From the NCBI RefSeq assembly GCF_008033235.1, contig NZ_CP042432.1, positions 310,001 through 374,000 on the forward strand: DNA of 64,000 nt, read 5' to 3'. Below the pieces are notes generated by a model. That model was given only the letters and a program-made list of their open reading frames with translations, was not told the origin of the DNA and did no database searches. The translations under genes and the position numbers were made by a program. Origin of the DNA: Anseongella ginsenosidimutans. Lineage in GTDB: Bacteria > Bacteroidota > Bacteroidia > Sphingobacteriales > Sphingobacteriaceae. Of the stretch, positions 1-64,000 are shown in pieces (positions within the stretch are counted from its first letter, which is position 1; each line of letters starts with the position of its first letter).

Positions 1-145
1 TCTGGAGCAAAGGCATGATGTCCCCGCTCAGGCTTACGGGAACGGAACAGTCAGGACGGTCAAACAAAGCTTCTTCACTATCGCCGGAGCAGGAAAAACT
101 CCATACCAGGGCCATAAAACTGGCTGTTATTATCAGTTTTTTCAT
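1..145 (-). CDS. Lipoprotein, 5' part only, possibly cytochrome c type
   Basis: The gene runs off the left edge, so only about the first 48 codons are visible. The ATG is at 145 on the minus strand. The product begins with a lysine-rich start, a hydrophobic stretch and a lipobox ending in Cys (WSFSCSGD), so it is a probable lipoprotein. The last visible residues (VSLSGDIMPLLQ) resemble the segment that precedes the CxxCH heme motif in the next gene upstream (DAQIRPIIEDVCWSCH). A second monoheme lipoprotein is therefore likely, but the heme motif itself would lie outside the window. Tandem arrangement with 163-735, 17 bp apart, suggests one operon. Confidence 0.6.
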   Translation of the reverse strand, partial: MKKLIITASFMALVWSFSCSGDSEEALFDRPDCSVPVSLSGDIMPLLQ

Positions 146-162
146 TGTAATGTGTTTATAAA

Positions 163-735
163 TCAATTGTTAACAGGGGCGCCTTCTGCTACCCAGGCGG
201 CAATAGCGGCTTTTTCGGCGGAACTCAGGGAGCCTCCCTTAGGCATCCGCCCGGCCTGCACTTCGGTGTTAATGCGCGAGGCATTTGCTTTTACCTTGTC
301 ATCGGTACTCAGGTCCGCATGCGGAAAGCCCGGCTGCCCGGCTTGTTTATGGCAGCTCCAGCAAACATCTTCGATAATTGGCCTGATCTGCGCGTCGTAG
401 GAAACCTGTGAATCCGCCAATTCGTCAACGGTAAACTGCTGACTGGCCGTACAGGTTTCCCCGTCTTTCGCCGTCACGGTGTAGGTTCCTGCCGCGAGTC
501 CCGAAAATGTGGGAGAAGTTTGAAAATTGCTCCCGTCAATACTGAAGGTAAAACCGGCGCTGCCGCTGGCATTCGCGGTGAGGCTGCCATCATTTTCTCC
601 TTCGTGGGCATTGGTGATGGAGGCTGTCAGGGAGATATTCCGCGACGCACAGGGGTCAGCATCGTCTTCCGAACAGGCTCCAAGCCAAAGGGGGGCGGTG
701 AACAGTAAACTGACCGCATACATTGATGCTCTCAT
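163..735 (-). CDS. Lipoprotein with SprB-like repeat and monoheme cytochrome c domain
   Basis: This is a 190-residue secreted protein. Residues 1-21 form a lipoprotein signal (lipobox LGAC, Cys21). Residues about 55-104 match the SprB-type repeat seen in Bacteroidota surface proteins (GLAAGTYTVTAKDGETC). A heme-binding CWSCH lies at 125-129, preceded by YDAQIRPII, and Met164 in GRMPKGG is a candidate sixth ligand. The arrangement is that of small c-type cytochrome lipoproteins that carry electrons in the periplasm or at the outer membrane. No oxidase or reductase sits next to it, so the partner is unknown. The domain call is firm for the CxxCH and moderate for the SprB-like repeat. Confidence 0.72.
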   Translation of the reverse strand: MRASMYAVSLLFTAPLWLGACSEDDADPCASRNISLTASITNAHEGENDGSLTANASGSAGFTFSIDGSNFQTSPTFSGLAAGTYTVTAKDGETCTASQQFTVDELADSQVSYDAQIRPIIEDVCWSCHKQAGQPGFPHADLSTDDKVKANASRINTEVQAGRMPKGGSLSSAEKAAIAAWVAEGAPVNN

Positions 736-786
736 ACTTGTTTGATTTTAATTTGTGTTTCATTGGATCAGTTTTTACGTATGCGC

Positions 787-2139
787 TCATTTATTTCTTG
801 TATTCTGTTTTTTACTCATGTCCAGGGTCAGGCCTACCGCTGCCCCGGCGGAGATTAGCCGCACGCCGCCATGCCCGATACCGGTCAGCGGCACCTTTAT
901 AAAAGGCGTCAAGCCGATGCTCATTTTATCGCTGATCTTTCGCTCCAGGGTCAGGCCCGCGTTCCCCACTCCCATGAAATGCTGGTTCTCGTTATGATAT
1001 TCGTAAAGCCTGGGCTCAGCGCTGCTGTACTCGTATTCGTATTGCTCACGCAGCATCAGGTAACTTGAAAGCCCCGCGTTCAGCGAAATACTGTTCAGGC
1101 CTTTCCGGTAAACCGTATAACGCAGGTTCAGCGGTATATCGATCACATTGCAGTTGGCGGCAATGTTTACCAGGTCCCGCGGGGAATAACCGGTATGATA
1201 ATCGGACGGCCTGGCATTGTAAGGCTTCTGAGAATAAACAACTCCGGTATGCAGGCTCAGGCGTTCGCTAAAATGCACTCCCAGCCCCAGCCCCATATTG
1301 ACCCCCAGTTTACCTTCGTTAAAATTTACCACACCGTTCAGGTCAGGAGCAGCCAGTAACCCCAAACTGAATGTAATCCCCTTTTTCCCGGAGACAGGCA
1401 GGCGGGTCCCGGAAGCGTCTGTTCCTCCGGATTCCGGAACCCCGTTTCCGGCAGCGCTGATGCTTGCCGTACCGGATTGCTTATGCCCGCCTGAAAAGTC
1501 TGCAGCCAGCGCAGGAGCCGCAGCGGCAGACAGGGCCAGCCCGCTGCTCAATCCCTTCACGTCAAGGCCGCGTTCACGCTTTGCCGCAAGCCATCGTTCT
1601 CTCTCCTGCATCTCTTCCCCGGTATTGGGCTTAAGGTCCGCCCCGGCTAATTCTTTAGTTAATTGAGGAGTTTTTCCAGCCACCGGCCGGCTGTCTTCAG
1701 GCGCCGGGTGCTGTTCGCCAGCCGCCGGTCGTTGTTCTGCAGCCGTCACCGGTCCTTTGCCCGGCTCCGCACGTCCCTCTGCCGATGCCCCGGGCTCTTC
1801 GACCGGCGCTGCAGGCAGCACTTTCGTACCCGGCTGTTCTTCTCCGCTTACAGGCGGCAGCTCCCCATTTGCCGGAGGGCGGTTTCCGGCCAGGGAGGGT
1901 ATATCCCGGGTCTTGTCGCCGGCATCCCGGAAATAACCCGTGTACGCCCATACGCCAAGGCCCGCAAGGAGTACCGCTGCGGCGGCCCTTAGCCACCACA
2001 GGGGGATTAACCGGCGCCTGCCCTTACGCTCCGCCAGCTGCTGCTCCATCCTTTCCCAGGCGGTCTCATCAAAGTCAACGCGCCCTTCGGAGAGCTTCTT
2101 CCTGATCTTTGACTCAAATTCCTGATCCCACTTATCCAT
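787..2139 (-). CDS. Putative dual-membrane-spanning anti-sigma factor (Dma-like)
   Basis: This 450-residue protein has an unusual layout. Residues 1-45 are a charged, probably cytoplasmic segment (WDQEFESKIRKKLSEG). One transmembrane helix follows at about 47-69. Residues 75 to about 260 are a Pro/Glu/Ala/Gly-rich linker. Residues about 265-445 have the alternating pattern of a small outer-membrane beta barrel (GITFSLGLLAAPDL, LGVNMGLGLGVHF). The start overlaps the end of the ECF sigma gene by 8 bp, the usual sigma/anti-sigma coupling. An inner-membrane anchor joined to an outer-membrane barrel matches the Dma anti-sigma architecture reported for Bacteroides. Binding to the sigma factor is inferred from position, since the N-terminal part shows no recognisable FecR or zinc anti-sigma motif. 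The alternative is a barrel protein with an uncleaved anchor. Confidence 0.6.
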   Translation of the reverse strand: MDKWDQEFESKIRKKLSEGRVDFDETAWERMEQQLAERKGRRRLIPLWWLRAAAAVLLAGLGVWAYTGYFRDAGDKTRDIPSLAGNRPPANGELPPVSGEEQPGTKVLPAAPVEEPGASAEGRAEPGKGPVTAAEQRPAAGEQHPAPEDSRPVAGKTPQLTKELAGADLKPNTGEEMQERERWLAAKRERGLDVKGLSSGLALSAAAAPALAADFSGGHKQSGTASISAAGNGVPESGGTDASGTRLPVSGKKGITFSLGLLAAPDLNGVVNFNEGKLGVNMGLGLGVHFSERLSLHTGVVYSQKPYNARPSDYHTGYSPRDLVNIAANCNVIDIPLNLRYTVYRKGLNSISLNAGLSSYLMLREQYEYEYSSAEPRLYEYHNENQHFMGVGNAGLTLERKISDKMSIGLTPFIKVPLTGIGHGGVRLISAGAAVGLTLDMSKKQNTRNK

Positions 2140-2737
2140 TTTTCAGTTTTATGCTGGTTATCATCATCCGGTCCGGCCGCCCCGGGGAAACAGGCCGGAG
2201 CTGTTGCCTGATCTTCAGTTTCAGCGATTCCCGGGCTTTGAACAAGTTTGACTTGGAAGTCCCCACGGAAATGGACAACATGTCCGCTATTTCCTCATGC
2301 TTGTATCCGTCAATTACGTGCAGGTTAAACACCGTACGGTAAGAGGAAGGAAGCTGCTGTACAAGGCCAATCAGCTCATCATAGGAAAGTTTGTCAATAA
2401 CACTAACGGGAAATTCCGCTTCCAAAGCCGAATCGAGACCGTCATGATGGTAGTGTTTATGTGCAGCCCGGTAGTGATCAATGGAGGAATTCACCATGAT
2501 CCGGCCAAGCCAGCTTTTAAATGAGCGCTTTGGATCATACGTTCCGATCCGTGTAAAAACTTTCATAAACCCATCATTAACGATCTCGACGGCTTCTTCC
2601 CTGTTTGGCGCATAACGCAGGCAAATACTCATGGAGTATCCAAAATACTGCCTGTAAAGAGCCTTCTGACTGGAACGATTTTGTTCCAGGCAACCTTTTA
2701 CAAGGTTATCCATCAGCATGGTCTCATCAGCGCTCAC
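2132..2737 (-). CDS. ECF-type RNA polymerase sigma factor
   Basis: This is a 201-residue sigma-70 family protein of the extracytoplasmic function group. Region 2 is seen as ALYRQYFGYSMSICLRY and EEAVEIVNDGFMKVF. Region 4 is seen as LPSSYRTVFNLHVIDGYKH followed by the helix-turn-helix EEIADMLSISVGTSKSNLF. The reading frame opens with GTG at 2737, and ATGs at 2719 and 2713 are alternative starts. The 8-bp overlap with the downstream membrane protein (787-2139) implies co-translation and a sigma/anti-sigma relationship. It directs RNA polymerase to an unknown regulon that probably includes its own operon. Confidence 0.88.
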   Translation of the reverse strand: MSADETMLMDNLVKGCLEQNRSSQKALYRQYFGYSMSICLRYAPNREEAVEIVNDGFMKVFTRIGTYDPKRSFKSWLGRIMVNSSIDHYRAAHKHYHHDGLDSALEAEFPVSVIDKLSYDELIGLVQQLPSSYRTVFNLHVIDGYKHEEIADMLSISVGTSKSNLFKARESLKLKIRQQLRPVSPGRPDRMMITSIKLKNG

Positions 2738-2799
2738 GTCGAACAGTTTTCGTAAGGAAATACGAGCGGCTTTATGAAATGGTTGGTCGGGGCGTCAAA

Positions 2800-5223
2800 T
2801 TATTTTACGCGGATCACCCGGTCATCTACGATCAGCACTCCCGTGGAGGAGATCCCCTCCGTACGTACATGCAGACTGTCTATACCGGATGGAACCGGGA
2901 CCTTGAAGACGGACCGGCCGGAAAAATCACTTTTTGCGTCAGGTTTCCAGTACACAGCGGCCCGTTCCCTGAACGCCGGATCCGTGGCGGGCACCTCATA
3001 CTTTGGAGCGTAATAGGCCACAGGTGCGGAAAAACCTTTCACGAGCATATTCACAATATTCAGTTCGCGACGCGGCCCCCAGTCTACTTGCTGGGTACGG
3101 GTTTTGATGTTTATGGATCCGCCAGCGCCCCGCTGCCCCAGCATGGCATTCCCGGATTTGTTGACCGCAACAGCTTCCACTTCGCTGATATGGATCATGT
3201 CCAGCCAGGAAAGGTCCTCCATGGGCATATCGTCTACGATCAGCACGGGCGCCCCTCCTCCGCGTCCCATGGAGTTCCCCATAATATTAAATTCCTTCAT
3301 GAGGAGATCGCGAAGGCTATTGTATTGAAAATAATTGTCTTTCGTAATCACCACTACGCGGTCGTTAATATTGCTGAAATAGGTACTGCCGGCAAAAGGA
3401 GACGCTTCCTTATCTATGGCCTGCCCGGTTACGGTAACCCCTTCCAGTAGTTCGGAACCTTCCGGAAGTATCAGCGAAGCGGTATTTTTAACAGGCGCTT
3501 CCGGATCCCGAAGAGGCAGCGGCGGCGGGTTCTTTTCATACCTGGGCTCAGTAATTTTAGCCTCCAGTTCCCTGAAACCCGAACGGCCCTTGGCATTGGT
3601 CGCATTGATGATCACGCGGGTTGAATCCATCAGAAATACGTTCGGAAGTATAAATGCGCCGGAGCTATCCACATCCACTACGGTCATAAGGCCGTTTTCT
3701 GGCGAAAAGACGGATAACTGGCTTTGTTCCATTTCCTTCCGTGAGATAGAATTCAGCACTTTTCCCCGAATAGTAAAGCCTTGTTCAAATTCATGAACCG
3801 GCGCGGGCCGGCTGCCCTTGCTGATCGCTTCCCAGTCGTAACTTCTCCATCCCTGCGTTAACAGCAGGTGGTCGAGCCCCTTGATACGCTCAAAGTCTTC
3901 TTCTTCCTCAAAATACCACGCGGGATATTCGATATTACCTTTTATGTCCGATTCCAGCAGCAAAGCTGCATAAATAGATGTTTCGAAATTCGCGAGCCCT
4001 GTCTGCGCAGGCAGAAAGGAAATACTCAGGTCGGCCTCCAGGGGTTCCGAACTGCTGTCTTCCGCGATCAATGAAAAGGCGAGAGAATCGCCTTCCAGCC
4101 TGGAGTCTATTGAAATCTGCCCCAGCTGCTCTTTTCTCCGGTTGAAGATCATCCTGTCGGCGACGGGCTGAAACTGCTCATTGAACAGGGTAACGTGATT
4201 AATCCCTTTAAGCAGCAGGGATTTATCCATATCGATTTTCAGAACAGGCCGGTTGGTCCAGTTGACAATCAGCATACGGGCTACTTTCCCCTGGTTATGC
4301 ACAAGCAGGTAAAATTTCTTTCCGTTCAGCCCGGGAAGTGATGCGGCATTTGTACGGACCAGGATGCTTGCCTTCTCCGGGAAAAACCATTGGGCGCTCA
4401 GGCCAATCCCCTGCTCTTCCACCGGTGGAAGCTCAACCGTCTGCACCCCGCCGTTTTCGCCCGGAAGGAAAAATTCGGCATAATACCGTTCCCCGGGTTG
4501 AGGATTCAGCTGAAGGCTGTTCATCCCCCATTTGCCACCGCTCAGTTTCAGCAATGTATCGCCTTGCCCGCTTTTCAGTAATCCGTCCAGGGCGGCTCCT
4601 TTTCCCGAAGGCCCGGTAATTTTGAAAGCTACAGTATTGACAATCCCTGCCAGCAAATGACCTCCTTCAGGGAAAAAGCTAATATCATAGGCAGATTCGC
4701 GGGCGCCGGATGAAAAACCTCCCGGGGCCTCTCCTGCTTCATCCCCAGCCGGCCCCTCCCCGGATTTCTGCACACCGCCGTTCACCCGGAAAGTCCTTGT
4801 ATAAAAATTCCCCTCGTCCATGTTCCTCATCCAGTTGGTATAGGCCCTGAACGTATAAATTCCGGGAGCGAGCGTATCCGCTAAATGGATCATTCCGGAA
4901 GCGGCGCCCTTTTCGGCAAATAATACCTGGCGTCTGACGGGATTGCCCTGAGGGTCAAAAAGTTCAGCATAAACATTCTGCATCAGGTCAAAAGGCCTTT
5001 TTTCCCGCGTATCCAGCAGGTAAATCTTAAACCATACGCCTTCGCCGGTCATGTAGGCACTTTTATTGAAATGAGTATAGATCCCTTCGGAAGGAAGTTC
5101 AAAATATTTTCCATAGGGAGTCAGCAGCTTTTCCTGGAAGAGGCTGTCCTGCGGATTTTCCTGGGCAAGTGCGCCGAGGGTAAAAACAGCCGCGAAAAAG
5201 AATAAGGTAAGTGGTTTTTTCAT
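2800..5223 (-). CDS. Secreted MG2-like / TonB-receptor plug domain protein
   Basis: This is an 807-residue exported protein with signal peptide MKKPLTLFFFAAVFTLGALA. The N-terminal third contains a macroglobulin-like MG2 segment (about 45-150: GIYTHFNKSAYMTGEGVWFK and APGIYTFRAYTNWMRN). Near the C-terminus (about 630-735) there is a TonB-dependent receptor plug-like region (GGAPVLIVDDMPMEDLSWL, QRGAGGSINIKTRT), but no 22-strand barrel follows. Proteins of this family are common and poorly understood in Bacteroidota, and usually lie beside sigma or SusC systems. It may sit in the periplasm or at the outer membrane and bind a partner receptor. The sigma gene at 2132-2737 lies 62 bp downstream on the same strand, so cotranscription is possible. 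Confidence 0.75.
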   Translation of the reverse strand: MKKPLTLFFFAAVFTLGALAQENPQDSLFQEKLLTPYGKYFELPSEGIYTHFNKSAYMTGEGVWFKIYLLDTREKRPFDLMQNVYAELFDPQGNPVRRQVLFAEKGAASGMIHLADTLAPGIYTFRAYTNWMRNMDEGNFYTRTFRVNGGVQKSGEGPAGDEAGEAPGGFSSGARESAYDISFFPEGGHLLAGIVNTVAFKITGPSGKGAALDGLLKSGQGDTLLKLSGGKWGMNSLQLNPQPGERYYAEFFLPGENGGVQTVELPPVEEQGIGLSAQWFFPEKASILVRTNAASLPGLNGKKFYLLVHNQGKVARMLIVNWTNRPVLKIDMDKSLLLKGINHVTLFNEQFQPVADRMIFNRRKEQLGQISIDSRLEGDSLAFSLIAEDSSSEPLEADLSISFLPAQTGLANFETSIYAALLLESDIKGNIEYPAWYFEEEEDFERIKGLDHLLLTQGWRSYDWEAISKGSRPAPVHEFEQGFTIRGKVLNSISRKEMEQSQLSVFSPENGLMTVVDVDSSGAFILPNVFLMDSTRVIINATNAKGRSGFRELEAKITEPRYEKNPPPLPLRDPEAPVKNTASLILPEGSELLEGVTVTGQAIDKEASPFAGSTYFSNINDRVVVITKDNYFQYNSLRDLLMKEFNIMGNSMGRGGGAPVLIVDDMPMEDLSWLDMIHISEVEAVAVNKSGNAMLGQRGAGGSINIKTRTQQVDWGPRRELNIVNMLVKGFSAPVAYYAPKYEVPATDPAFRERAAVYWKPDAKSDFSGRSVFKVPVPSGIDSLHVRTEGISSTGVLIVDDRVIRVK

Positions 5224-5246
5224 AAATTGGTTTTAAGTACTATTGC

Positions 5247-5411
5247 TAGTGTTCTGTTAAGCCTGAACTGCCGTATAAGTCGCAGGTATTTTTGTTCCAG
5301 GCAATGCGAAAAAAATCTGCGTAGCGGGGACTACGGAGATTTTTTTCAAAGCCGCCTGGGGCAAAAAGCACCAAGGCTTGGTGCTGCAAGTTCAGGCTTA
5401 ACAGAACACTA
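5247..5411. mobile_element. MITE-like palindromic element, 23-bp perfect terminal inverted repeats
   Basis: The left arm 5247-5269 and right arm 5389-5411 are perfect reverse complements over 23 bp (TAGTGTTCTGTTAAG at the outer end). The interior continues as an imperfect hairpin: around 5287-5325 the strand reads TTTTTGTTCCAGGC then GAAAAAAATCTGCGTAG, and the complement of 5330-5367 reads nearly the same. The ends are TA...TA, which fits a TA target duplication of the IS630/mariner type, but this is only inference. It has no transposase. It lies between divergent genes (start codons at 5223 and 5439) and must contain or border their promoters. Confidence 0.7.
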
Positions 5412-5438
5412 TAGCCACAAGTTAAATATAAGCAAAAT

Positions 5439-7418
5439 ATGAACCGGCAGGAGTACATGGATACCGCTTTTTTTCGTAAAGTCTGCCAGCTGCTGCTGCG
5501 GCCGCGGCTTATCGAGGAAAAAATGCTTGTTTTACTCCGCCAGGGAAGGCTGGGAAAATGGTTTTCCGGTATCGGCCAGGAAGCCATTGCCGTGGGCGCC
5601 GCCATGGCCATGCAGGAGAACGAGTATATCCTGCCTATGCACCGGAATCTGGGCGTGTTTACCACCCGAGGAGTACCCTTGAAGCGGCTTATGAGCCAGT
5701 TTCAGGGGAAAATGAACGGGTTTACCCAGGGGCGCGACCGTTCCTTCCATTTCGGCAGCCGGGAACACCGGTTGGTAGGGATGATCTCACACCTGGGGCC
5801 GCAGCTGGCAATTGCCTGCGGCATCGCGCTGGCCGACAAACTTTCCGGTAAGGGCCAGGCTACCCTGGCCTTCACCGGCGAGGGAGCTACCAGCGAAGGT
5901 GATTTTCATGAGGCCCTTAACCTGGCTTCGGTATGGGACCTGCCGGTGATCTTTCTCATTGAGAATAATGGATATGGCCTTTCCACTCCTGTCAGTGAAC
6001 AATACCGCTGCCAAAGCCTGGCAGGCCGGGCCGCCGCTTATGGCATGGAAGGAATACAAATTGACGGGAATGACGTCCTGTCGGTGTTCGATACTGTCAA
6101 AAAAGCGCGTGAATATTGTATCCGGGAACAGCGCCCCTATTTGATAGAATGCCTTACTTTCCGCATGAGAGGGCATGAAGAAGCTTCGGGCACCGGCTAT
6201 GTTCCTGCATCCCTGCTGGAGGAATGGGCAGCCCGGGACCCTATAGCTGCCTTTGAACGCTTCCTCCGGGAAGAACGAATTATGTCGCCGCAAGAACTGG
6301 ATTCTTTAAAAAGCAGCCTGCGGGAGGAAATAAACGCGGATGTCAAAGCTTCCCTGGAAGAAGAACCTGGTATAACCGCTTCCGCCGAAACGGAACTGGC
6401 GGATATGTACGCGCCTGCGGCGCCCCGGGACGTACTTTCCGGGACTGATAAAATAAGCAAAAAACGTTTTATCGATGCGCTTTCCGACTCGCTGCGCCTG
6501 GCGATGCAGCGGAATCCGGACCTTATCCTGATTGGCCAGGACATTGCCGCTTACGGAGGCGTGTTCAAAGTGACAGAAGGTTTCCTGGAAGAATTCGGCC
6601 GCGAAAGGGTGCGAAATACGCCGCTTTGCGAATCGGCGGTGATAGGGGCAGCTTATGGATTGAGCATTGCGGGTTATCGTTCGGTGGTGGAAATGCAGTT
6701 CGCGGATTTCATCAGTATGGGCTTTAACCAGGTGGTAAATAACCTGGCAAAATCACATTACCGCTGGAAGCAGCCGGCCAGCCTGGTCATCCGGATGCCT
6801 ACAGGCGCCGGAACAGGCGCCGGGCCTTTTCATTCCCAGTCGACGGAAGCCTGGTTCATTAAAACACCAGGCCTGAAAGTCCTCTACCCGGCTTTTCCAT
6901 CCGATGCCAAGGGATTATTGCTGGCCGCAGTTGAAGATCCGAATCCTGTTCTGTTCTTCGAACATAAATACCTTTACCGGCAGCTTAGTGATGAGGTGCC
7001 TGAAGGCTATTATACGACTCCTATAGGTAAAGCCAGGCTGGTGCGGGAAGGACGCGATGTATCGATCATTACTTACGGCCTGGGAGTACATTGGGCCCTG
7101 GAGGTACTGGGCCGGCATCCGGAAATTGCTGCCGACCTTCTGGACCTTCGCAGCCTCCTGCCCTGGGATAAGGAAGCCGTAAGCGCCACCGTAAAGAAGA
7201 CCGGGAAAGTGCTGGTGCTTCATGAGGATACGCTTACGGGAGGCTTTGGAGGAGAAATTTCAGCCTGGATAGCCGAACATTGCTTCCGCGACCTGGATGC
7301 ACCTGTGATCCGCTGCTGCAGCCTTGATACGGCCGTACCCATGAATCCGCTGCTGGAAGCAAACTTTTTAGCTAAATCCCGCCTGGAAGACCGCCTGCTG
7401 CAATTGCTGGCTTATTAA
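5439..7418 (+). CDS. 2-oxoacid dehydrogenase E1, fused alpha and beta subunits (branched-chain type)
   Basis: This 659-residue thiamine-diphosphate enzyme decarboxylates 2-oxoacids and passes the acyl group to the lipoyl E2 subunit. The alpha-type half (about 1-320) has the TPP/Mg signature GEGATSEGDFHEALNLA followed by LIENNGYGLSTPVSEQ. The beta-type half (about 345-659) has IGQDIAAYGGVFKVTEGF and FADFISMGFNQVVNNLAK. A single fused chain of this length is the usual form of the branched-chain 2-oxoacid dehydrogenase E1 in Bacteroidota. The E2 and E3 genes are not in the window. The promoter region must overlap the palindromic element just upstream. Confidence 0.9.
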   Translation: MNRQEYMDTAFFRKVCQLLLRPRLIEEKMLVLLRQGRLGKWFSGIGQEAIAVGAAMAMQENEYILPMHRNLGVFTTRGVPLKRLMSQFQGKMNGFTQGRDRSFHFGSREHRLVGMISHLGPQLAIACGIALADKLSGKGQATLAFTGEGATSEGDFHEALNLASVWDLPVIFLIENNGYGLSTPVSEQYRCQSLAGRAAAYGMEGIQIDGNDVLSVFDTVKKAREYCIREQRPYLIECLTFRMRGHEEASGTGYVPASLLEEWAARDPIAAFERFLREERIMSPQELDSLKSSLREEINADVKASLEEEPGITASAETELADMYAPAAPRDVLSGTDKISKKRFIDALSDSLRLAMQRNPDLILIGQDIAAYGGVFKVTEGFLEEFGRERVRNTPLCESAVIGAAYGLSIAGYRSVVEMQFADFISMGFNQVVNNLAKSHYRWKQPASLVIRMPTGAGTGAGPFHSQSTEAWFIKTPGLKVLYPAFPSDAKGLLLAAVEDPNPVLFFEHKYLYRQLSDEVPEGYYTTPIGKARLVREGRDVSIITYGLGVHWALEVLGRHPEIAADLLDLRSLLPWDKEAVSATVKKTGKVLVLHEDTLTGGFGGEISAWIAEHCFRDLDAPVIRCCSLDTAVPMNPLLEANFLAKSRLEDRLLQLLAY

Positions 7419-7510
7419 CGAGGATTGACGAGCGCTGACGAGGGGCAATAATTAATTCGCAATATTAATCTAAATCCATACTTTCGTCCATAAATTTTAA
7501 GATTTAAGAA

Positions 7511-8125
7511 ATGAAAAAACACTTACTTCTTTTCGCAATCGCCTGCATGGCCTTCGGGATCAGTACCAGCTACGGACAGGCGACTTTCGGAGTTAAGGCA
7601 GGCGCCAACCTGGCCAACGCCAATTTCGACACGGGTTCTTCCCTCAGCGTTAAGCCTGATGCCATCATTGGCTTTTATGCCGGCCCGACTGCCCGCTTTG
7701 ATGTAAGTTCCCGCTTTGCTATTCAGCCGGAACTTTTGTTATCGCTCCAGGGATTCAAATGGGAATTTGACTTTGAAACAGGAGGTGAAGACGTGGGCTT
7801 CGACGCGACCTTCCAAAATCTTTACCTGAACCTGCCGGTGATGGCCCGCTTTTCCGCTACGGAGGCACTTCACCTGGAAGCCGGCCCACAGGTAGGCTTG
7901 CTGCTGAGTTCCAAAGTAAAAAATGAAGACGTATCTGTCGATTGGGAAGAAAATAATGAGCTGGACTTTGGGTTGAACATAGGTGCAGGTTACCAGCTTC
8001 CCATGGGATTATCCGTTGAAGCCCGCTATAATTTCGGACTGGCTAATATTTTTGGTGACATGGAAGATGACAATACGTCCGTTACCAACAGGGTGCTTTC
8101 CCTTGGTCTCGGCTATACGTTTTAG
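7511..8125 (+). CDS. PorT-family outer-membrane beta-barrel protein
   Basis: This 204-residue protein has a clear signal peptide (MKKHLLLFAIACMAFGISTS, cleavage near SYGQA). The mature part begins TFGVKAGANLANANF and continues with alternating beta strands, ending in an aromatic C-terminus (LSLGLGYTF) as expected for an outer-membrane barrel. This fits the PorT/OMP_b-brl families, typically eight strands and of unknown function. A one-mismatch -7 box (TACTTTCG, 7479-7486) lies upstream, and a strong terminator at 8273-8309 closes the unit about 150 bp after the stop. Confidence 0.8.
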   Translation: MKKHLLLFAIACMAFGISTSYGQATFGVKAGANLANANFDTGSSLSVKPDAIIGFYAGPTARFDVSSRFAIQPELLLSLQGFKWEFDFETGGEDVGFDATFQNLYLNLPVMARFSATEALHLEAGPQVGLLLSSKVKNEDVSVDWEENNELDFGLNIGAGYQLPMGLSVEARYNFGLANIFGDMEDDNTSVTNRVLSLGLGYTF

Positions 8126-8452
8126 TTCCGGTTCGGTGTCGCACTGTGACGGCGCTGTAAGACGGCACTCCGGGCGAGCAGTTAAACAAAACTGATTGAC
8201 AAGAGGTCGGGCCTTTGCAGCCAACCCCATCAAAACAATTAACCTCCTGAAACTAAAAGCATTCTTCTATATGAAGCAGGCCTCGCCCTTCCGGCGGGGC
8301 TTCTTTTTTGAAAGGCTTGGCAGCTTATTTCAGCATTTTTGTTACCTGAGCCAGCATTTTTGTTACAATTTAGGGTTTTTTTTCTTTCCCTTTTGGCACA
8401 TAAATTGAGTTCGTAGCCATAACCAGCAAAAAGCTGGGGTAAAATTGAAATT
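8126..8452. other. Intergenic stretch of 327 bp
   Basis: No gene is supported here. It holds the terminator at 8273-8309 and, past it, an A/T-rich stretch leading to the start codon at 8453. Short open frames in it run through the terminator hairpin and show no start or family signal. Confidence 0.7.
8273..8309 (+). terminator. Rho-independent terminator
   Basis: GCCTCGCC (8280-8287), loop CTTCC, GGCGGGGC (8293-8300) with one G-U pair, extended by GAA/TTC, then six T. It follows the barrel gene 7511-8125. Confidence 0.9.
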
Positions 8453-8956
8453 ATGAAAAAGTTAATAATGTCAGCATGTATTGCAGGCGCCTTGTTCGCA
8501 GCGAACGGGGTAACTGCCCAGGATGCTCCCGGCCTGCGCCTGGGGAACATCGGTTTTGAAACAGGCTTTTCCCTGGAAGATGGATTTACCATTCCTCTGG
8601 GCGGAACCTTTAAATTTGAAACACCTATCAGCTCGCAACTGCACGGAACCGCCACCGCCGGGTACATCAGCGTACAGGGCGATGAAATTGAAGGCTTCGA
8701 GATCCCTTCTTATGATTATGTTCCGCTGAAAGCCGGGTTGAAATATTACGCAGCCGGCAATTTTTACGTTGACGGTGAGATCGGTGCCGGAATCGGCGTT
8801 TCCGACGGCAGCGAAACGAAGTTTCTCTGGGCGCCGGGCGTAGGTTACCAGTTCCCTGTAGCGGATAACAAATTCGTGGATCTTTCCGCGCGCTTCGAAA
8901 ACGTCGGCGAACTGAGCAACCTCGGCATCCGCCTCGGATATTCATTCAATCTTTAA
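8453..8956 (+). CDS. Small secreted outer-membrane beta-barrel-type protein
   Basis: This 167-residue protein has signal peptide MKKLIMSACIAGALFAANG, cleaved near VTAQ. The mature part consists of alternating beta strands rich in Gly and aromatic residues and ends RLGYSFNL, an aromatic outer-membrane insertion signal. The size suggests an eight-stranded barrel of the OmpX/OmpW kind. No specific family is recognised. It stands alone between two terminators, so it is probably monocistronic. Confidence 0.75.
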   Translation: MKKLIMSACIAGALFAANGVTAQDAPGLRLGNIGFETGFSLEDGFTIPLGGTFKFETPISSQLHGTATAGYISVQGDEIEGFEIPSYDYVPLKAGLKYYAAGNFYVDGEIGAGIGVSDGSETKFLWAPGVGYQFPVADNKFVDLSARFENVGELSNLGIRLGYSFNL

Positions 8957-8972
8957 AAACAATAAACAGGAT

Positions 8973-9016
8973 AAAAGGAGTTGTTTCCAGGGAAACAGCT
9001 CCTTTTTCTTTTTTTA
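8973..9016 (+). terminator. Rho-independent terminator
   Basis: AAAAGGAGTTGTTTCC (8973-8988) pairs with GGAAACAGCTCCTTTT (8991-9006) with one G-U pair, followed by a T-rich tail to about 9016. It ends the unit 8453-8956. Confidence 0.9.
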
Positions 9017-9063
9017 AATTTCGCTAATTGCAGAATGGCACATTAATTGTCTTTCCCCCTATT

Positions 9064-9555
9064 ATGATGAAAAAAACACTTTTAGTACTTACAATCGCTG
9101 TCTTAGGCAGCTGCTTCCTGGCCTCAGAGTCGCAGGCGCAGGATTACAAAAATGCCATCGGAGGCCGCTTTGGAACGGCTAACGGATTGACATTCAAACA
9201 CTTCTTCAATTCGAATGGAGCCCTGGACCTGATCCTCAACATCCGGGATCATAATGCCCATGATCATTTTTACCTGGTAGGCTTGTATGAGGTACATAAT
9301 CCCATCCCCAATGCCGGAGGCCTTAACTGGTACTACGGAGGAGGTGCGCACATTTTCTTTGTGGATCATGACCACGACGGTCCCGATGACGATGTGGACG
9401 GCGGATTCGGTATTGACGGCGTACTTGGACTTGATTACAAGTTCAACGGCGCCCCGATCAACCTGAGCCTCGACTGGAAACCCGCCCTGGATATAGCCCC
9501 GGACACGGACGGCGACCTTGGTTGGTTTGGTTTGTCGATAAGGTTTGCCTGGTAG
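9064..9555 (+). CDS. Small exported protein, predicted beta-barrel
   Basis: The frame is open from an upstream ATG at 9028, but the ATG pair at 9064/9067 gives a proper signal peptide (MMKKTLLVLTIAVLGSCFLA, cleavage near SQAQ), so 9064 is chosen. The 163-residue product starts its mature part YKNAIGGRFGTANGLTFKHF and ends WFGLSIRFAW, a typical outer-membrane C-terminal strand. An internal Asp/His-rich loop (DHDHDGPDDDVDGG, about 105-120 in the ATG-9064 numbering) could bind divalent metal, but this is only inferred from composition. No named family is recognised. Confidence 0.75.
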   Translation: MMKKTLLVLTIAVLGSCFLASESQAQDYKNAIGGRFGTANGLTFKHFFNSNGALDLILNIRDHNAHDHFYLVGLYEVHNPIPNAGGLNWYYGGGAHIFFVDHDHDGPDDDVDGGFGIDGVLGLDYKFNGAPINLSLDWKPALDIAPDTDGDLGWFGLSIRFAW

Positions 9556-9571
9556 TTTTTGCCTATTAACG

Positions 9572-9715
9572 GTTTAAAGTTCAAGGTTTAAAGTTCAAGG
9601 TTTAAAGTTCAAGGTTTAAAGTTTGTAGTTTTTAGTTTGTAGAAATTGCTTGTAACAGTTAACGTACGAATGGTTCAAAGTTCAAGGTTTAAAAGTTTCT
9701 AGTTTCTAGTTTCTA
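9572..9715 (+). repeat. Heptad repeat array, GTTTNNA type
   Basis: From 9572 to 9641 the sequence is ten uninterrupted 7-mers: GTTTAAA and GTTCAAG alternating seven times, then GTTTGTA, GTTTTTA, GTTTGTA. A second group at 9673-9715 contains GTTCAAA, GTTCAAG, an 8-base GTTTAAAA and three copies of GTTTCTA. This is part of the 463-bp non-coding gap 9556-10018 between convergent genes. No gene or conventional terminator is visible in that gap. Confidence 0.85.
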
Positions 9716-9839
9716 GAAGTTGCTTTGTGACCGTTAAGGTGGGAATGGTTTTAAGTTCTAATGGTTCAAAGGTCTTCTTAAACTTAGGAGCAATGTTAAG
9801 CACTCCAGACCAGACGAGTCCAAAGCCATTGCGGAGCAA

Positions 9840-10018
9840 TTGAAAAACTTTAAAACCTTAAACTTTAAACTTCAAACTGTTGCGAGTTCCGCGAGCAACA
9901 AAAAACCTTGAACATTAAACCTTGAACTTTAAACTGTTGCGAGCATTGCGAGCGCCAAAAAAACTTTAAACCTTAAACTTCAAACTTCAAACTGTTGCGA
10001 GTTCCGCGAGCAACAACG
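9840..10018 (-). repeat. Inverted heptad repeats with repeated GC-rich punctuation
   Basis: The minus strand here reads in the same heptads as 9572-9715 (GTTTGAA, GTTTAAA, GTTTAAG). They are interrupted three times by a GC-richer block, CTGTTGCGAGTTCCGCGAGC (9877-9896 and 9992-10011 identical, with a variant at 9934-9953). The pair of inverted arrays could fold into a large imperfect hairpin between the convergent units. Confidence 0.75.
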
Positions 10019-10987
10019 TTAAAGGAGTTTTTGGATAATTTCTTCGATGGTGATTCCTTCGGCTTCGGCTTTGTAGTTGCGGACGATGCGGTGACGTAAT
10101 ACGGGCAGGGCTACGGCCTGGACGTCTTCGATGTCGGGTGCGTATTTACCTTTGATAGCGGCATGGCATTTAGCGCCAAGTACCAGGTATTGGGAGGCGC
10201 GGGGGCCGGCGCCCCAGGTAAGGTAATTATTTACATCTTCGCTGGCAAGGAAAGTACCCGGCCTGGTTTTGCTTGCCAGTTTCACGGCGTATTCCAGTAC
10301 GTGGTCGGTTACAGGTACTGATCTCACCAGCTGCTGAAAGGCGATAATCTCTTCTGCGTTCAGTACTTTCTGCAGGTCCTGTACCTGGTTGGCGGTCGTA
10401 TTTTTTACCACCTGCACTTCCTGTTCGAAGGTGGGGTAATCCAGGAAAATATTGAACATAAAGCGGTCAAGCTGGGCTTCGGGAAGCGGATAGGTGCCTT
10501 CTTGCTCAATTGGATTCTGCGTTGCCAGCACGAAAAAGGGTTGCTCCAGCCTGTTCTGTTTTCCACCGACGGTAACAGCCCGTTCCTGCATAGCTTCCAG
10601 TAATGCCGCCTGCGTTTTTGGAGGCGTCCGGTTAATCTCATCGGCCAGCACGATGTTTGCGAACACAGGGCCCTTCACGAACCTGAAATGACGTTCTTCA
10701 TCCAGGATCTCGGAGCCGGTAATATCGGAAGGCATCAGGTCCGGGGTAAACTGGATGCGGTTAAAGCTCAGATCAAGCACCCGGGCGACAGTTTGTACGA
10801 GCAGGGTTTTAGCCAGCCCGGGTACGCCCACCAGCAGGCAGTGCCCGTTGCAGAAAATGGCGATCATTACTGATTCCACGATGGCATCCTGACCTACGAT
10901 CATTTTGCCGATCTCCTTCTTTGCCCTGGCGCAAGCCTCGTTCAGGGCGGTAATTCCCGCCACGTCTGATGAAAACGGAACTGTCAT
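10019..10987 (-). CDS. MoxR-family AAA+ ATPase
   Basis: This 322-residue AAA+ ATPase has Walker A GVPGLAKT, Walker B NIVLADEINRTPPKTQ, and sensor region FVLATQNPIEQEGTYPLPEA, all diagnostic of MoxR/RavA-type proteins. These act as chaperones for assembly or metal loading of partners, usually beside DUF58/VWA genes. Here the partner genes are not visible. The gene instead follows the surA-like gene by 3 bp on the same strand, so it is probably the last gene of the 13220-10019 operon. The start is ATG at 10987. Confidence 0.92.
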   Translation of the reverse strand: MTVPFSSDVAGITALNEACARAKKEIGKMIVGQDAIVESVMIAIFCNGHCLLVGVPGLAKTLLVQTVARVLDLSFNRIQFTPDLMPSDITGSEILDEERHFRFVKGPVFANIVLADEINRTPPKTQAALLEAMQERAVTVGGKQNRLEQPFFVLATQNPIEQEGTYPLPEAQLDRFMFNIFLDYPTFEQEVQVVKNTTANQVQDLQKVLNAEEIIAFQQLVRSVPVTDHVLEYAVKLASKTRPGTFLASEDVNNYLTWGAGPRASQYLVLGAKCHAAIKGKYAPDIEDVQAVALPVLRHRIVRNYKAEAEGITIEEIIQKLL

Positions 10988-10990
10988 TTC

Positions 10991-12385
10991 TTAATTTTCG
11001 AATTGCGCAGATGCCCGCAACCAATGCTGAAGGGACTCGCAGCTTTGATAACTTTCGTCTATGCGTACGTATTGTTCGGTAATTTTGTCTTTAAACCATT
11101 CTTCCACCACTTCTTCCTGTTTCACGGCTAAAGCGGCGTTCCTCAGGCGGGGGTAATCGGTTTCCAGCGAAGCGCGGTGCGGTTCGCTCCTTGATTTATA
11201 ATACACGATCCGGTAGCCCTGCTCCCCTGTTTGCTGGTTCACGTAAACCAGGGGCTTGCTGATCTGCCCCACTTCCATCGTGTCAATTATATTAAATATG
11301 CCAGCGTCGCCGGTATATTCATTGATCTTATCAAGTGGGATCATATTAAAGCCCTGTCTTCCCTGCGGGGCAAAAATTCCGCCGTTTCCACGGGTAAGCT
11401 CGTCGTCGGAATATTCTACCGCCGCTGCTGCGAAGCTGAGGGTATCGACAAGAATCTTTTCACGCACTTCTGCCAGTAATTTCCTGGCGCTGTCCAGCTC
11501 TACCTTGGAATATTCCGGTTTGATAAGAATATGCCGCACGTGTATCTGCTCACCACGGCGTTCTATGCCCTGGATCAGGTGAAAACCATATTCCGTTTCG
11601 ATGATCTGGGAAAGCTCGCCCTCCTTGAGCCTGAAAGCGGCAGCTTCAAATTCCGGCACCATTTGACCGCGGCTGACAAAACCAAGGTCGCCCCCGCTGC
11701 TGGCAGACCCAGGGTCATCCGAATTTACAATGGCTAACCGCTCGAAATCTTCTCCCGCCTGTATTTCCGCTCTCAGCGCCGCGAGCCGGGTACGGGCCAC
11801 CATCTTCTGCGCTTCGGTCACTTTCGGATAAATAACGATCTGCCCTACTTCCACCTCCGTATTGTATATCTCCAGGCTGTCGGGCGGCACGGAATTATAA
11901 TATTTCCTGATATCAGCCGGGGAAACGTCCAGCCCGGCGGTAATTTCCATTTGCATTAATTCAGCCTTCATTTGGTCGCCGATCTGCTCCCGGAATTCCT
12001 CCTTGAGCTGGAGGAGGGGCTTTCCGTAAAAGCGCTCCAGTTCTGCGACCGATCCGCCGAAATAGCTGCGCACGAAAAACTGGACCCTTTTGTCCAGTTC
12101 GGCTTCCACCTGGGCGGGAAAGTTGGCATTCTTTTCTGCGAGGCTGTCAATTTCCGCCTGGGCCACCAGCAATTTTTGCGAAAGAAGCCCCTGCAGGATG
12201 GTACATTTGATCGCTTCGTTGGGCGTCTGGTTCTCCCTCAGATACAACGCGTACTGGTTTTCGACATCCGACTTGAGGATGATCTTGTCCCCCACCACAG
12301 CGATTATTTCGTCAATACTACTTTCCTGCGCCATGGCAGCTGTGCCCGCAATCATTCCCGCCAGTAAAAGAAAAATTTTATTCAT
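10991..12385 (-). CDS. surA: SurA-type periplasmic peptidyl-prolyl isomerase/chaperone
   Basis: The frame is open further upstream, but the ATG at 12385 gives a clean signal peptide (MNKIFLLLAGMIAGTAAMAQ) and overlaps the upstream gene by only 8 bp. The 464-residue product has a SurA_N-like chaperone region (IDEIIAVVGDKIILKSDVEN) and two parvulin-type domains. The first shows GGDLGFVSRGQMVPEFEAA and ETEYGFHLIQ, the second HVRHILIKPEY and TRGNGGIFAPQG. It should help fold outer-membrane proteins. It forms an operon with a SurA-like lipoprotein upstream and moxR downstream. Confidence 0.92.
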   Translation of the reverse strand: MNKIFLLLAGMIAGTAAMAQESSIDEIIAVVGDKIILKSDVENQYALYLRENQTPNEAIKCTILQGLLSQKLLVAQAEIDSLAEKNANFPAQVEAELDKRVQFFVRSYFGGSVAELERFYGKPLLQLKEEFREQIGDQMKAELMQMEITAGLDVSPADIRKYYNSVPPDSLEIYNTEVEVGQIVIYPKVTEAQKMVARTRLAALRAEIQAGEDFERLAIVNSDDPGSASSGGDLGFVSRGQMVPEFEAAAFRLKEGELSQIIETEYGFHLIQGIERRGEQIHVRHILIKPEYSKVELDSARKLLAEVREKILVDTLSFAAAAVEYSDDELTRGNGGIFAPQGRQGFNMIPLDKINEYTGDAGIFNIIDTMEVGQISKPLVYVNQQTGEQGYRIVYYKSRSEPHRASLETDYPRLRNAALAVKQEEVVEEWFKDKITEQYVRIDESYQSCESLQHWLRASAQFEN

Positions 12386-13220
12386 TACTATAAATTTCAA
12401 ATTCATTATTCTGCAGCGCCTCGTTAAACACCTCGTTCTCCATTTCCGAAAGCAGATCAAGCCTGCGCTGGTTAAGGATAAGGTGGCGGATGTTCTGCCT
12501 TTCCATACCGTAGGGAGAAATGCTGTCCTTTTTGCGCAACTCCCTGAAAGCGATCAAAAATACGGTATTTTTGTTTTTTATTTCAAACACTCTTCCCGGG
12601 GAAACATTCATCTCCCCTACGGAGTCCGCCGGCAGAAAGGCAGAGAGTTCCCTGAAACTGTACCAGGACGTATCTGCGAAGGAAAAACTTCTGGCATGCA
12701 GCAAACAATACCTGGTAAGTTCGGAAATTGTTTCTGGTGACGGGTCGAGCAATTTTTCTTTTATGTCCAGCAGATCCGGCGCATTGGCCGCCAGTTCCGC
12801 ATAAGCTACCCGGTAGACATCCCTTGAAAGCAAAAAATTCTCCTTATTTTCATCATAATAGGCCCGGGCCTCGTTTTCGGTGATCAGCGTATCCAGCTGC
12901 TCATTGACCAGAGCCTGCTCATAATAATAGATCATCAGCGAATTCTTATAATCAGCCACCTGCTTTTGAAAATCCATTTCATTGACCGCGATATTCTGCT
13001 CCGCCTTATGGAGAATAACCGCCTGCCTTACCCAGTTGTCAATGTAGGAGCGAATTATCTGCACGCTGTCCGCCCCCTTTACGTCCGCAGGCACGACTCC
13101 TTCCAGATCGGAAGGGTACAAATATTCCTGATAGACGCGGGCAACCGGCAGTTCCTCCTTCCTTGCAGATGAACAGGAAACGATCACTACTAAAAAGGCC
13201 CATGAACAAACGTTTCTCAA
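12378..13220 (-). CDS. Lipoprotein related to PpiD/SurA chaperones
   Basis: This 280-residue protein starts with TTG at 13220, since no in-frame ATG precedes the lipobox. Residues 1-16 form a lipoprotein signal with lipobox VVIVSC. The remainder is helix-rich and charged, with a SurA_N-like pattern (DSVQIIRSYIDNWVRQAVIL, then ENEARAYYDENKENFL). I see no complete parvulin catalytic motif, so it may be a chaperone without isomerase activity. Overlap with surA by 8 bp supports a joint role in outer-membrane protein folding. Confidence 0.7.
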   Translation of the reverse strand: MRNVCSWAFLVVIVSCSSARKEELPVARVYQEYLYPSDLEGVVPADVKGADSVQIIRSYIDNWVRQAVILHKAEQNIAVNEMDFQKQVADYKNSLMIYYYEQALVNEQLDTLITENEARAYYDENKENFLLSRDVYRVAYAELAANAPDLLDIKEKLLDPSPETISELTRYCLLHARSFSFADTSWYSFRELSAFLPADSVGEMNVSPGRVFEIKNKNTVFLIAFRELRKKDSISPYGMERQNIRHLILNQRRLDLLSEMENEVFNEALQNNEFEIYSNE

Positions 13221-13325
13221 AACTCCCTTTTTACTGCGAAGTTAACAATCTCAGGAGTTTATAACGAAAAAGCGGGCGACTAGCGTATCCGCTCCCCCGG
13301 GAAGCTTTCCCTCTGAAAAATTTGC

Positions 13326-13333
13326 TATTTTTG
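13326..13333 (+). promoter_or_regulatory. Bacteroidota -7 promoter box, near-leaderless
   Basis: TATTTTTG matches TAnnTTTG exactly and ends 5 bases before the ATG at 13339. Transcription would start at or next to the start codon, implying a leaderless message. No clear TTG -33 box is seen. Confidence 0.5.
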
Positions 13334-13338
13334 TCTCA

Positions 13339-14085
13339 ATGGCCGCATTAACGATCACCAACGACCCTGCAGCGCTTTCTTTTTTACTTACGGAAGACCT
13401 CTATGCAATAAAAGAACCCTCCTTTGCGGGCGAAACCGCCGAAACAGCACAGGCGGAAACAGCGGCACAGGCGGGAATTATTCATCCCACAGCCCCCCCG
13501 GCAGATCTGGTGCAAGCGGCAAAGGCGCAAGAGGCTCCCCCTGCAACACCGGCAGCAGCGCAACCGGAAGCGGCGGCACCAGCAGCGACGCCCGGAACAG
13601 CGAAACTTATGCCGGCGCAACCGGAAGCAGCAGCGCAACCGGAAGCGGCGGCACCTGCAGCACAGCCCGGAACAACGCAGCCGCAAGCCGGCTCGGAGGT
13701 CTTCCATTATCTCGGCGAGAACAGGCGATTTGTACTCGTACTTGTAAATTACCCGGGAGAGAAATACCTGCCTGAAGCGGAAAAGGCCTACTTGCTAAAG
13801 GTTCTTTCGGCAGTAAAACTAGGGCTCGAAGACATTGCTTTGTTAAATTATGCCCGCTACCAGGACAGGAAATACGCGGAACTGAAAGAGTTCTTTGCTT
13901 TCAACTATTTGCTGCTTTTTGGGGTAACACCCAATCTGCTGCAAATCCCGGGACCGGTACTCCCCTATCACCTTGGTATGGTGGGAAGCGTTAAAATACT
14001 CGCAGCTGACAGTACTGAAATATTCCGGCCCGATAACGGGAAAAAGAAGCAGCTTTGGGAAGAATTAAAGAAAACATTTTCATAA
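13339..14085 (+). CDS. Ala/Pro/Gln-rich protein, possible HolD (DNA pol III psi)-like fold
   Basis: This 248-residue protein has three parts. Residues 1-25 are a conserved-looking head (ITNDPAALSFLLTEDLYAI). Residues about 30-115 are low-complexity Ala/Pro/Gln/Glu with imperfect AQPEAAA repeats. Residues about 116-248 form a compact domain (RRFVLVLVNYPGEKYLP, FNYLLLFGVTPNLLQIPG, KKKQLWEELKKTF). By eye the domain follows the order of bacterial HolD: hydrophobic strand, Leu-rich helix, then a C-terminal Leu-Trp helix after a DxxxxxPxx-type segment. This is a weak, unaligned impression. It precedes rdgB by 9 bp, so both genes are probably cotranscribed. Otherwise it is uncharacterised. Confidence 0.6.
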   Translation: MAALTITNDPAALSFLLTEDLYAIKEPSFAGETAETAQAETAAQAGIIHPTAPPADLVQAAKAQEAPPATPAAAQPEAAAPAATPGTAKLMPAQPEAAAQPEAAAPAAQPGTTQPQAGSEVFHYLGENRRFVLVLVNYPGEKYLPEAEKAYLLKVLSAVKLGLEDIALLNYARYQDRKYAELKEFFAFNYLLLFGVTPNLLQIPGPVLPYHLGMVGSVKILAADSTEIFRPDNGKKKQLWEELKKTFS

Positions 14086-14094
14086 TACCGGGTT

Positions 14095-14673
14095 ATGCCA
14101 GAGAAAAAACTTGTATTCGCCACCAATAACCTGCATAAGCTGGAAGAAGTCCGGCAGATGCTGGGGCCGGAATTCACCTTGTTCAGCATGAAAGAGATCG
14201 GCTGCAAGGAAGACATCCCCGAAACGGGAAGCACTTTTCGGGAAAACGCCTCTATCAAAGCCCGCTATATCCATGAACGATACGGCCTGGATTGCTTTGC
14301 AGATGACAGCGGACTGGAAGTAGATGCGCTCGGCGGCGCTCCCGGCGTTTTTTCCGCACGCTATGCCGGCAGTCACGGCAACGCAGCCGCCAATATTGAC
14401 AAGCTGCTCCGCGAACTTAAAGATAAAGACGTACGCAGCGCCCGTTTCCGCGCAGTGATCGCATTGATCGTGGGCGGCAACGAACATTTTTTTGAAGGTA
14501 CCGTGAATGGCAGTATCCGCCCCGGCAGAAGCGGCGAGGGCGGCTTTGGCTACGACCCTGTTTTTCAGCCGGAAGGCTATGACATCACCTTCGCCGAAAT
14601 GAAACCCGAAGAAAAGAACCGCATTAGCCACCGGGGAAGAGCTATTGAGCAACTCATCGCTTTCCTCACCTAA
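14095..14673 (+). CDS. rdgB: RdgB/HAM1 non-canonical purine NTP pyrophosphatase
   Basis: This 192-residue enzyme hydrolyses dITP, ITP and XTP to monophosphates, keeping deaminated purines out of DNA and RNA. The N-terminal substrate loop FATNNLHKLEEV, the catalytic segment FADDSGLEVDALGGAPGVFS, GFGYDPVFQPEG and SHRGRAI are all present. The length is normal. The start ATG lies 9 bp after the preceding gene. Confidence 0.96.
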   Translation: MPEKKLVFATNNLHKLEEVRQMLGPEFTLFSMKEIGCKEDIPETGSTFRENASIKARYIHERYGLDCFADDSGLEVDALGGAPGVFSARYAGSHGNAAANIDKLLRELKDKDVRSARFRAVIALIVGGNEHFFEGTVNGSIRPGRSGEGGFGYDPVFQPEGYDITFAEMKPEEKNRISHRGRAIEQLIAFLT

Positions 14674-14700
14674 CTATCCGCTCTCTGTATATTATCACAT

Positions 14701-14743
14701 GAAAAAAACCGCCGGAAGAAGCTGCTGCTGCTCTCCCGGCGGT
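14701..14743 (-). terminator. Rho-independent terminator of the Sus-like operon
   Basis: The stem ACCGCCGG (14708-14715) pairs perfectly with CCGGCGGT (14736-14743), with a 20-nt loop. On the minus strand the hairpin is followed by seven T (complement of 14702-14708). It lies 130 bp past the stop of 14874-15989. Confidence 0.75.
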
Positions 14744-14873
14744 ACTTGATCAATGTTTGAAGCAAACCGGTTTCCCGGCGGCTTCCGTAACCCGCCTTTA
14801 TGCGCCGGATATGCCACCCAGGCTAGTGCCGTGTTAAAAACATGCGACCGGCCCGGACATAAAGCCCCGGATA

Positions 14874-15989
14874 TTAAAGGCCATAGGCGCTTATTTCGCC
14901 AAGCACAAAGTTGGTGTCATTAGGGCCTTCTACACCCACCAATTTAAAATACCTCGCTTTGGTCCCCTCTGGCATTTGAAATAGCTGTTCTCCGTTAATA
15001 AAGCGATTAAAATCAAATATTCCCAGATCAGTCCAGGTAACATTATCCGGGCTGACAAGGAACTGGATCTTATCCGGCGCGCGATCATCGCCCCCGTTTT
15101 CAAAGGTTGTCCGCCATACGGCGAACTCAGTGACGGTTCGTTCCGCCCCCATATCTATCGTTACGTGATGCGGGTAAGAGGAGGGTCCCGAATGGCTGTG
15201 CCAGCGGGTACCATCAGTCCCGTCAATTACATTCTCAACTGTATTAGCTGCTCCGCCGTGTTGACTTGAAAAATCAATGATCTCCCAGTCTTCTTTATCA
15301 AAGATAAAGCTGTCATTTTCCCGGAATTCGGTGTAGAAAGTGTCAATACTGAGCGAATCGGGCAGGAAAATAGTTCGGTAAGTAAATCCTGTCCCTGGCT
15401 TCAGCCCGGTAACACTTGATTCGTTAATTTCCGCCGGGATACGCATCGTTATTGTCTCATCATCCGCATTCACATATTTCAATTCCGATGCGATGGCGCC
15501 GTTGGCTATATCAGGGCTTCCCCATTGCAGTGAGAGGGTACCATCGATGCTTGAAACGGTTAGGTCAACAGGACGGCTCAGCAGGCTTGCCTGGTATTTA
15601 TCGCCATAAGCGGCGGTAAGTAACTCTACTGGAACGGAGACGTTCCCTTTATCGTCGTACGTGACGATCTGGAAGGAATAGGGCTTTTCTACCAGGTTGT
15701 CAATCAACACAGAAATGGTGTCGGCATTTGCAGGTATGGGAACACTCACCGAATCGGTGTAATTATCCCAGAACACCTTGGCGCTCGTTACGCTTGGGTC
15801 GGTTCCTCTTAACCAGGTAAGCAGCACCTTGTGTTTTCCGGAATGGGCTAACGGTGAGGTCGCACGTCCGGGATAAACCAATCCTCCCTCCACGATAAAC
15901 TCTTTGTAGGTACTATCAGCTTCTTCGCAGGATGACATCATCCAGCCGGCCGCCAGGAGTATTAATATATAATTAATTGTCTTTTTCAT
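14874..15989 (-). CDS. Surface lipoprotein with DUF4998-like and F5/8 type C (discoidin) domain
   Basis: This 371-residue lipoprotein has a signal with lipobox MMSSC. The N-terminal half resembles the DUF4998 region of Sus-locus lipoproteins (GRATSPLAHSGKHKVLLTWL) followed by a fibronectin-like segment. Residues about 230-371 form a discoidin/F5-8C-type carbohydrate-binding domain (VIDGTDGTRWHSHSG, VTIDMGAERTVTEFAVWRT, ARYFKLVGVEG). It is the last gene of the SusC/SusD operon and probably acts as a surface glycan-binding protein. Confidence 0.85.
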   Translation of the reverse strand: MKKTINYILILLAAGWMMSSCEEADSTYKEFIVEGGLVYPGRATSPLAHSGKHKVLLTWLRGTDPSVTSAKVFWDNYTDSVSVPIPANADTISVLIDNLVEKPYSFQIVTYDDKGNVSVPVELLTAAYGDKYQASLLSRPVDLTVSSIDGTLSLQWGSPDIANGAIASELKYVNADDETITMRIPAEINESSVTGLKPGTGFTYRTIFLPDSLSIDTFYTEFRENDSFIFDKEDWEIIDFSSQHGGAANTVENVIDGTDGTRWHSHSGPSSYPHHVTIDMGAERTVTEFAVWRTTFENGGDDRAPDKIQFLVSPDNVTWTDLGIFDFNRFINGEQLFQMPEGTKARYFKLVGVEGPNDTNFVLGEISAYGL

Positions 15990-16007
15990 TTTCGAAAGTT
16001 TTAAGGG

Positions 16008-17204
16008 TTATTCCGCCAATTGTCCCCAAACATCCAATTCAGCCATCACCACCTGGCCGGAACTGCCGTAGGTTTCCAGGGTTTTAAAACGCAGATACCT
16101 GTAAGGTGGTTGTCTCTCAATGAACGTGCAATCTTCCCCGTTAGTCCAGCCATATTGCTTGTCCTCATCGTTTTCCTGACCCATGGGTAAGCCGGAAGGC
16201 TTGAAGGATTCAAAGGTCCCCATCAGGGTCCAGCTTTCCCAGCTTCCGTCATTAGCAGGGTTATTCGAACCATAAATTTCCCAGCGCTTGGGCCCGGACC
16301 CTTTGTAAAAGTGACCTCCGGGCTCCGATTGATGGACCACAATGCGGCTGATGGCGGCGCTTACGCCGAGATCTATAGTAAACCATTGCGGCAATATTGA
16401 CGAGTTGGTCGAGGCGAAAATTGTCCCGGCATATCCAACAATATTGTTATTCCATAAGTGATGAAGGTGATAACTTTCCGCAGGCTTCCAGGTATCGGTG
16501 GGCAGATGCACAGCTGCCCATGTGGATTTTGGGATCTCCTGTTCGTAAATTGGCTTCAATACCCTGCTCAGGGTATCTGACTTATTATTCCATCGATCCC
16601 GGACAAAAGCCTGAAACTCTGTTTCCAGCGTATCGAATCCACGCACAGCAAATACTCCTTCCGGTGCAGCCGTATAAAGTGTATATACCGGCTCCATTGT
16701 GCCAGTACCTGCGGTATCTGCCATCAGTACGATTGACAGGTCCGCCTTCGATTCGTTCTCAAAACGAATCTGGACCCCGCCGAATGTTTCCACAACTTCT
16801 AAGGCCTCATAGGTTTCCTTGATCGGCGGTGTAAGTGGCGTAAACGATCTCGTGAGCGGTTCCGACATCTTTTCATTTTTTCCAACGGTAAAAATGCTTA
16901 CCTGATGCGGGTCTGTATTGCCATACCCGACAAGCTTCAGCGTATCGGTATATAGGGACGCTTTGGCTTCGCGTGTAATACCTGGCCGGATGTCATATAT
17001 GGCCTTTACGTAGGCCAGGTTCGGATCGTCCGGAAGGTCATACGTAACAATGGCGCCACCCGGCGTTTCCACGATTTCCACATTGCTCACCTGGGCTGGC
17101 GCCGGCATGCTGTCATCAATATAATCGATCCGCGATTCTTCCTTGCAGCCCGAAAAGACCAGCAGGGAACCGAGGAACACCAGCAAAATTCTATTTATAT
17201 TCAT
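16008..17204 (-). CDS. Surface lipoprotein, DUF4959/DUF5126/DUF5000 type
   Basis: This 398-residue lipoprotein has a signal with lipobox LVFSGC. The order of domains is DUF4959 (APAQVSNVEIVETPGGAIVT), DUF5126 (ALEVVETFGGVQIRFEN) and a discoidin-like DUF5000 at the C-terminus (WFTIDLGVSAAISRIVVHQS, RYLRFKTLETYGSSG). This is the standard companion of SusD in many Bacteroidota loci and likely binds glycan at the cell surface. It lies between the SusD gene (40 bp) and another discoidin lipoprotein (18 bp). Confidence 0.87.
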   Translation of the reverse strand: MNINRILLVFLGSLLVFSGCKEESRIDYIDDSMPAPAQVSNVEIVETPGGAIVTYDLPDDPNLAYVKAIYDIRPGITREAKASLYTDTLKLVGYGNTDPHQVSIFTVGKNEKMSEPLTRSFTPLTPPIKETYEALEVVETFGGVQIRFENESKADLSIVLMADTAGTGTMEPVYTLYTAAPEGVFAVRGFDTLETEFQAFVRDRWNNKSDTLSRVLKPIYEQEIPKSTWAAVHLPTDTWKPAESYHLHHLWNNNIVGYAGTIFASTNSSILPQWFTIDLGVSAAISRIVVHQSEPGGHFYKGSGPKRWEIYGSNNPANDGSWESWTLMGTFESFKPSGLPMGQENDEDKQYGWTNGEDCTFIERQPPYRYLRFKTLETYGSSGQVVMAELDVWGQLAE

Positions 17205-17244
17205 AATACTTGATACTTATGTCTTGATATTTGATACTGGTTGA

Positions 17245-19131
17245 TTACCATCCGAGGTTCTGAACAAGGCCCCGGTTATTGTCAATATCACTTTCCCGGA
17301 TAGGGAAGAAATAATCTTTCAGGCCGAAAGAAAGATTAAACACCACCGTTGGCCGGTAATAATCCTTTGCATTGATCTGTTGAATATCCCATGACCGGAT
17401 GGGGGTATTCAGAATGTCTGCCGCTGTTTTCCAGCGCCGGATATCCCAAAAACGCTTGCCTTCAAAGGCGAGTTCAATCATCCGTTCCTGGTGAATGATC
17501 TCCCGCATGCCCGTTTTTGAACCGGGTTTGCTCGGATTGGTGGAATAATTACTCCAGGCCGAGGCGACCGGTTCCAGTCCGGCCCGCGCACGCACCCGAT
17601 CCACATATTCGTTCACCGCAGGTCCCGGCCCCTGCCATTCATTCAGCGCTTCGGCATACAATAAATAAAGATCCGCCAGGCGCATAATGGGGAATGGATA
17701 ATTATTGATCGAATAGCTGTTTCCGGTCCCGATCACATTCTGGTAATGCACCAGTTTTTTCAGGAAATAGCCGGTGACGGAAGCAAAGCCCGGTTTTCCG
17801 AAACCGTTCCGCTGCCGGTATTTGGCCTCGAGATAAAACAGATCCACATCCTTTTTATCATCGTAACGTCCCTGCCCATACCAAACGCCACCGTCAAAAC
17901 CCATGGTCGCATAAAAGCGAGGCTCCCGGTCAAAATTCATCGAAGCGGTAGTATAGCCATTCCGGATGTAAAGCTTGTCTCCCACACCGGCCGTACGGAT
18001 ATCGTATCTTCCCTCATAATTCCATTCCTTGTCTTCGGCAATGGGTACGCCGTTATCCGAGTAGAATAGTTCGGCCATGCGAAGCGGAGGAGATAACACG
18101 CCGTGAATGGCAGTGATATCCAGGTTGGTAGGATCCATTCTCGGGGTAACCAGCGCCTGCAGGCCCGCAGACCAGGACATTGTATTGCCCCAGATGATCT
18201 CGTCGTTCCAGCGCTCGGTAATACTGTTGCGGATGCTCAGCTGAGTCATAATTGTATCAGTAAGGGAGTACTGATTAAAGGCGGGCAGGTACTCATATAG
18301 CTTCATTCCCGCAGCTTCACAGGCATCGATCGCTTCCTTGCAGGCCAGGGCGGCAGCTTCCCATTTAGCATCCGAGTATTGCTGGTTGAACAATACGGTG
18401 CCATCGGGGTTGATCAACTGCGCCTGATCGGCATTGCCGTTGAACAGCGGACTGGCTGCGGTAACCAGCGCCAAAGCCTTGATGGACAGGGCCGCCGGCC
18501 TGGTGATCCGTCCCATTTCTTTGGCAGGATCGTTAATGACGGCCGGAAGGGCCGCTGCCGCTTCATCAATCAGCTGCACTACATAGTTAAAGCAGGAATC
18601 CACCGGATCACGGGAAACCTGGGCCATATCGGCGCTCACATCAGTAGATACGTTTTCCTTCAGGAGCGGAATGGGACCATACATTTTTACCAGTGTGAAA
18701 TGGTAATAAGCTTTCAGGAAGGTCACCTCGGCTATCCAGCGGTCCCGTTCGGTTTGCTCGATATCTGCCACGCGGCCGATATTTTCCAGAAAGATATTGC
18801 AATCATGGATGGCGCGGAAATAGGTTCCCCAGCGTCCGCCTAAAGGGCCTACGATATTCTGCAAGCCTTTTGCCAAACTGAAAAAGCCGCCTTCATTGGC
18901 GAATCTCCATAATTCATCACCGCCGACCATCCCGGGGTCATCACCCAGATCGCCGTTCCTTGGCAGGTAAGAATAGCAGGTAAACAGGTATTTCTCGGCT
19001 TCATGCCGGTTGGCAAAGGCATTATCGATGGTCGCGACGTTGTCCGGGACCACGTCCAGGTACTGTTTGCAGGAACTCAGTGAACCTAAAAGTACCAGAA
19101 CGGTTAGCGTTAATATCTTGTATGTCTTCAT
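17245..19131 (-). CDS. SusD/RagB-family nutrient-binding outer-membrane lipoprotein
   Basis: This 628-residue lipoprotein (lipobox LGSLSSC) has the SusD-like N-terminal region (YLDVVPDNVATIDNAF, AEKYLFTCYSYLPRNGD) and C-terminal RagB/SusD motif (FPIMRLADLYLLYAEALNE, RMIELAFEGKRFWDIRRWK). It forms the lid over the SusC transporter and captures oligosaccharide or another nutrient. It lies 30 bp downstream of the SusC gene. The substrate cannot be read from the sequence because no degrading enzyme is linked. Confidence 0.95.
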   Translation of the reverse strand: MKTYKILTLTVLVLLGSLSSCKQYLDVVPDNVATIDNAFANRHEAEKYLFTCYSYLPRNGDLGDDPGMVGGDELWRFANEGGFFSLAKGLQNIVGPLGGRWGTYFRAIHDCNIFLENIGRVADIEQTERDRWIAEVTFLKAYYHFTLVKMYGPIPLLKENVSTDVSADMAQVSRDPVDSCFNYVVQLIDEAAAALPAVINDPAKEMGRITRPAALSIKALALVTAASPLFNGNADQAQLINPDGTVLFNQQYSDAKWEAAALACKEAIDACEAAGMKLYEYLPAFNQYSLTDTIMTQLSIRNSITERWNDEIIWGNTMSWSAGLQALVTPRMDPTNLDITAIHGVLSPPLRMAELFYSDNGVPIAEDKEWNYEGRYDIRTAGVGDKLYIRNGYTTASMNFDREPRFYATMGFDGGVWYGQGRYDDKKDVDLFYLEAKYRQRNGFGKPGFASVTGYFLKKLVHYQNVIGTGNSYSINNYPFPIMRLADLYLLYAEALNEWQGPGPAVNEYVDRVRARAGLEPVASAWSNYSTNPSKPGSKTGMREIIHQERMIELAFEGKRFWDIRRWKTAADILNTPIRSWDIQQINAKDYYRPTVVFNLSFGLKDYFFPIRESDIDNNRGLVQNLGW

Positions 19132-19161
19132 TTTCTAAAAATTTGACGGGCCTCTCCTTAA

Positions 19162-22100
19162 TTATATGGTCAGATCCAGCCCTATGTTAAACACCCGTTG
19201 GATCGGATAGCCGAGGCCGTTTCCACCCATCTCTACATCCCATAAACTGAAACTGCTGAAGTTGACCAGGTTCGTTGCATTGAGATAGATCCGGAAAGTG
19301 CTGGCTTTCAGCCTTTCCAGTACGCGAGCGGGAAGCGTGTAACCGATTTCCACTTGTTTCAGCCGCAGAAAAGAGCCGTTCCGCATCCACCAGGTGCTGG
19401 TTTGTGCATTATTGCTGTTCAATGTGGAACTCAGCCTCGGATAAAGCGCATACACATCCCGGTGATCTTCTGACCAATAGCTGTCTGCGAAAGCTTTTAA
19501 TACCTGGTTCTGGAGTATCTGGTTTGCCGGAACGGCCTCCCCGTCGTAAACGTAACGGGCAAAGGGCGCAGTAGCTGCCGGATCTATCCAGAAAGATTCA
19601 TTTGCCAGGCCCTGAAAAAAGGCAGAAACGTCAAATGATTTGTAACCCGCCGAGAAGCCGAAACCATAAACGATCTCCGGAACAGTAGGATGCCCCAGCG
19701 GCACCCTGTCCGCTGCGGTGATCTGTCCGTCCCGGTTCACATCCGTGTATTTGATGTCCCCGCCGCCGTACTCGCCGAAATTCTGCCGGGGTGAGTTCAG
19801 GGCTTCCTGGTCATCCACGAACAATCGTTCAGCAATGTAACCGTAATTTTGGTTAAGGGAATTGCCTTTATGATACCGGTACCATTCTTCATATTTCGGT
19901 TCTTCGTAAAATTCAAACTGGCTGGTGGCGTAGGTGAAATTGCCCATACTCTGTACCCATATCCCGTTTCCGAAACTATGATTATAGTCGAGGGAAATAT
20001 CCACCCCTTTGGCAGAAGCGGAGCCCACGTTTGACCTCACCTCGGCAGCGAAGCCAAGTTCTGCCGGAAGCGAAGCCCGGTTCATCAGGATCTGTTCCCG
20101 GTCCTGGCTAAAGACTTCGGCGATGATATTCGCCTTATCAAACAAGCCTATTTCCAGGGCAAGATTTTTCTGGGTCGCAATTTCCCACGTGATGCCAGGG
20201 TTGGCGTACCGGGAAATGGAGATCCCGTTCAGGCGGTATTGAACGCCAGGATCCTGGCCGAAAGCAGCGCCCCTGCTGCCGTTGTTCATATTGACATTTG
20301 ACAGGTAAAAGAAACGGTCTTCGGGTCGCCCGATGGCATCGTTTCCGATTTTTCCATAGGTCGCTCTGATACGAAGGTTGGAGACCACCGATTTAACCGG
20401 CTCGAAAAAGTCTTCATTGGAAGCAGTCCAGGCAAGCCCGGCCGAAGGGAAAAAGCCGAAACGATGGTCTTCATCAAAGCGTTCCGATCCATTATAGCCA
20501 AAGTTAAACTCAGCATAATAGCGGTTGTCGTAGTCGTAGGTCATTCGCCCTGAAACACCCAGATTTCGGCTGGGCAGCGAGCGCTGCAGGTCGCCGGCGT
20601 TCGCGTTCAGGCGCTGCTGGGCCATAAAGACCAGCATGGCGCTGACGCCGTGTTTTTCGGCAAATGTCCGGTTATAATTCACCCGGGACTCGGCGTAAAA
20701 GGTCGTGCTGATGTCCTTGCCTCCTTCATCATAATCCAGGTAATCGGTTCCGCCGTCAGGATTAACATTGGTCACTGAATAAGCACCTGTTTGGGGGTTA
20801 AACCCGGCCGGCACATACCAGAAGGGATTATAGAATCGCCGTACATCAAAAAAGGAACGGCGGTGTGTGTTCAGCATTCCATTAAATGACAGCCCCTCGG
20901 TCAGGAATCCCAGATCTTGTTTAAGTTCCAGCTGAGCCAGCATCAATGAGCTGGAATATTCCTTGTACCCCCGCACCATGTCAGCATAGGGATTAATATA
21001 ATTTCCTTCTTCGAAGTTCCCGAACATAATATGCTTCACATGCTCGTGATCCTCGTCAATGGGATAATAGGCTGGAAAGAGTACCGGATTGGCGCGCATG
21101 ACTCTTCTGTACATTTGGGCGCCTCCTTCCATGGGTCCGGTATAGTCGTCAAACATCCCATGAAGCCGTACTACCAGTTCCGAGGTTTTGGTAAGATTGA
21201 TATTGACGTTTGAGCGGAGAGAATAGCTCTTCAGATCAATATTGCTATTGAAATTATTTCGTTTATCAACTTCCATCAGGCCATTGTCCTGATTAAAGGA
21301 ACCGGAAACAAAGTACCGTGCTACCCCGCCGCCGCCGCTCACGCTCATATTAGCCCGCTGGTTCATTGTGTATTCCTTAAACATCTGTGCCCGCCAGTCA
21401 TTGGTCGGATAAGCGAGCGGGTTATTGCCACTAGCTGTATTTTCGATTTTTCTGTCGGAGTAAAGAACTGCTTCCAGAGGATTACGCGTAAGCGTGGCTT
21501 CGTTTGCCATGATCATATAGGTGACCGGATCGGCCAATTCCACGTTTCGCGTGGGCGCTGAAATGGAATTTTCCATCCTGATCGAAAACTTGGCTTTGCC
21601 TACTGCACCTTCCTTCGTCGTTACCAGGATCACCCCATTGGCTGCGCGGGAGCCGTAAAGCGCTGTTGCCGTAGCATCCTTCAGTACCGAGAAACTGGCA
21701 ATATCATCCACCTGAAGGCGGGCCAGGTCCGTGGTGGTCAGTTCAATCCCATCGATCAGAATCAGCGGATCTTTCTTATAGCCGAATGTAGTTACTCCGC
21801 GGATAAAGAAGTCGGCATTATCCATACCCGGCTCCCCGCTGCGCTGAAAGGCGATCATGCCGGCAACGCGTCCGGCCAGTGCGGAAGTCAGGTTACTGGA
21901 GGGCACCTTCAGATCGGCCGGATTCACTGAAACCACCGAACCCACCATATCGCTTCGTTTTTGCTTACCAAAAGCTACTACAACCACCTCATCCAGGCCC
22001 TGCATATCAGCCTGAAGTTTTACATCAATGATCTGTTTACCTGCAACCGGGATTTCCTGTGTCAGGTAGCCGATCATGGAAAACACCAGGATCGCATTAT

Positions 22101-22641
22101 CGTCAGGTACGTTCAGGATATACTTTCCGTTTTGGTCGGTGCTGGTGCCGATGTTCGTGCCTTTTATCGTCACAGACACGCCGGGAAGCGTACTGATGGA
22201 GTCGCTTACCGTTCCGCTGATATCCCTTGCCAGTCGCATCTCGTACTCGGGTGCGGAAACGCCTTTGTCTTTTGCAAAGTCCTCCTTCCCCTTAATAACG
22301 ATCGTGTTTTCAATTACTTTAAACGAAAGGTCCTGACCGGCAAAGCAGCTTTTCAGGGCCTCTTCTACAGATACCCCTGTTACGTTGATACTGATCCTGC
22401 CGGCATTCCGGATATCTTCAGCATCGTAAAAGAGATCGAAGCCGCTTTGCTGCCGGATCTTTTCAAGGACTGTTTCCAATTGCACATTTTTTGCGTCAAT
22501 TGTAATCCTTTGGCTATATACCGAGGCACTCACCTGGGTGAGTGTAATTATCGCCAGAAACACGGTTAGTTTCATAACCAACAATACATTAGATGGGAGG
22601 CCCGGAAATAGCCTGGCCTTAGGGAAAAGGTTAAAATTCAT
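19162..22641 (-). CDS. SusC/RagA-type TonB-dependent transporter with STN domain
   Basis: The frame is open to 22722, but the ATG at 22641 gives the familiar family start (MNFNLFPKARLFPGLPSNVL then a signal helix), so 1159 residues are annotated. The order is: signal; STN domain that receives signals to an anti-sigma factor (VQLETVLEKIRQQSGFDLFY); carboxypeptidase-like repeat (ISGTVSDSISTLPGVSVTIK); plug with DPLILIDGIELT and SFSVLKDATATALYGSRAAN; long barrel ending in FNIGLDLTI. The STN domain and the FecR/ECF pair upstream form a trans-envelope induction circuit. Confidence 0.96.
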   Translation of the reverse strand: MNFNLFPKARLFPGLPSNVLLVMKLTVFLAIITLTQVSASVYSQRITIDAKNVQLETVLEKIRQQSGFDLFYDAEDIRNAGRISINVTGVSVEEALKSCFAGQDLSFKVIENTIVIKGKEDFAKDKGVSAPEYEMRLARDISGTVSDSISTLPGVSVTIKGTNIGTSTDQNGKYILNVPDDNAILVFSMIGYLTQEIPVAGKQIIDVKLQADMQGLDEVVVVAFGKQKRSDMVGSVVSVNPADLKVPSSNLTSALAGRVAGMIAFQRSGEPGMDNADFFIRGVTTFGYKKDPLILIDGIELTTTDLARLQVDDIASFSVLKDATATALYGSRAANGVILVTTKEGAVGKAKFSIRMENSISAPTRNVELADPVTYMIMANEATLTRNPLEAVLYSDRKIENTASGNNPLAYPTNDWRAQMFKEYTMNQRANMSVSGGGGVARYFVSGSFNQDNGLMEVDKRNNFNSNIDLKSYSLRSNVNINLTKTSELVVRLHGMFDDYTGPMEGGAQMYRRVMRANPVLFPAYYPIDEDHEHVKHIMFGNFEEGNYINPYADMVRGYKEYSSSLMLAQLELKQDLGFLTEGLSFNGMLNTHRRSFFDVRRFYNPFWYVPAGFNPQTGAYSVTNVNPDGGTDYLDYDEGGKDISTTFYAESRVNYNRTFAEKHGVSAMLVFMAQQRLNANAGDLQRSLPSRNLGVSGRMTYDYDNRYYAEFNFGYNGSERFDEDHRFGFFPSAGLAWTASNEDFFEPVKSVVSNLRIRATYGKIGNDAIGRPEDRFFYLSNVNMNNGSRGAAFGQDPGVQYRLNGISISRYANPGITWEIATQKNLALEIGLFDKANIIAEVFSQDREQILMNRASLPAELGFAAEVRSNVGSASAKGVDISLDYNHSFGNGIWVQSMGNFTYATSQFEFYEEPKYEEWYRYHKGNSLNQNYGYIAERLFVDDQEALNSPRQNFGEYGGGDIKYTDVNRDGQITAADRVPLGHPTVPEIVYGFGFSAGYKSFDVSAFFQGLANESFWIDPAATAPFARYVYDGEAVPANQILQNQVLKAFADSYWSEDHRDVYALYPRLSSTLNSNNAQTSTWWMRNGSFLRLKQVEIGYTLPARVLERLKASTFRIYLNATNLVNFSSFSLWDVEMGGNGLGYPIQRVFNIGLDLTI

Positions 22642-22678
22642 TACATTTGTGGAGTTTGGGTTTAGGGTAAATTTGCCC

Positions 22679-22711
22679 GTTATTGCACAATAACATTTCC
22701 CGTTACGGGAA
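22679..22711. promoter_or_regulatory. Two adjacent palindromes in the susC leader
   Basis: GTTATTGCACAATAAC (22679-22694, 7-bp arms) is followed two bases later by TTCCCGTTACGGGAA (22697-22711, 7-bp arms). They lie 38-70 bases before the SusC ATG and could be operators or leader hairpins controlling susC expression. Confidence 0.5.
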
Positions 22712-22728
22712 TGACGACTCAAATCACA

Positions 22729-22762
22729 CCGGGGAGTAGGGATAGTACTTCCCGGCTTTTTT
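22729..22762. terminator. Hairpin with T-run between fecR and susC genes
   Basis: CCGGGGAGTA (22729-22738) pairs with TACTTCCCGG (22746-22755) with one mismatch-type G-T. Six T follow on the plus strand, while on the minus strand the hairpin is preceded by A6. It may partly separate the sigma/anti-sigma transcript from susC, although the T-run faces the other way. Confidence 0.4.
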
Positions 22763-22832
22763 ATTTAATGAAAGTATTATGGGATAGTAATCATATTAAC
22801 ATAATTGGTTTAGTTTTATCGATTATTTAAGC

Positions 22833-23993
22833 TTAGGACATTACTACAATTTTGCGACCTTCAATCCTGAAGTTTACGCCCGTGTAACTCAGGATGTCGA
22901 GAAATTTAGAGAGCGAAATATTTCTTGATATGGTTCCTACAAATTTCTTTTCGGGGATTTCGCCTTCATACACCACTTCAACATCGTACCATCTTTCCAC
23001 CTGACGCATGATCGTTTCTATGCCTTCCATATCGTACTGGAACTGGCCGTTCTTCCAGGCGATGATCTTCTCTACATTTGCCTGGCTGATACTGATGGAT
23101 CTGGATGGATCCAGGCCTATCTGCGCCTGCTGCCCCGGTTTCAATAACCGGAACTTGCTGCCCGCGGGCAGCGATATTCTTACACTTCCCTCAAGAAGCG
23201 TAGTGCGTATGGCGCCTTCACCCGGGTACGCATTGATATTAAACTGTGTGCCAATGGCTTCAATCCGCTGGTTACTGGCAACGACAATAAAGGGAATCAC
23301 CACTTTTCCCGTATCCGAAAGCCGGTATTTCCGGACAACTTCAAAATATACTTCCCCGGTGATCTCTACCTTCCTTTCGCCGTCCGTGAACATCGCCGGG
23401 AAGCGGATACTGGAAGCAGAGTTCAGCCAGGCGCCTGAACCATCGGGGAGTACCACCTGGTACTGGCCGCCGCGGGGTGTCCTGATCGTATTGTAACGCA
23501 TTTCAGCCACTTTCCCCTTTTCCAAGGCGGGTTGATAGATTACCTGGTCTTCCCTGGTCTTTGTTATCCGGACGGGCCCCTTGTGATCGATACTGCCGAT
23601 TGCGGCATTATTAAGGTCAATGACAGAGCCGTCCGCCAGTTCAAGCACAGCCTTGTTTCCACCAGGAGCTACGTCATTTTTATAGATGTTACCGCTAAAC
23701 CCGGAAGCAGGCCTCTGTTCACGCAGAAAATAAATACTTGCCGAAAACAGGAATAAAACAAGTACTGCTGCCGCAATCTGGCCGAGCTGCAGGCTTCTTA
23801 TAAAATAATATTTTTTTAAGGGAAGGGAGCCGGATACATCCTTCAGCGCTTTTTCGATCTCTTCCCGGGCCGGCGTCTGCCCGTTGCCGGAAGCAAGAGA
23901 AAGATACCATGCGTTCAGCAGGGCCTTTTCCTCTTCCGTGCAGTTTCCCGCACGGTATTTTCGTACTAATTCTTTTGCTTCCTTATTGGTCAT
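22833..23993 (-). CDS. FecR-family anti-sigma factor (DUF4974)
   Basis: This 386-residue inner-membrane protein has a short cytoplasmic sigma-binding region (KYRAGNCTEEEKALLNAWY), one transmembrane helix at about 70-90 and a periplasmic FecR domain (YNTIRTPRGGQYQVVLPDGS, AWLNSASSIRFP, GEVYFEV). A C-terminal DUF4974 follows (RWYDVEVVYEG, ILSYTGVNFRIEG). It receives the signal from the STN domain of the SusC protein and releases the ECF sigma factor encoded 42 bp upstream. Confidence 0.95.
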   Translation of the reverse strand: MTNKEAKELVRKYRAGNCTEEEKALLNAWYLSLASGNGQTPAREEIEKALKDVSGSLPLKKYYFIRSLQLGQIAAAVLVLFLFSASIYFLREQRPASGFSGNIYKNDVAPGGNKAVLELADGSVIDLNNAAIGSIDHKGPVRITKTREDQVIYQPALEKGKVAEMRYNTIRTPRGGQYQVVLPDGSGAWLNSASSIRFPAMFTDGERKVEITGEVYFEVVRKYRLSDTGKVVIPFIVVASNQRIEAIGTQFNINAYPGEGAIRTTLLEGSVRISLPAGSKFRLLKPGQQAQIGLDPSRSISISQANVEKIIAWKNGQFQYDMEGIETIMRQVERWYDVEVVYEGEIPEKKFVGTISRNISLSKFLDILSYTGVNFRIEGRKIVVMS

Positions 23994-24035
23994 ATACTAA
24001 AATAGCCGCGCGGGAAGTGCTGCTTCCGCGCAGTA

Positions 24036-24635
24036 CTAGTATATAACGGTTAACATAGTAAGAGGTAGTAGATGAATTATAAATAAAAATGCGCCCAGTT
24101 TTAAACGCAGGATTTTCAGGGCGTTACTCACCTGCTTTTTAACGGTTTTGTCCGAAATGATCAGCTGCTCGGCAATTTCCTTATGGCTCAGGTTTTCCAT
24201 CCGGCTGAGCTGGAATATTTCTCTCATTTTCAACGGCAGGGCGCTGATCTCCTTCTCAATGATGGCTGCCAGCTCCTTCTCCTCCAGCTGCTTGTCGGTG
24301 CTGCATTCATAATGGCCGGCAAAATCCTTCAGGGATTCGAAATAAGAGGAAGCTACTTTTTTTCGCGCAATTCTGTCAAATACACGATTCCGGGCCGAAG
24401 CATACAGGTAGGAAGCAATTCCCCCGCGGTAATTAAGTTCTTCCCGTTTCGTCCATAAAACAATGAATAGATCCTGTATGACATCTTTCGCTTCTTCTTT
24501 ATCCTGCAAAATACGGTAGGCATGTACATACAGCAACCCCTTGTACCGGTTGTACAGTTCGGTGTATGCAGCCTTGTCACCTTCTTTGAGAAGCTGCGCC
24601 AGTTCCTTATCCCCGCAATTGCAATAGGCTCTCAT
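24036..24635 (-). CDS. ECF sigma factor of the SusC/SusD locus
   Basis: The frame is open to 24704, but the ATG at 24635 (MRAYCNCGDKELAQLLKEGD) gives the usual start, for 199 residues. Region 2 (YTELYNRYKGLLYVHAYRIL, DVIQDLFIVLW) and region 4 (LPLKMREIFQLSRMENLSHK, IAEQLIISDKTVKKQVSNAL) are intact. The last about 18 residues are strongly hydrophobic (LGAFLFIIHLLPLTM), a tail seen in some SusC-linked Bacteroidota sigma factors and possibly used for membrane contact. It probably activates the susCD operon. Confidence 0.92.
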   Translation of the reverse strand: MRAYCNCGDKELAQLLKEGDKAAYTELYNRYKGLLYVHAYRILQDKEEAKDVIQDLFIVLWTKREELNYRGGIASYLYASARNRVFDRIARKKVASSYFESLKDFAGHYECSTDKQLEEKELAAIIEKEISALPLKMREIFQLSRMENLSHKEIAEQLIISDKTVKKQVSNALKILRLKLGAFLFIIHLLPLTMLTVIY

Positions 24636-24710
24636 GATCTCTATCACAATTATATCAATTTTCTGATGAAAAGAGGGCATGTTGCGAATTATCATCCCTC
24701 GCATCAGGCC

Positions 24711-26990
24711 TTACTCCTCGTCTGGCTGCGCCTGCGAAGGCGGGACTGAAGATGGGGGGACTGAAGAAGGCGGGACTGATGAAGGCGGGACCGGGGAAAC
24801 GGTTGTTCCTGAAGAACGCGTCCCGGACGACCCCGCCTGCAGGGCTTTGGGGGCCTTCTCTTCGGGCGCGGGCGGCGGAGGGCTTGGTTCCACTATCCTG
24901 AAAATATCGTTCTTATCCCTGGGCCGTTCATTTTGCCGCCAGTGAAATCCTTCCAGGCGGGTAATGGCCTCAGGGTCCCCTTCGGGGTACGTTATCTGTT
25001 CCGCATCCTTCAGCAGTTCCACGACTTCCAGTTCATTATCTTTGAAATAAAGAATGGTCCTGCTGTTTTCCGCATAGTTGATACCCAGCGTCCCGACGGA
25101 GTCCTCGGGAACATAATAAATGGTACGGGCATTGCCCTCCACGACCAGCCTGGTCAGTGCGCCCTCCGTGAAAAACCCCGTCATTTCCTTCCCGCTCATC
25201 TGGTTATAGCGGCTGGAATCGGTTTCCGCTTCGCTGATGATCATGGCCGAACGGTACATATTCAAACGGTCCACCTTTTTGTGACGCATCGTAATGGTCA
25301 TAAACTCCGAACTCATCTGGGACCCTTCGGACCAAACGACCGGGGTTTTATAAACCCGCATTACCGAATCAACGGAAGTATATACGAGGGAATCGCTGAT
25401 CGCCTGCAGATCGGACTTAAACACCCGGACGCGGTTAAACGCAAACAGCACCCGGGCGGAATCCACGGGCAGTACCACGGAATCCGCAGGCAGATTTTTC
25501 AGCGAATCTGCTGCCGCCAGCGCCCGGGAAAGCGAATCCGCTACCGCGCGCGGCAGGTAGTCGGAGGGCTTTAAAGGGGGCGGGCCGATAAAGCGGGGCG
25601 AAGGCTTTGCGGCATTGGCGGCGACTTCTGCTTCTGTCAAGAGACTGTCCTGCTGAGGGAGGCTGTCCTGCCGGGGAATAGTGTCCTCCTGCCGGGCGGG
25701 ATTGCCAGGCTGAACAAGCCTGTCCCGGGCAGGGAGGCTGTCCTGCAGGGCATCCCGGGCCGGAAGGCTGTCCTGCCGGGCGGGATCATTAGACGGGATT
25801 ACCCCTTCCGCAGAAAGCGCAATCCTGGCGCTGTCCGAAACAAGAGAGTCGCGACCGTTCAACCGGCGGCCCAGGGAGTCCGCGGCGTCCGGAAGGCCTG
25901 GAGCTTCCAGGAGCGTCGAATCCCCTGATAGGAATTGGGTGGAATCTCCTGCAGAGGGAATTCCGGGAGCCGTCCTGAGCATTTCCGGCACCGGTATGTC
26001 CTTACCAAGCACGTCCCGTTCATATGATGCGGCAATCCATTCCTTAATAAGCGGAACCGGCAGCAACCTGGTCATTAAGGTATCGGCCGCCATGTAAATA
26101 GTATCGTTACGGGCGCTGTCCTGTTCGGCGATCATGATCACCTGGGCGCTGTCGGTAACAAAGGCGGTTTCGGTGGCCTTATTGTATTCGCCAAGTTCTC
26201 CGCGAAGAATGATATTTTCAATCGTATCGATGATGAATACATCTTCGATGGCCCTCCCGAAATTCTGTTTACGGTCGTAATACAATTCGTTGCCCCTGAG
26301 CAGGTGGCTTCCGCTCCTGTAGTAGGCGTTTTCCTGGAAGTGCGCCTGGTCGGTGCCCGTATTATAAGTCCCGTTCTCTGCATAGATAAAATCGTCCTCA
26401 CCCTCAATAGTGGTAGGCCCGTAGAAATAGGCCGTTTTCGTACCTGTATTATAACGCAGCGTATCCGATTTGATAAGCGCGTCCGGCGTATTTACAATGG
26501 CATTTTCCCGGAAATAAGCATCCTTGCTCCCCACGAAATAATATCCTTTCCGGCTGTTAAGGGTATCCCTTTGGTTGACGATCTGACCGCCGTTATTATA
26601 GGTTCCTTCCCGGGTGACCAGGTCATAAGTAAGAAAGTTGGTAGTAAGCACAGCCTGGCCGTCGCTGAGGGTGATGTTTTCGTAAAAACGCGCCATACGA
26701 GTGGTGCCATCGTAAAACAGGCGGTCCGCGCGTACGGTAATGGTATCATCCTGCCGGATGAATACGTCTCCGTAGGCTTCCAGCGTATTATTCTGCTGGT
26801 TAAAGAAGGTACTGTCGCATTGCATCGTGGCGTCTTCATGTTCGAAGGTACCGTTGATGATCCAGCTTCTGTCCTCCTCGGCCACCAGGTAATCCGAATC
26901 CAGGACGCGGATAGTAGTCGTGGTGTCCTGCGCCTTCAGCAAAGCCGCAAAGCAACAGCATAATATGACGATGAAAAGCCTTAACTTCAC
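24711..26990 (-). CDS. OstA-like (LptA/LptD N-terminal-like) envelope protein
   Basis: This 759-residue exported protein has signal MKLRLFIVILCCCFAALLKA. Residues about 30-330 contain repeated OstA/LptA-type beta-jellyroll segments (CDSTFFNQQNNTLEAYGDVF, RADRLFYDGTTRMARFYENI). About 340-490 is a low-complexity Asp/Ser/Leu/Pro/Arg region with repeated RQDSLP-type units. A second OstA-like region follows (SEFMTITMRHKKVDRLNMYR). The end is a Pro/Ser pentapeptide repeat. Members of this family are thought to act in lipopolysaccharide transport across the periplasm. The start lies only 17 bp from the divergent tilS start, so promoters must overlap coding sequence. Confidence 0.82.
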   Translation of the reverse strand: MKLRLFIVILCCCFAALLKAQDTTTTIRVLDSDYLVAEEDRSWIINGTFEHEDATMQCDSTFFNQQNNTLEAYGDVFIRQDDTITVRADRLFYDGTTRMARFYENITLSDGQAVLTTNFLTYDLVTREGTYNNGGQIVNQRDTLNSRKGYYFVGSKDAYFRENAIVNTPDALIKSDTLRYNTGTKTAYFYGPTTIEGEDDFIYAENGTYNTGTDQAHFQENAYYRSGSHLLRGNELYYDRKQNFGRAIEDVFIIDTIENIILRGELGEYNKATETAFVTDSAQVIMIAEQDSARNDTIYMAADTLMTRLLPVPLIKEWIAASYERDVLGKDIPVPEMLRTAPGIPSAGDSTQFLSGDSTLLEAPGLPDAADSLGRRLNGRDSLVSDSARIALSAEGVIPSNDPARQDSLPARDALQDSLPARDRLVQPGNPARQEDTIPRQDSLPQQDSLLTEAEVAANAAKPSPRFIGPPPLKPSDYLPRAVADSLSRALAAADSLKNLPADSVVLPVDSARVLFAFNRVRVFKSDLQAISDSLVYTSVDSVMRVYKTPVVWSEGSQMSSEFMTITMRHKKVDRLNMYRSAMIISEAETDSSRYNQMSGKEMTGFFTEGALTRLVVEGNARTIYYVPEDSVGTLGINYAENSRTILYFKDNELEVVELLKDAEQITYPEGDPEAITRLEGFHWRQNERPRDKNDIFRIVEPSPPPPAPEEKAPKALQAGSSGTRSSGTTVSPVPPSSVPPSSVPPSSVPPSQAQPDEE
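24736..24795. repeat. Four 15-bp tandem repeats in coding sequence
   Basis: The unit GAAGGCGGGACTGAA occurs four times in succession with few changes. On the minus strand it encodes the PPSSV pentapeptide repeats near the C-terminus of the OstA-like protein. The copy number could vary by slippage. Confidence 0.85.
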
Positions 26991-27007
26991 CGCGCAAAGG
27001 TAATAAA

Positions 27008-28330
27008 ATGCTTGAACGGTTTCTGAAATACATCAGAGAAGAAGACCTGTGCAAGGGGGGTGATCGCGTGCTGCTAGCCGTCAGCGGCGGAATGGACTCC
27101 ATGTTCATGTACGCATTGTTCAGCCGGAGCCCTTTTTCCTTCGGTATCGCACATTGTAATTTCGGGCTGCGTGGCGAGGAATCCGATGAAGATCAGATGT
27201 TTGTGAAGCAGGAAGCCGGAAAATCAGGCGTACCTTTTTATACTGTTCGTTTCAAGGCCCTTGATTACGCCCGGGAACACAAGCTTTCCACCCAGATGGC
27301 TGCCCGGCAGCTGCGTTATGACTGGTTTGAAACGCTGCGGCGGGAAGAAGGTTACCAGGCGATAGCCGTAGCCCACCATCTTAATGACCAGGTAGAAACC
27401 ATGCTCATCAACCTGGTAAGAGGAACCGGGCCGGCGGGCCTGCACGGCATCCTGCCTAAAAATGGAAAGATCATCAGGCCTTTGCTTTGTTTTACCAGGG
27501 AGGAAATCGCGGCCGCAGTAAACAGGGAAGCCATCCCTTACCGGGAAGAAAGCAGCAATGCTTCCGATAAATACCTGCGAAACCGGCTTCGCCACCAGGT
27601 CGTGCCGGTGTTAAAAGCGCTGAACCCCGGTTTGGAACATACTTTTGCCGCTACTGCACGGCATTTTTTAGAAGCGGAGCAATTCATTGAACATCATATG
27701 GAGCCTTACAGGGCTCTGCTTCAAAAAGAAGGAGAAAGCTTCCGTATTTCCTGCAAAGCCCTCCCGGAACCCGGCATGGGGGAAACCATTCTTTACCAGC
27801 TGATCAAACCTTTTGGATTCGCGGCCGGGCAGTCCCGGGATATCCTGAATGCATGCCAGTCCCAGCCGGGGAAGCAGTTTTTTTCCGCCACCCATCAGCT
27901 TATAAAAGACCGCGGGTACCTTATTATTATTCCCCTGCAAAATACTTCCGGACAGGGCCTCCTGCAGAATGAGGCGCTTTCCTTTGAAAAAATGTTTGAG
28001 GCGGAGATACTGCGCGCCGAAGATGCCGGGACATCACCGGGCGCCGGCACGGCCTTTCTTGACTACGAAAAGCTCCAGCTTCCCCTCACTGTACGGTACT
28101 GGCAGGATGGTGACCGCTTCCACCCCCTGGGAATGAAGGGAAGTAAAAAACTCAGCGATTTTTTTGTTGATCAAAAGATACCGCTGCATCTCAAAGGCAG
28201 GATCCCGCTGTTGCTGTCGGGCAAAGAAATTGCCTGGGTGGCCGGCTACCGCATTGCCGATCCGTTCAAGGTAACGGAGGGCACAAAAAAGGTTTACCGG
28301 ATTAAATTTAATTCTCGCAAAATAAATTAA
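27008..28330 (+). CDS. tilS: tRNA(Ile)-lysidine synthase
   Basis: This 440-residue PP-loop ATPase converts C34 of tRNA-Ile(CAU) to lysidine so it reads AUA. The signature VLLAVSGGMDSMFMY is near the start. HCNFGLRGEESDED, AVAHHLNDQVETMLINLVRG and RNRLRHQVVPVL are all typical. The C-terminal TilS domain is present (VRYWQDGDRFHPLGMKGSKK). The gene is complete, with ATG at 27008. Confidence 0.96.
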   Translation: MLERFLKYIREEDLCKGGDRVLLAVSGGMDSMFMYALFSRSPFSFGIAHCNFGLRGEESDEDQMFVKQEAGKSGVPFYTVRFKALDYAREHKLSTQMAARQLRYDWFETLRREEGYQAIAVAHHLNDQVETMLINLVRGTGPAGLHGILPKNGKIIRPLLCFTREEIAAAVNREAIPYREESSNASDKYLRNRLRHQVVPVLKALNPGLEHTFAATARHFLEAEQFIEHHMEPYRALLQKEGESFRISCKALPEPGMGETILYQLIKPFGFAAGQSRDILNACQSQPGKQFFSATHQLIKDRGYLIIIPLQNTSGQGLLQNEALSFEKMFEAEILRAEDAGTSPGAGTAFLDYEKLQLPLTVRYWQDGDRFHPLGMKGSKKLSDFFVDQKIPLHLKGRIPLLLSGKEIAWVAGYRIADPFKVTEGTKKVYRIKFNSRKIN

Positions 28331-28355
28331 ATTTGGGCTGATATTCGCAAAAGGC

Positions 28356-28841
28356 ATGGAGGAAACCTTTCTTTTCCGGGAAAAGCAATATCTGGGTCGC
28401 AACAGCTACTGGATCAGCCGGCGCATGGTACTTGCCGCCTTTTGTTTTCTTGTCTACTTCCTGGAAAAAGAAGGGCGAAATGCCGAGCTGCTGCTTATTG
28501 TGGGTATCTCCATCACGGTTATTTCCGTCCTCCTGCTCTTTATTGTTCACTTTAAGACAAGCGTATACCCTGATGCCATTGAACTGGACGGCTTTTGGAG
28601 TACCCGCAAGGTTAAGATCGGTTTTGATTCCATATTAAAGGCGGAAAAGATCCCCTACAGCCGCTTTATGCTGAACAACCCGGTTTATAATCTCCATAAA
28701 AAGGGAACCATCCGTTTTTACACCCGGGGAAAGGAAGCGGTAAAGCTTACGGATAAGGACGGGTTGGAATACATTATCGGCAGCCAGCTGGCGGCGGAAC
28801 TCCTTGCCGCGGTAAAAAAAGCCATGGCAACCGCCCGCTAA
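28356..28841 (+). CDS. Small membrane protein with PH-like cytoplasmic domain, unknown
   Basis: This 161-residue protein has two hydrophobic helices close together (about 24-37 and 45-65: LLLIVGISITVISVLLLFIV) and then a beta-rich domain (SVYPDAIELDGFWSTRKVKI, GTIRFYTRGKEAVKLTDKDG). The layout is that of bacterial PH-domain membrane proteins. No function is known. It follows tilS by 25 bp and its last 4 bp overlap the 3' end of the convergent transporter gene. Confidence 0.7.
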   Translation: MEETFLFREKQYLGRNSYWISRRMVLAAFCFLVYFLEKEGRNAELLLIVGISITVISVLLLFIVHFKTSVYPDAIELDGFWSTRKVKIGFDSILKAEKIPYSRFMLNNPVYNLHKKGTIRFYTRGKEAVKLTDKDGLEYIIGSQLAAELLAAVKKAMATAR

Positions 28842-29773
28842 CCATGCCGCTTATTGGTCACGATATCGCGGATTGTCCAGGGGCGTTCCATATCCGCCTT
28901 ATGAGCTGCGGGGTCAGCATGTACAAAGACTTCCACATGCCCTTCGAAACTATTTTCAAGCAACTGCTCAAAACGGCCAATCTCCGCATGCGCTTCCTCG
29001 AAAGTCAGCTCCCGCGGCATCGTGAGATGGCAATCAATATGCAGATCAGGCCCGTAACGCTGGACGCGCAGATTATGTACGTCAATCCACCGGGGGTCAC
29101 GGTTGGCATTCAGCAGTTCGGCGATCTTCTCCAGGATTTTTTCATCGGCTTCATCCATCAGGCCCGAAAGCGACTTCCTCACCAGGCGGTACCCGTTAAA
29201 AATAATAACCAGGGCAAGGGCAATAGAAAGAAGGCTGTCTAACAGGTACCATTCCGTAAAACGAATAATAAGCAGGCCGGCTATCAGCACGCCGCTGCTG
29301 TAACAATCGGAAAGCAAATGCTTCCCGTCCGCATACAAGGTCAAAGAGTTAAGTTCCTTTCCCTTCCTGACCAGTTTAATTCCCATTAACAGGTTCCCCG
29401 CCAGCGACACCGTAATAATGGCAACTCCCCAATTCAAAGACTCCAGCTGCCTGGGCGACTGGATAACTTCGATGGAACCGATCAGAATGAACACGCCGGC
29501 TATCAGCACCAGCCCTCCTTCAAAACCTGCCGAGAAGAATTCGATCTTCCCATGGCCGTAAGGATGGTTCCTGTCCTTGGGTTTGGAAGCCAGATACACG
29601 CTGTAAAGAGCAAATGCGGTAGCGATCACATTAATAATGGATTCCAGTGCATCGGTAAGGATGGACCTGGACCCGGTGAGGTACCAGCCTGTAAATTTAA
29701 GCACGCAAAAAAGGAGGCTCATTCCGAGGGAAAGGCTGATCCATAAAATGCGCTGCCGGTTCGCGTTTTCCAT
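28838..29773 (-). CDS. Cation diffusion facilitator (CDF) family metal efflux protein
   Basis: This 311-residue protein exchanges Zn2+ or related divalent metals for protons. Six transmembrane helices are visible. Metal-site motifs are LTDALESI in the second helix (the usual HxxxD replaced by a T-D-A pattern), NHPYGHGKIE in the cytoplasmic loop, and HLLSD in the fifth helix (HxxxD). The C-terminal cytoplasmic ferredoxin-like domain includes DLHIDCHLTMPRELTFEEAH. The first site resembles the DxxxD-type iron/zinc transporters, so the specificity is uncertain. Confidence 0.9.
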   Translation of the reverse strand: MENANRQRILWISLSLGMSLLFCVLKFTGWYLTGSRSILTDALESIINVIATAFALYSVYLASKPKDRNHPYGHGKIEFFSAGFEGGLVLIAGVFILIGSIEVIQSPRQLESLNWGVAIITVSLAGNLLMGIKLVRKGKELNSLTLYADGKHLLSDCYSSGVLIAGLLIIRFTEWYLLDSLLSIALALVIIFNGYRLVRKSLSGLMDEADEKILEKIAELLNANRDPRWIDVHNLRVQRYGPDLHIDCHLTMPRELTFEEAHAEIGRFEQLLENSFEGHVEVFVHADPAAHKADMERPWTIRDIVTNKRHG

Positions 29774-29858
29774 GTACAGGCGCTAAGATACTCAAAACCC
29801 CTTCTCCGGGCAAAGGCTTCCGGGCAAGGCGGCCGCTGAGGGCGCAGTCTGTTCCTCT

Positions 29859-29872
29859 TGACATACGTGTCA
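29859..29872. promoter_or_regulatory. Operator-like palindrome of micro-gene cassette 1
   Basis: TGACATACGTGTCA has 5-bp perfect arms. The same site with two centre changes occurs at 30191-30204 upstream of cassette 2, at nearly the same distance from the promoter (centre 23-25 bases before the TTG). Confidence 0.6.
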
Positions 29873-29888
29873 GTTTTTGAAAATTCTT

Positions 29889-29919
29889 TTGAATATTGGG
29901 AATAGCGCGCCTAACTTAG
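29889..29919 (+). promoter_or_regulatory. Promoter of cassette 1
   Basis: TTG (29889-29891), 20 bases, then TAACTTAG (29912-29919), matching TAnnTTTG at all but one fixed position. The predicted transcript starts close to 29925. Confidence 0.6.
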
Positions 29920-29926
29920 GCAACGA

Positions 29927-29988
29927 GTTAATCTTTTGGCGCCATATTATTAACTCTTGGGATTGCCGAAAACCAATGTAATAGAGTA
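29927..29988 (+). ncRNA. Conserved structured leader, cassette 1
   Basis: The leader begins near the predicted transcript start. GTTAAT (29927-29932) can pair with ATTAAC (29949-29954) around the self-complementary TGGCGCCA (29937-29944). ACTCTTGG (29953-29960) can pair with CCAA (29973-29976) and AGAGT (29983-29987). Positions 29950-29976 are identical over 27 bases to 30281-30307 in cassette 2. The two folds share bases 29953-29954, so they may be alternatives. I do not recognise a known riboswitch class. Confidence 0.6.
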
Positions 29989-30013
29989 GGCTCATGTCTA
30001 ATTAAAAACTATC

Positions 30014-30100
30014 ATGGATTTATCATTCTTAACAGACCTCGTTCAGCAGATCGTTGACGTTGTAACCAGTCTTCTTTCTTCACTTTTGGGAGGTCTTTAA
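30014..30100 (+). CDS. 28-residue hydrophobic/amphipathic peptide, cassette 1
   Basis: The ATG at 30014 opens a 28-codon frame ending TAA. The peptide starts MDLSFLTDLVQQIVDVV and ends LLGGL. Hydrophobic residues fall every three to four positions, giving a clear amphipathic helix. It carries three Asp and no Lys or Arg. It shares the MD start, Leu-rich body and LLxGL end with the peptide of cassette 2, and the DNA around the stop (GGTCTTTAATCA) is conserved too. No strong Shine-Dalgarno is seen, as usual in this phylum. The function is unknown: a phenol-soluble-modulin-like or membrane-acting peptide, a signal, or a regulatory leader peptide are all possible. Confidence 0.6.
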   Translation: MDLSFLTDLVQQIVDVVTSLLSSLLGGL

Positions 30101-30145
30101 TCAAAGACTGCTCCATCGCTGAACAAGCAAGAGCAAAAAAGTTAA

Positions 30146-30171
30146 CCCCGCTATATGCGGGGCTTTTTTTT
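30146..30171 (+). terminator. Rho-independent terminator of cassette 1
   Basis: CCCCGC, loop TATAT, GCGGGG, C, then eight T. It is a textbook terminator 45 bp after the stop of the 28-codon gene. Confidence 0.95.
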
Positions 30172-30188
30172 AATTAATTGAAATGAAA

Positions 30189-30206
30189 TATGACATATAT
30201 GTCATA
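30189..30206. promoter_or_regulatory. 18-bp perfect palindrome, operator-like, cassette 2
   Basis: TATGACATATATGTCATA is a perfect palindrome whose core TGACATATATGTCA (30191-30204) matches the cassette 1 site at 12 of 14 positions. It ends 15 bases before the TTG box. Confidence 0.65.
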
Positions 30207-30221
30207 ATATTTTTATTTTTT

Positions 30222-30251
30222 TTGACAACTTGGATAATGCTTCTATCTTTA
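30222..30251 (+). promoter_or_regulatory. Promoter of cassette 2
   Basis: TTG (30222-30224), exactly 19 bases, then TATCTTTA (30244-30251). This is the best match to the Bacteroidota sigma-ABfr consensus in the window. Confidence 0.75.
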
Positions 30252-30257
30252 TCCTAG

Positions 30258-30317
30258 GTTAATTTCTGGCGCCAAAAGAATTAACTCTTGGGATTGCCGA
30301 AAACCAAGAATAGAGTA
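30258..30317 (+). ncRNA. Conserved structured leader, cassette 2
   Basis: Same elements as cassette 1: GTTAAT (30258-30263) with ATTAAC (30280-30285) around TGGCGCCA (30267-30274), then ACTCTTGG (30284-30291) with CCAA (30304-30307) and AGAGT (30312-30316). Bases outside these elements differ between the copies, while the paired and loop bases are kept. Confidence 0.6.
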
Positions 30318-30342
30318 AGCATTTTTATTAAAAAAACAACCC

Positions 30343-30420
30343 ATGGATATCAACTTTAGCCTCGCTCAAGTGGTAGCACTTTTAACAGTTTTATTAGGAA
30401 CGCTTTTGAGCGGTCTTTAA
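30343..30420 (+). CDS. 25-residue hydrophobic peptide, cassette 2
   Basis: The ATG at 30343 opens a 25-codon frame ending TAA. The peptide starts MDINFSLAQVVALLTVL and ends LLSGL. It is more hydrophobic than its paralogue and could span a membrane. It has one Asp and no basic residue. Promoter, leader, length class, first and last residues, and the DNA around the stop are shared with the gene at 30014-30100, so the two are duplicates that have diverged. The function is unknown. Confidence 0.6.
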   Translation: MDINFSLAQVVALLTVLLGTLLSGL

Positions 30421-30425
30421 TCATT

Positions 30426-30462
30426 AAAGGGCTTCAAGCTTTTCAGAAAGCTGGAGCCCTTT
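30426..30462 (+). terminator. 3' hairpin of cassette 2
   Basis: AAAGGGCT (30426-30433) pairs with AGCCCTTT (30455-30462), and inside it AGCTTT pairs with AAAGCT around a TCAG loop. There is no long T-run (AAATTTCC follows), so termination may be weak or this is a stability hairpin between convergent genes. Confidence 0.55.
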
Positions 30463-30493
30463 AAATTTCCTCCTGAAAAAGCTTCTACCTGTC

Positions 30494-31624
30494 TTATACC
30501 AGAAACAACCCGGATATGATACTGTCGGCATAAAGCTTCCCTTTCCGGGTGAGATATAATTTCCCGCCTTTTTCCTCCGCCCATCCCTTGCCGGTATATT
30601 CGCCTGCCGCCGCCTGCAATTCAGACAAGACTTCGTTTCCAAAATCCTCCGCAATTTTTTCGAGATCAAGCCCCCACATTGTCCGCAGCTGGGTCATGAT
30701 CCTTTCGTTCACGCGATCATTTACCGTAAGCGATTCTTCCCCGGAAGGGAGTTCATCCAGCCCGATAGCCTGTATATAGGCATAGTTATTGGATTTATTC
30801 CAGCTCCGGGAGCGGCCATTATAAGAGTGTGCCGAAGGTCCGATCCCCAGGTATGCCTTTTCCTGCCAATAAGCCGTATTATGCCTGGAATGAAACCCCG
30901 GACGGCAAAAATTAGAAATTTCATAATGAAGAAAGCCGTTCCTCGCCGTTTCATCCATCAGTAATTCAAACTGCCTGGCGCCCTGCTCCCCGGAAGGGTT
31001 TTGCTCCTGTCCTTTTTTTATAAAGGAGGAAAGGGCGGTCCCCTCCTCTACCGTAAGGTTATAGCAGGACAGGTGTTCAATGCCCAGATCAATAGCTGTA
31101 CGAATATTTTCCAGCCATTTCAGGTCACTCAGTAAAGGGAAGCCGTAGATCAGGTCCGCCGTCAGGTTGTCGAAGCCGGCGTTCCGGGCGCGCCGGATGC
31201 TTTCCAGCGCCCCGGCGGCTGTATGGGCGCGATTCATCCATCGCAAGTCCTCGTCAAAGAACGACTGTACGCCAATGCTAAGGCGGTTGATGCCGGTTTT
31301 GCGCAGCTCAGCCAGGTTAGCTGTTTCCAGGTCATCCGGATTCGCTTCCAGCGTGATCTCGCAACTTGGAGCCAGCGGATGAAACTTCCCGATCGTTTCG
31401 AGCAAGGCGCTGAGTTCCGCCGGGCTCAGCAGGGACGGAGTTCCTCCGCCTATATAAATGGTAGCAAGTTCCTCCCCTCCGAGGTAGTCGCGGCGAAGCC
31501 ATATTTCCCGCTGCAGCGCCTCCAGCATCTCACCGCGGCGCTTCAGGTTGGTGCTGAAATGAAAATCGCAGTAATGGCAGGCTTTTTTACAAAAAGGAAT
31601 ATGAATGTAGATCCCCGGCATCAT
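30494..31624 (-). CDS. hemW: HemW-like radical SAM protein (heme chaperone)
   Basis: This 376-residue protein has the radical SAM cluster motif KKACHYCDF near the N-terminus, preceded by GIYIHIPFC, then TIYIGGGTPSLLSPAEL and ISIGVQSF-like RLSIGVQSFFDEDLRWMNR. The C-terminal HemN-type domain includes NTAYWQEKAYLGIGPSAHSY. The absence of the extra N-terminal region of HemN and the CxxxCxxC spacing fit HemW, which transfers heme, rather than true coproporphyrinogen oxidase. It is convergent with the micro-gene cassettes. Confidence 0.9.
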   Translation of the reverse strand: MMPGIYIHIPFCKKACHYCDFHFSTNLKRRGEMLEALQREIWLRRDYLGGEELATIYIGGGTPSLLSPAELSALLETIGKFHPLAPSCEITLEANPDDLETANLAELRKTGINRLSIGVQSFFDEDLRWMNRAHTAAGALESIRRARNAGFDNLTADLIYGFPLLSDLKWLENIRTAIDLGIEHLSCYNLTVEEGTALSSFIKKGQEQNPSGEQGARQFELLMDETARNGFLHYEISNFCRPGFHSRHNTAYWQEKAYLGIGPSAHSYNGRSRSWNKSNNYAYIQAIGLDELPSGEESLTVNDRVNERIMTQLRTMWGLDLEKIAEDFGNEVLSELQAAAGEYTGKGWAEEKGGKLYLTRKGKLYADSIISGLFLV

Positions 31625-31672
31625 GCAAAGTTAGGAACATTCTTCCGGGGATACTACAAGCCAGTGTCGCAA

Positions 31673-32788
31673 TTACTGAGATATTTCGGTTGAATAAAAG
31701 GGATAATCAATATAGCCCTTTTCTCCGGGGGTGTAAAAAGTACCCGGATCGGCTGCTTCCAGCTGCAGGTTATTCTGGATACGTTCCGCCAGATCCGGAT
31801 TCGAAATAAAGGGCGCCCCGAAAGATACCAGGTGCGCCTGATCATTTTCGACGGCTTCGGCTGCGCTTTCAGCGGAATAGCCCCCGTTTGCAATGAACAG
31901 GTTCCTGAAATTGCTTCTGATCTTTTCAACAAGGCGCCGGCCTTCCTCAAGCTCGCGGGCCGCCGGCTCCACCAGGTGAATATAAACAAGATTCAGCTTA
32001 TCAAGTTCAGCTGAAAGATAATCGTAAGTCTCAAAGGTCTCTTCATAGGGATGCATGCTATTGAAGGTACTATAAGGAGAGAGCCTGACGCCTGTTTTTT
32101 CCGGGCCGATAGCCCTGGCAATGGACGCTCCGAGTTCCAGGATAAACCTGCTGCGCCCGGCAATGTCTCCGCCATAGGCATCGGTTCTTTTATTGGAATG
32201 CGGGTTCAGGAACTGCCCGGGAAGGTAGCCGTTGGCGGCATGTATCTCTACGCCGTCAAACCCCGCTTCGACGGCGTTTTCCGCCGCCTTCACATACTCA
32301 TTGATCGTTTGCTGAATATCCTCCGGGGACATTTCACGGGGAACGGGGAGAGCCTGCATGCCGTTTGTATCGGTCCACATCTCCCCTTCGGCCTGTATTG
32401 GCGAAGGAGCAATAACAGCCGTACCTTCCGGAAGGTTATCCGGATGGGCTACTCTGCCCGTGTGCATCAGCTGCAGGAATATCCTGCCTCCGCGGGCATG
32501 AACAGCGCCCGTTACCTTTTTCCAGCCGGCAACCTGTGACTCATTGAAGATACCGGGAATGCGGGAATAACCCAGGCCGGAGGGTGAAGGGGCCGTGCCC
32601 TCGGCAATGATGAGGCCGGCCGTAGCCCGCTGCGCGTAATAGCTGGCCATTAAATCATTTGGTACCGCACCGGGAGCCCTTGAACGGGTCATGGGAGCCA
32701 TTACTATACGATTTTTTAATTCCAGGCCCTGAATTGCAAGCGGGCTGAAGAGCGGGGAGTTGTTGATCTGTGATTCCATAAAAAACAA
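31673..32788 (-). CDS. Old yellow enzyme family alkene reductase (NemA-like)
   Basis: This 371-residue FMN enzyme reduces activated C=C bonds or nitro compounds with NAD(P)H. It shows the family start LFSPLAIQGLELKNRIVMAP, the barrel motif GFDGVEIHAANGYLPGQFL, then NSHSNKRTD-type HSNKRTDAYGGDIAGRSRF, and the late FMN-phosphate region LFIANGGYSAESA. The MarR-type repressor gene lies directly upstream (48 bp), and a 17-bp motif is shared between both upstream regions. Regulation by reactive electrophiles is likely. Confidence 0.93.
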   Translation of the reverse strand: MFFMESQINNSPLFSPLAIQGLELKNRIVMAPMTRSRAPGAVPNDLMASYYAQRATAGLIIAEGTAPSPSGLGYSRIPGIFNESQVAGWKKVTGAVHARGGRIFLQLMHTGRVAHPDNLPEGTAVIAPSPIQAEGEMWTDTNGMQALPVPREMSPEDIQQTINEYVKAAENAVEAGFDGVEIHAANGYLPGQFLNPHSNKRTDAYGGDIAGRSRFILELGASIARAIGPEKTGVRLSPYSTFNSMHPYEETFETYDYLSAELDKLNLVYIHLVEPAARELEEGRRLVEKIRSNFRNLFIANGGYSAESAAEAVENDQAHLVSFGAPFISNPDLAERIQNNLQLEAADPGTFYTPGEKGYIDYPFYSTEISQ

Positions 32789-32815
32789 TTTTTGTTGTGA
32801 CTAATTTCGTTTAAA

Positions 32816-32832
32816 CAAATATTTGGGTAAAT
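32816..32832. promoter_or_regulatory. Candidate MarR operator upstream of the alkene reductase
   Basis: The palindrome CAAATATTTG (32816-32825) lies 28 bp before the reductase start. On the minus strand the site reads CAAATATTTGTTTAAAC, running from 32825 down to 32809. The same motif with one change is found upstream of the marR gene. Confidence 0.5.
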
Positions 32833-32836
32833 TTTT

Positions 32837-33286
32837 TTATTCTCTCAGTTTATCAAGCAAAAGGGACAGCTGCGCGGCTTCCTTCGCGGATAAATTATAC
32901 AGGAAACTGTTGTGCTTTTCCAGCTCGGGCTGGATCTGCTCCAGGAGCGCAAGCCCCTCCGCAGTAATACTCAAGCCTACTTCCCGCCTGTTGAGTTCAT
33001 TCAGTTCTCTTTTTATCAGGCCCTTAGCTACCAGCCGGTCACAGAGCCTGGTAAGGTCAGGGTTTTTATCCAGCATCACCTCTTTCACATCAGAGCAGCA
33101 GGAAACCTCGCCTTTCCGGCCTCTTAATATCCGGAGTACATTGTACTGCTGCTGGGTTATGCCAAATTGCTTGAGTACCATGGTTATGCGGTCTGTTAAC
33201 CGGTTAAAGGTATAGACCATGTTTATCCAGGCCCTCTCCTGCTCATTCCGAAATTCCTTCTGGCGGATAATGTCTTCTATTTTCAT
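32837..33286 (-). CDS. MarR-family transcriptional regulator
   Basis: This 149-residue winged-helix protein has a DNA-binding core MVLKQFGITQQQYNVLRILR, then LDKNPDLTRLCDRLVAKGLI and the wing (NELNRREVGLSITAEGLALL). One Cys pair lies at CCSDV, which could sense oxidants or electrophiles, although this is inferred only from its presence. It is the first gene of a two-gene unit with the old yellow enzyme, and likely represses both. Confidence 0.92.
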   Translation of the reverse strand: MKIEDIIRQKEFRNEQERAWINMVYTFNRLTDRITMVLKQFGITQQQYNVLRILRGRKGEVSCCSDVKEVMLDKNPDLTRLCDRLVAKGLIKRELNELNRREVGLSITAEGLALLEQIQPELEKHNSFLYNLSAKEAAQLSLLLDKLRE

Positions 33287-33305
33287 AACGAAAGCAAAGA
33301 TAGTG

Positions 33306-33322
33306 CAAATATTTGTTTGAAC
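33306..33322. promoter_or_regulatory. Candidate MarR operator upstream of its own gene
   Basis: CAAATATTTGTTTGAAC lies 20 bases before the marR start and matches the reductase site at 16 of 17 positions, in the opposite orientation. It suggests autoregulation. Confidence 0.5.
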
Positions 33323-33388
33323 AACTATTGTTTAGTTTTTTTTAAATCCCCAGCCGGTACCGGCGTCAACGTCCAGTTGGACCCGACA

Positions 33389-34078
33389 TTAACGCTTATG
33401 CGCGTGAATACGTTCGCAGATCAGTCGAAGCGAGGATTCAAGGTCTCCTCCCGCGGTTTTAAAGGAGTCAGCATCAATGGTCAGGGGCGCGCCCAGCACC
33501 ACCATGGGTGCGCCATACGCCGGGCATTGTATAGCTTGCTCCAGGCTCAGTCCGCCAACCGCCTGCACAGGAACGCTAACCGCCTCCACGATTTCTTTTA
33601 ACTGGTCAAGCGGGCTGGGCATGCGCGCGCCGGTGGCGGCGATGCCCCTTCGTTCATCGTAACCGATATGATGGATCACATAGTCGCATCCCAGTTCCTG
33701 CAGCCTTACGGCGGCCGCAACCATATCGGGGCTTCCCAGGTTATCTCCCATTACTTTTATGCCGAAATCGCGCCCGGCCTGTACCACGCATTTGATAGTT
33801 TCTTCATGGGCCCGGGCCATAACTACCACATGCGTCGCTCCGGCTCCGGCCATCATCTCCGCTTCCAGGTAGCCTCCGTCCATTGTTTTGAGATCGGCAA
33901 CAATGGGTACTTCCGGGAATCTTTCGCGCAGTTTTTTTACGCCGTGCAGGCCCTCGGCAAGGATCAGGGGCGTTCCGGCCTCCAGCCAGTCAACACCAGC
34001 CCGCAGGGCCATTTCCGCTGTTTCAAGGGCTTCCTCAATATTGGTCAGGTCAAGGGATATCTGGACAATCGGTTTCAT
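33389..34078 (-). CDS. KGPDC/HPS-type decarboxylase of the OMP decarboxylase suprafamily
   Basis: This 229-residue TIM barrel belongs with 3-keto-L-gulonate 6-phosphate decarboxylase and 3-hexulose-6-phosphate synthase. Motifs are ADLKTMDGGYLEAEMMAGAG, GADYVIHHIG-like DYVIHHIGYDER and VQAVGGLSLEQAI. Sequence alone does not separate a ketogulonate phosphate decarboxylase from a hexulose phosphate synthase. No hexulose isomerase or ulaE/ulaF partner is adjacent. It lies divergent from the sulfatase gene (61 bp between starts). Confidence 0.82.
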   Translation of the reverse strand: MKPIVQISLDLTNIEEALETAEMALRAGVDWLEAGTPLILAEGLHGVKKLRERFPEVPIVADLKTMDGGYLEAEMMAGAGATHVVVMARAHEETIKCVVQAGRDFGIKVMGDNLGSPDMVAAAVRLQELGCDYVIHHIGYDERRGIAATGARMPSPLDQLKEIVEAVSVPVQAVGGLSLEQAIQCPAYGAPMVVLGAPLTIDADSFKTAGGDLESSLRLICERIHAHKR

Positions 34079-34139
34079 GGGCCATCCGGTTAATTATAAC
34101 CAAATATAGTAACTTTAACCCCATTCTAAATCGCTTTTC

Positions 34140-35666
34140 ATGATAAGAACCACTTACATAAATACCTTCGTCCTTGTTGCTCTTGTCTTTACCGGCTGCC
34201 AATTAAAGGAAGCCCCTTCCCCGGATGCAAACCTGGAAGGGAAGCGGCCGAACATCTTATTTGTGATCTCCGACGACCAGTCCTACCCTTATGCTTCGGC
34301 TTATGGAGAAGGTGCGGTTCAAACGCCGGCATTCGACCGGGTTGCAAAGGAAGGCCTGCTATTCACAAGGGCTTTTGTAGCTTCCCCCGGCTGCAGCCCG
34401 TCCCGCGCGGCCCTGCTGACCGGGCTTAACTGCTGGCAGCTTCGCGAGGCCGGCACCCATGCGAGCAGTTTTCCCAGGGAATTCGCCGCATTTCCCGATT
34501 TGCTTGAGGAAGCGGGATACTATACCGGCTTTACCGGGAAAGGATGGGGGCCTGGGAATTATAAGGCGTCCGGGCGGGAACGGAACCCGGCCGGCAGGCT
34601 CTTCAGGGGACGGGAATTAAAAAGCCCCCGGGACATTTCAACCACGGATTATGCAGCGAATTTCGCAGATTTCCTGGAGGGAAAGCCCGGGGAACAGCCT
34701 TTTTTCTTCTGGCTGGGTACACATGAACCACACCGACGTTTCAAAAAAGGCATTGGGAAGGAAAACGGGATGATCGCTGAAAAAGTGCGGGTGCCTGCTT
34801 TTTTACCCGATGTGGAAGAAGTCCGCAGCGACCTGCTTGACTACGGGTTCGAGATACAATGGTTTGACAAGCAGCTTCAAAAAACGATCTCCTTACTGGA
34901 GGAGGCCGGAGAGCTGGACAATACCCTTATCGTGGTTACTTCCGATAACGGAATGCCCTTTCCCCGTGCCAAGGCCAATGTTTATGAGTACGGCATCCAT
35001 GTTCCCCTTGCGGTTCGCTGGGGCAATGAGATCAAGGGCGGACGCACGTCCGATGACCTGGTGAGCCTTATCGACTTATATGCGACCTTCCTCGATCTGG
35101 CAGGAGCTGCCTACCCGGAATATAAAACAGCAAGCAGGAGCCTGCTGAACATTTTCAGCAGCGATAAAAGCGGCATTATTGACAGCACGCGTACTGCCGT
35201 ATTCGCCTCCCGGGAAAGGCATTCGTCTTCCCGCTGGAACAACCTTGGTTATCCGCAGCGCTGCATACGGACGGCTCAATACCTGTACATCCGTAATTTT
35301 AAACCGGACAGGTGGCCCGCAGGCGCACCGCCGGCATTTAATGATATAGACCAGGGTCCTGAAAGATTTATTATCCGGTTTGGAGAGGACCCCAGGTATG
35401 CGGAATATTTCCGGCTTGCTACTGCCAAGCGTCCCGCGGAAGAGCTTTACGATATTGCCGCCGACCCCGCCTGCCTTCATAATCTTGCGGAAAGCCCCCG
35501 GCATGACTCCGTGCTTCACAACCTTCGCGGAAGATTGGGAGCGTACCTGATGCAAACCCTTGACCCAAGGGTAAGCGGCAACGGCGATGTATTTGAAAGC
35601 TATACCCGCCTGGTAGGTGAAATCAGGGAATTTCCGCAGCCCGGCCAGGCTGCGCCGGAAGAATAG
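34140..35666 (+). CDS. Sulfatase family lipoprotein
   Basis: This 508-residue arylsulfatase-type protein has a lipoprotein signal (lipobox VFTGC). Metal site start NILFVISDDQSYPYASAYG and the sulfatase signature CSPSRAALLTG, with the Cys (CxPxR) that must become formylglycine, are clear. Later residues include GTHEPHRRF and VVTSDNGMPFPRAKANVYEY. A Cys-type site is normally matured by FGE or an anSME, and neither is recognisable beside it. The substrate is unknown, but sulfated polysaccharide is usual in this phylum. Confidence 0.92.
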   Translation: MIRTTYINTFVLVALVFTGCQLKEAPSPDANLEGKRPNILFVISDDQSYPYASAYGEGAVQTPAFDRVAKEGLLFTRAFVASPGCSPSRAALLTGLNCWQLREAGTHASSFPREFAAFPDLLEEAGYYTGFTGKGWGPGNYKASGRERNPAGRLFRGRELKSPRDISTTDYAANFADFLEGKPGEQPFFFWLGTHEPHRRFKKGIGKENGMIAEKVRVPAFLPDVEEVRSDLLDYGFEIQWFDKQLQKTISLLEEAGELDNTLIVVTSDNGMPFPRAKANVYEYGIHVPLAVRWGNEIKGGRTSDDLVSLIDLYATFLDLAGAAYPEYKTASRSLLNIFSSDKSGIIDSTRTAVFASRERHSSSRWNNLGYPQRCIRTAQYLYIRNFKPDRWPAGAPPAFNDIDQGPERFIIRFGEDPRYAEYFRLATAKRPAEELYDIAADPACLHNLAESPRHDSVLHNLRGRLGAYLMQTLDPRVSGNGDVFESYTRLVGEIREFPQPGQAAPEE

Positions 35667-35691
35667 TTTCAGCGTACACCGCCGGAAACCG

Positions 35692-35699
35692 TATATTTG
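35692..35699 (+). promoter_or_regulatory. Bacteroidota -7 promoter box
   Basis: TATATTTG matches TAnnTTTG exactly. It lies 15 bases before the ATG at 35715, so the message has a very short leader. No clear TTG is seen 19 bases upstream. Confidence 0.5.
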
Positions 35700-35714
35700 C
35701 CCGGTGTGACAATT

Positions 35715-36613
35715 ATGATGCGCATTGCCCTGATCTTCCTCCTGCTATGTTCCCTGCAGCCAGCCTTGTCGCAGACAGGGCCCCGGCACATTTATGTGAA
35801 GCCTGATACGCTGCTGCAGGGCCCTGCCCCGACCGACACCGCAAAGAACGCCGTAAACAGCTTTCTGCGGGAGTTCTACCGGGATTATTACACGGATTTT
35901 GACCGGCTGAGAATACCCGGCTCCCTCCCGGAAGAGCGTGTGATTCCCAACCTTGATTTCCGGCAGCGCGAAGTCCGCCCCGCCTGGCAATTACTGGTGC
36001 TGGGCGCCCTGGCCATGCTGGCCGCCATCCTGGTCCGCTTCTTCAGGAGAGACCTCCGGGATATGTTTGAAGGATTCATCAGTAACCGGCTTATTAACCA
36101 GGCGATCCGGGAGCCGGGGATGCTGAACACGCCTGCGGCATTTGTGCTGCTCTTGTTCGGCGGCCTCTCCATCGGCGCGCTCCTGTATTTCATTATCCCC
36201 CCGAAATGCTGCTTTTCCCTTACCGGGGGCCTGAACTTTATTTTCTCTTTTCCGGCTTAACCGTGCTGGTGTACCTGGCCAGGATATTCCTTTTGAGGAT
36301 GACAGGATTTATTTTCGGCCTGAGGGAATTTGTAAACAGCTATCTTTATATACTTTATACCGCCACAGGGACGATTTCTTTCCTGGTCCTGTTCTTTGTG
36401 CTTACCCGCTTACTGGCTCCCCCGTCCCTCGCGGAACTTGCGGTCCCGGGCATGCAATTAATTTTTTTATTATTCTTTGTGTATCAATATACAAGGGGCA
36501 TATGGTACCTTGTTAATACATTTCAGTTTCCTAAAATTTATTTAATTCTGTATCTTTGCGCCTTCGAAATTTGTCCACTACTGATCCTGGGAATGGGATT
36601 ATTTAACAGTTAG
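35715..36613 (+). CDS. DUF4271 membrane protein, interrupted by a frameshift
   Basis: Two frames together make one DUF4271 protein of about 299 residues. The first frame from ATG 35715 encodes a signal peptide (MMRIALIFLLLCSLQPALS), a soluble part and the first membrane helices, and runs to 36260. The second, from 36206 to 36613, holds the remaining helices and the typical C-terminus (LYLCAFEICPLLILGMGL). Adding one C to the C6 run at 36197-36202 restores a continuous frame (FIIPPEMLLFPYRG). The family is conserved next to hemD in Bacteroidota and has no known function. The break may be a sequencing error. Confidence 0.8.
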
Positions 36614-36614
36614 T

Positions 36615-37379
36615 ATGTCAGTATCAGAAGCAGGAAAGAAAGTAAAAAGCGTACTTATCAGCCAGCCGCAGCCGGAAAACGATAAAAATCCGTATGCGGA
36701 ACTTGCAAAAAAACATAATCTGAAAATAGATTTCCGTTCCTTTATCCATGTGGAAGGGGTACCGGGGAAAGAACTGCGCAAGGATAAGATAAATCTGGCC
36801 GATTTCACAGCGGTAATTTTTACCAGCCGGACGGCCATTGACCACTTTTTCCGCATATGCGAGGAATTACGCCATGAAATGCCGGCCGAAACTAAGTATT
36901 GCTGCAATACCGAATCAACGGCGCTTTATCTCCAGAAATACATCCAGTACCGGAAGCGAAAGATCTTTTTTGGAAAACCGGGCGGGGTAACGCTGCCTGA
37001 GCTGGTAAAAAAACATTCTGCGGAAACCTTTATTTTCCCCTGCTCGGACGTAAGTAAAGATGACCTCACTTCCAAAATGAGAGAAGCGGGCCATAAGGTG
37101 ACCGACTGTGTCATGTACCGCACGATGTGCAGCGACCTTTCCGACCTTGCCGACGTCAATTACGACGTGATCGCATTCTTCAGCCCTTCGGGCATTAAAT
37201 CGCTGTTCCAGAATTTCCCGGATTTCGCCCAAAACGCCACGCGTATCGCCGCCTTCGGGCCCAGTACGCACCAGGCCGTAAAAGACGCGGGACTCCGGCT
37301 GGATATTGCCGCGCCCAGGCCGGAAGCGCCCTCTATGACCATGGCGATTGAGGAATATGTTATGAGCGTTAATAAATAA
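36615..37379 (+). CDS. hemD: Uroporphyrinogen-III synthase
   Basis: This 254-residue enzyme closes hydroxymethylbilane to uroporphyrinogen III, the branch point to heme and siroheme. The motifs typical of the family are VIFTSRTAIDHFF, FPCSDVSKDDLTSKMREAGH, YDVIAFFSPSGIKSLFQNF and RIAAFGPSTHQAVKDAGL. It starts one base after the DUF4271 stop, so the two are coupled. A perfect -7 box TATCTTTG (36551-36558) lies inside the preceding coding sequence and may give it its own promoter. Confidence 0.93.
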   Translation: MSVSEAGKKVKSVLISQPQPENDKNPYAELAKKHNLKIDFRSFIHVEGVPGKELRKDKINLADFTAVIFTSRTAIDHFFRICEELRHEMPAETKYCCNTESTALYLQKYIQYRKRKIFFGKPGGVTLPELVKKHSAETFIFPCSDVSKDDLTSKMREAGHKVTDCVMYRTMCSDLSDLADVNYDVIAFFSPSGIKSLFQNFPDFAQNATRIAAFGPSTHQAVKDAGLRLDIAAPRPEAPSMTMAIEEYVMSVNK

Positions 37380-37507
37380 CGCTTCCGCTTTTATATCTTT
37401 TCCCTTTTTATTTAATACTTTTATTGCCAGATTTATCTCGCAAATGTAATATTTTTGCGGGGGTGACGTTTTTAGTTACGTTAAGAAGAAACGCATCCTT
37501 TGCTAAT

Positions 37508-38806
37508 ATGGTATTGAAAACTACAAGATACTCCATGAGTAAAATAGTGCTATTGGTTGGCAGTGCGCTGGTACTGTGCCTGGGGGGATGCGGTATTCGA
37601 TCAGGCGCTAACGGTGAACTGGTAGGCGTTCAGGGAAGAAAATCGTTCCGTAGCGATATCCCTTACGGAATGGTCTATGTTCCGGCAGGCACCTACCTGA
37701 TGGGGCAAACAGACCAGGATATTACCTATTCCAGTACAGCGCCCAACCGGCAGGTAAGCGTTTCGGCTTTTTATATGGATGAAACGGAAATCACCAATAA
37801 CGAGTACCGCCAGTTTGTTTACTGGGTACGGGATTCCATTGCCGCCAAGGTGATGGGAGGTGATTTTGTTACCCAGGCCGAAGACGGATCCGAATACATC
37901 AATCCCGAAAACAAAGTAAGCTGGGGCGGCAAAAGAAGCAATATTGATTACGAACAGCTTTCCGGCCTCTTTTACCAGGGTGATGACCAGGTGTTCGGCC
38001 GCCGTGAGCTGGATGTACGCAAGCTGCTCTACCAGTTTGCCTGGTTTGATTACCGGGCGGCAGCCATTAAAACCCCTGAGAACCGCTCGCGTCCCCGGTC
38101 CGACTTTATTATGCGGGACGAAGTAGCCATTTACCCCGATACCCTTGTATGGCTGGCCGAATTTTCCTACGCCCAGAACGAACCAATGGTCCAGCAATAT
38201 TTCACGCATCCGGCTTATGACGATTATCCCGTTGTGGGCGTCACCTGGAGGCAGGCGCGGGCCTTTTCGCATTGGCGGGCAGAATTCAACCGGCAGTATA
38301 AAGCAAAAAGAGGCCTTCCTTCCAGGGGCCAGATGTACCTTCCGACAGAAGCCCAGTTTGAATGGGCCGCACGCGGCGGAAGGGTTGGAGCGGATTATCC
38401 CTGGGGCGGTCCCTATATCCGGAACAGCAAAGGCTGCCTCCTGGCCAATTTCAAGCCCGGCCGCGGAAATTATGCCGATGACGGAGGACTCTACACCGTG
38501 CATGTAAAATCTTATTTCCCGAATGATTACGGGCTTTATAACATGGCGGGAAACGTGGCCGAATGGACCAGCTCCACCTATGATGAGTCTTCCTATGCGT
38601 TTGTACACGATATGAACCCTACCTTTTATAGTAATGCAGATGAAGACGATCCTGTAAGCATGAAGCGAAAGGTAGTGAAAGGAGGCTCCTGGAAAGATAT
38701 AGGCTATTTTCTTCAAACAGGGGTAAGAACCTACGAATACCAGGATACCGCCAAATCATACATCGGTTTCCGCAATGTGAGCCCCGTCATGGGAAAAGCC
38801 TATTAA
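37508..38806 (+). CDS. gldK: GldK/PorK, type IX secretion and gliding lipoprotein
   Basis: The frame is open from 37424, but ATG 37508 gives MVLKTTRYSMSKIVLL followed by lipobox LCLGGC; ATG 37535 is the alternative start. The product (432 residues) has an FGE/sulfatase-modifying-factor fold (PYGMVYVPAGTYLMGQ, FYMDETEITNNEYRQF, LPTEAQFEWAARGG, VVKGGSWKDIGYF). With GldN it forms the periplasmic ring of the type IX secretion system, attached to the outer membrane. A -7 box TATTTTTG (37450-37457) precedes the gene. The order gldK-gldL-gldM-gldN identifies it over free-standing FGE relatives. Confidence 0.93.
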   Translation: MVLKTTRYSMSKIVLLVGSALVLCLGGCGIRSGANGELVGVQGRKSFRSDIPYGMVYVPAGTYLMGQTDQDITYSSTAPNRQVSVSAFYMDETEITNNEYRQFVYWVRDSIAAKVMGGDFVTQAEDGSEYINPENKVSWGGKRSNIDYEQLSGLFYQGDDQVFGRRELDVRKLLYQFAWFDYRAAAIKTPENRSRPRSDFIMRDEVAIYPDTLVWLAEFSYAQNEPMVQQYFTHPAYDDYPVVGVTWRQARAFSHWRAEFNRQYKAKRGLPSRGQMYLPTEAQFEWAARGGRVGADYPWGGPYIRNSKGCLLANFKPGRGNYADDGGLYTVHVKSYFPNDYGLYNMAGNVAEWTSSTYDESSYAFVHDMNPTFYSNADEDDPVSMKRKVVKGGSWKDIGYFLQTGVRTYEYQDTAKSYIGFRNVSPVMGKAY

Positions 38807-38836
38807 CGAAATACCTTAAAGATCAATTTAACGAAT

Positions 38837-39625
38837 ATGAAACGTGTTCCCTTTTTGCGCAGTGTAAATTTTTGGGCCTCCATCCTGGCGGTCCCCGTAA
38901 TACTTGGCGTTTTATTTAAATTGCTTCACTGGCCGGGTTCCCAGATCATGCTTATCGTGGGACTGATGGGCGAAGCGCTGGTATTCCTGGTAATGTCTAC
39001 CCAACCGGAATATGTTGACTGGGACTGGAGCAAGGCTTACCCCGAGCTGACGGACGAATCGGCAAAAGCAGCGCCGCGCCCGCGCCCGGTAAGCAGCGAA
39101 GGAGTTACCCAGCAGCTTGACCGCATGCTGGAAGATGCGAGGATCGGCCCCGAACTCATCAATAGCCTGGGCAGCGGCCTGCGTACTTTTGGCGAAAAGG
39201 TCCATAATATTTCCTCCGTCGCTGACGCCGCCGTTACCACCAATGAGTTTACCCAGAAAGTAGCAGCGGCCACGCGATCCATGGAACACCTCGATGATGC
39301 TTACCGCAGGGCTTCTGAGTCCCTGGTAGAGGTTTCCGGTTCCGCCGCCGATACAAAATCCTATCACGAACAGGTGAGCGCCCTGGCCAAAAACCTGTCC
39401 GCATTAAACGCGGTATATGAAATGGAACTCCAGGACTCAAAAGCGCACCTGAGTTCTATGAATAAGTTCTACACCAACCTGAACGAAACCATGCATAATT
39501 TCAACGAGTCCCTGCAAGATTCAAAACAATATAAAGAAGAAGTAGCCCGGCTGGCCCGTAATTTATCTGCATTGAATGCCGTTTACGGCAACATGCTTTC
39601 AGCCATGAACGCCCCAAGGGCTTAG
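38837..39625 (+). CDS. gldL: GldL/PorL, type IX secretion motor stator
   Basis: This 262-residue inner-membrane protein has two transmembrane helices at about 10-28 and 35-52 (FWASILAVPVILGVLFKLLH, MLIVGLMGEALVFLVMS), with the family motif LHWPGS between them. The rest is a cytoplasmic coiled coil with duplicated segments ending LNAVYEMEL and LNAVYGNML. GldL pentamers surround a GldM dimer and use the proton gradient to power secretion and gliding. It follows gldK by 30 bp. Confidence 0.95.
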   Translation: MKRVPFLRSVNFWASILAVPVILGVLFKLLHWPGSQIMLIVGLMGEALVFLVMSTQPEYVDWDWSKAYPELTDESAKAAPRPRPVSSEGVTQQLDRMLEDARIGPELINSLGSGLRTFGEKVHNISSVADAAVTTNEFTQKVAAATRSMEHLDDAYRRASESLVEVSGSAADTKSYHEQVSALAKNLSALNAVYEMELQDSKAHLSSMNKFYTNLNETMHNFNESLQDSKQYKEEVARLARNLSALNAVYGNMLSAMNAPRA

Positions 39626-39629
39626 GAGG

Positions 39630-39700
39630 TGACCGGAAACCAGAAACTGGAAACTGGAATTAATTGAAAACTAAAAACTGGAAACTGGAAACTAAACGCT
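39630..39700. repeat. Heptad repeats between gldL and gldM
   Basis: GAAACTGGAAACTGGAA (39643-39659) and AACTGGAAACTGGAAACT (39676-39693) sit either side of an A/T-rich spacer. On the minus strand they read as GTTTCCA and GTTTTTA heptads, the same pattern as at 9572-9715. They lie inside an operon, in the 79-bp gap before gldM. Confidence 0.8.
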
Positions 39701-39704
39701 CTCC

Positions 39705-41225
39705 ATGGCTGGAATAAAACAAACCCCGAGGCAACGGCTGGTAAACATGATGTACCTCGTACTGGTCGCCCTGCTGGCGCTGAACGTAAGTAATGAAGTA
39801 CTGAACGCTTTCAGGACCGTCAAGGAAAGCCTGGAAAATACGACGAATAGTTTTGCCATCACGGCTGAAAATACCATGAGTGCCTTTGAATCGGCGATGG
39901 AAAACGACCCGAACAAAACCAAGCCTTTTTATGATAAGGCAAGGCTGGCGCAGCAATATACCAATGAACTGTACACCTATATTGAAGGGCTTAAAAAGGA
40001 AATTGAAAACGTGGTTGGAATGGACGAAGAAACCGGTTATATAAACGCTCCGGGAGACCTTGATGCCGTAAACCAGGTATTGCTGCGGGAAACAGGCACG
40101 TCCAAAGGCGCGGAATTAAAGGCCAAGATCCGCGAAACCAAGGAAAAGCTGTTTGCTCTTATCCCCGAAGCGGACAGAAGCAAAGTAAGTATTCCCCTGG
40201 AAGCAGAAGACCCGGAAAAAGGCGCGAAAAAATGGGAACATGTCATGTTTGAATCAGTTCCTGCAACAGCCGGCCTAACGATTCTCGCCAAATTGCAAAC
40301 CGATGCTAAGAATGCGGAGGTGGAAATATCCCGTTACCTGCTCACCGCTATTAACGCTTCCGATTTCAAATTCGACGTACTCGAACCCGCTGTAGTGGCC
40401 CCCACCAGCTATGTACTCACGGGGCAGCCCTACCAGGCCCAGATATTTCTCACCGCTTCCAACAGCACGCAGCAGCCCGACGTATTGGTAAACGGACAGA
40501 AGCTTCCGGTACAGGGAAACAAGGCTATCTTTACCGCCACCCATACCACTCCCGGCGTATATGAATACAAGGGAACGATACGGGTTCCAAGTCCTGACGG
40601 AACGGTCAAAGAATACCCGTTCAGCCAGTCCTACCAGGTGTCCGCTCCTACCGCTGTTGTTTCGGCCGATAAAATGAATGTATTGTACATTGGCGTGGAT
40701 AACCCGATCTCGGTTTCAGTACCGGGCATCCCAAGGGAAAGTATCCGGGCCAGCATCAATAGCGGAAGCCTTTCAGGCGGAAACGGAAGCTATACCGCAA
40801 GGGTAAGCCAGGCCGGTACCGCCGTTATTTCAGTCAGCGCCGAAGTAGGCGGAGAAGTACGTTCCCTCGGAACCCAGACTTTCAGGGTACGGACCGTGCC
40901 CCCTCCCATTCCTAAGTTCGGCGGCATCAACAGCGGAACGCTCAGTGCCTCGGTGGCCAAAGTACAGCCGGGTGTGTTTGCCGTGCTGGAGAATTTCGAT
41001 TTTGACATGAAATTCACGGTAACCCGTTTTACCATGATCATTTCAAGAAGGCGCGCCGATCCATTTGTACAAACAGCCAGCAGCAATGCGCTCACACCGC
41101 AGATGAAACAGGCGCTGAATACGGTAGCGGCCGGAGATGTCGTCGCTATTGACGATATTTATGTAAAAGGCGGCGACGGCACAAACCGCAAACTGGAGCA
41201 GGGAATAGCCATAAGGATACAGTAG
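39705..41225 (+). CDS. gldM: GldM/PorM, type IX secretion motor rotor
   Basis: This 506-residue protein has one N-terminal transmembrane helix (LVNMMYLVLVALLALNVSNE) and a long periplasmic part of several domains, beginning with a helical domain (FRTVKESLENTTNSF) and continuing into Ig-like beta domains (VSADKMNVLYIGVDNPISVS). It spans the periplasm and couples the GldL stator to the GldK-GldN ring. The sequence is intact. Confidence 0.95.
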   Translation: MAGIKQTPRQRLVNMMYLVLVALLALNVSNEVLNAFRTVKESLENTTNSFAITAENTMSAFESAMENDPNKTKPFYDKARLAQQYTNELYTYIEGLKKEIENVVGMDEETGYINAPGDLDAVNQVLLRETGTSKGAELKAKIRETKEKLFALIPEADRSKVSIPLEAEDPEKGAKKWEHVMFESVPATAGLTILAKLQTDAKNAEVEISRYLLTAINASDFKFDVLEPAVVAPTSYVLTGQPYQAQIFLTASNSTQQPDVLVNGQKLPVQGNKAIFTATHTTPGVYEYKGTIRVPSPDGTVKEYPFSQSYQVSAPTAVVSADKMNVLYIGVDNPISVSVPGIPRESIRASINSGSLSGGNGSYTARVSQAGTAVISVSAEVGGEVRSLGTQTFRVRTVPPPIPKFGGINSGTLSASVAKVQPGVFAVLENFDFDMKFTVTRFTMIISRRRADPFVQTASSNALTPQMKQALNTVAAGDVVAIDDIYVKGGDGTNRKLEQGIAIRIQ

Positions 41226-41236
41226 AATTCAAAGGA

Positions 41237-42075
41237 ATGAAAGCGAAGTTAATTTTTATCGGAGCTCTTCTGGGAATGGGGGGCAGGTTTTGGGGCAGAC
41301 GCAGCAGCCCCGGGATAAAGCCTATGAAGAAGAAAATATGGTGAGTGCGCAGCCTATTCCCTATCCTTATATGCGTGAAGCGGATGTAATGTGGGAAAAA
41401 AGGGTATGGCAGGAAATTGACGTTCGCGAAAAAATGAATGAAGTGATCATTCATCCGACCGCTAATTTGTTCACCGTTCTCATGAATGCCGTAAAGGCGG
41501 GCGAACTGACCGCCTACGATCCCAACCCGGTATCGGCAGACGATCCGGGCGACGAGTTCCGGCAGGTATTGCCTCCCGACAGGATCATGGCCGGGATGGG
41601 CGGCGGGTATGACACGATCCAGGTGCCGGACCTGAATGACCCGAATATTCTGCGTGATACGATCATTCAAAATACGTTTGATCCCGGAACCGTGCAAAAG
41701 TTCCGGATCAAGGAAGACTGGATATTTGACAAGCAGCGGTCAGTCATGGAACCGCGTATTATCGGGCTCGCGCCGTTGTACGCCCAGCCCCTTCCTACCG
41801 GCGACACCGTTTATGTACCGATGTTCTGGGTGTATTACCCCGAAGCGAGGCCCGTGCTTGCCAGCGTAGAAGTATTCAATCCCTATAACCAGGCAACCAA
41901 CCTGTCCTTTGACGATTGGTTCATTCAGCGGCTGTTTGCCAGCTATGTGATCAAGGAAGCAAATTCAGAAGGCCTGCCCATCAAGGCCTATGCACAGGGT
42001 AAAGACGAAATGTATGAATCCCGGCGCATAAAGGAAGAGATCTTCAATTACGAACATGATCTATGGGAGTATTAA
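41237..42075 (+). CDS. gldN: GldN/PorN, type IX secretion ring protein, frameshift near the signal peptide
   Basis: ATG 41237 starts a signal peptide (MKAKLIFIGALLGMGG), but this frame stops soon after. The mature protein (QTQQPRDKAYEEENMVSAQP, WEKRVWQEIDVREKMNEVI, GLAPLYAQPLPTGDTVYVPM) is in another frame. One extra G in the G6 run at 41278-41283 gives a continuous 279-residue protein with a normal signal (GGQVLGQTQQP). GldN is essential for type IX secretion, so a true null would be unexpected if the rest of the system works. The last 15 bp overlap the convergent moeA gene. Confidence 0.88.
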
Positions 42076-43296
42076 ACTCCCGTCAAGCGGCCATACCCGG
42101 TAAGCTTCCCCTTCGCTGAATAGTTCTTTTTCCGCAGGCAATTCGATAAATCCTTCCGCCAGCTGCATACTGACCAGGTCTCCGGAACCCTGGCCTCTTA
42201 AAGGATAAGCCCTCAACATCCCCCCGTCATCGCAAACAAGCCGGACGGGAAGAAAACAGGTAAGTTTAGGCGAAAAATTTACCGGTTCACTTAACCTGGC
42301 ATGCAATGATGCCGCCTGTTTTCCTTTCAGGCCCTCCAGGATCCAGGGGATCACATAACGGCAACAGGCCGCCATGCAGGATACCGGGTTTCCCGGCAAA
42401 CCGAAGAACACTTTACCGTTTTCCCAACAGCCAAATAGCAGGGGCTTTCCCGGCCGCTGGGCCACTTTATGAAACAGCACGCTGCCCTTCGTTTCCTTCA
42501 GCAAACCGGGAATCAAGTCCTTCCTGCCCGCAGAAACGCCGCCCGTGGAAATAAGGCAATCATCCGGGCCTTCTTTCAGCTCCCTTAGCAAGGCCCCTAT
42601 CTGACCGGGATGATCCCGCACATAATGGATACGGCAGGAAACCCCGTAACTCCGCAAAAGGGCGCTGATCGCATAACCGTTGGATTGCCTGATCTGCTCA
42701 GGCAGCGGCTCTTCCGATACAGGTACCAGCTCATCTCCGCTGCAAACGATGCTCACCCGGGGCATGCGGCTTACTTTTACCATAGAAACGCCCGCGGAAG
42801 CCAGGACAGCAATAACCGGTGACGTAATCCGAACGCCTTCTTCAAGCAGTACGCTTCCCTTCGCAGCATCCGAACCTTGCGAATGGATATGCTGGCCGGC
42901 TTCCGGAAATATGGACGCCTTCAGCTGGTACCAGGTACCATCCTCTTCGGAAAGCGCTTCCAATTGCTCATAAGGTATTACTGCATCAGTACCGGGAGGG
43001 AGTACCGATCCCGTCATTACTTCCATACAGGCATCCGGGCCCGTTGCCTGCCCGGGCGGAGCTTCGCCGGCTCCAAGAAAGCCCTGCCGGTAAAACTTTC
43101 GCTTTCCCTGCAGGAATGAACGGGAATCAATGGCAATTCCGTCCATGCAAACCCTGTTAAACGGCGGCAGGTCCCTGTCGGCAAGCACCTGTTGGCGAAG
43201 CACCCGGCCTGCGCTTTCCTGCAGCGGAACAACTTCCTTCCCAAAGTCAGGGGAAGTATTCATCACACGATCAAAGGCTTCATTTACTGCGATCAT
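42061..43296 (-). CDS. moeA: MoeA, molybdopterin molybdenumtransferase
   Basis: The frame is open to 43422, but ATG 43296 (MIAVNEAFDRVMN) gives the normal start and 411 residues. MoeA inserts molybdate into adenylated molybdopterin. Characteristic parts are DRDLPPFNRVCMDGIAIDSR, GSVLPPGTDAVIPYE, VSIVCSGDELVPV, DDCLISTGGVSAGRKDLI and KPLLFGCWENGKVFFGLPGN. It is divergent from moaC across a symmetric promoter region. MogA, which makes the adenylated substrate, is not encoded in the window. Confidence 0.95.
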   Translation of the reverse strand: MIAVNEAFDRVMNTSPDFGKEVVPLQESAGRVLRQQVLADRDLPPFNRVCMDGIAIDSRSFLQGKRKFYRQGFLGAGEAPPGQATGPDACMEVMTGSVLPPGTDAVIPYEQLEALSEEDGTWYQLKASIFPEAGQHIHSQGSDAAKGSVLLEEGVRITSPVIAVLASAGVSMVKVSRMPRVSIVCSGDELVPVSEEPLPEQIRQSNGYAISALLRSYGVSCRIHYVRDHPGQIGALLRELKEGPDDCLISTGGVSAGRKDLIPGLLKETKGSVLFHKVAQRPGKPLLFGCWENGKVFFGLPGNPVSCMAACCRYVIPWILEGLKGKQAASLHARLSEPVNFSPKLTCFLPVRLVCDDGGMLRAYPLRGQGSGDLVSMQLAEGFIELPAEKELFSEGEAYRVWPLDGSLILP

Positions 43297-43311
43297 TCCG
43301 CCATATTTCCC

Positions 43312-43337
43312 GTAAAGATAAGTATCCCTATCTTTAC
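43312..43337. promoter_or_regulatory. Symmetric divergent promoter of moeA and moaC
   Basis: GTAAAGATA (43312-43320) and TATCTTTAC (43329-43337) form a perfect 9-bp inverted repeat with an 8-bp spacer. Each arm is a -7 box (TATCTTTA) for one direction, placed 8 bases before the moaC ATG and 16 before the moeA ATG. The two polymerase sites would overlap, so firing is likely mutually exclusive, or the repeat is an operator. Confidence 0.5.
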
Positions 43338-43344
43338 AGGAAAT

Positions 43345-43842
43345 ATGGTAGCACGCAAAAAAACCTTTACGCACCTTGGAAATCAGAAGGAAGCTTCCAT
43401 GGTGGCTATTGACGGAAAACAACCTTCCAGGCGGACAGCTGTGGCCGAATGTACGGTCCGGCTTCCGCCGGCCCTGGAGCAGGCCTTAAAAGACAACGAA
43501 CTTTATACCCCAAAAGGAGCGGTATTTGAAACTGCGCGCATTGCGGGCATCATGGGGGTGAAAAAGACGGCCGACCTGATACCGCTCTGCCATACCATCC
43601 TGATCGAAAAATGTTCCCTGGATTTCCGCCTGGAAGAAGGGGGAACGGTCGTGATCCGATGCACAGTAGGCACCACCGGTAAAACCGGGGTGGAAATGGA
43701 AGCCCTGACCGGTGCAGGCATTGCCGCGCTTACCGTTTATGATATGTGCAAAGCTGTTTCGCAGGAAATTATTATCGGACCGCTTCAGCTGCTGGAAAAA
43801 ACCGGGGGACAGAGCGATTATAAAAAGGAAAATAATGGTTGA
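43345..43842 (+). CDS. moaC: MoaC, cyclic pyranopterin monophosphate synthase
   Basis: The frame is open from 43192, but ATG 43345 (MVARKKTFTHLGNQKEASMV) is the proper start, giving 165 residues. It converts the MoaA product to cPMP. Conserved segments are KGAVFETARIAGIMGVKKTA, LIPLCHTILIEKCSLDFRLE and GVEMEALTGAGIAALTVYDM. The stop overlaps the mobA start by 8 bp. Confidence 0.96.
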   Translation: MVARKKTFTHLGNQKEASMVAIDGKQPSRRTAVAECTVRLPPALEQALKDNELYTPKGAVFETARIAGIMGVKKTADLIPLCHTILIEKCSLDFRLEEGGTVVIRCTVGTTGKTGVEMEALTGAGIAALTVYDMCKAVSQEIIIGPLQLLEKTGGQSDYKKENNG

Positions 43843-44467
43843 CAACCATCATAAGCCGCTGCCTCGCGGACTAAATGGCCTGATCCTTTGCGGAGGGCAG
43901 AGCCGGCGGATGCAAACAGACAAAAGCCTGCTGGAATACCGGCGCCTTCCCCACTGGCAATATGTTCAGGCCTTGCTGGAGCCCTTTGTAAGCGAAACCT
44001 GGGTATCCTGCCGGAAAGAACAAGCTTCGCAATTCGCGGGAACCGCGGGCCTGTTGTTTGACGATGACAACTCCGGCATGGCAGGGCCTGCGGCCGGGAT
44101 GCTGGCCGCCCACCGGCGCTTTCCCGCTACAGGCTGGCTGGTGGTAGCCTGCGACCTGCCTCTTGTTACCGCTGAAAGCATCCAGGCCCTGGTTAAGGGC
44201 CGGGATCCGTCGCTTCAAGCTACCGCTATACTGAACCCCGAGAAAGAATGGCCCGAGCCCTTGCTGGCCATCTGGGAACCTTCCGGCTTGCAGGTTCTGG
44301 AAGAAAATGCCGGGGAGGGCCGCTGCTGTCCGCGAAAAACGCTGCAGCAATTAACATCCGCATTGATCAGCTGTTCAAACCCGGCAGAACTGTTTAATGC
44401 CAATACGCCCGGGGAGCGCCTGCTGGCGGAAAAAGAGCTGGCAGAAAAGCTTTCAGGGAAAAGCTGA
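43835..44467 (+). CDS. mobA: MobA-like molybdenum cofactor guanylyltransferase
   Basis: ATG 43835 gives 210 residues. The frame further upstream is only a shadow of moaC. The nucleotide-binding motif GLILCGGQSRRMQTDKSLLE and the metal-binding CDLPLVT are present. It joins GMP to Mo-molybdopterin for bis-MGD enzymes such as the nitrate reductase in this island. The final 15 bp overlap the convergent moaE gene. Confidence 0.93.
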   Translation: MVDNHHKPLPRGLNGLILCGGQSRRMQTDKSLLEYRRLPHWQYVQALLEPFVSETWVSCRKEQASQFAGTAGLLFDDDNSGMAGPAAGMLAAHRRFPATGWLVVACDLPLVTAESIQALVKGRDPSLQATAILNPEKEWPEPLLAIWEPSGLQVLEENAGEGRCCPRKTLQQLTSALISCSNPAELFNANTPGERLLAEKELAEKLSGKS

Positions 44468-44863
44468 AACCCATATCTCCCCGTCTTCGAAGAATTCCTT
44501 TTTCCAGATAGGCACCTGTTGTTTTAGCCTGTCAATACAAAACCGGCAGGCTGCGAAGGCGGCATCCCTGTGAGCCGCTGAAACGGCGATAATGACCACC
44601 GCTTCGCCGGGAAATTTTTCTCCCGTCACATGGAGAATGGCAATGTCATGGACTTCGTAGTCCCTGATAGCTCCCGAAGCAATTTTTTCCATTTCGGTAA
44701 GCGCCATTGCATCATAACATTCAAACTGCAGTTTTCTAACTCCCCTGCCCCCGGAGTGATTGCGTACCCTTCCCACGAATATATTTTCACCACCTGCTAA
44801 AGGAGAACGGATGTGAACCAAGGCCTCTTCAAGGCTTATTTCAGAAGCGATACGGACAAGCAT
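44453..44863 (-). CDS. moaE: MoaE, molybdopterin synthase large subunit
   Basis: This 136-residue protein pairs with MoaD to insert sulfur into cPMP. Motifs are GGENIFVGRVRNHSGGRGVR, LQFECYDAMA, AILHVTGEKFPGEAVVIIAV and the catalytic lysines in WKKEFFEDGE. It lies 10 bp downstream of moaD. Confidence 0.95.
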   Translation of the reverse strand: MLVRIASEISLEEALVHIRSPLAGGENIFVGRVRNHSGGRGVRKLQFECYDAMALTEMEKIASGAIRDYEVHDIAILHVTGEKFPGEAVVIIAVSAAHRDAAFAACRFCIDRLKQQVPIWKKEFFEDGEIWVSAFP

Positions 44864-44873
44864 TTTACGATTA

Positions 44874-45110
44874 TTATCCCCCGCTTACCGGGGGTATTAA
44901 GGCCACTTCATCGCTGCCGGAAATCGGGCAGGCATCTTCCGCATATTCGCGGTTCACCGCTACCATAAGGGAATTCAGGCGTTTCAGGCCGGGATAATGC
45001 TGTTGAAGGAAAACGCGTAGTTTTTTCACCGAATCAATTTCCGGCGGCAGGGAAATATTCCGTGCGCCCATTACCTCGGAAGCCGCACCAAACACAAGCA
45101 ATTTTGTCAT
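44874..45110 (-). CDS. moaD: MoaD, molybdopterin synthase sulfur-carrier subunit
   Basis: This 78-residue ubiquitin-like protein ends VALIPPVSGG, with the C-terminal Gly-Gly that is adenylated and thiocarboxylated by a ThiF-type activator. It begins MTKLLVFGAASEVMGARNI. The activator is probably the protein encoded at 46547-47302. Confidence 0.95.
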   Translation of the reverse strand: MTKLLVFGAASEVMGARNISLPPEIDSVKKLRVFLQQHYPGLKRLNSLMVAVNREYAEDACPISGSDEVALIPPVSGG

Positions 45111-45148
45111 TTATATAAATTTAACAAGATATTAGTATAATATATGCA

Positions 45149-45156
45149 TATATTTG
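45149..45156 (+). promoter_or_regulatory. Bacteroidota -7 promoter box for 45177-46531
   Basis: TATATTTG is a perfect match, 20 bases before the ATG at 45177 and within the divergent gap to moaD. It is embedded in an A/T-rich stretch, and no TTG is obvious. Confidence 0.5.
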
Positions 45157-45176
45157 TATCAATCATTACAAAAATA

Positions 45177-45551
45177 ATGAAAATACGCATAAAAAATAAC
45201 ACAATAAGATACAGATTGGACATTTCGGACATAGAAAACCTGAAAACTTGCGGATGTTGTGAAGAAAAAACACAGATAATGGACAATTTGTGGAAATTTT
45301 CAATCAAATCATGTCAGGAAAAACCAAACTACGTTTCTTCAGCTCCATTTTATGTAGAAATAGGGATAAACGCGACTGAACTTCTTTCCATATTAACTGG
45401 TCCCGCAGAAGGGATTCAGCTAGCGATCCCTAACCCCGACGGTTCTATACTTAGGATCACCATAGAAAAAGACTTTCGGTGCCTCGTCCCGCGGGGCGAA
45501 GAAGACGCCAGGGGCTTTGAACATCCCATGGAAGGGAAAATCATCTGCTAA
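45177..45551 (+). CDS. DUF7009-type small conserved protein
   Basis: The frame is open from 45144, but ATG 45177 (MKIRIKNNTIRYRLDISDIE) fits the family start, giving 124 residues. The C-terminal part has LRITIEKDFRCLVPRGEEDA. Short proteins with the MKIRIKxNxIRxRL start are common beside molybdenum cofactor genes of Bacteroidota, and their role is unknown. The gene ends 2 bp before moaA, so the two are almost certainly translated from one message. Confidence 0.75.
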   Translation: MKIRIKNNTIRYRLDISDIENLKTCGCCEEKTQIMDNLWKFSIKSCQEKPNYVSSAPFYVEIGINATELLSILTGPAEGIQLAIPNPDGSILRITIEKDFRCLVPRGEEDARGFEHPMEGKIIC

Positions 45552-45553
45552 AC

Positions 45554-46531
45554 ATGCTTATCGATAACCACCACCGCAGCATTAGCTACCTGAGGTTATC
45601 GGTCACCGATCGCTGCAATCTCCGGTGCAGCTACTGCATGCCTGCTACCATCCGGTTCCGGAACAGGAAAGAATTGCTCAGCGATGAAGAAATAATCCGC
45701 CTGGCCGCGGTCCTTGCCCCGGAAGGTATTAACAAAGTCCGTATCACCGGGGGAGAACCCTTTTCCCGCCGCGGGCTCCCCCTGCTGCTGGAACGTCTTT
45801 TAAAAATAAAGGGCATAGAAACGCTTAGCCTTACCAGCAACGGCATCCTTGCCCTTCCCTACCTGGAGACGCTGGCAGGACTGGGCATCAGGGACATTAA
45901 TCTCAGCATGGATACCCTGCAAAAAAAGCGCTTCCGGGAAATCACCGGGAGCGATACGTTCCACCTGGTCTGGAAAGCTTTCGAAAAATGCCTTCACCTT
46001 AAAATGAGGCTCCGGATCAATACCGTCGTAATGGCGGGGATAAACACGGATGAACTCCGCGATTTCGCGCTGTTAACGGCTTTGTACCCGGTGGACGTGC
46101 GGTTAATTGAAGAAATGCCGTTTAACGGGAAAAGCGATCCGGGCAGGCATTCTTCCTGGGACCACCGGCGTATCCTTGCGGAGCTGTCCTCCTGCGCGGA
46201 GTTGGAAGAAAGGCCCCGGCTTCCCGGAGCCACCGCCACCAATTACAAGGTAAAGGGCCATGTAGGCAGTATTGGAATAATTCCCGCCTACAGCCGTACG
46301 TTTTGCGGCACCTGCAACCGCCTCCGGATCACTTCCACGGGTGCGATAAAGACTTGCCTGTACGGAGACGATGTCTTAAATGTCAGGGACCTGATGCGAA
46401 GCGGAGCCAGCGATAGTGCGCTGCTGGAAAGAATAAATGCCGCCCTTGGCAACAGGCATTTGAACGGTTGGGAAGCCGCGGGAAACCGGCAGAATGCCTT
46501 ACTGGAGAATATGTCGGCCATCGGGGGCTAG
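45554..46531 (+). CDS. moaA: MoaA, GTP 3',8-cyclase
   Basis: This 325-residue radical SAM enzyme performs the first step of molybdenum cofactor synthesis. The N-terminal cluster motif is DRCNLRCSYCMP. The C-terminal cluster is FCGTCNRLRITSTGAIKTC. The chain ends in the Gly-Gly tail (SAIGG) required for activity. ITGGEPFSRRGL and the segment LRINTVVMAGIN are also typical. Confidence 0.96.
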   Translation: MLIDNHHRSISYLRLSVTDRCNLRCSYCMPATIRFRNRKELLSDEEIIRLAAVLAPEGINKVRITGGEPFSRRGLPLLLERLLKIKGIETLSLTSNGILALPYLETLAGLGIRDINLSMDTLQKKRFREITGSDTFHLVWKAFEKCLHLKMRLRINTVVMAGINTDELRDFALLTALYPVDVRLIEEMPFNGKSDPGRHSSWDHRRILAELSSCAELEERPRLPGATATNYKVKGHVGSIGIIPAYSRTFCGTCNRLRITSTGAIKTCLYGDDVLNVRDLMRSGASDSALLERINAALGNRHLNGWEAAGNRQNALLENMSAIGG

Positions 46532-46546
46532 GGCCGTATCAGGATA

Positions 46547-47302
46547 CTAAAAGTATTGCCAGTAAGATGCAGCCAGCTCCCTGATCTGCAGATTAGCAGG
46601 ATCAGGACGGCAGCGAATCTGCAGTTGCCCGCCGGTGAGCATATCAATGCAAAGGAGCTGATTGGCAAGCGGGCTTCCAATGCCACAGATCACCTTCAGG
46701 GCTTCCGCCGCCTGGTAGGAACCGATAATGCCCGGTAGTATGCCCAGCACGCCGGTTTCATTGCAACCGGGAACCGCGGCATTCCCGGGAACCTGGGGAA
46801 AGAGGCAACGGTAAGTTGCGCTACCCCTGAAATTACAAACGCTCAGCTGCCCCTCATACTGGAAGACGGCGCCATAAATGAAAGGTTTTCCCAACATCAC
46901 GCAGGCGTCATTGACAAGATATCGTGTGCCTATGTTATCACAGCCGTCAATCACCAGGTCATAACTACCGATGATCTCCAGGGCATTTTCGACCCGGAGA
47001 AAAGCGGCGTGCGGAACAAGTTCAACATCGGGATTTTGCGCCGACAGCTTTGCGATGGCCGCGTACAGCTTTGGCTTTCCCGCATCACGCGTCTCGTAAA
47101 GCACCTGCCGGTGCAGATTGGAAAGCGCCACACGGTCATTCTCGATAATACCAAGGGTCCCCACCCCCATCGCAGTAAGGTACTGCAATACCGGCATACT
47201 GAGCCCGCCGGCGCCAACTACCAATACCCTGGCCTGGCTAAGGGCCTCCTGTTTTTCCCGGCCAAAACCGGTTAACTGCATTTGTCTTTCATATCGTCCC
47301 AT
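46547..47302 (-). CDS. moeB: ThiF/MoeB/HesA-family adenylyltransferase
   Basis: This 251-residue E1-like enzyme adenylates the C-terminal Gly of a sulfur carrier, most likely MoaD here. The ATP site VLVVGAGGLSMPVLQYL, the SNLHRQVLY segment, DGCDNIGTRYLVND and PGCNETGVLGILPGIIGSYQ are clear. The usual zinc site of two CxxC pairs is incomplete: only one Cys remains in TYRCLFP and the C-terminal CPxC pair is missing. It may lack zinc. The start overlaps the end of the upstream methylase gene by 14 bp. ThiF (thiamine) is an alternative, but the context favours MoeB. Confidence 0.85.
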   Translation of the reverse strand: MGRYERQMQLTGFGREKQEALSQARVLVVGAGGLSMPVLQYLTAMGVGTLGIIENDRVALSNLHRQVLYETRDAGKPKLYAAIAKLSAQNPDVELVPHAAFLRVENALEIIGSYDLVIDGCDNIGTRYLVNDACVMLGKPFIYGAVFQYEGQLSVCNFRGSATYRCLFPQVPGNAAVPGCNETGVLGILPGIIGSYQAAEALKVICGIGSPLANQLLCIDMLTGGQLQIRCRPDPANLQIRELAASYWQYF

Positions 47303-47951
47303 AGGATTCCGGTATATTTTGCGTGGCGGAAAGCGACTGCGTGCCGTTTTGCTCTTTTCTCGTCATGATTATCAGATCATCCTCCATTATGGTGAGGGCA
47401 TCTTCTCCTTTTCGCACCTGGCCGATGATTTCCAGCAGCCGTTCTTTATACATGCCGGTATTACGCAGTACCAGCGTGGCAGTAGAAGCAGCCGCCAGCG
47501 CGGTATCGCGAAATAACCGGGAGGGAGAATGCATTTCCTTTATGTCCGCCACCCAAAAACTGTGACTTAGCCCCCGGCGCGTGAGAGGGAAACGCCTCAT
47601 AGCTGCCTGAGCCTGTATACGGCTTACACCGGGAATAATTTCCGTCTCATACCCCGCCATCTCAAAAAATTCCACTTCCTTTAAGAGGCCTTCCGTGGAA
47701 ATTGCATCCCCGGGAGAGATACGTACAAGCTGTACGGAGCTTTTCATACCGGAAAATGAAAAAAACCCGGTCGCCTCCCGCAGATCCTCCGCAATTATGC
47801 AGTTGTGAGGCACAAATTCTTTTAATACTTCTGTCAGAACCGCCTCCCCGATTAACATATCGGCATTCAGGAGTGCATTTACCGCCTTCAAGGGCAGCAG
47901 ATCGGCAGCTCCGGCCGTCATATGGATAAATATCGCCTTCATCGGGGACAA
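47289..47951 (-). CDS. Divergent SUMT/CobA-like tetrapyrrole methylase
   Basis: This 220-residue protein keeps the tetrapyrrole methylase fold. The C-terminal half has EIIPGVSRIQAQAAMRRFPL and RRGLSHSFWVADI, close to the PGITS and LTHRG motifs of uroporphyrinogen-III methyltransferase. The N-terminal GAGPGD loop is degenerate (MTAGAADLLPLKAVNAL). It may supply precorrin-2 for the siroheme of NirB. No dehydrogenase/ferrochelatase partner is visible. The degenerate loop makes the activity uncertain. Confidence 0.65.
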   Translation of the reverse strand: MSPMKAIFIHMTAGAADLLPLKAVNALLNADMLIGEAVLTEVLKEFVPHNCIIAEDLREATGFFSFSGMKSSVQLVRISPGDAISTEGLLKEVEFFEMAGYETEIIPGVSRIQAQAAMRRFPLTRRGLSHSFWVADIKEMHSPSRLFRDTALAAASTATLVLRNTGMYKERLLEIIGQVRKGEDALTIMEDDLIIMTRKEQNGTQSLSATQNIPESYGTI

Positions 47952-47965
47952 ATATCCGTAATATT

Positions 47966-48029
47966 TACGTATTTTTACGTAATATTTCTTTAAAAGATCT
48001 TCAAAATCTAAAATATATACGTAGTTTTG
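47966..48029 (+). promoter_or_regulatory. nirB control region: paired TACGTA boxes and -7 box
   Basis: TACGTA boxes lie at 47966-47971 and 47976-47981, exactly 10 bp apart, with more copies at 48018-48023 and 48051-48056. The -7 box TAGTTTTG (48022-48029) is a perfect match, with TTC (48000-48002) 19 bases upstream. The pair begins 56 and 46 bp before the -7 box, a position typical for an activator. The same layout is found before narK. Confidence 0.6.
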
Positions 48030-48059
48030 CTTGCGGACACAGAAAAATAATACGTAATC

Positions 48060-50555
48060 ATGAAAGTAGTTGTCATAGGGAACGGCATGGTCGGCTATAA
48101 GTTTTGCGAAAAATTACGTAAGAAAGCCGGCGCCGACCAGATCAGTATTACCGTTTATGGAGAAGAACCCCGGCCCGCCTACGACAGGGTTCACCTCAGC
48201 GAGTATTTCAATGGCAAAAGTGCAAAGGATCTTCTGCTGGCCCCGGCGGCCTGGTACGCAGAAAACCAGGTAAAGCTGGTGACCGGCGAGCTGGTGACCG
48301 CCATTGACCGTGGCAGAAAAACAGTTACCACCCATAAAGGAAACATCGCGCAATATGATAAGCTGGTCCTTGCCACCGGCTCTTCCGCCTTTGTGCCCCG
48401 GATAAAAGGCATTGACAAACAAGGCGTATTTGTTTACCGTACTATTGAAGACCTGAACGCCATCCTGGCCTATGGTAAAAAAGTCCACAAGGCAGCGGTA
48501 ATGGGCGGCGGGCTGCTGGGACTGGAAGCGGCGAAAGCCATGCTGGACATGGGCCTGCAAACTGAGGTCGTTGAATTTGCTCCCAGGCTAATGCCTCGTC
48601 AGCTGGATGAGCGGGGCGCGGAACTGCTCCGGCAGCGGCTGGAAGCGCTTTCCATTACGATACATACCAATAAAAATACGGTGGAACTTGCCGGGGACCA
48701 GGCGCTGAGAGGCCTGAAGTTCGCAGACGGCTCCTTTCTTGAGGCGGCCATGCTCGTCATCTCCGCCGGCATCCGCCCTCGTGATGAGCTGGCCCGGAAT
48801 TCGGGTCTTGCCACCGGCGGGCGCGGGGGAATCATTGTTAACGACCAGCTGCTCACCAACGATCCCGATATTTACACAATCGGCGAGGCCGCGCTTCACA
48901 ATAATATGATATACGGCCTGGTAGCCCCGGGCTATGAGATGGCCGAATGCGTTGCCGCCTCCCTTGCCGGACAGGAAAGCAGGACTTTTTCCGGCTTCGA
49001 TATGTCTGCAAAGCTTAAGCTCATAGGAGTGGACGTTGGCAGTTTCGGCGATCCTTCCGGGGAGCAGGTTCCTGCCGTTCCGATCATCTATGAAGATAAA
49101 TCAAAAGGGATCTATAAAAGGATCAATATTTCCGCCGATGGAAAACAACTTTGCGGAGGCATCCTTGTGGGGGATACTACCTCTTATAATATGCTCCTGC
49201 AGATTACCCAGAACGGGCTGCCCTTACCGGCCGACCCTTCCGAACTGATCCTCGGCGCCCGCGGAAAGGAAAATGAAGGCGGAGCCGGTGTCGAATCGCT
49301 CCCGGGGACAGCGCAGATCTGCTCCTGCGAGAATATTTCAAAGGAAGCAATTTGTTCCGCTATTGAGGAGCAGGGCCTGTCCACGCTTGATGAAGTAAAA
49401 AAGGCTACCGGCGCCTGCACGGGCTGCGGGGGATGCACGCCCATGGTAGCCGACTTGCTTAAATACCTCCTGGAAGCACAGGGCAAAACGGTGAAGAAGG
49501 TTGTTTGCGAGCATTTTGATTATTCCCGCCAGGAATTGCTGGACCTGATCCGCGTGAACAGCTTCCGGAGCTATGACCAGTTGCTGGATGCCTGCGGAAA
49601 AGGCGATGGCTGCGAAATATGCAAGCCGGTTGTGGCCTCCCTCCTTTCCAGCGCCTGGAACGTACCGGTTCCCGAACACAGCACTATCCAGGATACCAAT
49701 GACCGTTTCCTCGCGAATATACAGAAAGGCGGCTCCTATTCGGTGGTTCCCCGCATCCCGGCAGGTGAGATCACGCCCCGCCAGCTGATGGTGATTGCCA
49801 GCGTCGCTGAAAAATACGGGCTGTATACCAAGATCACCGGAGGGCAGCGGATTGACCTCTTCGGCGCCAGCCTGGAACAGCTGCCGGCCATCTGGAAAGA
49901 ACTTACCGATGCCGGCTTTGAGAGCGGACATGCCTACGGGAAAGCCCTGCGCACGGTAAAAAGCTGCGTGGGCTCCACCTGGTGCCGCTATGGCGTACAG
50001 GACTCCGTCAGCTTTGCCGTCGAAATTGAACAACGCTATAAGGGAATCCGCGCCCCGCATAAACTAAAAAGCGCCGTTTCGGGCTGCATCCGCGAATGCG
50101 CCGAGGCGCAGTCAAAGGATTTCGGCATTATCGCCACGGAAAAAGGTTGGAACCTGTACGTATGCGGCAACGGCGGATCCCGCCCGCAGCATGCAAAACT
50201 GCTGGTTACCGACGCCGGCAAAGAAAGCTGCATCCGCTACATTGACCGTTTCCTGATGTTTTACATTAAAACCGCCGACCCGCTTACCCGTACTGCTGCC
50301 TGGCTGAACAAGCTGGAAGGCGGTATCGATTACCTGAAGGACGTCATTGTCAATGATTCGCTGGGAATCGGCGCCCAGCTGGAAAAAGAAATACAGGAAT
50401 TGATCGACAGCTATCATTGCGAATGGAAAAAAGTGGTGGACAGCCCCGCCCTGCAGGCCGGCTTCCGGCATTTTCTGAACAGCGGGGAAACGGACCCTGC
50501 CATGCAATTCACTGAAATGCGGGGACAGAAAGTGCCCCTGGACTGGGAAAAATAA
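48060..50555 (+). CDS. nirB: NirB, assimilatory NAD(P)H-nitrite reductase large subunit
   Basis: This 831-residue enzyme reduces nitrite to ammonium in the cytoplasm with FAD, [2Fe-2S], [4Fe-4S] and siroheme. In order: FAD/NAD domain (VVIGNGMVGYKFCEKL, VLATGSSAFVPR, GGGLLGLEAAKAMLDMG); BFD-type Fe-S domain (CSCENISKEAIC, GACTGCGGCTPMV); a second Cys-rich segment (GKGDGCEICKPVV); the ferredoxin-like half; and the siroheme/Fe4S4 ligands CVGSTWC plus CIREC. All ligands are present. It is followed 11 bp later by nirD. Confidence 0.95.
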   Translation: MKVVVIGNGMVGYKFCEKLRKKAGADQISITVYGEEPRPAYDRVHLSEYFNGKSAKDLLLAPAAWYAENQVKLVTGELVTAIDRGRKTVTTHKGNIAQYDKLVLATGSSAFVPRIKGIDKQGVFVYRTIEDLNAILAYGKKVHKAAVMGGGLLGLEAAKAMLDMGLQTEVVEFAPRLMPRQLDERGAELLRQRLEALSITIHTNKNTVELAGDQALRGLKFADGSFLEAAMLVISAGIRPRDELARNSGLATGGRGGIIVNDQLLTNDPDIYTIGEAALHNNMIYGLVAPGYEMAECVAASLAGQESRTFSGFDMSAKLKLIGVDVGSFGDPSGEQVPAVPIIYEDKSKGIYKRINISADGKQLCGGILVGDTTSYNMLLQITQNGLPLPADPSELILGARGKENEGGAGVESLPGTAQICSCENISKEAICSAIEEQGLSTLDEVKKATGACTGCGGCTPMVADLLKYLLEAQGKTVKKVVCEHFDYSRQELLDLIRVNSFRSYDQLLDACGKGDGCEICKPVVASLLSSAWNVPVPEHSTIQDTNDRFLANIQKGGSYSVVPRIPAGEITPRQLMVIASVAEKYGLYTKITGGQRIDLFGASLEQLPAIWKELTDAGFESGHAYGKALRTVKSCVGSTWCRYGVQDSVSFAVEIEQRYKGIRAPHKLKSAVSGCIRECAEAQSKDFGIIATEKGWNLYVCGNGGSRPQHAKLLVTDAGKESCIRYIDRFLMFYIKTADPLTRTAAWLNKLEGGIDYLKDVIVNDSLGIGAQLEKEIQELIDSYHCEWKKVVDSPALQAGFRHFLNSGETDPAMQFTEMRGQKVPLDWEK

Positions 50556-50566
50556 AAACGAAAAAT

Positions 50567-50944
50567 ATGCAGATCTTACTGAAAGAACACACCCCCCGCG
50601 ACATTTCCGAAGTCCGGACCTGGTTCCGGGCGGCTCCCGCGGAACATTTTCCGGAGAACGGCGGCGCCTGTATCAAATACAAGGATCTCCAGATCGCGGT
50701 ATTTAACTTTTCCCGGAGAAACGAATGGTACGCCTGCCAGAACCTTTGCCCTCATAAAAAGCAGATGATCCTCGCAAGGGGAATGATCGGCTCGCAGGGC
50801 GAAGAGCCTAAGGTAGCCTGCCCCTTCCACAAAAAAGCCTTTTCCCTGCGTTCCGGCGAGTGCCTGAGCGGAGACGACTGTGCCATTGCTACTTTCCCGG
50901 TAAAAGTGGAAGAAGGGCATGTGTACATCGGGTTTGGCAGCTAA
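50567..50944 (+). CDS. nirD: NirD, nitrite reductase small subunit (Rieske type)
   Basis: This 125-residue Rieske-like subunit has the cluster ligands LCPHKK and ACPFHKKAFSL, so the [2Fe-2S] site seems intact, unlike many NirD proteins that have lost it. It works with NirB. It is the second gene of the nirBD block. Confidence 0.92.
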   Translation: MQILLKEHTPRDISEVRTWFRAAPAEHFPENGGACIKYKDLQIAVFNFSRRNEWYACQNLCPHKKQMILARGMIGSQGEEPKVACPFHKKAFSLRSGECLSGDDCAIATFPVKVEEGHVYIGFGS

Positions 50945-50961
50945 AGCTTATATTCGCATTT

Positions 50962-52787
50962 GTGAAGACAAGCCGTTTTGCCCGGTTAGGGACCTGGTAT
51001 CTTCTTGCCCTGGGTACGATTGCCCTGATGATCATCGCAGGCCTCGTGCTGATACAACAGTACCTCAGCAGCCAGCTTAATGATTCCGGAAGGGTTAATA
51101 TCGCCGGACGGCAGCGGATGTTGTGTCAGCAGATCGCGAAAAATGCCGCATTGCTTGAAAACCGCCCGGGAAACGCGGAACGCACCCGGGTGCTGGATGA
51201 GCTGGCAACGGCCGTGGAAGACTTCCGGGACTCCCGGGAAAAACTCACAGGACACGATGACAGCCTGGGAGCCCCGCGCGAAGCCAGCCCCCGCCTTGCG
51301 GAACTTTACCGGGCGAACGGCCAGCATTACCGGCTCATGCTGCAAGGCGGGCTGGACCTGCTCAGGCAACTCCGGCAGGATAGTGCAGCGCCATATGATT
51401 CCCTTGCATCGCCCATTCGGCTGATACAGGAGCAGGAAGCCGCATTTCTTGAGGGCATGGACCAGATCGTTCAGCAATACGACCTGGAAGCCCGGCAAAA
51501 AGTGAAAAGGCTAAAAAGGGCCGTTTTTATTCTCCTGGGCGTTTCCCTCCTGCTCATTTTCCTGGAAACCGTTTTTGTTTTCCTGCCCAGCGCAAGGGAA
51601 GTAAACAAGACCCTTGGCAAATCAATGGCTTCTGAAAAAAACGCCCGGAAAATGGCCAAGGAGATTGGCGCGCTTTATTCTTCGCTCGAGCGGTCCTATG
51701 AAAAAATCTCGCATATTAATGTTCCCGTGGACAACCCAAAGCTTTATGCCAAAGCGGACCGGGGAGGAAATATCACTTACGTAAGCGAAACCTTCAGCCG
51801 TCTTACAGGCCGGAAAAAACAGGCTGGAAACTTCTCCGTTGCCGGCCTGCTCGGACTTGAAAAACAACCCGGCGACTTCATGGATGAACTCATAGACACC
51901 GTTAGCGAAGGAAAAACCTGGCAGGATGAAATACACCTGGAAGAAGCAGCGGGGCAGGGAAATGGCTTCGAATAAGCATCGTGCCCATTTTCGATGAAAC
52001 CGGAACGGTGCATGAAATGCTGATCCTTGGCTCGGACCTGACGCGCCAGCGGCTGGCCGAACAGGGAATGCAGAAAAAAGACCGGGCGGCCATAGAACGC
52101 CGCATTAATGAGCAAAAATTTCGTTCGGTTCTTATCCTGGAAGGACAGGAAGAAGAACGAAAACGCATTGCCATGAACATTCATGACGGCATCGGCCAGC
52201 TGATCACTTCCCTGAAATACCAGATCGAATCCCTGGACGCCTCCGATCCGGCGGCAGCCAGGGAAAAACAGAAAGAGATCAATAATCTTCTAAAAGAGAT
52301 CATCCGGGAAGTGCGCCGGGTAACCTTTAATCTGAAACCTCCCGTACTAAGCGACTACGGGCTCAGCGCCGGCCTGAAAAACTTCATGCAGGAAGTAAAC
52401 AAACTTACCGAAGCAGAGCTGGAGTTCAGGAACCTGACCGGCTTTGGGCAAAGAATGCCGTCAAAAGTGGAAAACAACATCTTCCGCATTGTCCAGGAAG
52501 CGGTAAATAATGCCATTAAATATTCCGGGTCCAAACATATTCTTGTCAGCCTTTCGCATGATGAAAACCAATTGACCATCACGGTAGAAGACCAGGGTCA
52601 CGGCTTTGACAAAAAATTGCTGGAAACCGAAAAATACCGCATCGAATCAGGACACGGCTTTTTTAACATGTTCGAACGGACCGAATACATCAACGGCAAA
52701 CTGCAAATAGCGACTGAACCGGGAAAGGGGACTATTGTCCGGCTTTTCGTACCTTTAGGCAAATTTGAAGAAATAGCTGATTTATGA
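50962..52787 (+). CDS. NarX-like nitrate sensor histidine kinase, interrupted by a frameshift
   Basis: The first frame from GTG 50962 ends at 51975. The second runs 51981-52787. One extra base in the GGGAAA stretch 51957-51962 joins them (GKWLRISIVPIFDET) into a 608-residue protein. In order: N-terminal helix; periplasmic PilJ/NarX-type sensor with a P-box-like NIAGRQRMLCQQIAKNA; second helix about 190-210; PAS domain (GGNITYVSETFSRLTGRKKQ); HisKA_3 with phospho-acceptor His in EEERKRIAMNIHDGIGQLI; HATPase with VQEAVNNAIKYS and EDQGHGFD. The stop overlaps the regulator start by 4 bp. It likely senses nitrate or nitrite. A TATATTCG -7 box ends six bases before the GTG. Confidence 0.85.
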
Positions 52788-53440
52788 GTAAGATTACGGT
52801 AATCCTTGCCGACGATCATACCCTGGTGCGAAAGGGCATAAAAGCCATGCTGGAATCTGACGAAGAGATAGCGGTGGTTGCTGAAGCCGAAAACGGGCTG
52901 CAGGCGCTTGAAAAATCCCGCGAATTTCATCCTGCCCTGCTCGTGATGGACATCAGAATGCCCCTGATGACCGGTTTGGAGGCTTGCGGACTGCTTCCGG
53001 ATTACGCTCCCGGGACCAAAGTCCTGATTCTTTCCATGCACGATTCTGAAGACTATGTCCTGCAATCGCTGAAGGCCGGCGCATGGGGATACCTTCTCAA
53101 GGATATTGACCGGAACGAGTTCATCAAGGCCCTGAAACAGGTTCATGCAGGGAATAAATACTTTAGCGGAGCCGTATCCAATATCCTGGCCAACCAATTA
53201 CTGAGAACACCGGGAACCGCCCGGGCAGAGGAACCAAAAGAAGACCCTTATGGGCTAACACGGCGCGAGAAAGAGATCCTTCGCCTGGTCATCAACGGCA
53301 ATCAAAACAAGCAGATTGCAGAGTCGCTTGGAAAAAGCGTACGCACCGTGGAAACTCATCGCTTCAACATTATGAAAAAGCTTGGCGTCAACAATGCCGT
53401 AGACATGGTAAATAAAGTAGTAAAAGAACAACTCGTCTAA
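52784..53440 (+). CDS. NarL/FixJ-family response regulator
   Basis: This 218-residue regulator has a receiver domain with ILADDHTLVRKGIKAML, the phosphorylated Asp in LLVMDIRMPLMTG, the conserved Ser/Lys segments, and a C-terminal LuxR-type helix-turn-helix (LTRREKEILRLVINGNQNKQ, IAESLGKSVRTVETHRFNIM). It forms the pair of the overlapping sensor kinase. The TACGTA boxes upstream of nirB and narK are candidate targets. Confidence 0.95.
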   Translation: MSKITVILADDHTLVRKGIKAMLESDEEIAVVAEAENGLQALEKSREFHPALLVMDIRMPLMTGLEACGLLPDYAPGTKVLILSMHDSEDYVLQSLKAGAWGYLLKDIDRNEFIKALKQVHAGNKYFSGAVSNILANQLLRTPGTARAEEPKEDPYGLTRREKEILRLVINGNQNKQIAESLGKSVRTVETHRFNIMKKLGVNNAVDMVNKVVKEQLV

Positions 53441-53444
53441 GAAC

Positions 53445-53517
53445 TACGTATATTTACGTATTTTTTTCAAATAATTCTTCGTAGTTTCCTTCCATTTTAC
53501 GTATAATTGCGTACGTA
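53445..53517 (+). promoter_or_regulatory. narK control region: paired TACGTA boxes
   Basis: TACGTA occurs at 53445-53450 and 53455-53460, exactly 10 bp apart, and again at 53498-53503 and 53512-53517. The best -7 box is TATAATTG (53502-53509, one mismatch). The pair then begins 57 and 47 bp before it, within one base of the distances before nirB. Confidence 0.6.
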
Positions 53518-53528
53518 AAACCGAAGGC

Positions 53529-54869
53529 ATGTATAAAAGCAGCAAGCTCCGTCTCTTTAGCTTTAGTGCGCCCCATATGCGTACGTTTCACCTTACCTGG
53601 ATGGCCTTTTTCCTGTGCTTTTTCGCCTGGTTCGGGATTGCGCCCCTGATGCCGGTGATCAGGGAAGAGCTTAACCTGGACAGGAATCAGGTGGGCAATA
53701 TGCTTATCGCTTCGGTAGCAGCTACCGTTTTCGCCCGCCTGCTCATGGGCTGGCTGTGTGACAGGATTGGCCCCCGGCTGACCTATACGATTCTATTGAT
53801 CGGGGGTTCATTCCCGGTGATGCTCATTGGATTGAGTGATAGTTACGAAACGCTGCTGCTATTCCGCCTGGCCATCGGCGCTATCGGCGCCGCCTTTGTC
53901 ATTACCCAGTTTCATACTTCAGCGATGTTCGCTCCAAACGTCATAGGCGCCGCCAATGCCACCACGGCTGGCTGGGGAAACCTTGGAGGAGGCGTAGCGC
54001 AAATGGTCATGCCGCTTTTATACACGGGGCTGCTGGCGCTCGGGCTTACCGGAAGCAGCGCCTGGCGATGGACCATGGTGGTGCCGGGCCTGGCGCTTTT
54101 TATCATGGGCATTGTCTATTACCGCAGCACACGCGACACACCAGCGGGAAATATGAGGGAGCTGCAAAAAGATATATCCCGGCAGGAAAAGAGGGAACGA
54201 AACAAGGCATTTCTTATCGCGCTCAGGGACCCACGGGTATGGGCCTTATTCCTGATTTATGGCGCATGCTTCGGCGTAGAACTGACAATGAACAACGTGG
54301 CTGCCCTTTATTTCATGGACTATTTTTACCTGGATATGAAAACAGCGGGGCTGATCGCCGGGCTTTTCGGGCTAATGAATCTCTTTGCGCGTTCGCTGGG
54401 AGGACTGCTGGGGGACCGCTTCGGTATGCAATACGGCTTGCAGGGAAGGGTTTATTTTATGTTTGCCGTATTACTGGCCGAAGGGATCAGTCTTATGCTT
54501 TTCTCCAGGATCAGCCTGCTTCCCCTGGCTGTAGCCGGGATGGTATTGTTCAGCCTCTTTGTGCAAATGGCAGAGGGCGCCACCTTTGCCGTGGTGCCTT
54601 TTATTAATAAGAAGGCAACGGGGTCCGTTTCCGGGATTGTGGGGGCAGGCGGTAACGCCGGGGCTGTTGCCGCCGGTTTCCTGTTCAAAAGCGAACAGCT
54701 GTCCTTTCCCACGGCATTGCTCATTATGGGAGCCTGCGTATGCCTCCTTTCTTTTTCGGCGCTTGCTGTGCGCTTTTCTACCGGTATCCAACTCCAGCCC
54801 GTGATCAGCCAGCTTCCGGATTACACGATCAAATCCACTTTTCAAGATGATGAAAGCAAAACCGGTTAA
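53529..54869 (+). CDS. narK: NarK/NasA-type nitrate/nitrite transporter (MFS)
   Basis: This 446-residue major facilitator has about 12 membrane helices. The nitrate signature AGWGNLGGGVAQMVMP lies in helix 5, with FARLLMGWLCDRIGPR and a second nitrate-type segment GSVSGIVGAGGNAGAVAAGF. It imports nitrate for the nitrate reductase encoded immediately downstream. Its end overlaps that start by 23 bp. Confidence 0.95.
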   Translation: MYKSSKLRLFSFSAPHMRTFHLTWMAFFLCFFAWFGIAPLMPVIREELNLDRNQVGNMLIASVAATVFARLLMGWLCDRIGPRLTYTILLIGGSFPVMLIGLSDSYETLLLFRLAIGAIGAAFVITQFHTSAMFAPNVIGAANATTAGWGNLGGGVAQMVMPLLYTGLLALGLTGSSAWRWTMVVPGLALFIMGIVYYRSTRDTPAGNMRELQKDISRQEKRERNKAFLIALRDPRVWALFLIYGACFGVELTMNNVAALYFMDYFYLDMKTAGLIAGLFGLMNLFARSLGGLLGDRFGMQYGLQGRVYFMFAVLLAEGISLMLFSRISLLPLAVAGMVLFSLFVQMAEGATFAVVPFINKKATGSVSGIVGAGGNAGAVAAGFLFKSEQLSFPTALLIMGACVCLLSFSALAVRFSTGIQLQPVISQLPDYTIKSTFQDDESKTG

Positions 54870-57800
54870 TTATAAATCCACTTGTTCCTATTGCGGCGTA
54901 GGCTGTGGAATACTTGTTGAGCAGGACAGGCAGGGCCGGCTCCGGGTGGAAGGCGACAAGGACCACCCCGTTAACCGCGGGATGCTTTGTTCCAAGGGGA
55001 TGAACCTGCATTATGCGATGCAGGATCAGAGCGACCGCCTGTTGTTCCCCCAGATGCGCTGGAGCAAAGGCCACCCCTGGCCAGGGTAAGCTGGGACACC
55101 GCCATGAAAAGGGCGGCAGCGGTTTTTAAAAGCCTTACCGGGAAATACGGGCCGGATTCGGTGGGCTTTTACCTCTCCGGCCAATGCCTTACCGAAGAAT
55201 ATTACCTGGCAAACAAGCTGGTAAAGGGCTTCATCGGTACGAATAACATAGACACCAATTCCAGGTTATGCATGAGTTCGGCGGTAGCCGCGTACACGCA
55301 AACCCTGGGAGAAGATACCGTTCCGGTGGCCTATGAAGACCTTGAGAAAGCGGATTGCTTCCTGGTAGCCGGTGCCAACCCGGCCTGGTGTCATCCGATC
55401 CTTTTCCGAAGATTAGAGAACCATCGCCAGCAGCATCCGGAGGTCCGGCTGATCGTCGTAGACCCCCGGAAAACCCAAACCTGTTCCCAGGCCGACCTTC
55501 ACCTTCAGCTCATTCCCGGAACCGATGTGTACCTGTACCATGCCATTGCGCGGGTACTGATCGAAGAAGGAAACATTGATATTGACTTTATCACACAGCA
55601 TTGTGAAAATTTCGAACAATACCGGCGCCCTGTTTTTGAATATACGGTATCCGAGGCAGCAAGCACCTGCGGGATCGAGGAATCTGATATCCGCCTGGCC
55701 GCTTCCTGGATCGGCAATGCCGCCGGTTTCATCAGTATGTGGGCAATGGGGCTGAACCAAAGTGTGATCGGGGTAAATAAAAACCTCGCTCTTATCAGCC
55801 TCCATCTCCTTACAGGAAAAATAGGGAGAGCGGGCTCCGGCCCGCTCTCCCTGACAGGGCAGCCCAACGCGATGGGCGGGCGGGAAGTCGGGGGCATGGC
55901 CACCCTGCTTCCGGCACATCGCCGGCTGGACAATCCCCTGCACCGGCAGGAAGTAGCGGCCTTCTGGAAGGTCCCCGCGGTACCTGAACGCCCCGGCCTG
56001 GCGGCCACGAAATTATTCGAGGCCCTGGAAAGCGGGGAAGTAAAAGCGGTATGGATCATGTGTACCAATCCCCTGGTGAGCCTGCCCAATGCCAACCAGG
56101 TAGAAGCCGCGCTGAAAAAAGCCCGTTTCGTGGTGGTCCAGGATATCTCGGGGCAAAACCAGGCGATTCCCTACGCTGACCTGGTACTTCCGGCAGCCGG
56201 TCATTTTGAAAAGGAAGGAACCATGACCAATTCAGAACGCAGGATCACTTATCTCAGCAAGGTAACAGCGCCCCCGGGGGAAGCCCTGCCTGACGCGGAG
56301 ATCCTGCTGCGCTTTGCCCGGGCCATGGGATTCAAAGGTTTTGGCCAAAAGAACATGGCCGAAGTTTTTGCCGAACACGCCGCACTCACCCGCCATACGA
56401 ACATCGACATCAGCGGGCTGAGTTATAAAAGGCTTCAGGAAGAAGGGAGCATGCAGTGGCCTGTTCCCCATCCGCAGCACACAGGCACCTCACGCCTCTT
56501 TGAAAACGCCCGGTTCTTTACGGAGAGCGGGAAAGCCCGTTTCCAACCTGTTCAGCCCCTGAACCTTTCGGAACAGACGAGCCCCTCGCTTCCGCTGATC
56601 CTGACCACCGGCCGCATTCGGGACCAGTGGCATACCATGACGAAAACCGGGAAGGTAAACAAGCTGAAACAACATATTTCCAAACCTTTTGCGGAGATCC
56701 ATCCGGATGATGCCGCTGCCAGGGATATCCGGGAAGGCGACGTGGTAGTCGTGGAAAACACCCGGGGGCAGGTAAGAACGCGGGCCGTGCTTACCGCCGC
56801 CATCCGGAAAGGCGTGGTGTTCATGCCCATGCATTGGGGAAAGCTGCTCGGTCAAAACTTTAGCCGGACCAATAACCTCACCAGCAGCCTCACCGACCCG
56901 GTTTCCAAGGAACCGGACTATAAGTTTTCCGCAGTGCAGGTGAAGAAATACGTAAAACCGCGGGAAAGGCTCATCGTAGTCGGGGCCGGCGCCGCCGCCT
57001 ACCGGTTTATCAATACCTACCGGGAACTGAACCGGGAAGATGAAATTTTTGTATTCTCCAGGGAGAAATATCCTTTTTACAACCGGGTGCTGCTTCCCGA
57101 ATACGTCAGCGATCACTTAGCCTGGGAAAATCTCCTGAAATTCAAAAAAGGGGAATTTGAGAAACTGGACGTGCAGCTTTATACGGAAAACAAGGTGGTT
57201 TCCATTAACCGGGAAAGAAAGACCGTCACCGACCAGCTTGGAGAAACACATTCTTATGATAAACTGGTCCTGGCCACCGGGAGCAGCGCTTTTGTCCCCA
57301 GGGACGTTCCGCTGCATTTGCCTGGCGTATTCAGCATGCGCAGCCGGGAAAATGCCGACCAGCTGAAAACCCGGCTGCACAAGGATGCGCATGTACTGAT
57401 CGTAGGCGGGGGCCTGCTTGGCCTGGAACTGGCGGCTTCGCTCCGTGAAACCGGCATTCAGGTAAGTATTGTCCAGTTAAGCGGGCGGCTGATGGAACGA
57501 CAGCTGGATTCTCTGGCCAGCGGGATGCTGCAGGATTTCGTGGAAGAAAAATGGATCAGGGTATTTACCCATGACCAGGTACAGTCCATTGAACCCGTGG
57601 CCGGCGGGGCTCCGGACAGCGGAGGGCCTGGAGGCTTGCTCACAGCCAGGCTGAAGAGCGGGCGCAAGCTTGCCTGCGATGCCATTGTCTTTGCTATCGG
57701 GACCCGGCCTAACATGGAACTGGCTACTGCCTGCGGATTAGAAACCGGCCGGGGAATCATGGTGAACGACTACCTGCAAACCAGCGATCCCGATATTCTT

Positions 57801-58388
57801 GCCATGGGCGAGATTGCCGAACACCGGGGGAAGCTGAACGGGATCACCGCGGCCGCCGAACAACAAGCCGATATTGCCGCGCGCTACCTGAACGGAGACC
57901 TGCTGAGTTATTACGAAGGAACCCTTTCTATGAACATTCTTAAATTCTCTGATTTCGACCTCTGTTCCCTGGGTATCCCGGAAATTCCCTCCGGAGGGGA
58001 AGGCTACGAGGAAATCCTCTTCATTGACAAATCACAGCGCTACTACAAAAAATGTATTATTAAGGACGACCGCCTGGAAGGGGCTATCCTGATGGGGGAC
58101 AAATCCGAATTTGCAGAATTTAAATCGCTGATTGAAAGCAAGCTGGAACTTTCGGAAAAGCGGAAAGAATTGCTTCGTTCCGGGAAGGCTGCGGCGCCGG
58201 TGAAGGGAAAACTGGTTTGCTCCTGCAATAACGTGGGCAGGGGAAACCTGGAAGAACTCATTTCCGGCGGATGCGAGAACTTTGCCGAGCTTTGCCGCGT
58301 GTCCGGAGCGGGATTGGGCTGCGGAAGCTGCAAGCCGGAAGTAAAGGAAATACTCGCGGATTGCACAGCTTCCGGCGTTTTGACTTAA
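54847..58388 (+). CDS. Assimilatory nitrate reductase fused to NirB-like FAD and BFD Fe-S modules, frameshift near the start
   Basis: ATG 54847 starts with the Fe4S4 motif STCSYCGVGCG and NRGMLCSKGMNLHY, but this frame stops at 55089. The rest follows in another frame. One extra C in the C4 run 55074-55077 joins them (KGHPLARVSWDTA), giving about 1180 residues. In order: Mo-bisPGD catalytic region (SRLCMSSAVAAYTQTLGEDT, GANPAWCHPILFRRLE, VWIMCTNPLVSLPNA, the cofactor-contact LILTTGRIRDQWHTMTKTGK); from about residue 705 a FAD/NAD(P)-binding module (LIVVGAGAAAYRF, VLATGSSAFVPRD); and at the end a BFD-type cluster (LVCSCNNVGRGNLEELIS, GLGCGSCKPEVKEILADC). The FAD module replaces the separate electron-transfer subunit of NasB/NasC systems. 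Confidence 0.9.
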
Positions 58389-58411
58389 ATTAGCCCGGCA
58401 CAATCAGGAAA

Positions 58412-59881
58412 ATGGACATCGAGGCCACAAAAGCAGCAAAAAACGACCTTATCAGGGTATTCGTCCGGGGAGGGATCCTTTCTCCCGGCGATCTGCTGCG
58501 CATCATGGAAATATCGGAGACGCTGGGGAACGATTTCGTGATGTTCGGGTCAAGGCAGGATATTTTATTTCCTCTTAACGGAAGGTCCTCGGCCGAAGCC
58601 GCAGATCTTTTCCGCGATACAGGGATTGATTACGAATGGGGCTTCCGGGAGGCTTTCCAGAATATTGCAAGCAGCTATGTGGCGGTAAATATTACTGCAA
58701 GCACGCAATGGGTAAAGGAAGACACCTACCATTATGTCATCGAAAACTTCGATTACCTTCCCAGGCTGAAGATCAATATCGTGGATCCGCTGCAGAGCAT
58801 GGTGCCGCTTTTTACCGGCCATTTGAACTTTATTGCCTCCCGGCAGGAAAATTACTGGTATCTCTGCATCCGCAACCATCACAGCGGCAATATTCCGGAG
58901 ACCTGGCCTAAGCTGATTTTCAGCCAGGATATTGCCAAAGTAGCGAAATTCATTGAGAAAAAGCTGTTGCAGACGCCGGAGCTGACAATAGACGACCTTT
59001 TCCTGGAAGTTCAGAATACCATGCGGGTAAACAGCCTGAAACCGGAAGAAAAACTAAAGCTCCCACCCAACCTCTTCCCCTATTACGAAGGCCTGAATGC
59101 CCTCAGCAATAATCTGTTGTGGCTGGGTTTATACTGGCGGAACAATAAGTTTGACATTGACTTCCTGCGGGCTGCTTGCCGGCTTTGCCAGGAGACCAAT
59201 ATCGGAACCATCAGCATCACACCTTGGAAGTCCTTTATTATCAAAGGAATAAAACCGTCCGACCAGCTTCGCTGGGAAAAGCTGATGGGAAAGTTCGGGA
59301 TCAATATGCGGCATTCTTCCCTGGAACTCAACTGGCATCTGCCGGTCCTGGACCAGGAAGCCCTGGACCTCAAACGCTTCCTGGTAAGAGAGCTGGACCA
59401 GCAGGATATCAGCACCCACGGGCTGACGTTCACGATTAAAACGGAAGGCGAACTATTACTTTTTACCAGTATTGTCATTGAAAAGGACCAGGAGGTCGTC
59501 GCCGGCCCGGACAGCCATTATACGATCCGTTATGCGAAAGACTTCAATCCCCACCTGCCCGAATATTATACCTATGCCCGGGGAGTGGTCAAAGAGGTAT
59601 TGCCGGCCTTGCTGATAGAACTAAGCAAAATATACTTCAGGCAGCTGAATCCTGAAAAAGACCTGCCGGCGGGCCAAAGCGACAGCAGGGAGGAACCGCC
59701 TGCCGATCCCGCGGACCTTTGCTATCAATGCAGCAACTGCCTGACAATCTATGATAAAAAAATCGGGGATCCGGCTGCCGGAATTGCCGCAGGAATGCCT
59801 TTCGAAAAACTTCCCGACCACTACCGCTGCCATGTCTGCGACAGCGGAAAGGAGCATTTCAAGCCGGTCAGGAGTTTTTAG
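58412..59881 (+). CDS. Rubredoxin-domain protein with a siroheme-reductase-like N-terminus
   Basis: This 489-residue protein has a C-terminal rubredoxin (about 435-485): CSNC and CHVC ligands around the usual loop (GMPFEKLPDHYRCHVCDSGK). The N-terminal about 420 residues recall the repeated ferredoxin-like halves of nitrite/sulfite reductases (SYVAVNITASTQWV, LRAACRLCQETNIGTISITP), but the Cx5C/Cx3C siroheme-cluster ligands are missing. It is the last gene of the block, 23 bp after the nitrate reductase. It may shuttle electrons between pyridine nucleotide modules and the reductase. The N-terminal relationship is a weak visual impression. Confidence 0.7.
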   Translation: MDIEATKAAKNDLIRVFVRGGILSPGDLLRIMEISETLGNDFVMFGSRQDILFPLNGRSSAEAADLFRDTGIDYEWGFREAFQNIASSYVAVNITASTQWVKEDTYHYVIENFDYLPRLKINIVDPLQSMVPLFTGHLNFIASRQENYWYLCIRNHHSGNIPETWPKLIFSQDIAKVAKFIEKKLLQTPELTIDDLFLEVQNTMRVNSLKPEEKLKLPPNLFPYYEGLNALSNNLLWLGLYWRNNKFDIDFLRAACRLCQETNIGTISITPWKSFIIKGIKPSDQLRWEKLMGKFGINMRHSSLELNWHLPVLDQEALDLKRFLVRELDQQDISTHGLTFTIKTEGELLLFTSIVIEKDQEVVAGPDSHYTIRYAKDFNPHLPEYYTYARGVVKEVLPALLIELSKIYFRQLNPEKDLPAGQSDSREEPPADPADLCYQCSNCLTIYDKKIGDPAAGIAAGMPFEKLPDHYRCHVCDSGKEHFKPVRSF

Positions 59882-59943
59882 CGCTTTTTCAAGCGCTGTA
59901 ACCGGGCCAGGGACCTGAGAGTTACCTTGATACTATTACCGCG

Positions 59944-61749
59944 TTAATTGCCGCCCTCACGGATCCAGTCGATTAATTTCGCGGCCTGCTTTGCTGGTAC
60001 TACTTCTTTCAGTTCCTCCAGGCTGGCTTCTTTAATTTTCTTTACGGAGCGAAAATGGCGCAGCAGCTTCTCCGTGGCCCTGGGGCCAATCCCGCTGATC
60101 ATTTCCAGTTCCGTTTTCAGCGTTCCCTTATCTCTTTTTTTGCGGTGAAAGGTAATGCCGAAGCGGTGGGCTTCATCGCGCATTTGCTGAAGCACTTTCA
60201 GGGTTTCCGATCGCTTGTCAATATATAAAGGCAGGGAATCACCGGGATAGTAGATCTCTTCCAGGCGCTTGGCAATACCAATAATGGGAATCTCCTTCTG
60301 GATCCCCAGCAGCTTCAGGGCTGACTGGGCGGCGGAAAGCTGCCCTTTACCTCCGTCGATCACCACCAGGTCCGGCAGGCTGCTGCCTTCCTCCAGCAAT
60401 CTGCGGTACCGGCGATGCACCACTTCCTTCATGCTGGCGAAATCATCCGGCCCTTCCACGGTCTTAATATTGAAATGCCGGTAATCCTTTTTAGCCGGCT
60501 TTGCCTCCCGGAACACTACCATCGCCGAAACGGGGTATTTTCCCTGGAAATTCGAGTTATCAAAGCATTCGATATGCCGGGGCAGCGCCGTCAGGCGGAG
60601 GTCGGTTTTCATCTGGGACAGAATGCGTTCTGTCTTTACCCCGGGGTTCAGCTTTTCGTACTGTTCCAGGCGGGATTTCCTGAAAAAAAGCACATTTTTA
60701 ACCGACAGCTCCAAAAGCTTCTTCTTATCCCCTGCGCGGGGTACCGTGAATTTCACCGAAGGGTCTTCGACTTCCAGCTCAAAAGGCACGACGATCTCCC
60801 TGGCATCGCTTTCAAAACGGTTCCGGAATTCGCCGATGGCCAGGCTCAGCAGCTCCGCATCGCTTTCTCCAAGTTTTTTCTTCAGTTCAATAGTCTGGGT
60901 TTGCACGACCATGCCCCGCGCTACTTTCAGGTAGTTGACAAAGGCGTATTTTTCATCTGAGGCGATAGAAAAGACATCGACATTATGAATCACAGCGCTA
61001 ACCACTGCTGATTTGCTCTGGTAGTTCTGCAGGATATCCAGCTTCTCCTTCAGGCGGTGGGCCTGTTCAAAATCAAGGCTTGCAGACGCTTCCTTTATCC
61101 TTTCCCGGAGCTTGTTCAGAACGCCCCCTGTGTTTCCCCGGAGTATCTCCCGGATCTCTTCGATATTCTGGGCATAGTCCTCCTCTGCCTGAAGCCCTTC
61201 ACAAGGCCCCTTGCAATTGCCGATCTGGTACTCTAGGCATATTTTGAACTTGCCGGCCTCGATATTTTCCCGGGTGAGCGGCAGATTGCAGGTACGCAGG
61301 GGATACAAGCTTTTGATCATATCCATCATCGTCCGCATCATCGTGACCGAGGCATAAGGTCCGAAATATTTGGATCCGTCCGGAATAATATTGCGTGTTC
61401 CGAATATCCGGGGAAACGGTTCATTACGGATGACCAGCGAAGGATAGGTCTTATCATCCTTCAGCAGCACATTATAGCGCGGCTTGAATTTCTTGATCAG
61501 GTTATTTTCCAGCAGCCAGGCGTCAATCTCCGTATCCACCAGGGTGAATTTAATATCTCTGATCTTCCCGGCCAGTACCCGGGTCTTGGAACTCTCATAA
61601 GAACGGTCGCTTTTGAAATAGGAGCTAACCCGGTTACGGAGGTTCTTGGCTTTCCCCACGTAAATGACGATTCCTTCCTCATCAAAAAATTGATACACGC
61701 CCGGCTTACGGGGTAATTTCTGTACAGCCTTTTTCGGTTCGAAAGACAT
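59944..61749 (-). CDS. uvrC: UvrC, excinuclease ABC subunit C
   Basis: This 601-residue subunit makes both incisions in nucleotide excision repair. The N-terminal GIY-YIG nuclease (KPGVYQFFDEEGIVIYVGKA), the UVR segment (LDFEQAHRLKEKLDILQNY), the RNase H-like region (HIECFDNSNFQGKYPVSAMV, PDLVVIDGGKGQLSAA) and a C-terminal helix-hairpin-helix (MISGIGPRATEKLLRHF) are all present. The length is normal. Confidence 0.97.
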   Translation of the reverse strand: MSFEPKKAVQKLPRKPGVYQFFDEEGIVIYVGKAKNLRNRVSSYFKSDRSYESSKTRVLAGKIRDIKFTLVDTEIDAWLLENNLIKKFKPRYNVLLKDDKTYPSLVIRNEPFPRIFGTRNIIPDGSKYFGPYASVTMMRTMMDMIKSLYPLRTCNLPLTRENIEAGKFKICLEYQIGNCKGPCEGLQAEEDYAQNIEEIREILRGNTGGVLNKLRERIKEASASLDFEQAHRLKEKLDILQNYQSKSAVVSAVIHNVDVFSIASDEKYAFVNYLKVARGMVVQTQTIELKKKLGESDAELLSLAIGEFRNRFESDAREIVVPFELEVEDPSVKFTVPRAGDKKKLLELSVKNVLFFRKSRLEQYEKLNPGVKTERILSQMKTDLRLTALPRHIECFDNSNFQGKYPVSAMVVFREAKPAKKDYRHFNIKTVEGPDDFASMKEVVHRRYRRLLEEGSSLPDLVVIDGGKGQLSAAQSALKLLGIQKEIPIIGIAKRLEEIYYPGDSLPLYIDKRSETLKVLQQMRDEAHRFGITFHRKKRDKGTLKTELEMISGIGPRATEKLLRHFRSVKKIKEASLEELKEVVPAKQAAKLIDWIREGGN

Positions 61750-61865
61750 TATTATCTGAAAATTTGCCCCAAGGGCTTAGGATCTGGTTTTGGACTGCTC
61801 CGCTCCCGCGTTTGCGGATTTCGCATTGCGAATACATCGTTTGCCTCCCGCACTTCCGATATATT

Positions 61866-61898
61866 GGCGCCGGACTTTAATGTACCGGGACCGGCGCC
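61866..61898. other. Hairpin between the PBP gene and uvrC
   Basis: GGCGCCGG (61866-61873) pairs perfectly with CCGGCGCC (61891-61898) around a 17-nt loop. No T-run follows on either strand, so it may be an mRNA-processing or stability hairpin rather than a terminator. The 164-bp gap holds nothing else recognisable. Confidence 0.45.
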
Positions 61899-61913
61899 CT
61901 ATCGGCGTCATCT

Positions 61914-64000
61914 TTAAAAATCCAGCCGGTTCTCCGGCAGCTCCTCCGGCACAAACGTGGAATCGGCAGTTTCCGGTACGTGGTAGGCAGAACAATCAAA
62001 GTTCAGGTTAATGCTGGAATCGGACGGAAGCGGGAAATCTTCTTTCGATACTTCAAGCGTCGTATCCTTATAGACTTTTTGCATGAACCTTCCCCATACG
62101 GGAAGCGCCATATTAGCGCCCTGCCCCAGCCGGGTATCGCGGAAATGAACGGTTTGATCATCTCCTCCTGTCCAGACACCCGCCACCAGGTTAGGCACCG
62201 CCCCAAGGAACCAGCCGTCCACATTATTCTGGGTAGTACCGGTTTTTGCCGCGATCGGATTGGTAAAACCGTAGGTTCCTCTGAGGCGCATGGCCGTGCC
62301 GCCGCTGACCTCGGAAGTTCCTTTGAGCATATGCAGCATGGTATAAGCCGTTTGTTCGCTCATGGCCTCAATAGGCACATTGATCTTATTATAAATGATA
62401 TTGCCGTTGCGGTCTTCAATATGCGTAATGAAAACAGGCGGTTTTCGCATCCCCCTGTTGGCGAAAGCGCTGAATGCGCTTACCATATCGTAGAGGGTGG
62501 TCTCGAAAACGCCCAACCCAATGGAGGGATAAGGTTCCATGTCGGCCGAGATTCCCATCTTTTCCGCCCGGTCTACGACGCTGGCCGGCCCGATATGCTT
62601 GATCAGGTACATCGTGACCACGTTCAGCGATTTCGCCAGGCCCTCCCGCAGCGTATATACGCCCCCGAACGAGTAATCGGAGTTTTGCGGCTTGTAGGGC
62701 TTGCCGTCCACGAGGAAATCGGGGAATTCCACCGGGATGTTCGGCACCGGGAAACAGGGCTTATAGCCAAAATCTTCAATCGCTTCGGTATAAACAATGG
62801 GTTTAAAGGTGGAACCTACCTGCCTTTTTCCCAGCTTTACCATATCAAACTTAAAATACCGGTAATCCGGGCCACCCACCCAGGCCTTTATATGCCCGGT
62901 TTGGGGGTCAAGCGCCATGAAAGCGGAGCGGAGGAACCATTTATAATAAATGATGGAATCGAGCGGGCTCATGACCGTATCTTTGGAATAGTCCGGGGAA
63001 TCCCAGGAAAACACCTTCATCCGGACCGGACGAGTAAACCCGGCCTTGATGGAATCTTCCGGTAAATCATTCAGCAGCATTTTCCGGTATCTTTCAGAAC
63101 GTTTGATGGCCGTATTGATGGTAATTGCCTTATCGTCGAAAACCGGGTTAGGCCCCGAAGACAAGCCCTTCCAGGGAATCCTTCCCTTCCAGTGCCGTTT
63201 AAAATCGGCCTGGAGGCCGGTAAGATGCTCTCTCACCGCTTCTTCGGCGTAGCGCTGCATACGGGTGTTGATCGTGGTATGGATCTTTAAACCGTCGCGG
63301 TACACATCGTACTCTTCACCGTTCTCTTTTCGTTTTACTTCCCCATCATTAATAAGCCGGGTCACTTCCAGCCGCAGGAATTCCCTGAAGTAAGGCGCCA
63401 GGCCGCGGTCATGCTGGGTTGGCTGCAGGTCAAGCACAATCGGTTCCTTTGTAAAGGCCGCGTACTGCTCGGCTGATATTTCGCCGTGCTTTCGCATAAG
63501 TCCTAAGACCGTGTTCCGCCGTGCCTTCGCTCTTTCTTCATTATTCAGGGGAGAAAACCTGGAAGTCCCTTTCAGAAGGCCTACCAGCAGCGCGGACTGG
63601 TTTACGGTAAGTTTATCCGGCGTGGTATCAAAATAGGAACGCGCAGCCATCTTAATGCCATAGGAATTATTTCCGAAATCAACCGTATTCAGGTACATGG
63701 TAATGATCTCCTGCTTGGTATAACGCCGTTCAAGCCTTACCGCCGTAACCCATTCCCGCAGTTTCTGCATCACCCTCACCATAAAGTTGTCCGCTCTTCC
63801 CGAACCGTACAGGTTAAGGGCCAGCTGCTGGGAGATTGTACTCCCTCCCTGTTTATCACCGAAGAGGGTAAAAATGGCGCTGGCCACGGTCCGTTTAAAG
63901 TCTATTCCCGAATGCTGGTAAAACCGTTCGTCTTCCGTGGAAACCAGGGCCTTTATTAAATTGGGCGAGATCTGGTCATAATTTACGTAGGACCGGTTCT
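61914..64000 (-). CDS. Bifunctional penicillin-binding protein 1A type, 5' end outside the window
   Basis: The frame continues through the right edge, so the N-terminus is missing. The visible 695 residues begin within the GT51 transglycosylase domain (STEDERFYQHSGIDF, QGGSTISQQLALNLYGSG) and continue into the transpeptidase domain. Its motifs are STFK (GSTFKPIVYTEAIED), SLN (AKSLNVVTMYL) and KTG (AAKTGTTQNNVDGWF). It polymerises and cross-links peptidoglycan in the inner membrane. The true start lies beyond 64000; an in-frame GTG at 63887 is only internal. Confidence 0.96.
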   Translation of the reverse strand, partial: NRSYVNYDQISPNLIKALVSTEDERFYQHSGIDFKRTVASAIFTLFGDKQGGSTISQQLALNLYGSGRADNFMVRVMQKLREWVTAVRLERRYTKQEIITMYLNTVDFGNNSYGIKMAARSYFDTTPDKLTVNQSALLVGLLKGTSRFSPLNNEERAKARRNTVLGLMRKHGEISAEQYAAFTKEPIVLDLQPTQHDRGLAPYFREFLRLEVTRLINDGEVKRKENGEEYDVYRDGLKIHTTINTRMQRYAEEAVREHLTGLQADFKRHWKGRIPWKGLSSGPNPVFDDKAITINTAIKRSERYRKMLLNDLPEDSIKAGFTRPVRMKVFSWDSPDYSKDTVMSPLDSIIYYKWFLRSAFMALDPQTGHIKAWVGGPDYRYFKFDMVKLGKRQVGSTFKPIVYTEAIEDFGYKPCFPVPNIPVEFPDFLVDGKPYKPQNSDYSFGGVYTLREGLAKSLNVVTMYLIKHIGPASVVDRAEKMGISADMEPYPSIGLGVFETTLYDMVSAFSAFANRGMRKPPVFITHIEDRNGNIIYNKINVPIEAMSEQTAYTMLHMLKGTSEVSGGTAMRLRGTYGFTNPIAAKTGTTQNNVDGWFLGAVPNLVAGVWTGGDDQTVHFRDTRLGQGANMALPVWGRFMQKVYKDTTLEVSKEDFPLPSDSSINLNFDCSAYHVPETADSTFVPEELPENRLDF

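Follow-up and report, generated by a model that had tools for sequence, protein, structure and literature searches.

Inverted-repeat TACGTA dyads as a candidate operator of a NarX/NarL-type system at nitrate and molybdenum genes of Bacteroidota

Among described regulators of nitrate use, the E. coli NarX-NarL and NarQ-NarP systems are the nearest to the locus discussed here, and, going by the parts of PMC7419079 covered here, they have several features in common with it: a NarX-type sensor kinase adjoining a NarL-family regulator, a 16-bp dyad operator whose two inverted 7-base elements are separated by 2 bp, promoters with a single dyad or several, and nirB as a target. A catalogue of the nitrate-sensing kinases of Bacteroidetes appeared in 2021 (PMC8199190); in the parts of it covered, the nitrate/nitrite sensors of this group lack HAMP and GAF-like domains, sometimes carry PAS and lie near nitrate genes, and neither an operator nor a DNA motif nor a regulon is named for them. 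Nor was a motif, operator or regulon for these sensors found in the openly licensed literature. Here, we describe paired TACGTA boxes in a 64,000-nucleotide stretch of the Anseongella ginsenosidimutans genome (the window) which, judging from comparison with relatives, very probably form the operator through which a NarX/NarL-type system of Bacteroidota acts, bound by the regulator encoded at 52784-53440. This mirror-image word, which also precedes nitrate-use genes in distant relatives with the same regulator, would most likely be the switch by which the nitrate-sensing pair controls both nitrate use and molybdenum supply.

The locus opens with a cobA-like tetrapyrrole methylase gene (47289-47951, minus strand; Pfam TP_methylase), which is divergent from nirB and shares its control region. 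It continues on the plus strand with nirB, for the nitrite reductase large subunit (48060-50555; Pfam NIR_SIR, NIR_SIR_ferr, Fer2_BFD and Pyr_redox_2), nirD, for the Rieske-type small subunit (50567-50944; Rieske_2), a NarX-like sensor kinase gene spread over two frames (50962-52787, start codon inferred), the gene of the NarL-type response regulator (52784-53440; Response_reg and GerE) and narK, for a nitrate/nitrite transporter (53529-54869; MFS_1, the name being taken from gene context). Of the 12 other regulator-positive genomes, 8 share the nirB-nirD-kinase-regulator order. At two loci (L083, L085) there was no kinase match near the regulator. The initial annotation had recognized a NarX/NarL-like pair, an assignment that the domains uphold: the regulator joins a receiver to a LuxR-type HTH, and the best PDB match of a five-sequence profile is NarL of E. 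coli, its nearest solved relative (E 2.5e-44). Missing from that annotation was a frameshift of the kinase gene in this assembly, its break placed between about 51948 and 51975 by the single-ORF ortholog of G100, with PilJ (PF13675, E 3.5e-9) in the first fragment and HisKA_3 and HATPase_c in the second.

Each control region had been said to hold four TACGTA copies, and the coordinates and shuffles agree: the 108-bp cobA-nirB gap carries them at 47966, 47976, 48018 and 48051, and the 88-bp regulator-narK gap at 53445, 53455, 53498 and 53512. Equally sound were the claims that the first two copies lie 10 bp apart in both regions (47966/47976 and 53445/53455), that the regulator gene lies between nirB and narK, and that the pairs begin 56/46 (nirB) and 57/47 (narK) bases before the putative -7 boxes at 48022 and 53502. 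The -7 consensus of the phylum's promoters is TAnnTTTG, which the putative nirB box TAGTTTTG (48022-48029) matches and the putative narK box TATAATTG (53502-53509) approaches with one mismatch. In the nirB region, the sequence has the third copy fused to the putative -7 box (48018-48029, plus strand) and the fourth (48051-48056) directly ahead of the start codon; the fourth copy of the narK region occupies 53512-53517. These paired boxes are real and exceed what chance would give: the window holds 19 TACGTA copies against 4.87 expected, a count reached in none of 100 shuffles, and under dinucleotide shuffling the two gaps averaged 0.20 and 0.23 copies, with four or more in none of 5000 shuffles and a dyad of TACGTA in 0.02% for each gap. 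The 4.32 Mb genome has just two copies of TACGTA-N4-TACGTA, TACGTANNNNTACGTA, those at the nirB and narK promoters, and none of the reversed pattern.

Because TACGTA is its own reverse complement, two boxes one helical turn apart cannot be told in the window from one inverted repeat, and it is the sites of relatives that decide for the latter. The core of the earlier proposal, that these are sites of a LuxR-type regulator, is supported by the relatives, but the 10-bp direct repeat it envisaged gives way to a 16-bp inverted repeat. The boxes appear best read as a single element, TA(C/A)GTA-N4-TAC(G/T)TA, with the 7-2-7 geometry of NarL, and its 7-2-7 form TA(C/A)GTAW-NN-WTAC(G/T)TA would best explain the sites compared. 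In 28 genomes the unambiguous inverted form has 38 copies and the direct form 9. A half-site spacing of 4 prevails in 13 nirB promoters (14 pairs, no other spacing from 0 to 12 having more than 3), a test that selects by gene and is preferred over an earlier, motif-biased one in which 35 dyads at spacing 4 stood against 0.015 in shuffles, the promoters having been partly selected by motif. The half-site differs from that of E. coli NarL, whose heptamer consensus is TACYYMT. The one-position difference claimed previously holds for TACGTAT but not for its partner half TACGTAA, which differs at two positions, and a fit to the heptamer failed, the nirB and narK halves having one and two mismatches and the TAAGTA variants three.

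With a spacer of A or T, the wider motif TAMGTAWWWWTACKTA has three exact copies in the genome, among them the dyad TACGTATTTTTACGTA (47966-47981), upstream of nirB and the divergent methylase gene, and a third copy upstream of modAB, whose modA-modB molybdate transporter genes pass NCBIfam cut-offs; the dyad upstream of narK is TACGTATATTTACGTA (53445-53460). With one mismatch allowed, this genome yields 7 matches and the reversed control 5, for which reason only a second narK dyad was retained beyond the exact copies, TACGTATAATTGCGTA (53498-53513), which has one mismatch and overlaps the putative -7 box. The other three resemble chance matches: L187 precedes an ftsZ-like gene, L189 adjoins a BlaI-like gene and L190 falls within a thrS-like ORF.

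Conservation in relatives was a test set beforehand, and it was passed: the dyad stands at nirB in all 13 genomes with an orthologous regulator, exactly in 12, and in none of 27 same-family genomes without one. The family comparison, which took dyads within 400 bp and with up to one mismatch, found it in 5/5 regulator-positive and 0/25 regulator-negative genomes (Fisher p 7e-6, relatedness ignored), and it was equally absent from two more regulator-negative genomes of genera that also hold positives. Most of these 27 promoters are AT-richer, yet dyad-free. The regulator relatives used were 10 Bacteroidota loci at 46-72% identity, from at least 80 loci listed, and the 399-genome sample, drawn twice, was taken as one set (same group, same number, matching handles); a scan at a relative of 37% identity (L086) found no dyad. 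In the 13 regulator-positive genomes (about 81 Mb), exact copies number 40 against 10 for the reversed control, and ORF reading places 37 of the 40 at nitrate or molybdenum genes, the exceptions being G425 C14:82289, G425 C90:208038 and G428 C80:98188. The same pattern, fixed beforehand, was present in 14 of 15 further genomes, 12 of them from one genus, with 75 copies against 13 in the control. The regulator is no more than 40 kb away from 51 of these copies. Among the 20 off-cluster sites that were read, a set that leaves out four copies of G575 C53, at least 7 had no nitrate or molybdenum link; off-cluster sites include four before sdhC-like genes, L261, L266 and L267 without a clear link, and L264, only probably nitrate-linked. 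The regulator-positive genomes G100 and G599 have no exact dyad. In some relatives dyads also precede the kinase or regulator gene.

ModE controls molybdate transport, and the system described here has molybdate transport genes as targets in common with it (modAB here, and ModE-like genes among the dyad-bearing genes of several flavobacteria). It departs from ModE control in that a proposed nitrate-regulator site precedes the molybdate genes, so molybdate supply would fall under nitrate control. The same sites would also fit a molybdenum response, and the NarL-type protein could be the regulator while answering neither nitrate nor nitrite but another signal such as redox state or molybdate, which we regard as unlikely. 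The two kinase orthologs scanned, which gave no HAMP or GAF-like match at E up to 0.001, have weak PAS matches where the E. coli type has those two domains; this replacement sets them apart from NarX and also suits a non-nitrate signal. Against such a signal speak the target genes, which centre on nitrate use, and the PilJ sensor domain, found in both orthologs as well, with its G-x-x-R nitrate motif. The P-box in the window reads VNIAGRQRML, the consensus in PMC8199190 being A-I-N-x-A-G-S-L-R-M, and the kinase and its orthologs fit the Bacteroidetes sensor class as far as the parts covered of that catalogue describe it.

There is only a slim probability that the dyad is instead the site of another conserved regulator, with the response regulator acting elsewhere; the comparison here concerned a Crp/Fnr-like protein. 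Its gene belongs to the nitrate clusters of Algibacter, Maribacter and Tenacibaculum, adjoins narK in Flammeovirga, and is sometimes preceded by a dyad. However, G000 and G115, both dyad-bearing, gave no homolog at E up to 1e-10, and on that ground this binder is disfavoured; homologs in seven genomes are only 22-32% identical, with a close one in four others. Crp/Fnr sites are, moreover, not known to resemble the TA(C/A)GTA-N4-TAC(G/T)TA dyad. That TACGTA merely recurs without function in AT-rich intergenic DNA fits the sporadic presence of the bare dyad TACGTANNNNTACGTA in 36/151 family genomes and the lack of any match to the window's nitrate genes or sensor kinase at 27 of 29 such loci from other family genomes, by which the bare motif proves nothing, but it is highly improbable in view of the shuffles, the dyad-free regulator-negative promoters and the recurrence of the dyad at the same genes in many genera. 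L033, which in G019 separates a sigma-factor-like gene from its neighbour, and L034, at the start of an era-like gene in G001, were rejected as sites.

If the dyads are the operator of the NarX/NarL-type pair, the membrane kinase would sense nitrate (or nitrite) through its PilJ-type domain and phosphorylate the regulator, on whose phosphorylation regulation would depend. A regulator dimer would then bind the dyads directly and bring under joint control the reduction of nitrite by nirBD (along with the divergent tetrapyrrole methylase), the transport and reduction of nitrate by narK-nasA and, through modAB elsewhere in the genome, molybdate supply. At nirB and narK the distal dyads are predicted to activate. 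The fused form TACKTAnnTTTG, noticed before counting, occurs in 5/32 promoters compared. A tentative extension, to which we give rather less than even weight, is a nitrate-molybdenum regulon of the Bacteroidota's own, run by a NarX/NarL-related pair with the distinct 7-2-7 operator; since a half-site often lies within the phylum's -7 element, the regulator would in this reading both activate from distal dyads and gate transcription at the -7 box. The possible members of the regulon, named with the same reserve, are nirBD, narK, nasA, a nitrate-type ABC transporter, cobA, moeA, modAB or ModE-like genes, as well as glnB-amtB in places. Bacteroidota promoters, an assimilation-type gene set and molybdate genes would distinguish this arrangement from NarX/NarL of E. 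coli. A rare, conserved operator tied to one regulator would allow the nitrate regulon to be predicted from sequence in soil, marine and freshwater Bacteroidota, would link molybdate supply with nitrate control, and could yield a nitrate-inducible promoter for the phylum.

A NarX-like pair in G019 (L070) is a 40% paralog whose regulator keeps the recognition-helix residues; its cluster has neither nitrate gene matches nor dyads, and it was rejected as the same system. Downstream of narK in the window, the gene of a nasA-like nitrate reductase with a fused Pyr_redox module (54847-58388, plus strand, start codon inferred; Pfam Molybdopterin, Molydop_binding and Pyr_redox_2) is also frameshifted in this assembly, with its first part in another frame and the break near 55074-55077. 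It is followed on the plus strand by a gene (58412-59881) whose product combines, according to Pfam, a nitrite/sulfite-reductase ferredoxin-like half domain with rubredoxin.

In A. ginsenosidimutans, whose genome is a single contig of 4.32 Mb that includes the window, the nitrate locus reads tetrapyrrole methylase (−), then nirB, nirD, a sensor kinase, a response regulator, narK, a nasA-like gene and a rubredoxin protein, with moaA-like and moeA-like ORFs close by on ORF reading. The initial annotation had placed eight TACGTA copies in the nirB and narK control regions, and the window sequence bears out all eight, together with the 10-bp phase between paired copies and the distances from the pairs to the −7 boxes. 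Four or more copies arose in none of 5000 shuffles of each gap, and the 16-bp dyad (47966..47981 at nirB, 53445..53460 at narK) in 0.02%. Across the whole genome, TACGTANNNNTACGTA occurs solely at these two promoters and its reversed pattern not at all. Elsewhere in the window, away from nitrate genes, a TACGTA pair lies at 17007 and 17041, 34 bp apart.

As TACGTA is palindromic, TACGTA-N4-TACGTA can be read as a direct or an inverted repeat. Its 16 bp split as 7-2-7, the layout of the NarL site, which is two inverted 7-base elements separated by 2 bp (PMC7419079). In relatives the left half-site varies to TAAGTA and the right to TACTTA, and across 28 regulator-positive genomes the unambiguous inverted form TAAGTA-W4-TACTTA has 38 copies against nine of the direct form TAAGTA-W4-TAAGTA, none of the nine, judged by position alone, within 40 kb of the regulator. 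In 13 nirB promoters picked by gene, half-site pairs peak at a spacing of 4 (14 pairs; no other spacing from 0 to 12 has more than three), and every pair at spacing 4 is inverted or palindromic. The relatives thus decide for an inverted repeat; the proposed 10-bp spacing stands, while the direct-repeat geometry does not.

Presence of the inverted repeat follows that of the regulator (52784..53440, +). Among 399 family genomes, five hold a regulator ortholog (E 1e-60 or better) and 167 hold nirB; in the best 30 of these 167 nirB loci, the dyad lies within 400 bp in 5/5 regulator-positive loci (exact in four, with a single mismatch in the fifth) and, allowing up to one mismatch, in 0/25 regulator-negative ones, though most of the latter are AT-richer (Fisher p = 7e-6, relatedness ignored). 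The paired motif is conserved in relatives that carry the regulator. Two further regulator-negative genomes, from genera also holding positives, have no dyad before nirB. Parapedobacter pyrenivorans has no exact TAMGTAWWWWTACKTA copy, its nirB dyads carrying one mismatch.

Beyond the family, a scan of named genomes, from which 10 of at least 80 loci were used, gave regulator orthologs, among the matches listed, in two Chryseolinea, Catalimonadaceae JC749, Cyclobacterium, Flammeovirga, Maribacter, Algibacter and Tenacibaculum, as well as in Olivibacter and Parapedobacter; no kinase match lies near the regulator in loci L083 and L085. In a first set of 13 regulator-positive genomes (5 + 8, about 81 Mb), TAMGTAWWWWTACKTA has 40 copies against 10 for the reversed pattern, and 37 of the 40 lie, on ORF reading, at nitrate or molybdenum genes: nirB/cobA, narK, nasA, moeA, kinase, modAB, an NMT1_2-type binding protein read as NrtA, a Crp/Fnr-like gene, a globin gene amid these, and an alginate-export-like porin that neighbours narK, the NrtA-type gene or the regulator. 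With the pattern fixed beforehand, a phylum sample yielded 16/395 regulator-positive genomes including A. ginsenosidimutans; 14 of the 15 new ones contain TAMGTAWWWWTACKTA (75 copies; the reversed control gives 13), G599 having none, although 12 of the 15 belong to one genus and the set is not independent. Of the 75 copies, 51 are no more than 40 kb from the regulator. Twenty of the 24 off-cluster copies were read, with gene names mostly from ORF reading. A ModE-like gene follows the copy in five cases, in one of them with modB-modC-like genes alongside; narK does so in three, moeA in two, and a Crp/Fnr-like gene and glnB-amtB-like genes in one each. Four copies precede sdhC-like genes, one sits next to a probable nitrate transporter (L264), and three are unclear. 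The ModE, ModC and P-II matches tested fall below NCBIfam cut-offs.

The sole further exact TAMGTAWWWWTACKTA copy in the A. ginsenosidimutans genome, outside the window at C1:1,831,583-1,831,598, ends 28 bp upstream of modA, first gene of modA-modB, both products scoring above curated NCBIfam cut-offs. Nitrate reductase requires molybdenum cofactor, and the three sites therefore form one coherent set.

The Crp/Fnr-like protein encoded in the flavobacterial clusters is an improbable binder, since A. ginsenosidimutans and G115 have no match to it (E up to 1e-10) yet both have dyads. The NarL-type regulator is the preferred candidate: nitrate at the kinase would lead to its phosphorylation, and the phosphorylated dimer would bind the dyad. 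The kinase (50962..52787, +) has a PilJ sensor domain, and its NIAGRQRM motif matches the nitrate-binding G-x-x-R of PMC8199190. The two orthologs scanned contain PAS without HAMP or GAF matches, the make-up given for Bacteroidetes sensors in that paper. Among solved structures the regulator is closest to E. coli NarL, and R187, T188, E190, H192, R193, F194, N195, M197 and K199 are invariant in 28 orthologs. A paralog at 4.05 Mb of the A. ginsenosidimutans genome deviates at H192, F194, N195 and M197; one in G019 retains all nine, so the recognition helix is compatible with the idea rather than proof of it.

The main dyad starts 56-57 bp upstream of the −7 box in the nirB and narK promoters; for E. 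coli NarL, activation is possible from sites centred at −67.5 and −77.5 (PMC7419079). The dyad coincides with the −7 region or immediately follows it in several flavobacteria and at A. ginsenosidimutans modA, and a fused form, TACKTAnnTTTG, occurs in 5/32 promoters, where 0.22 would be expected for any single offset. The sign of the predicted control may vary from promoter to promoter.

The present assembly has the kinase gene in two frames (break between ~51948 and 51975), compared with a single 618-aa ORF in P. pyrenivorans, and the nasA-like gene is also split (near 55074-55077), its N-terminal iron-sulfur part out of frame with the remainder. These breaks reflect either errors of sequencing or genuine lesions; in the latter case the strain's nitrate circuit is damaged with its operators still intact.

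An alginate-export-like outer-membrane protein with an upstream dyad recurs at L050:1531-2790, L207:2048-3343 and L208:644-1921 (Pfam support for L208 alone), and is possibly a nitrate or nitrite porin. Dyads of TACGTA halves precede an sdhC-like gene, named by ORF reading, in four genomes of one genus (L249, L250, L252 and L253; sites 1295, 1269, 1316 and 1322). In Flammeovirga, an aconitase-like gene is preceded by two dyads at a distance of 10 bp from each other (L210:2039-2064); the spacer of the second contains a non-A/T base.
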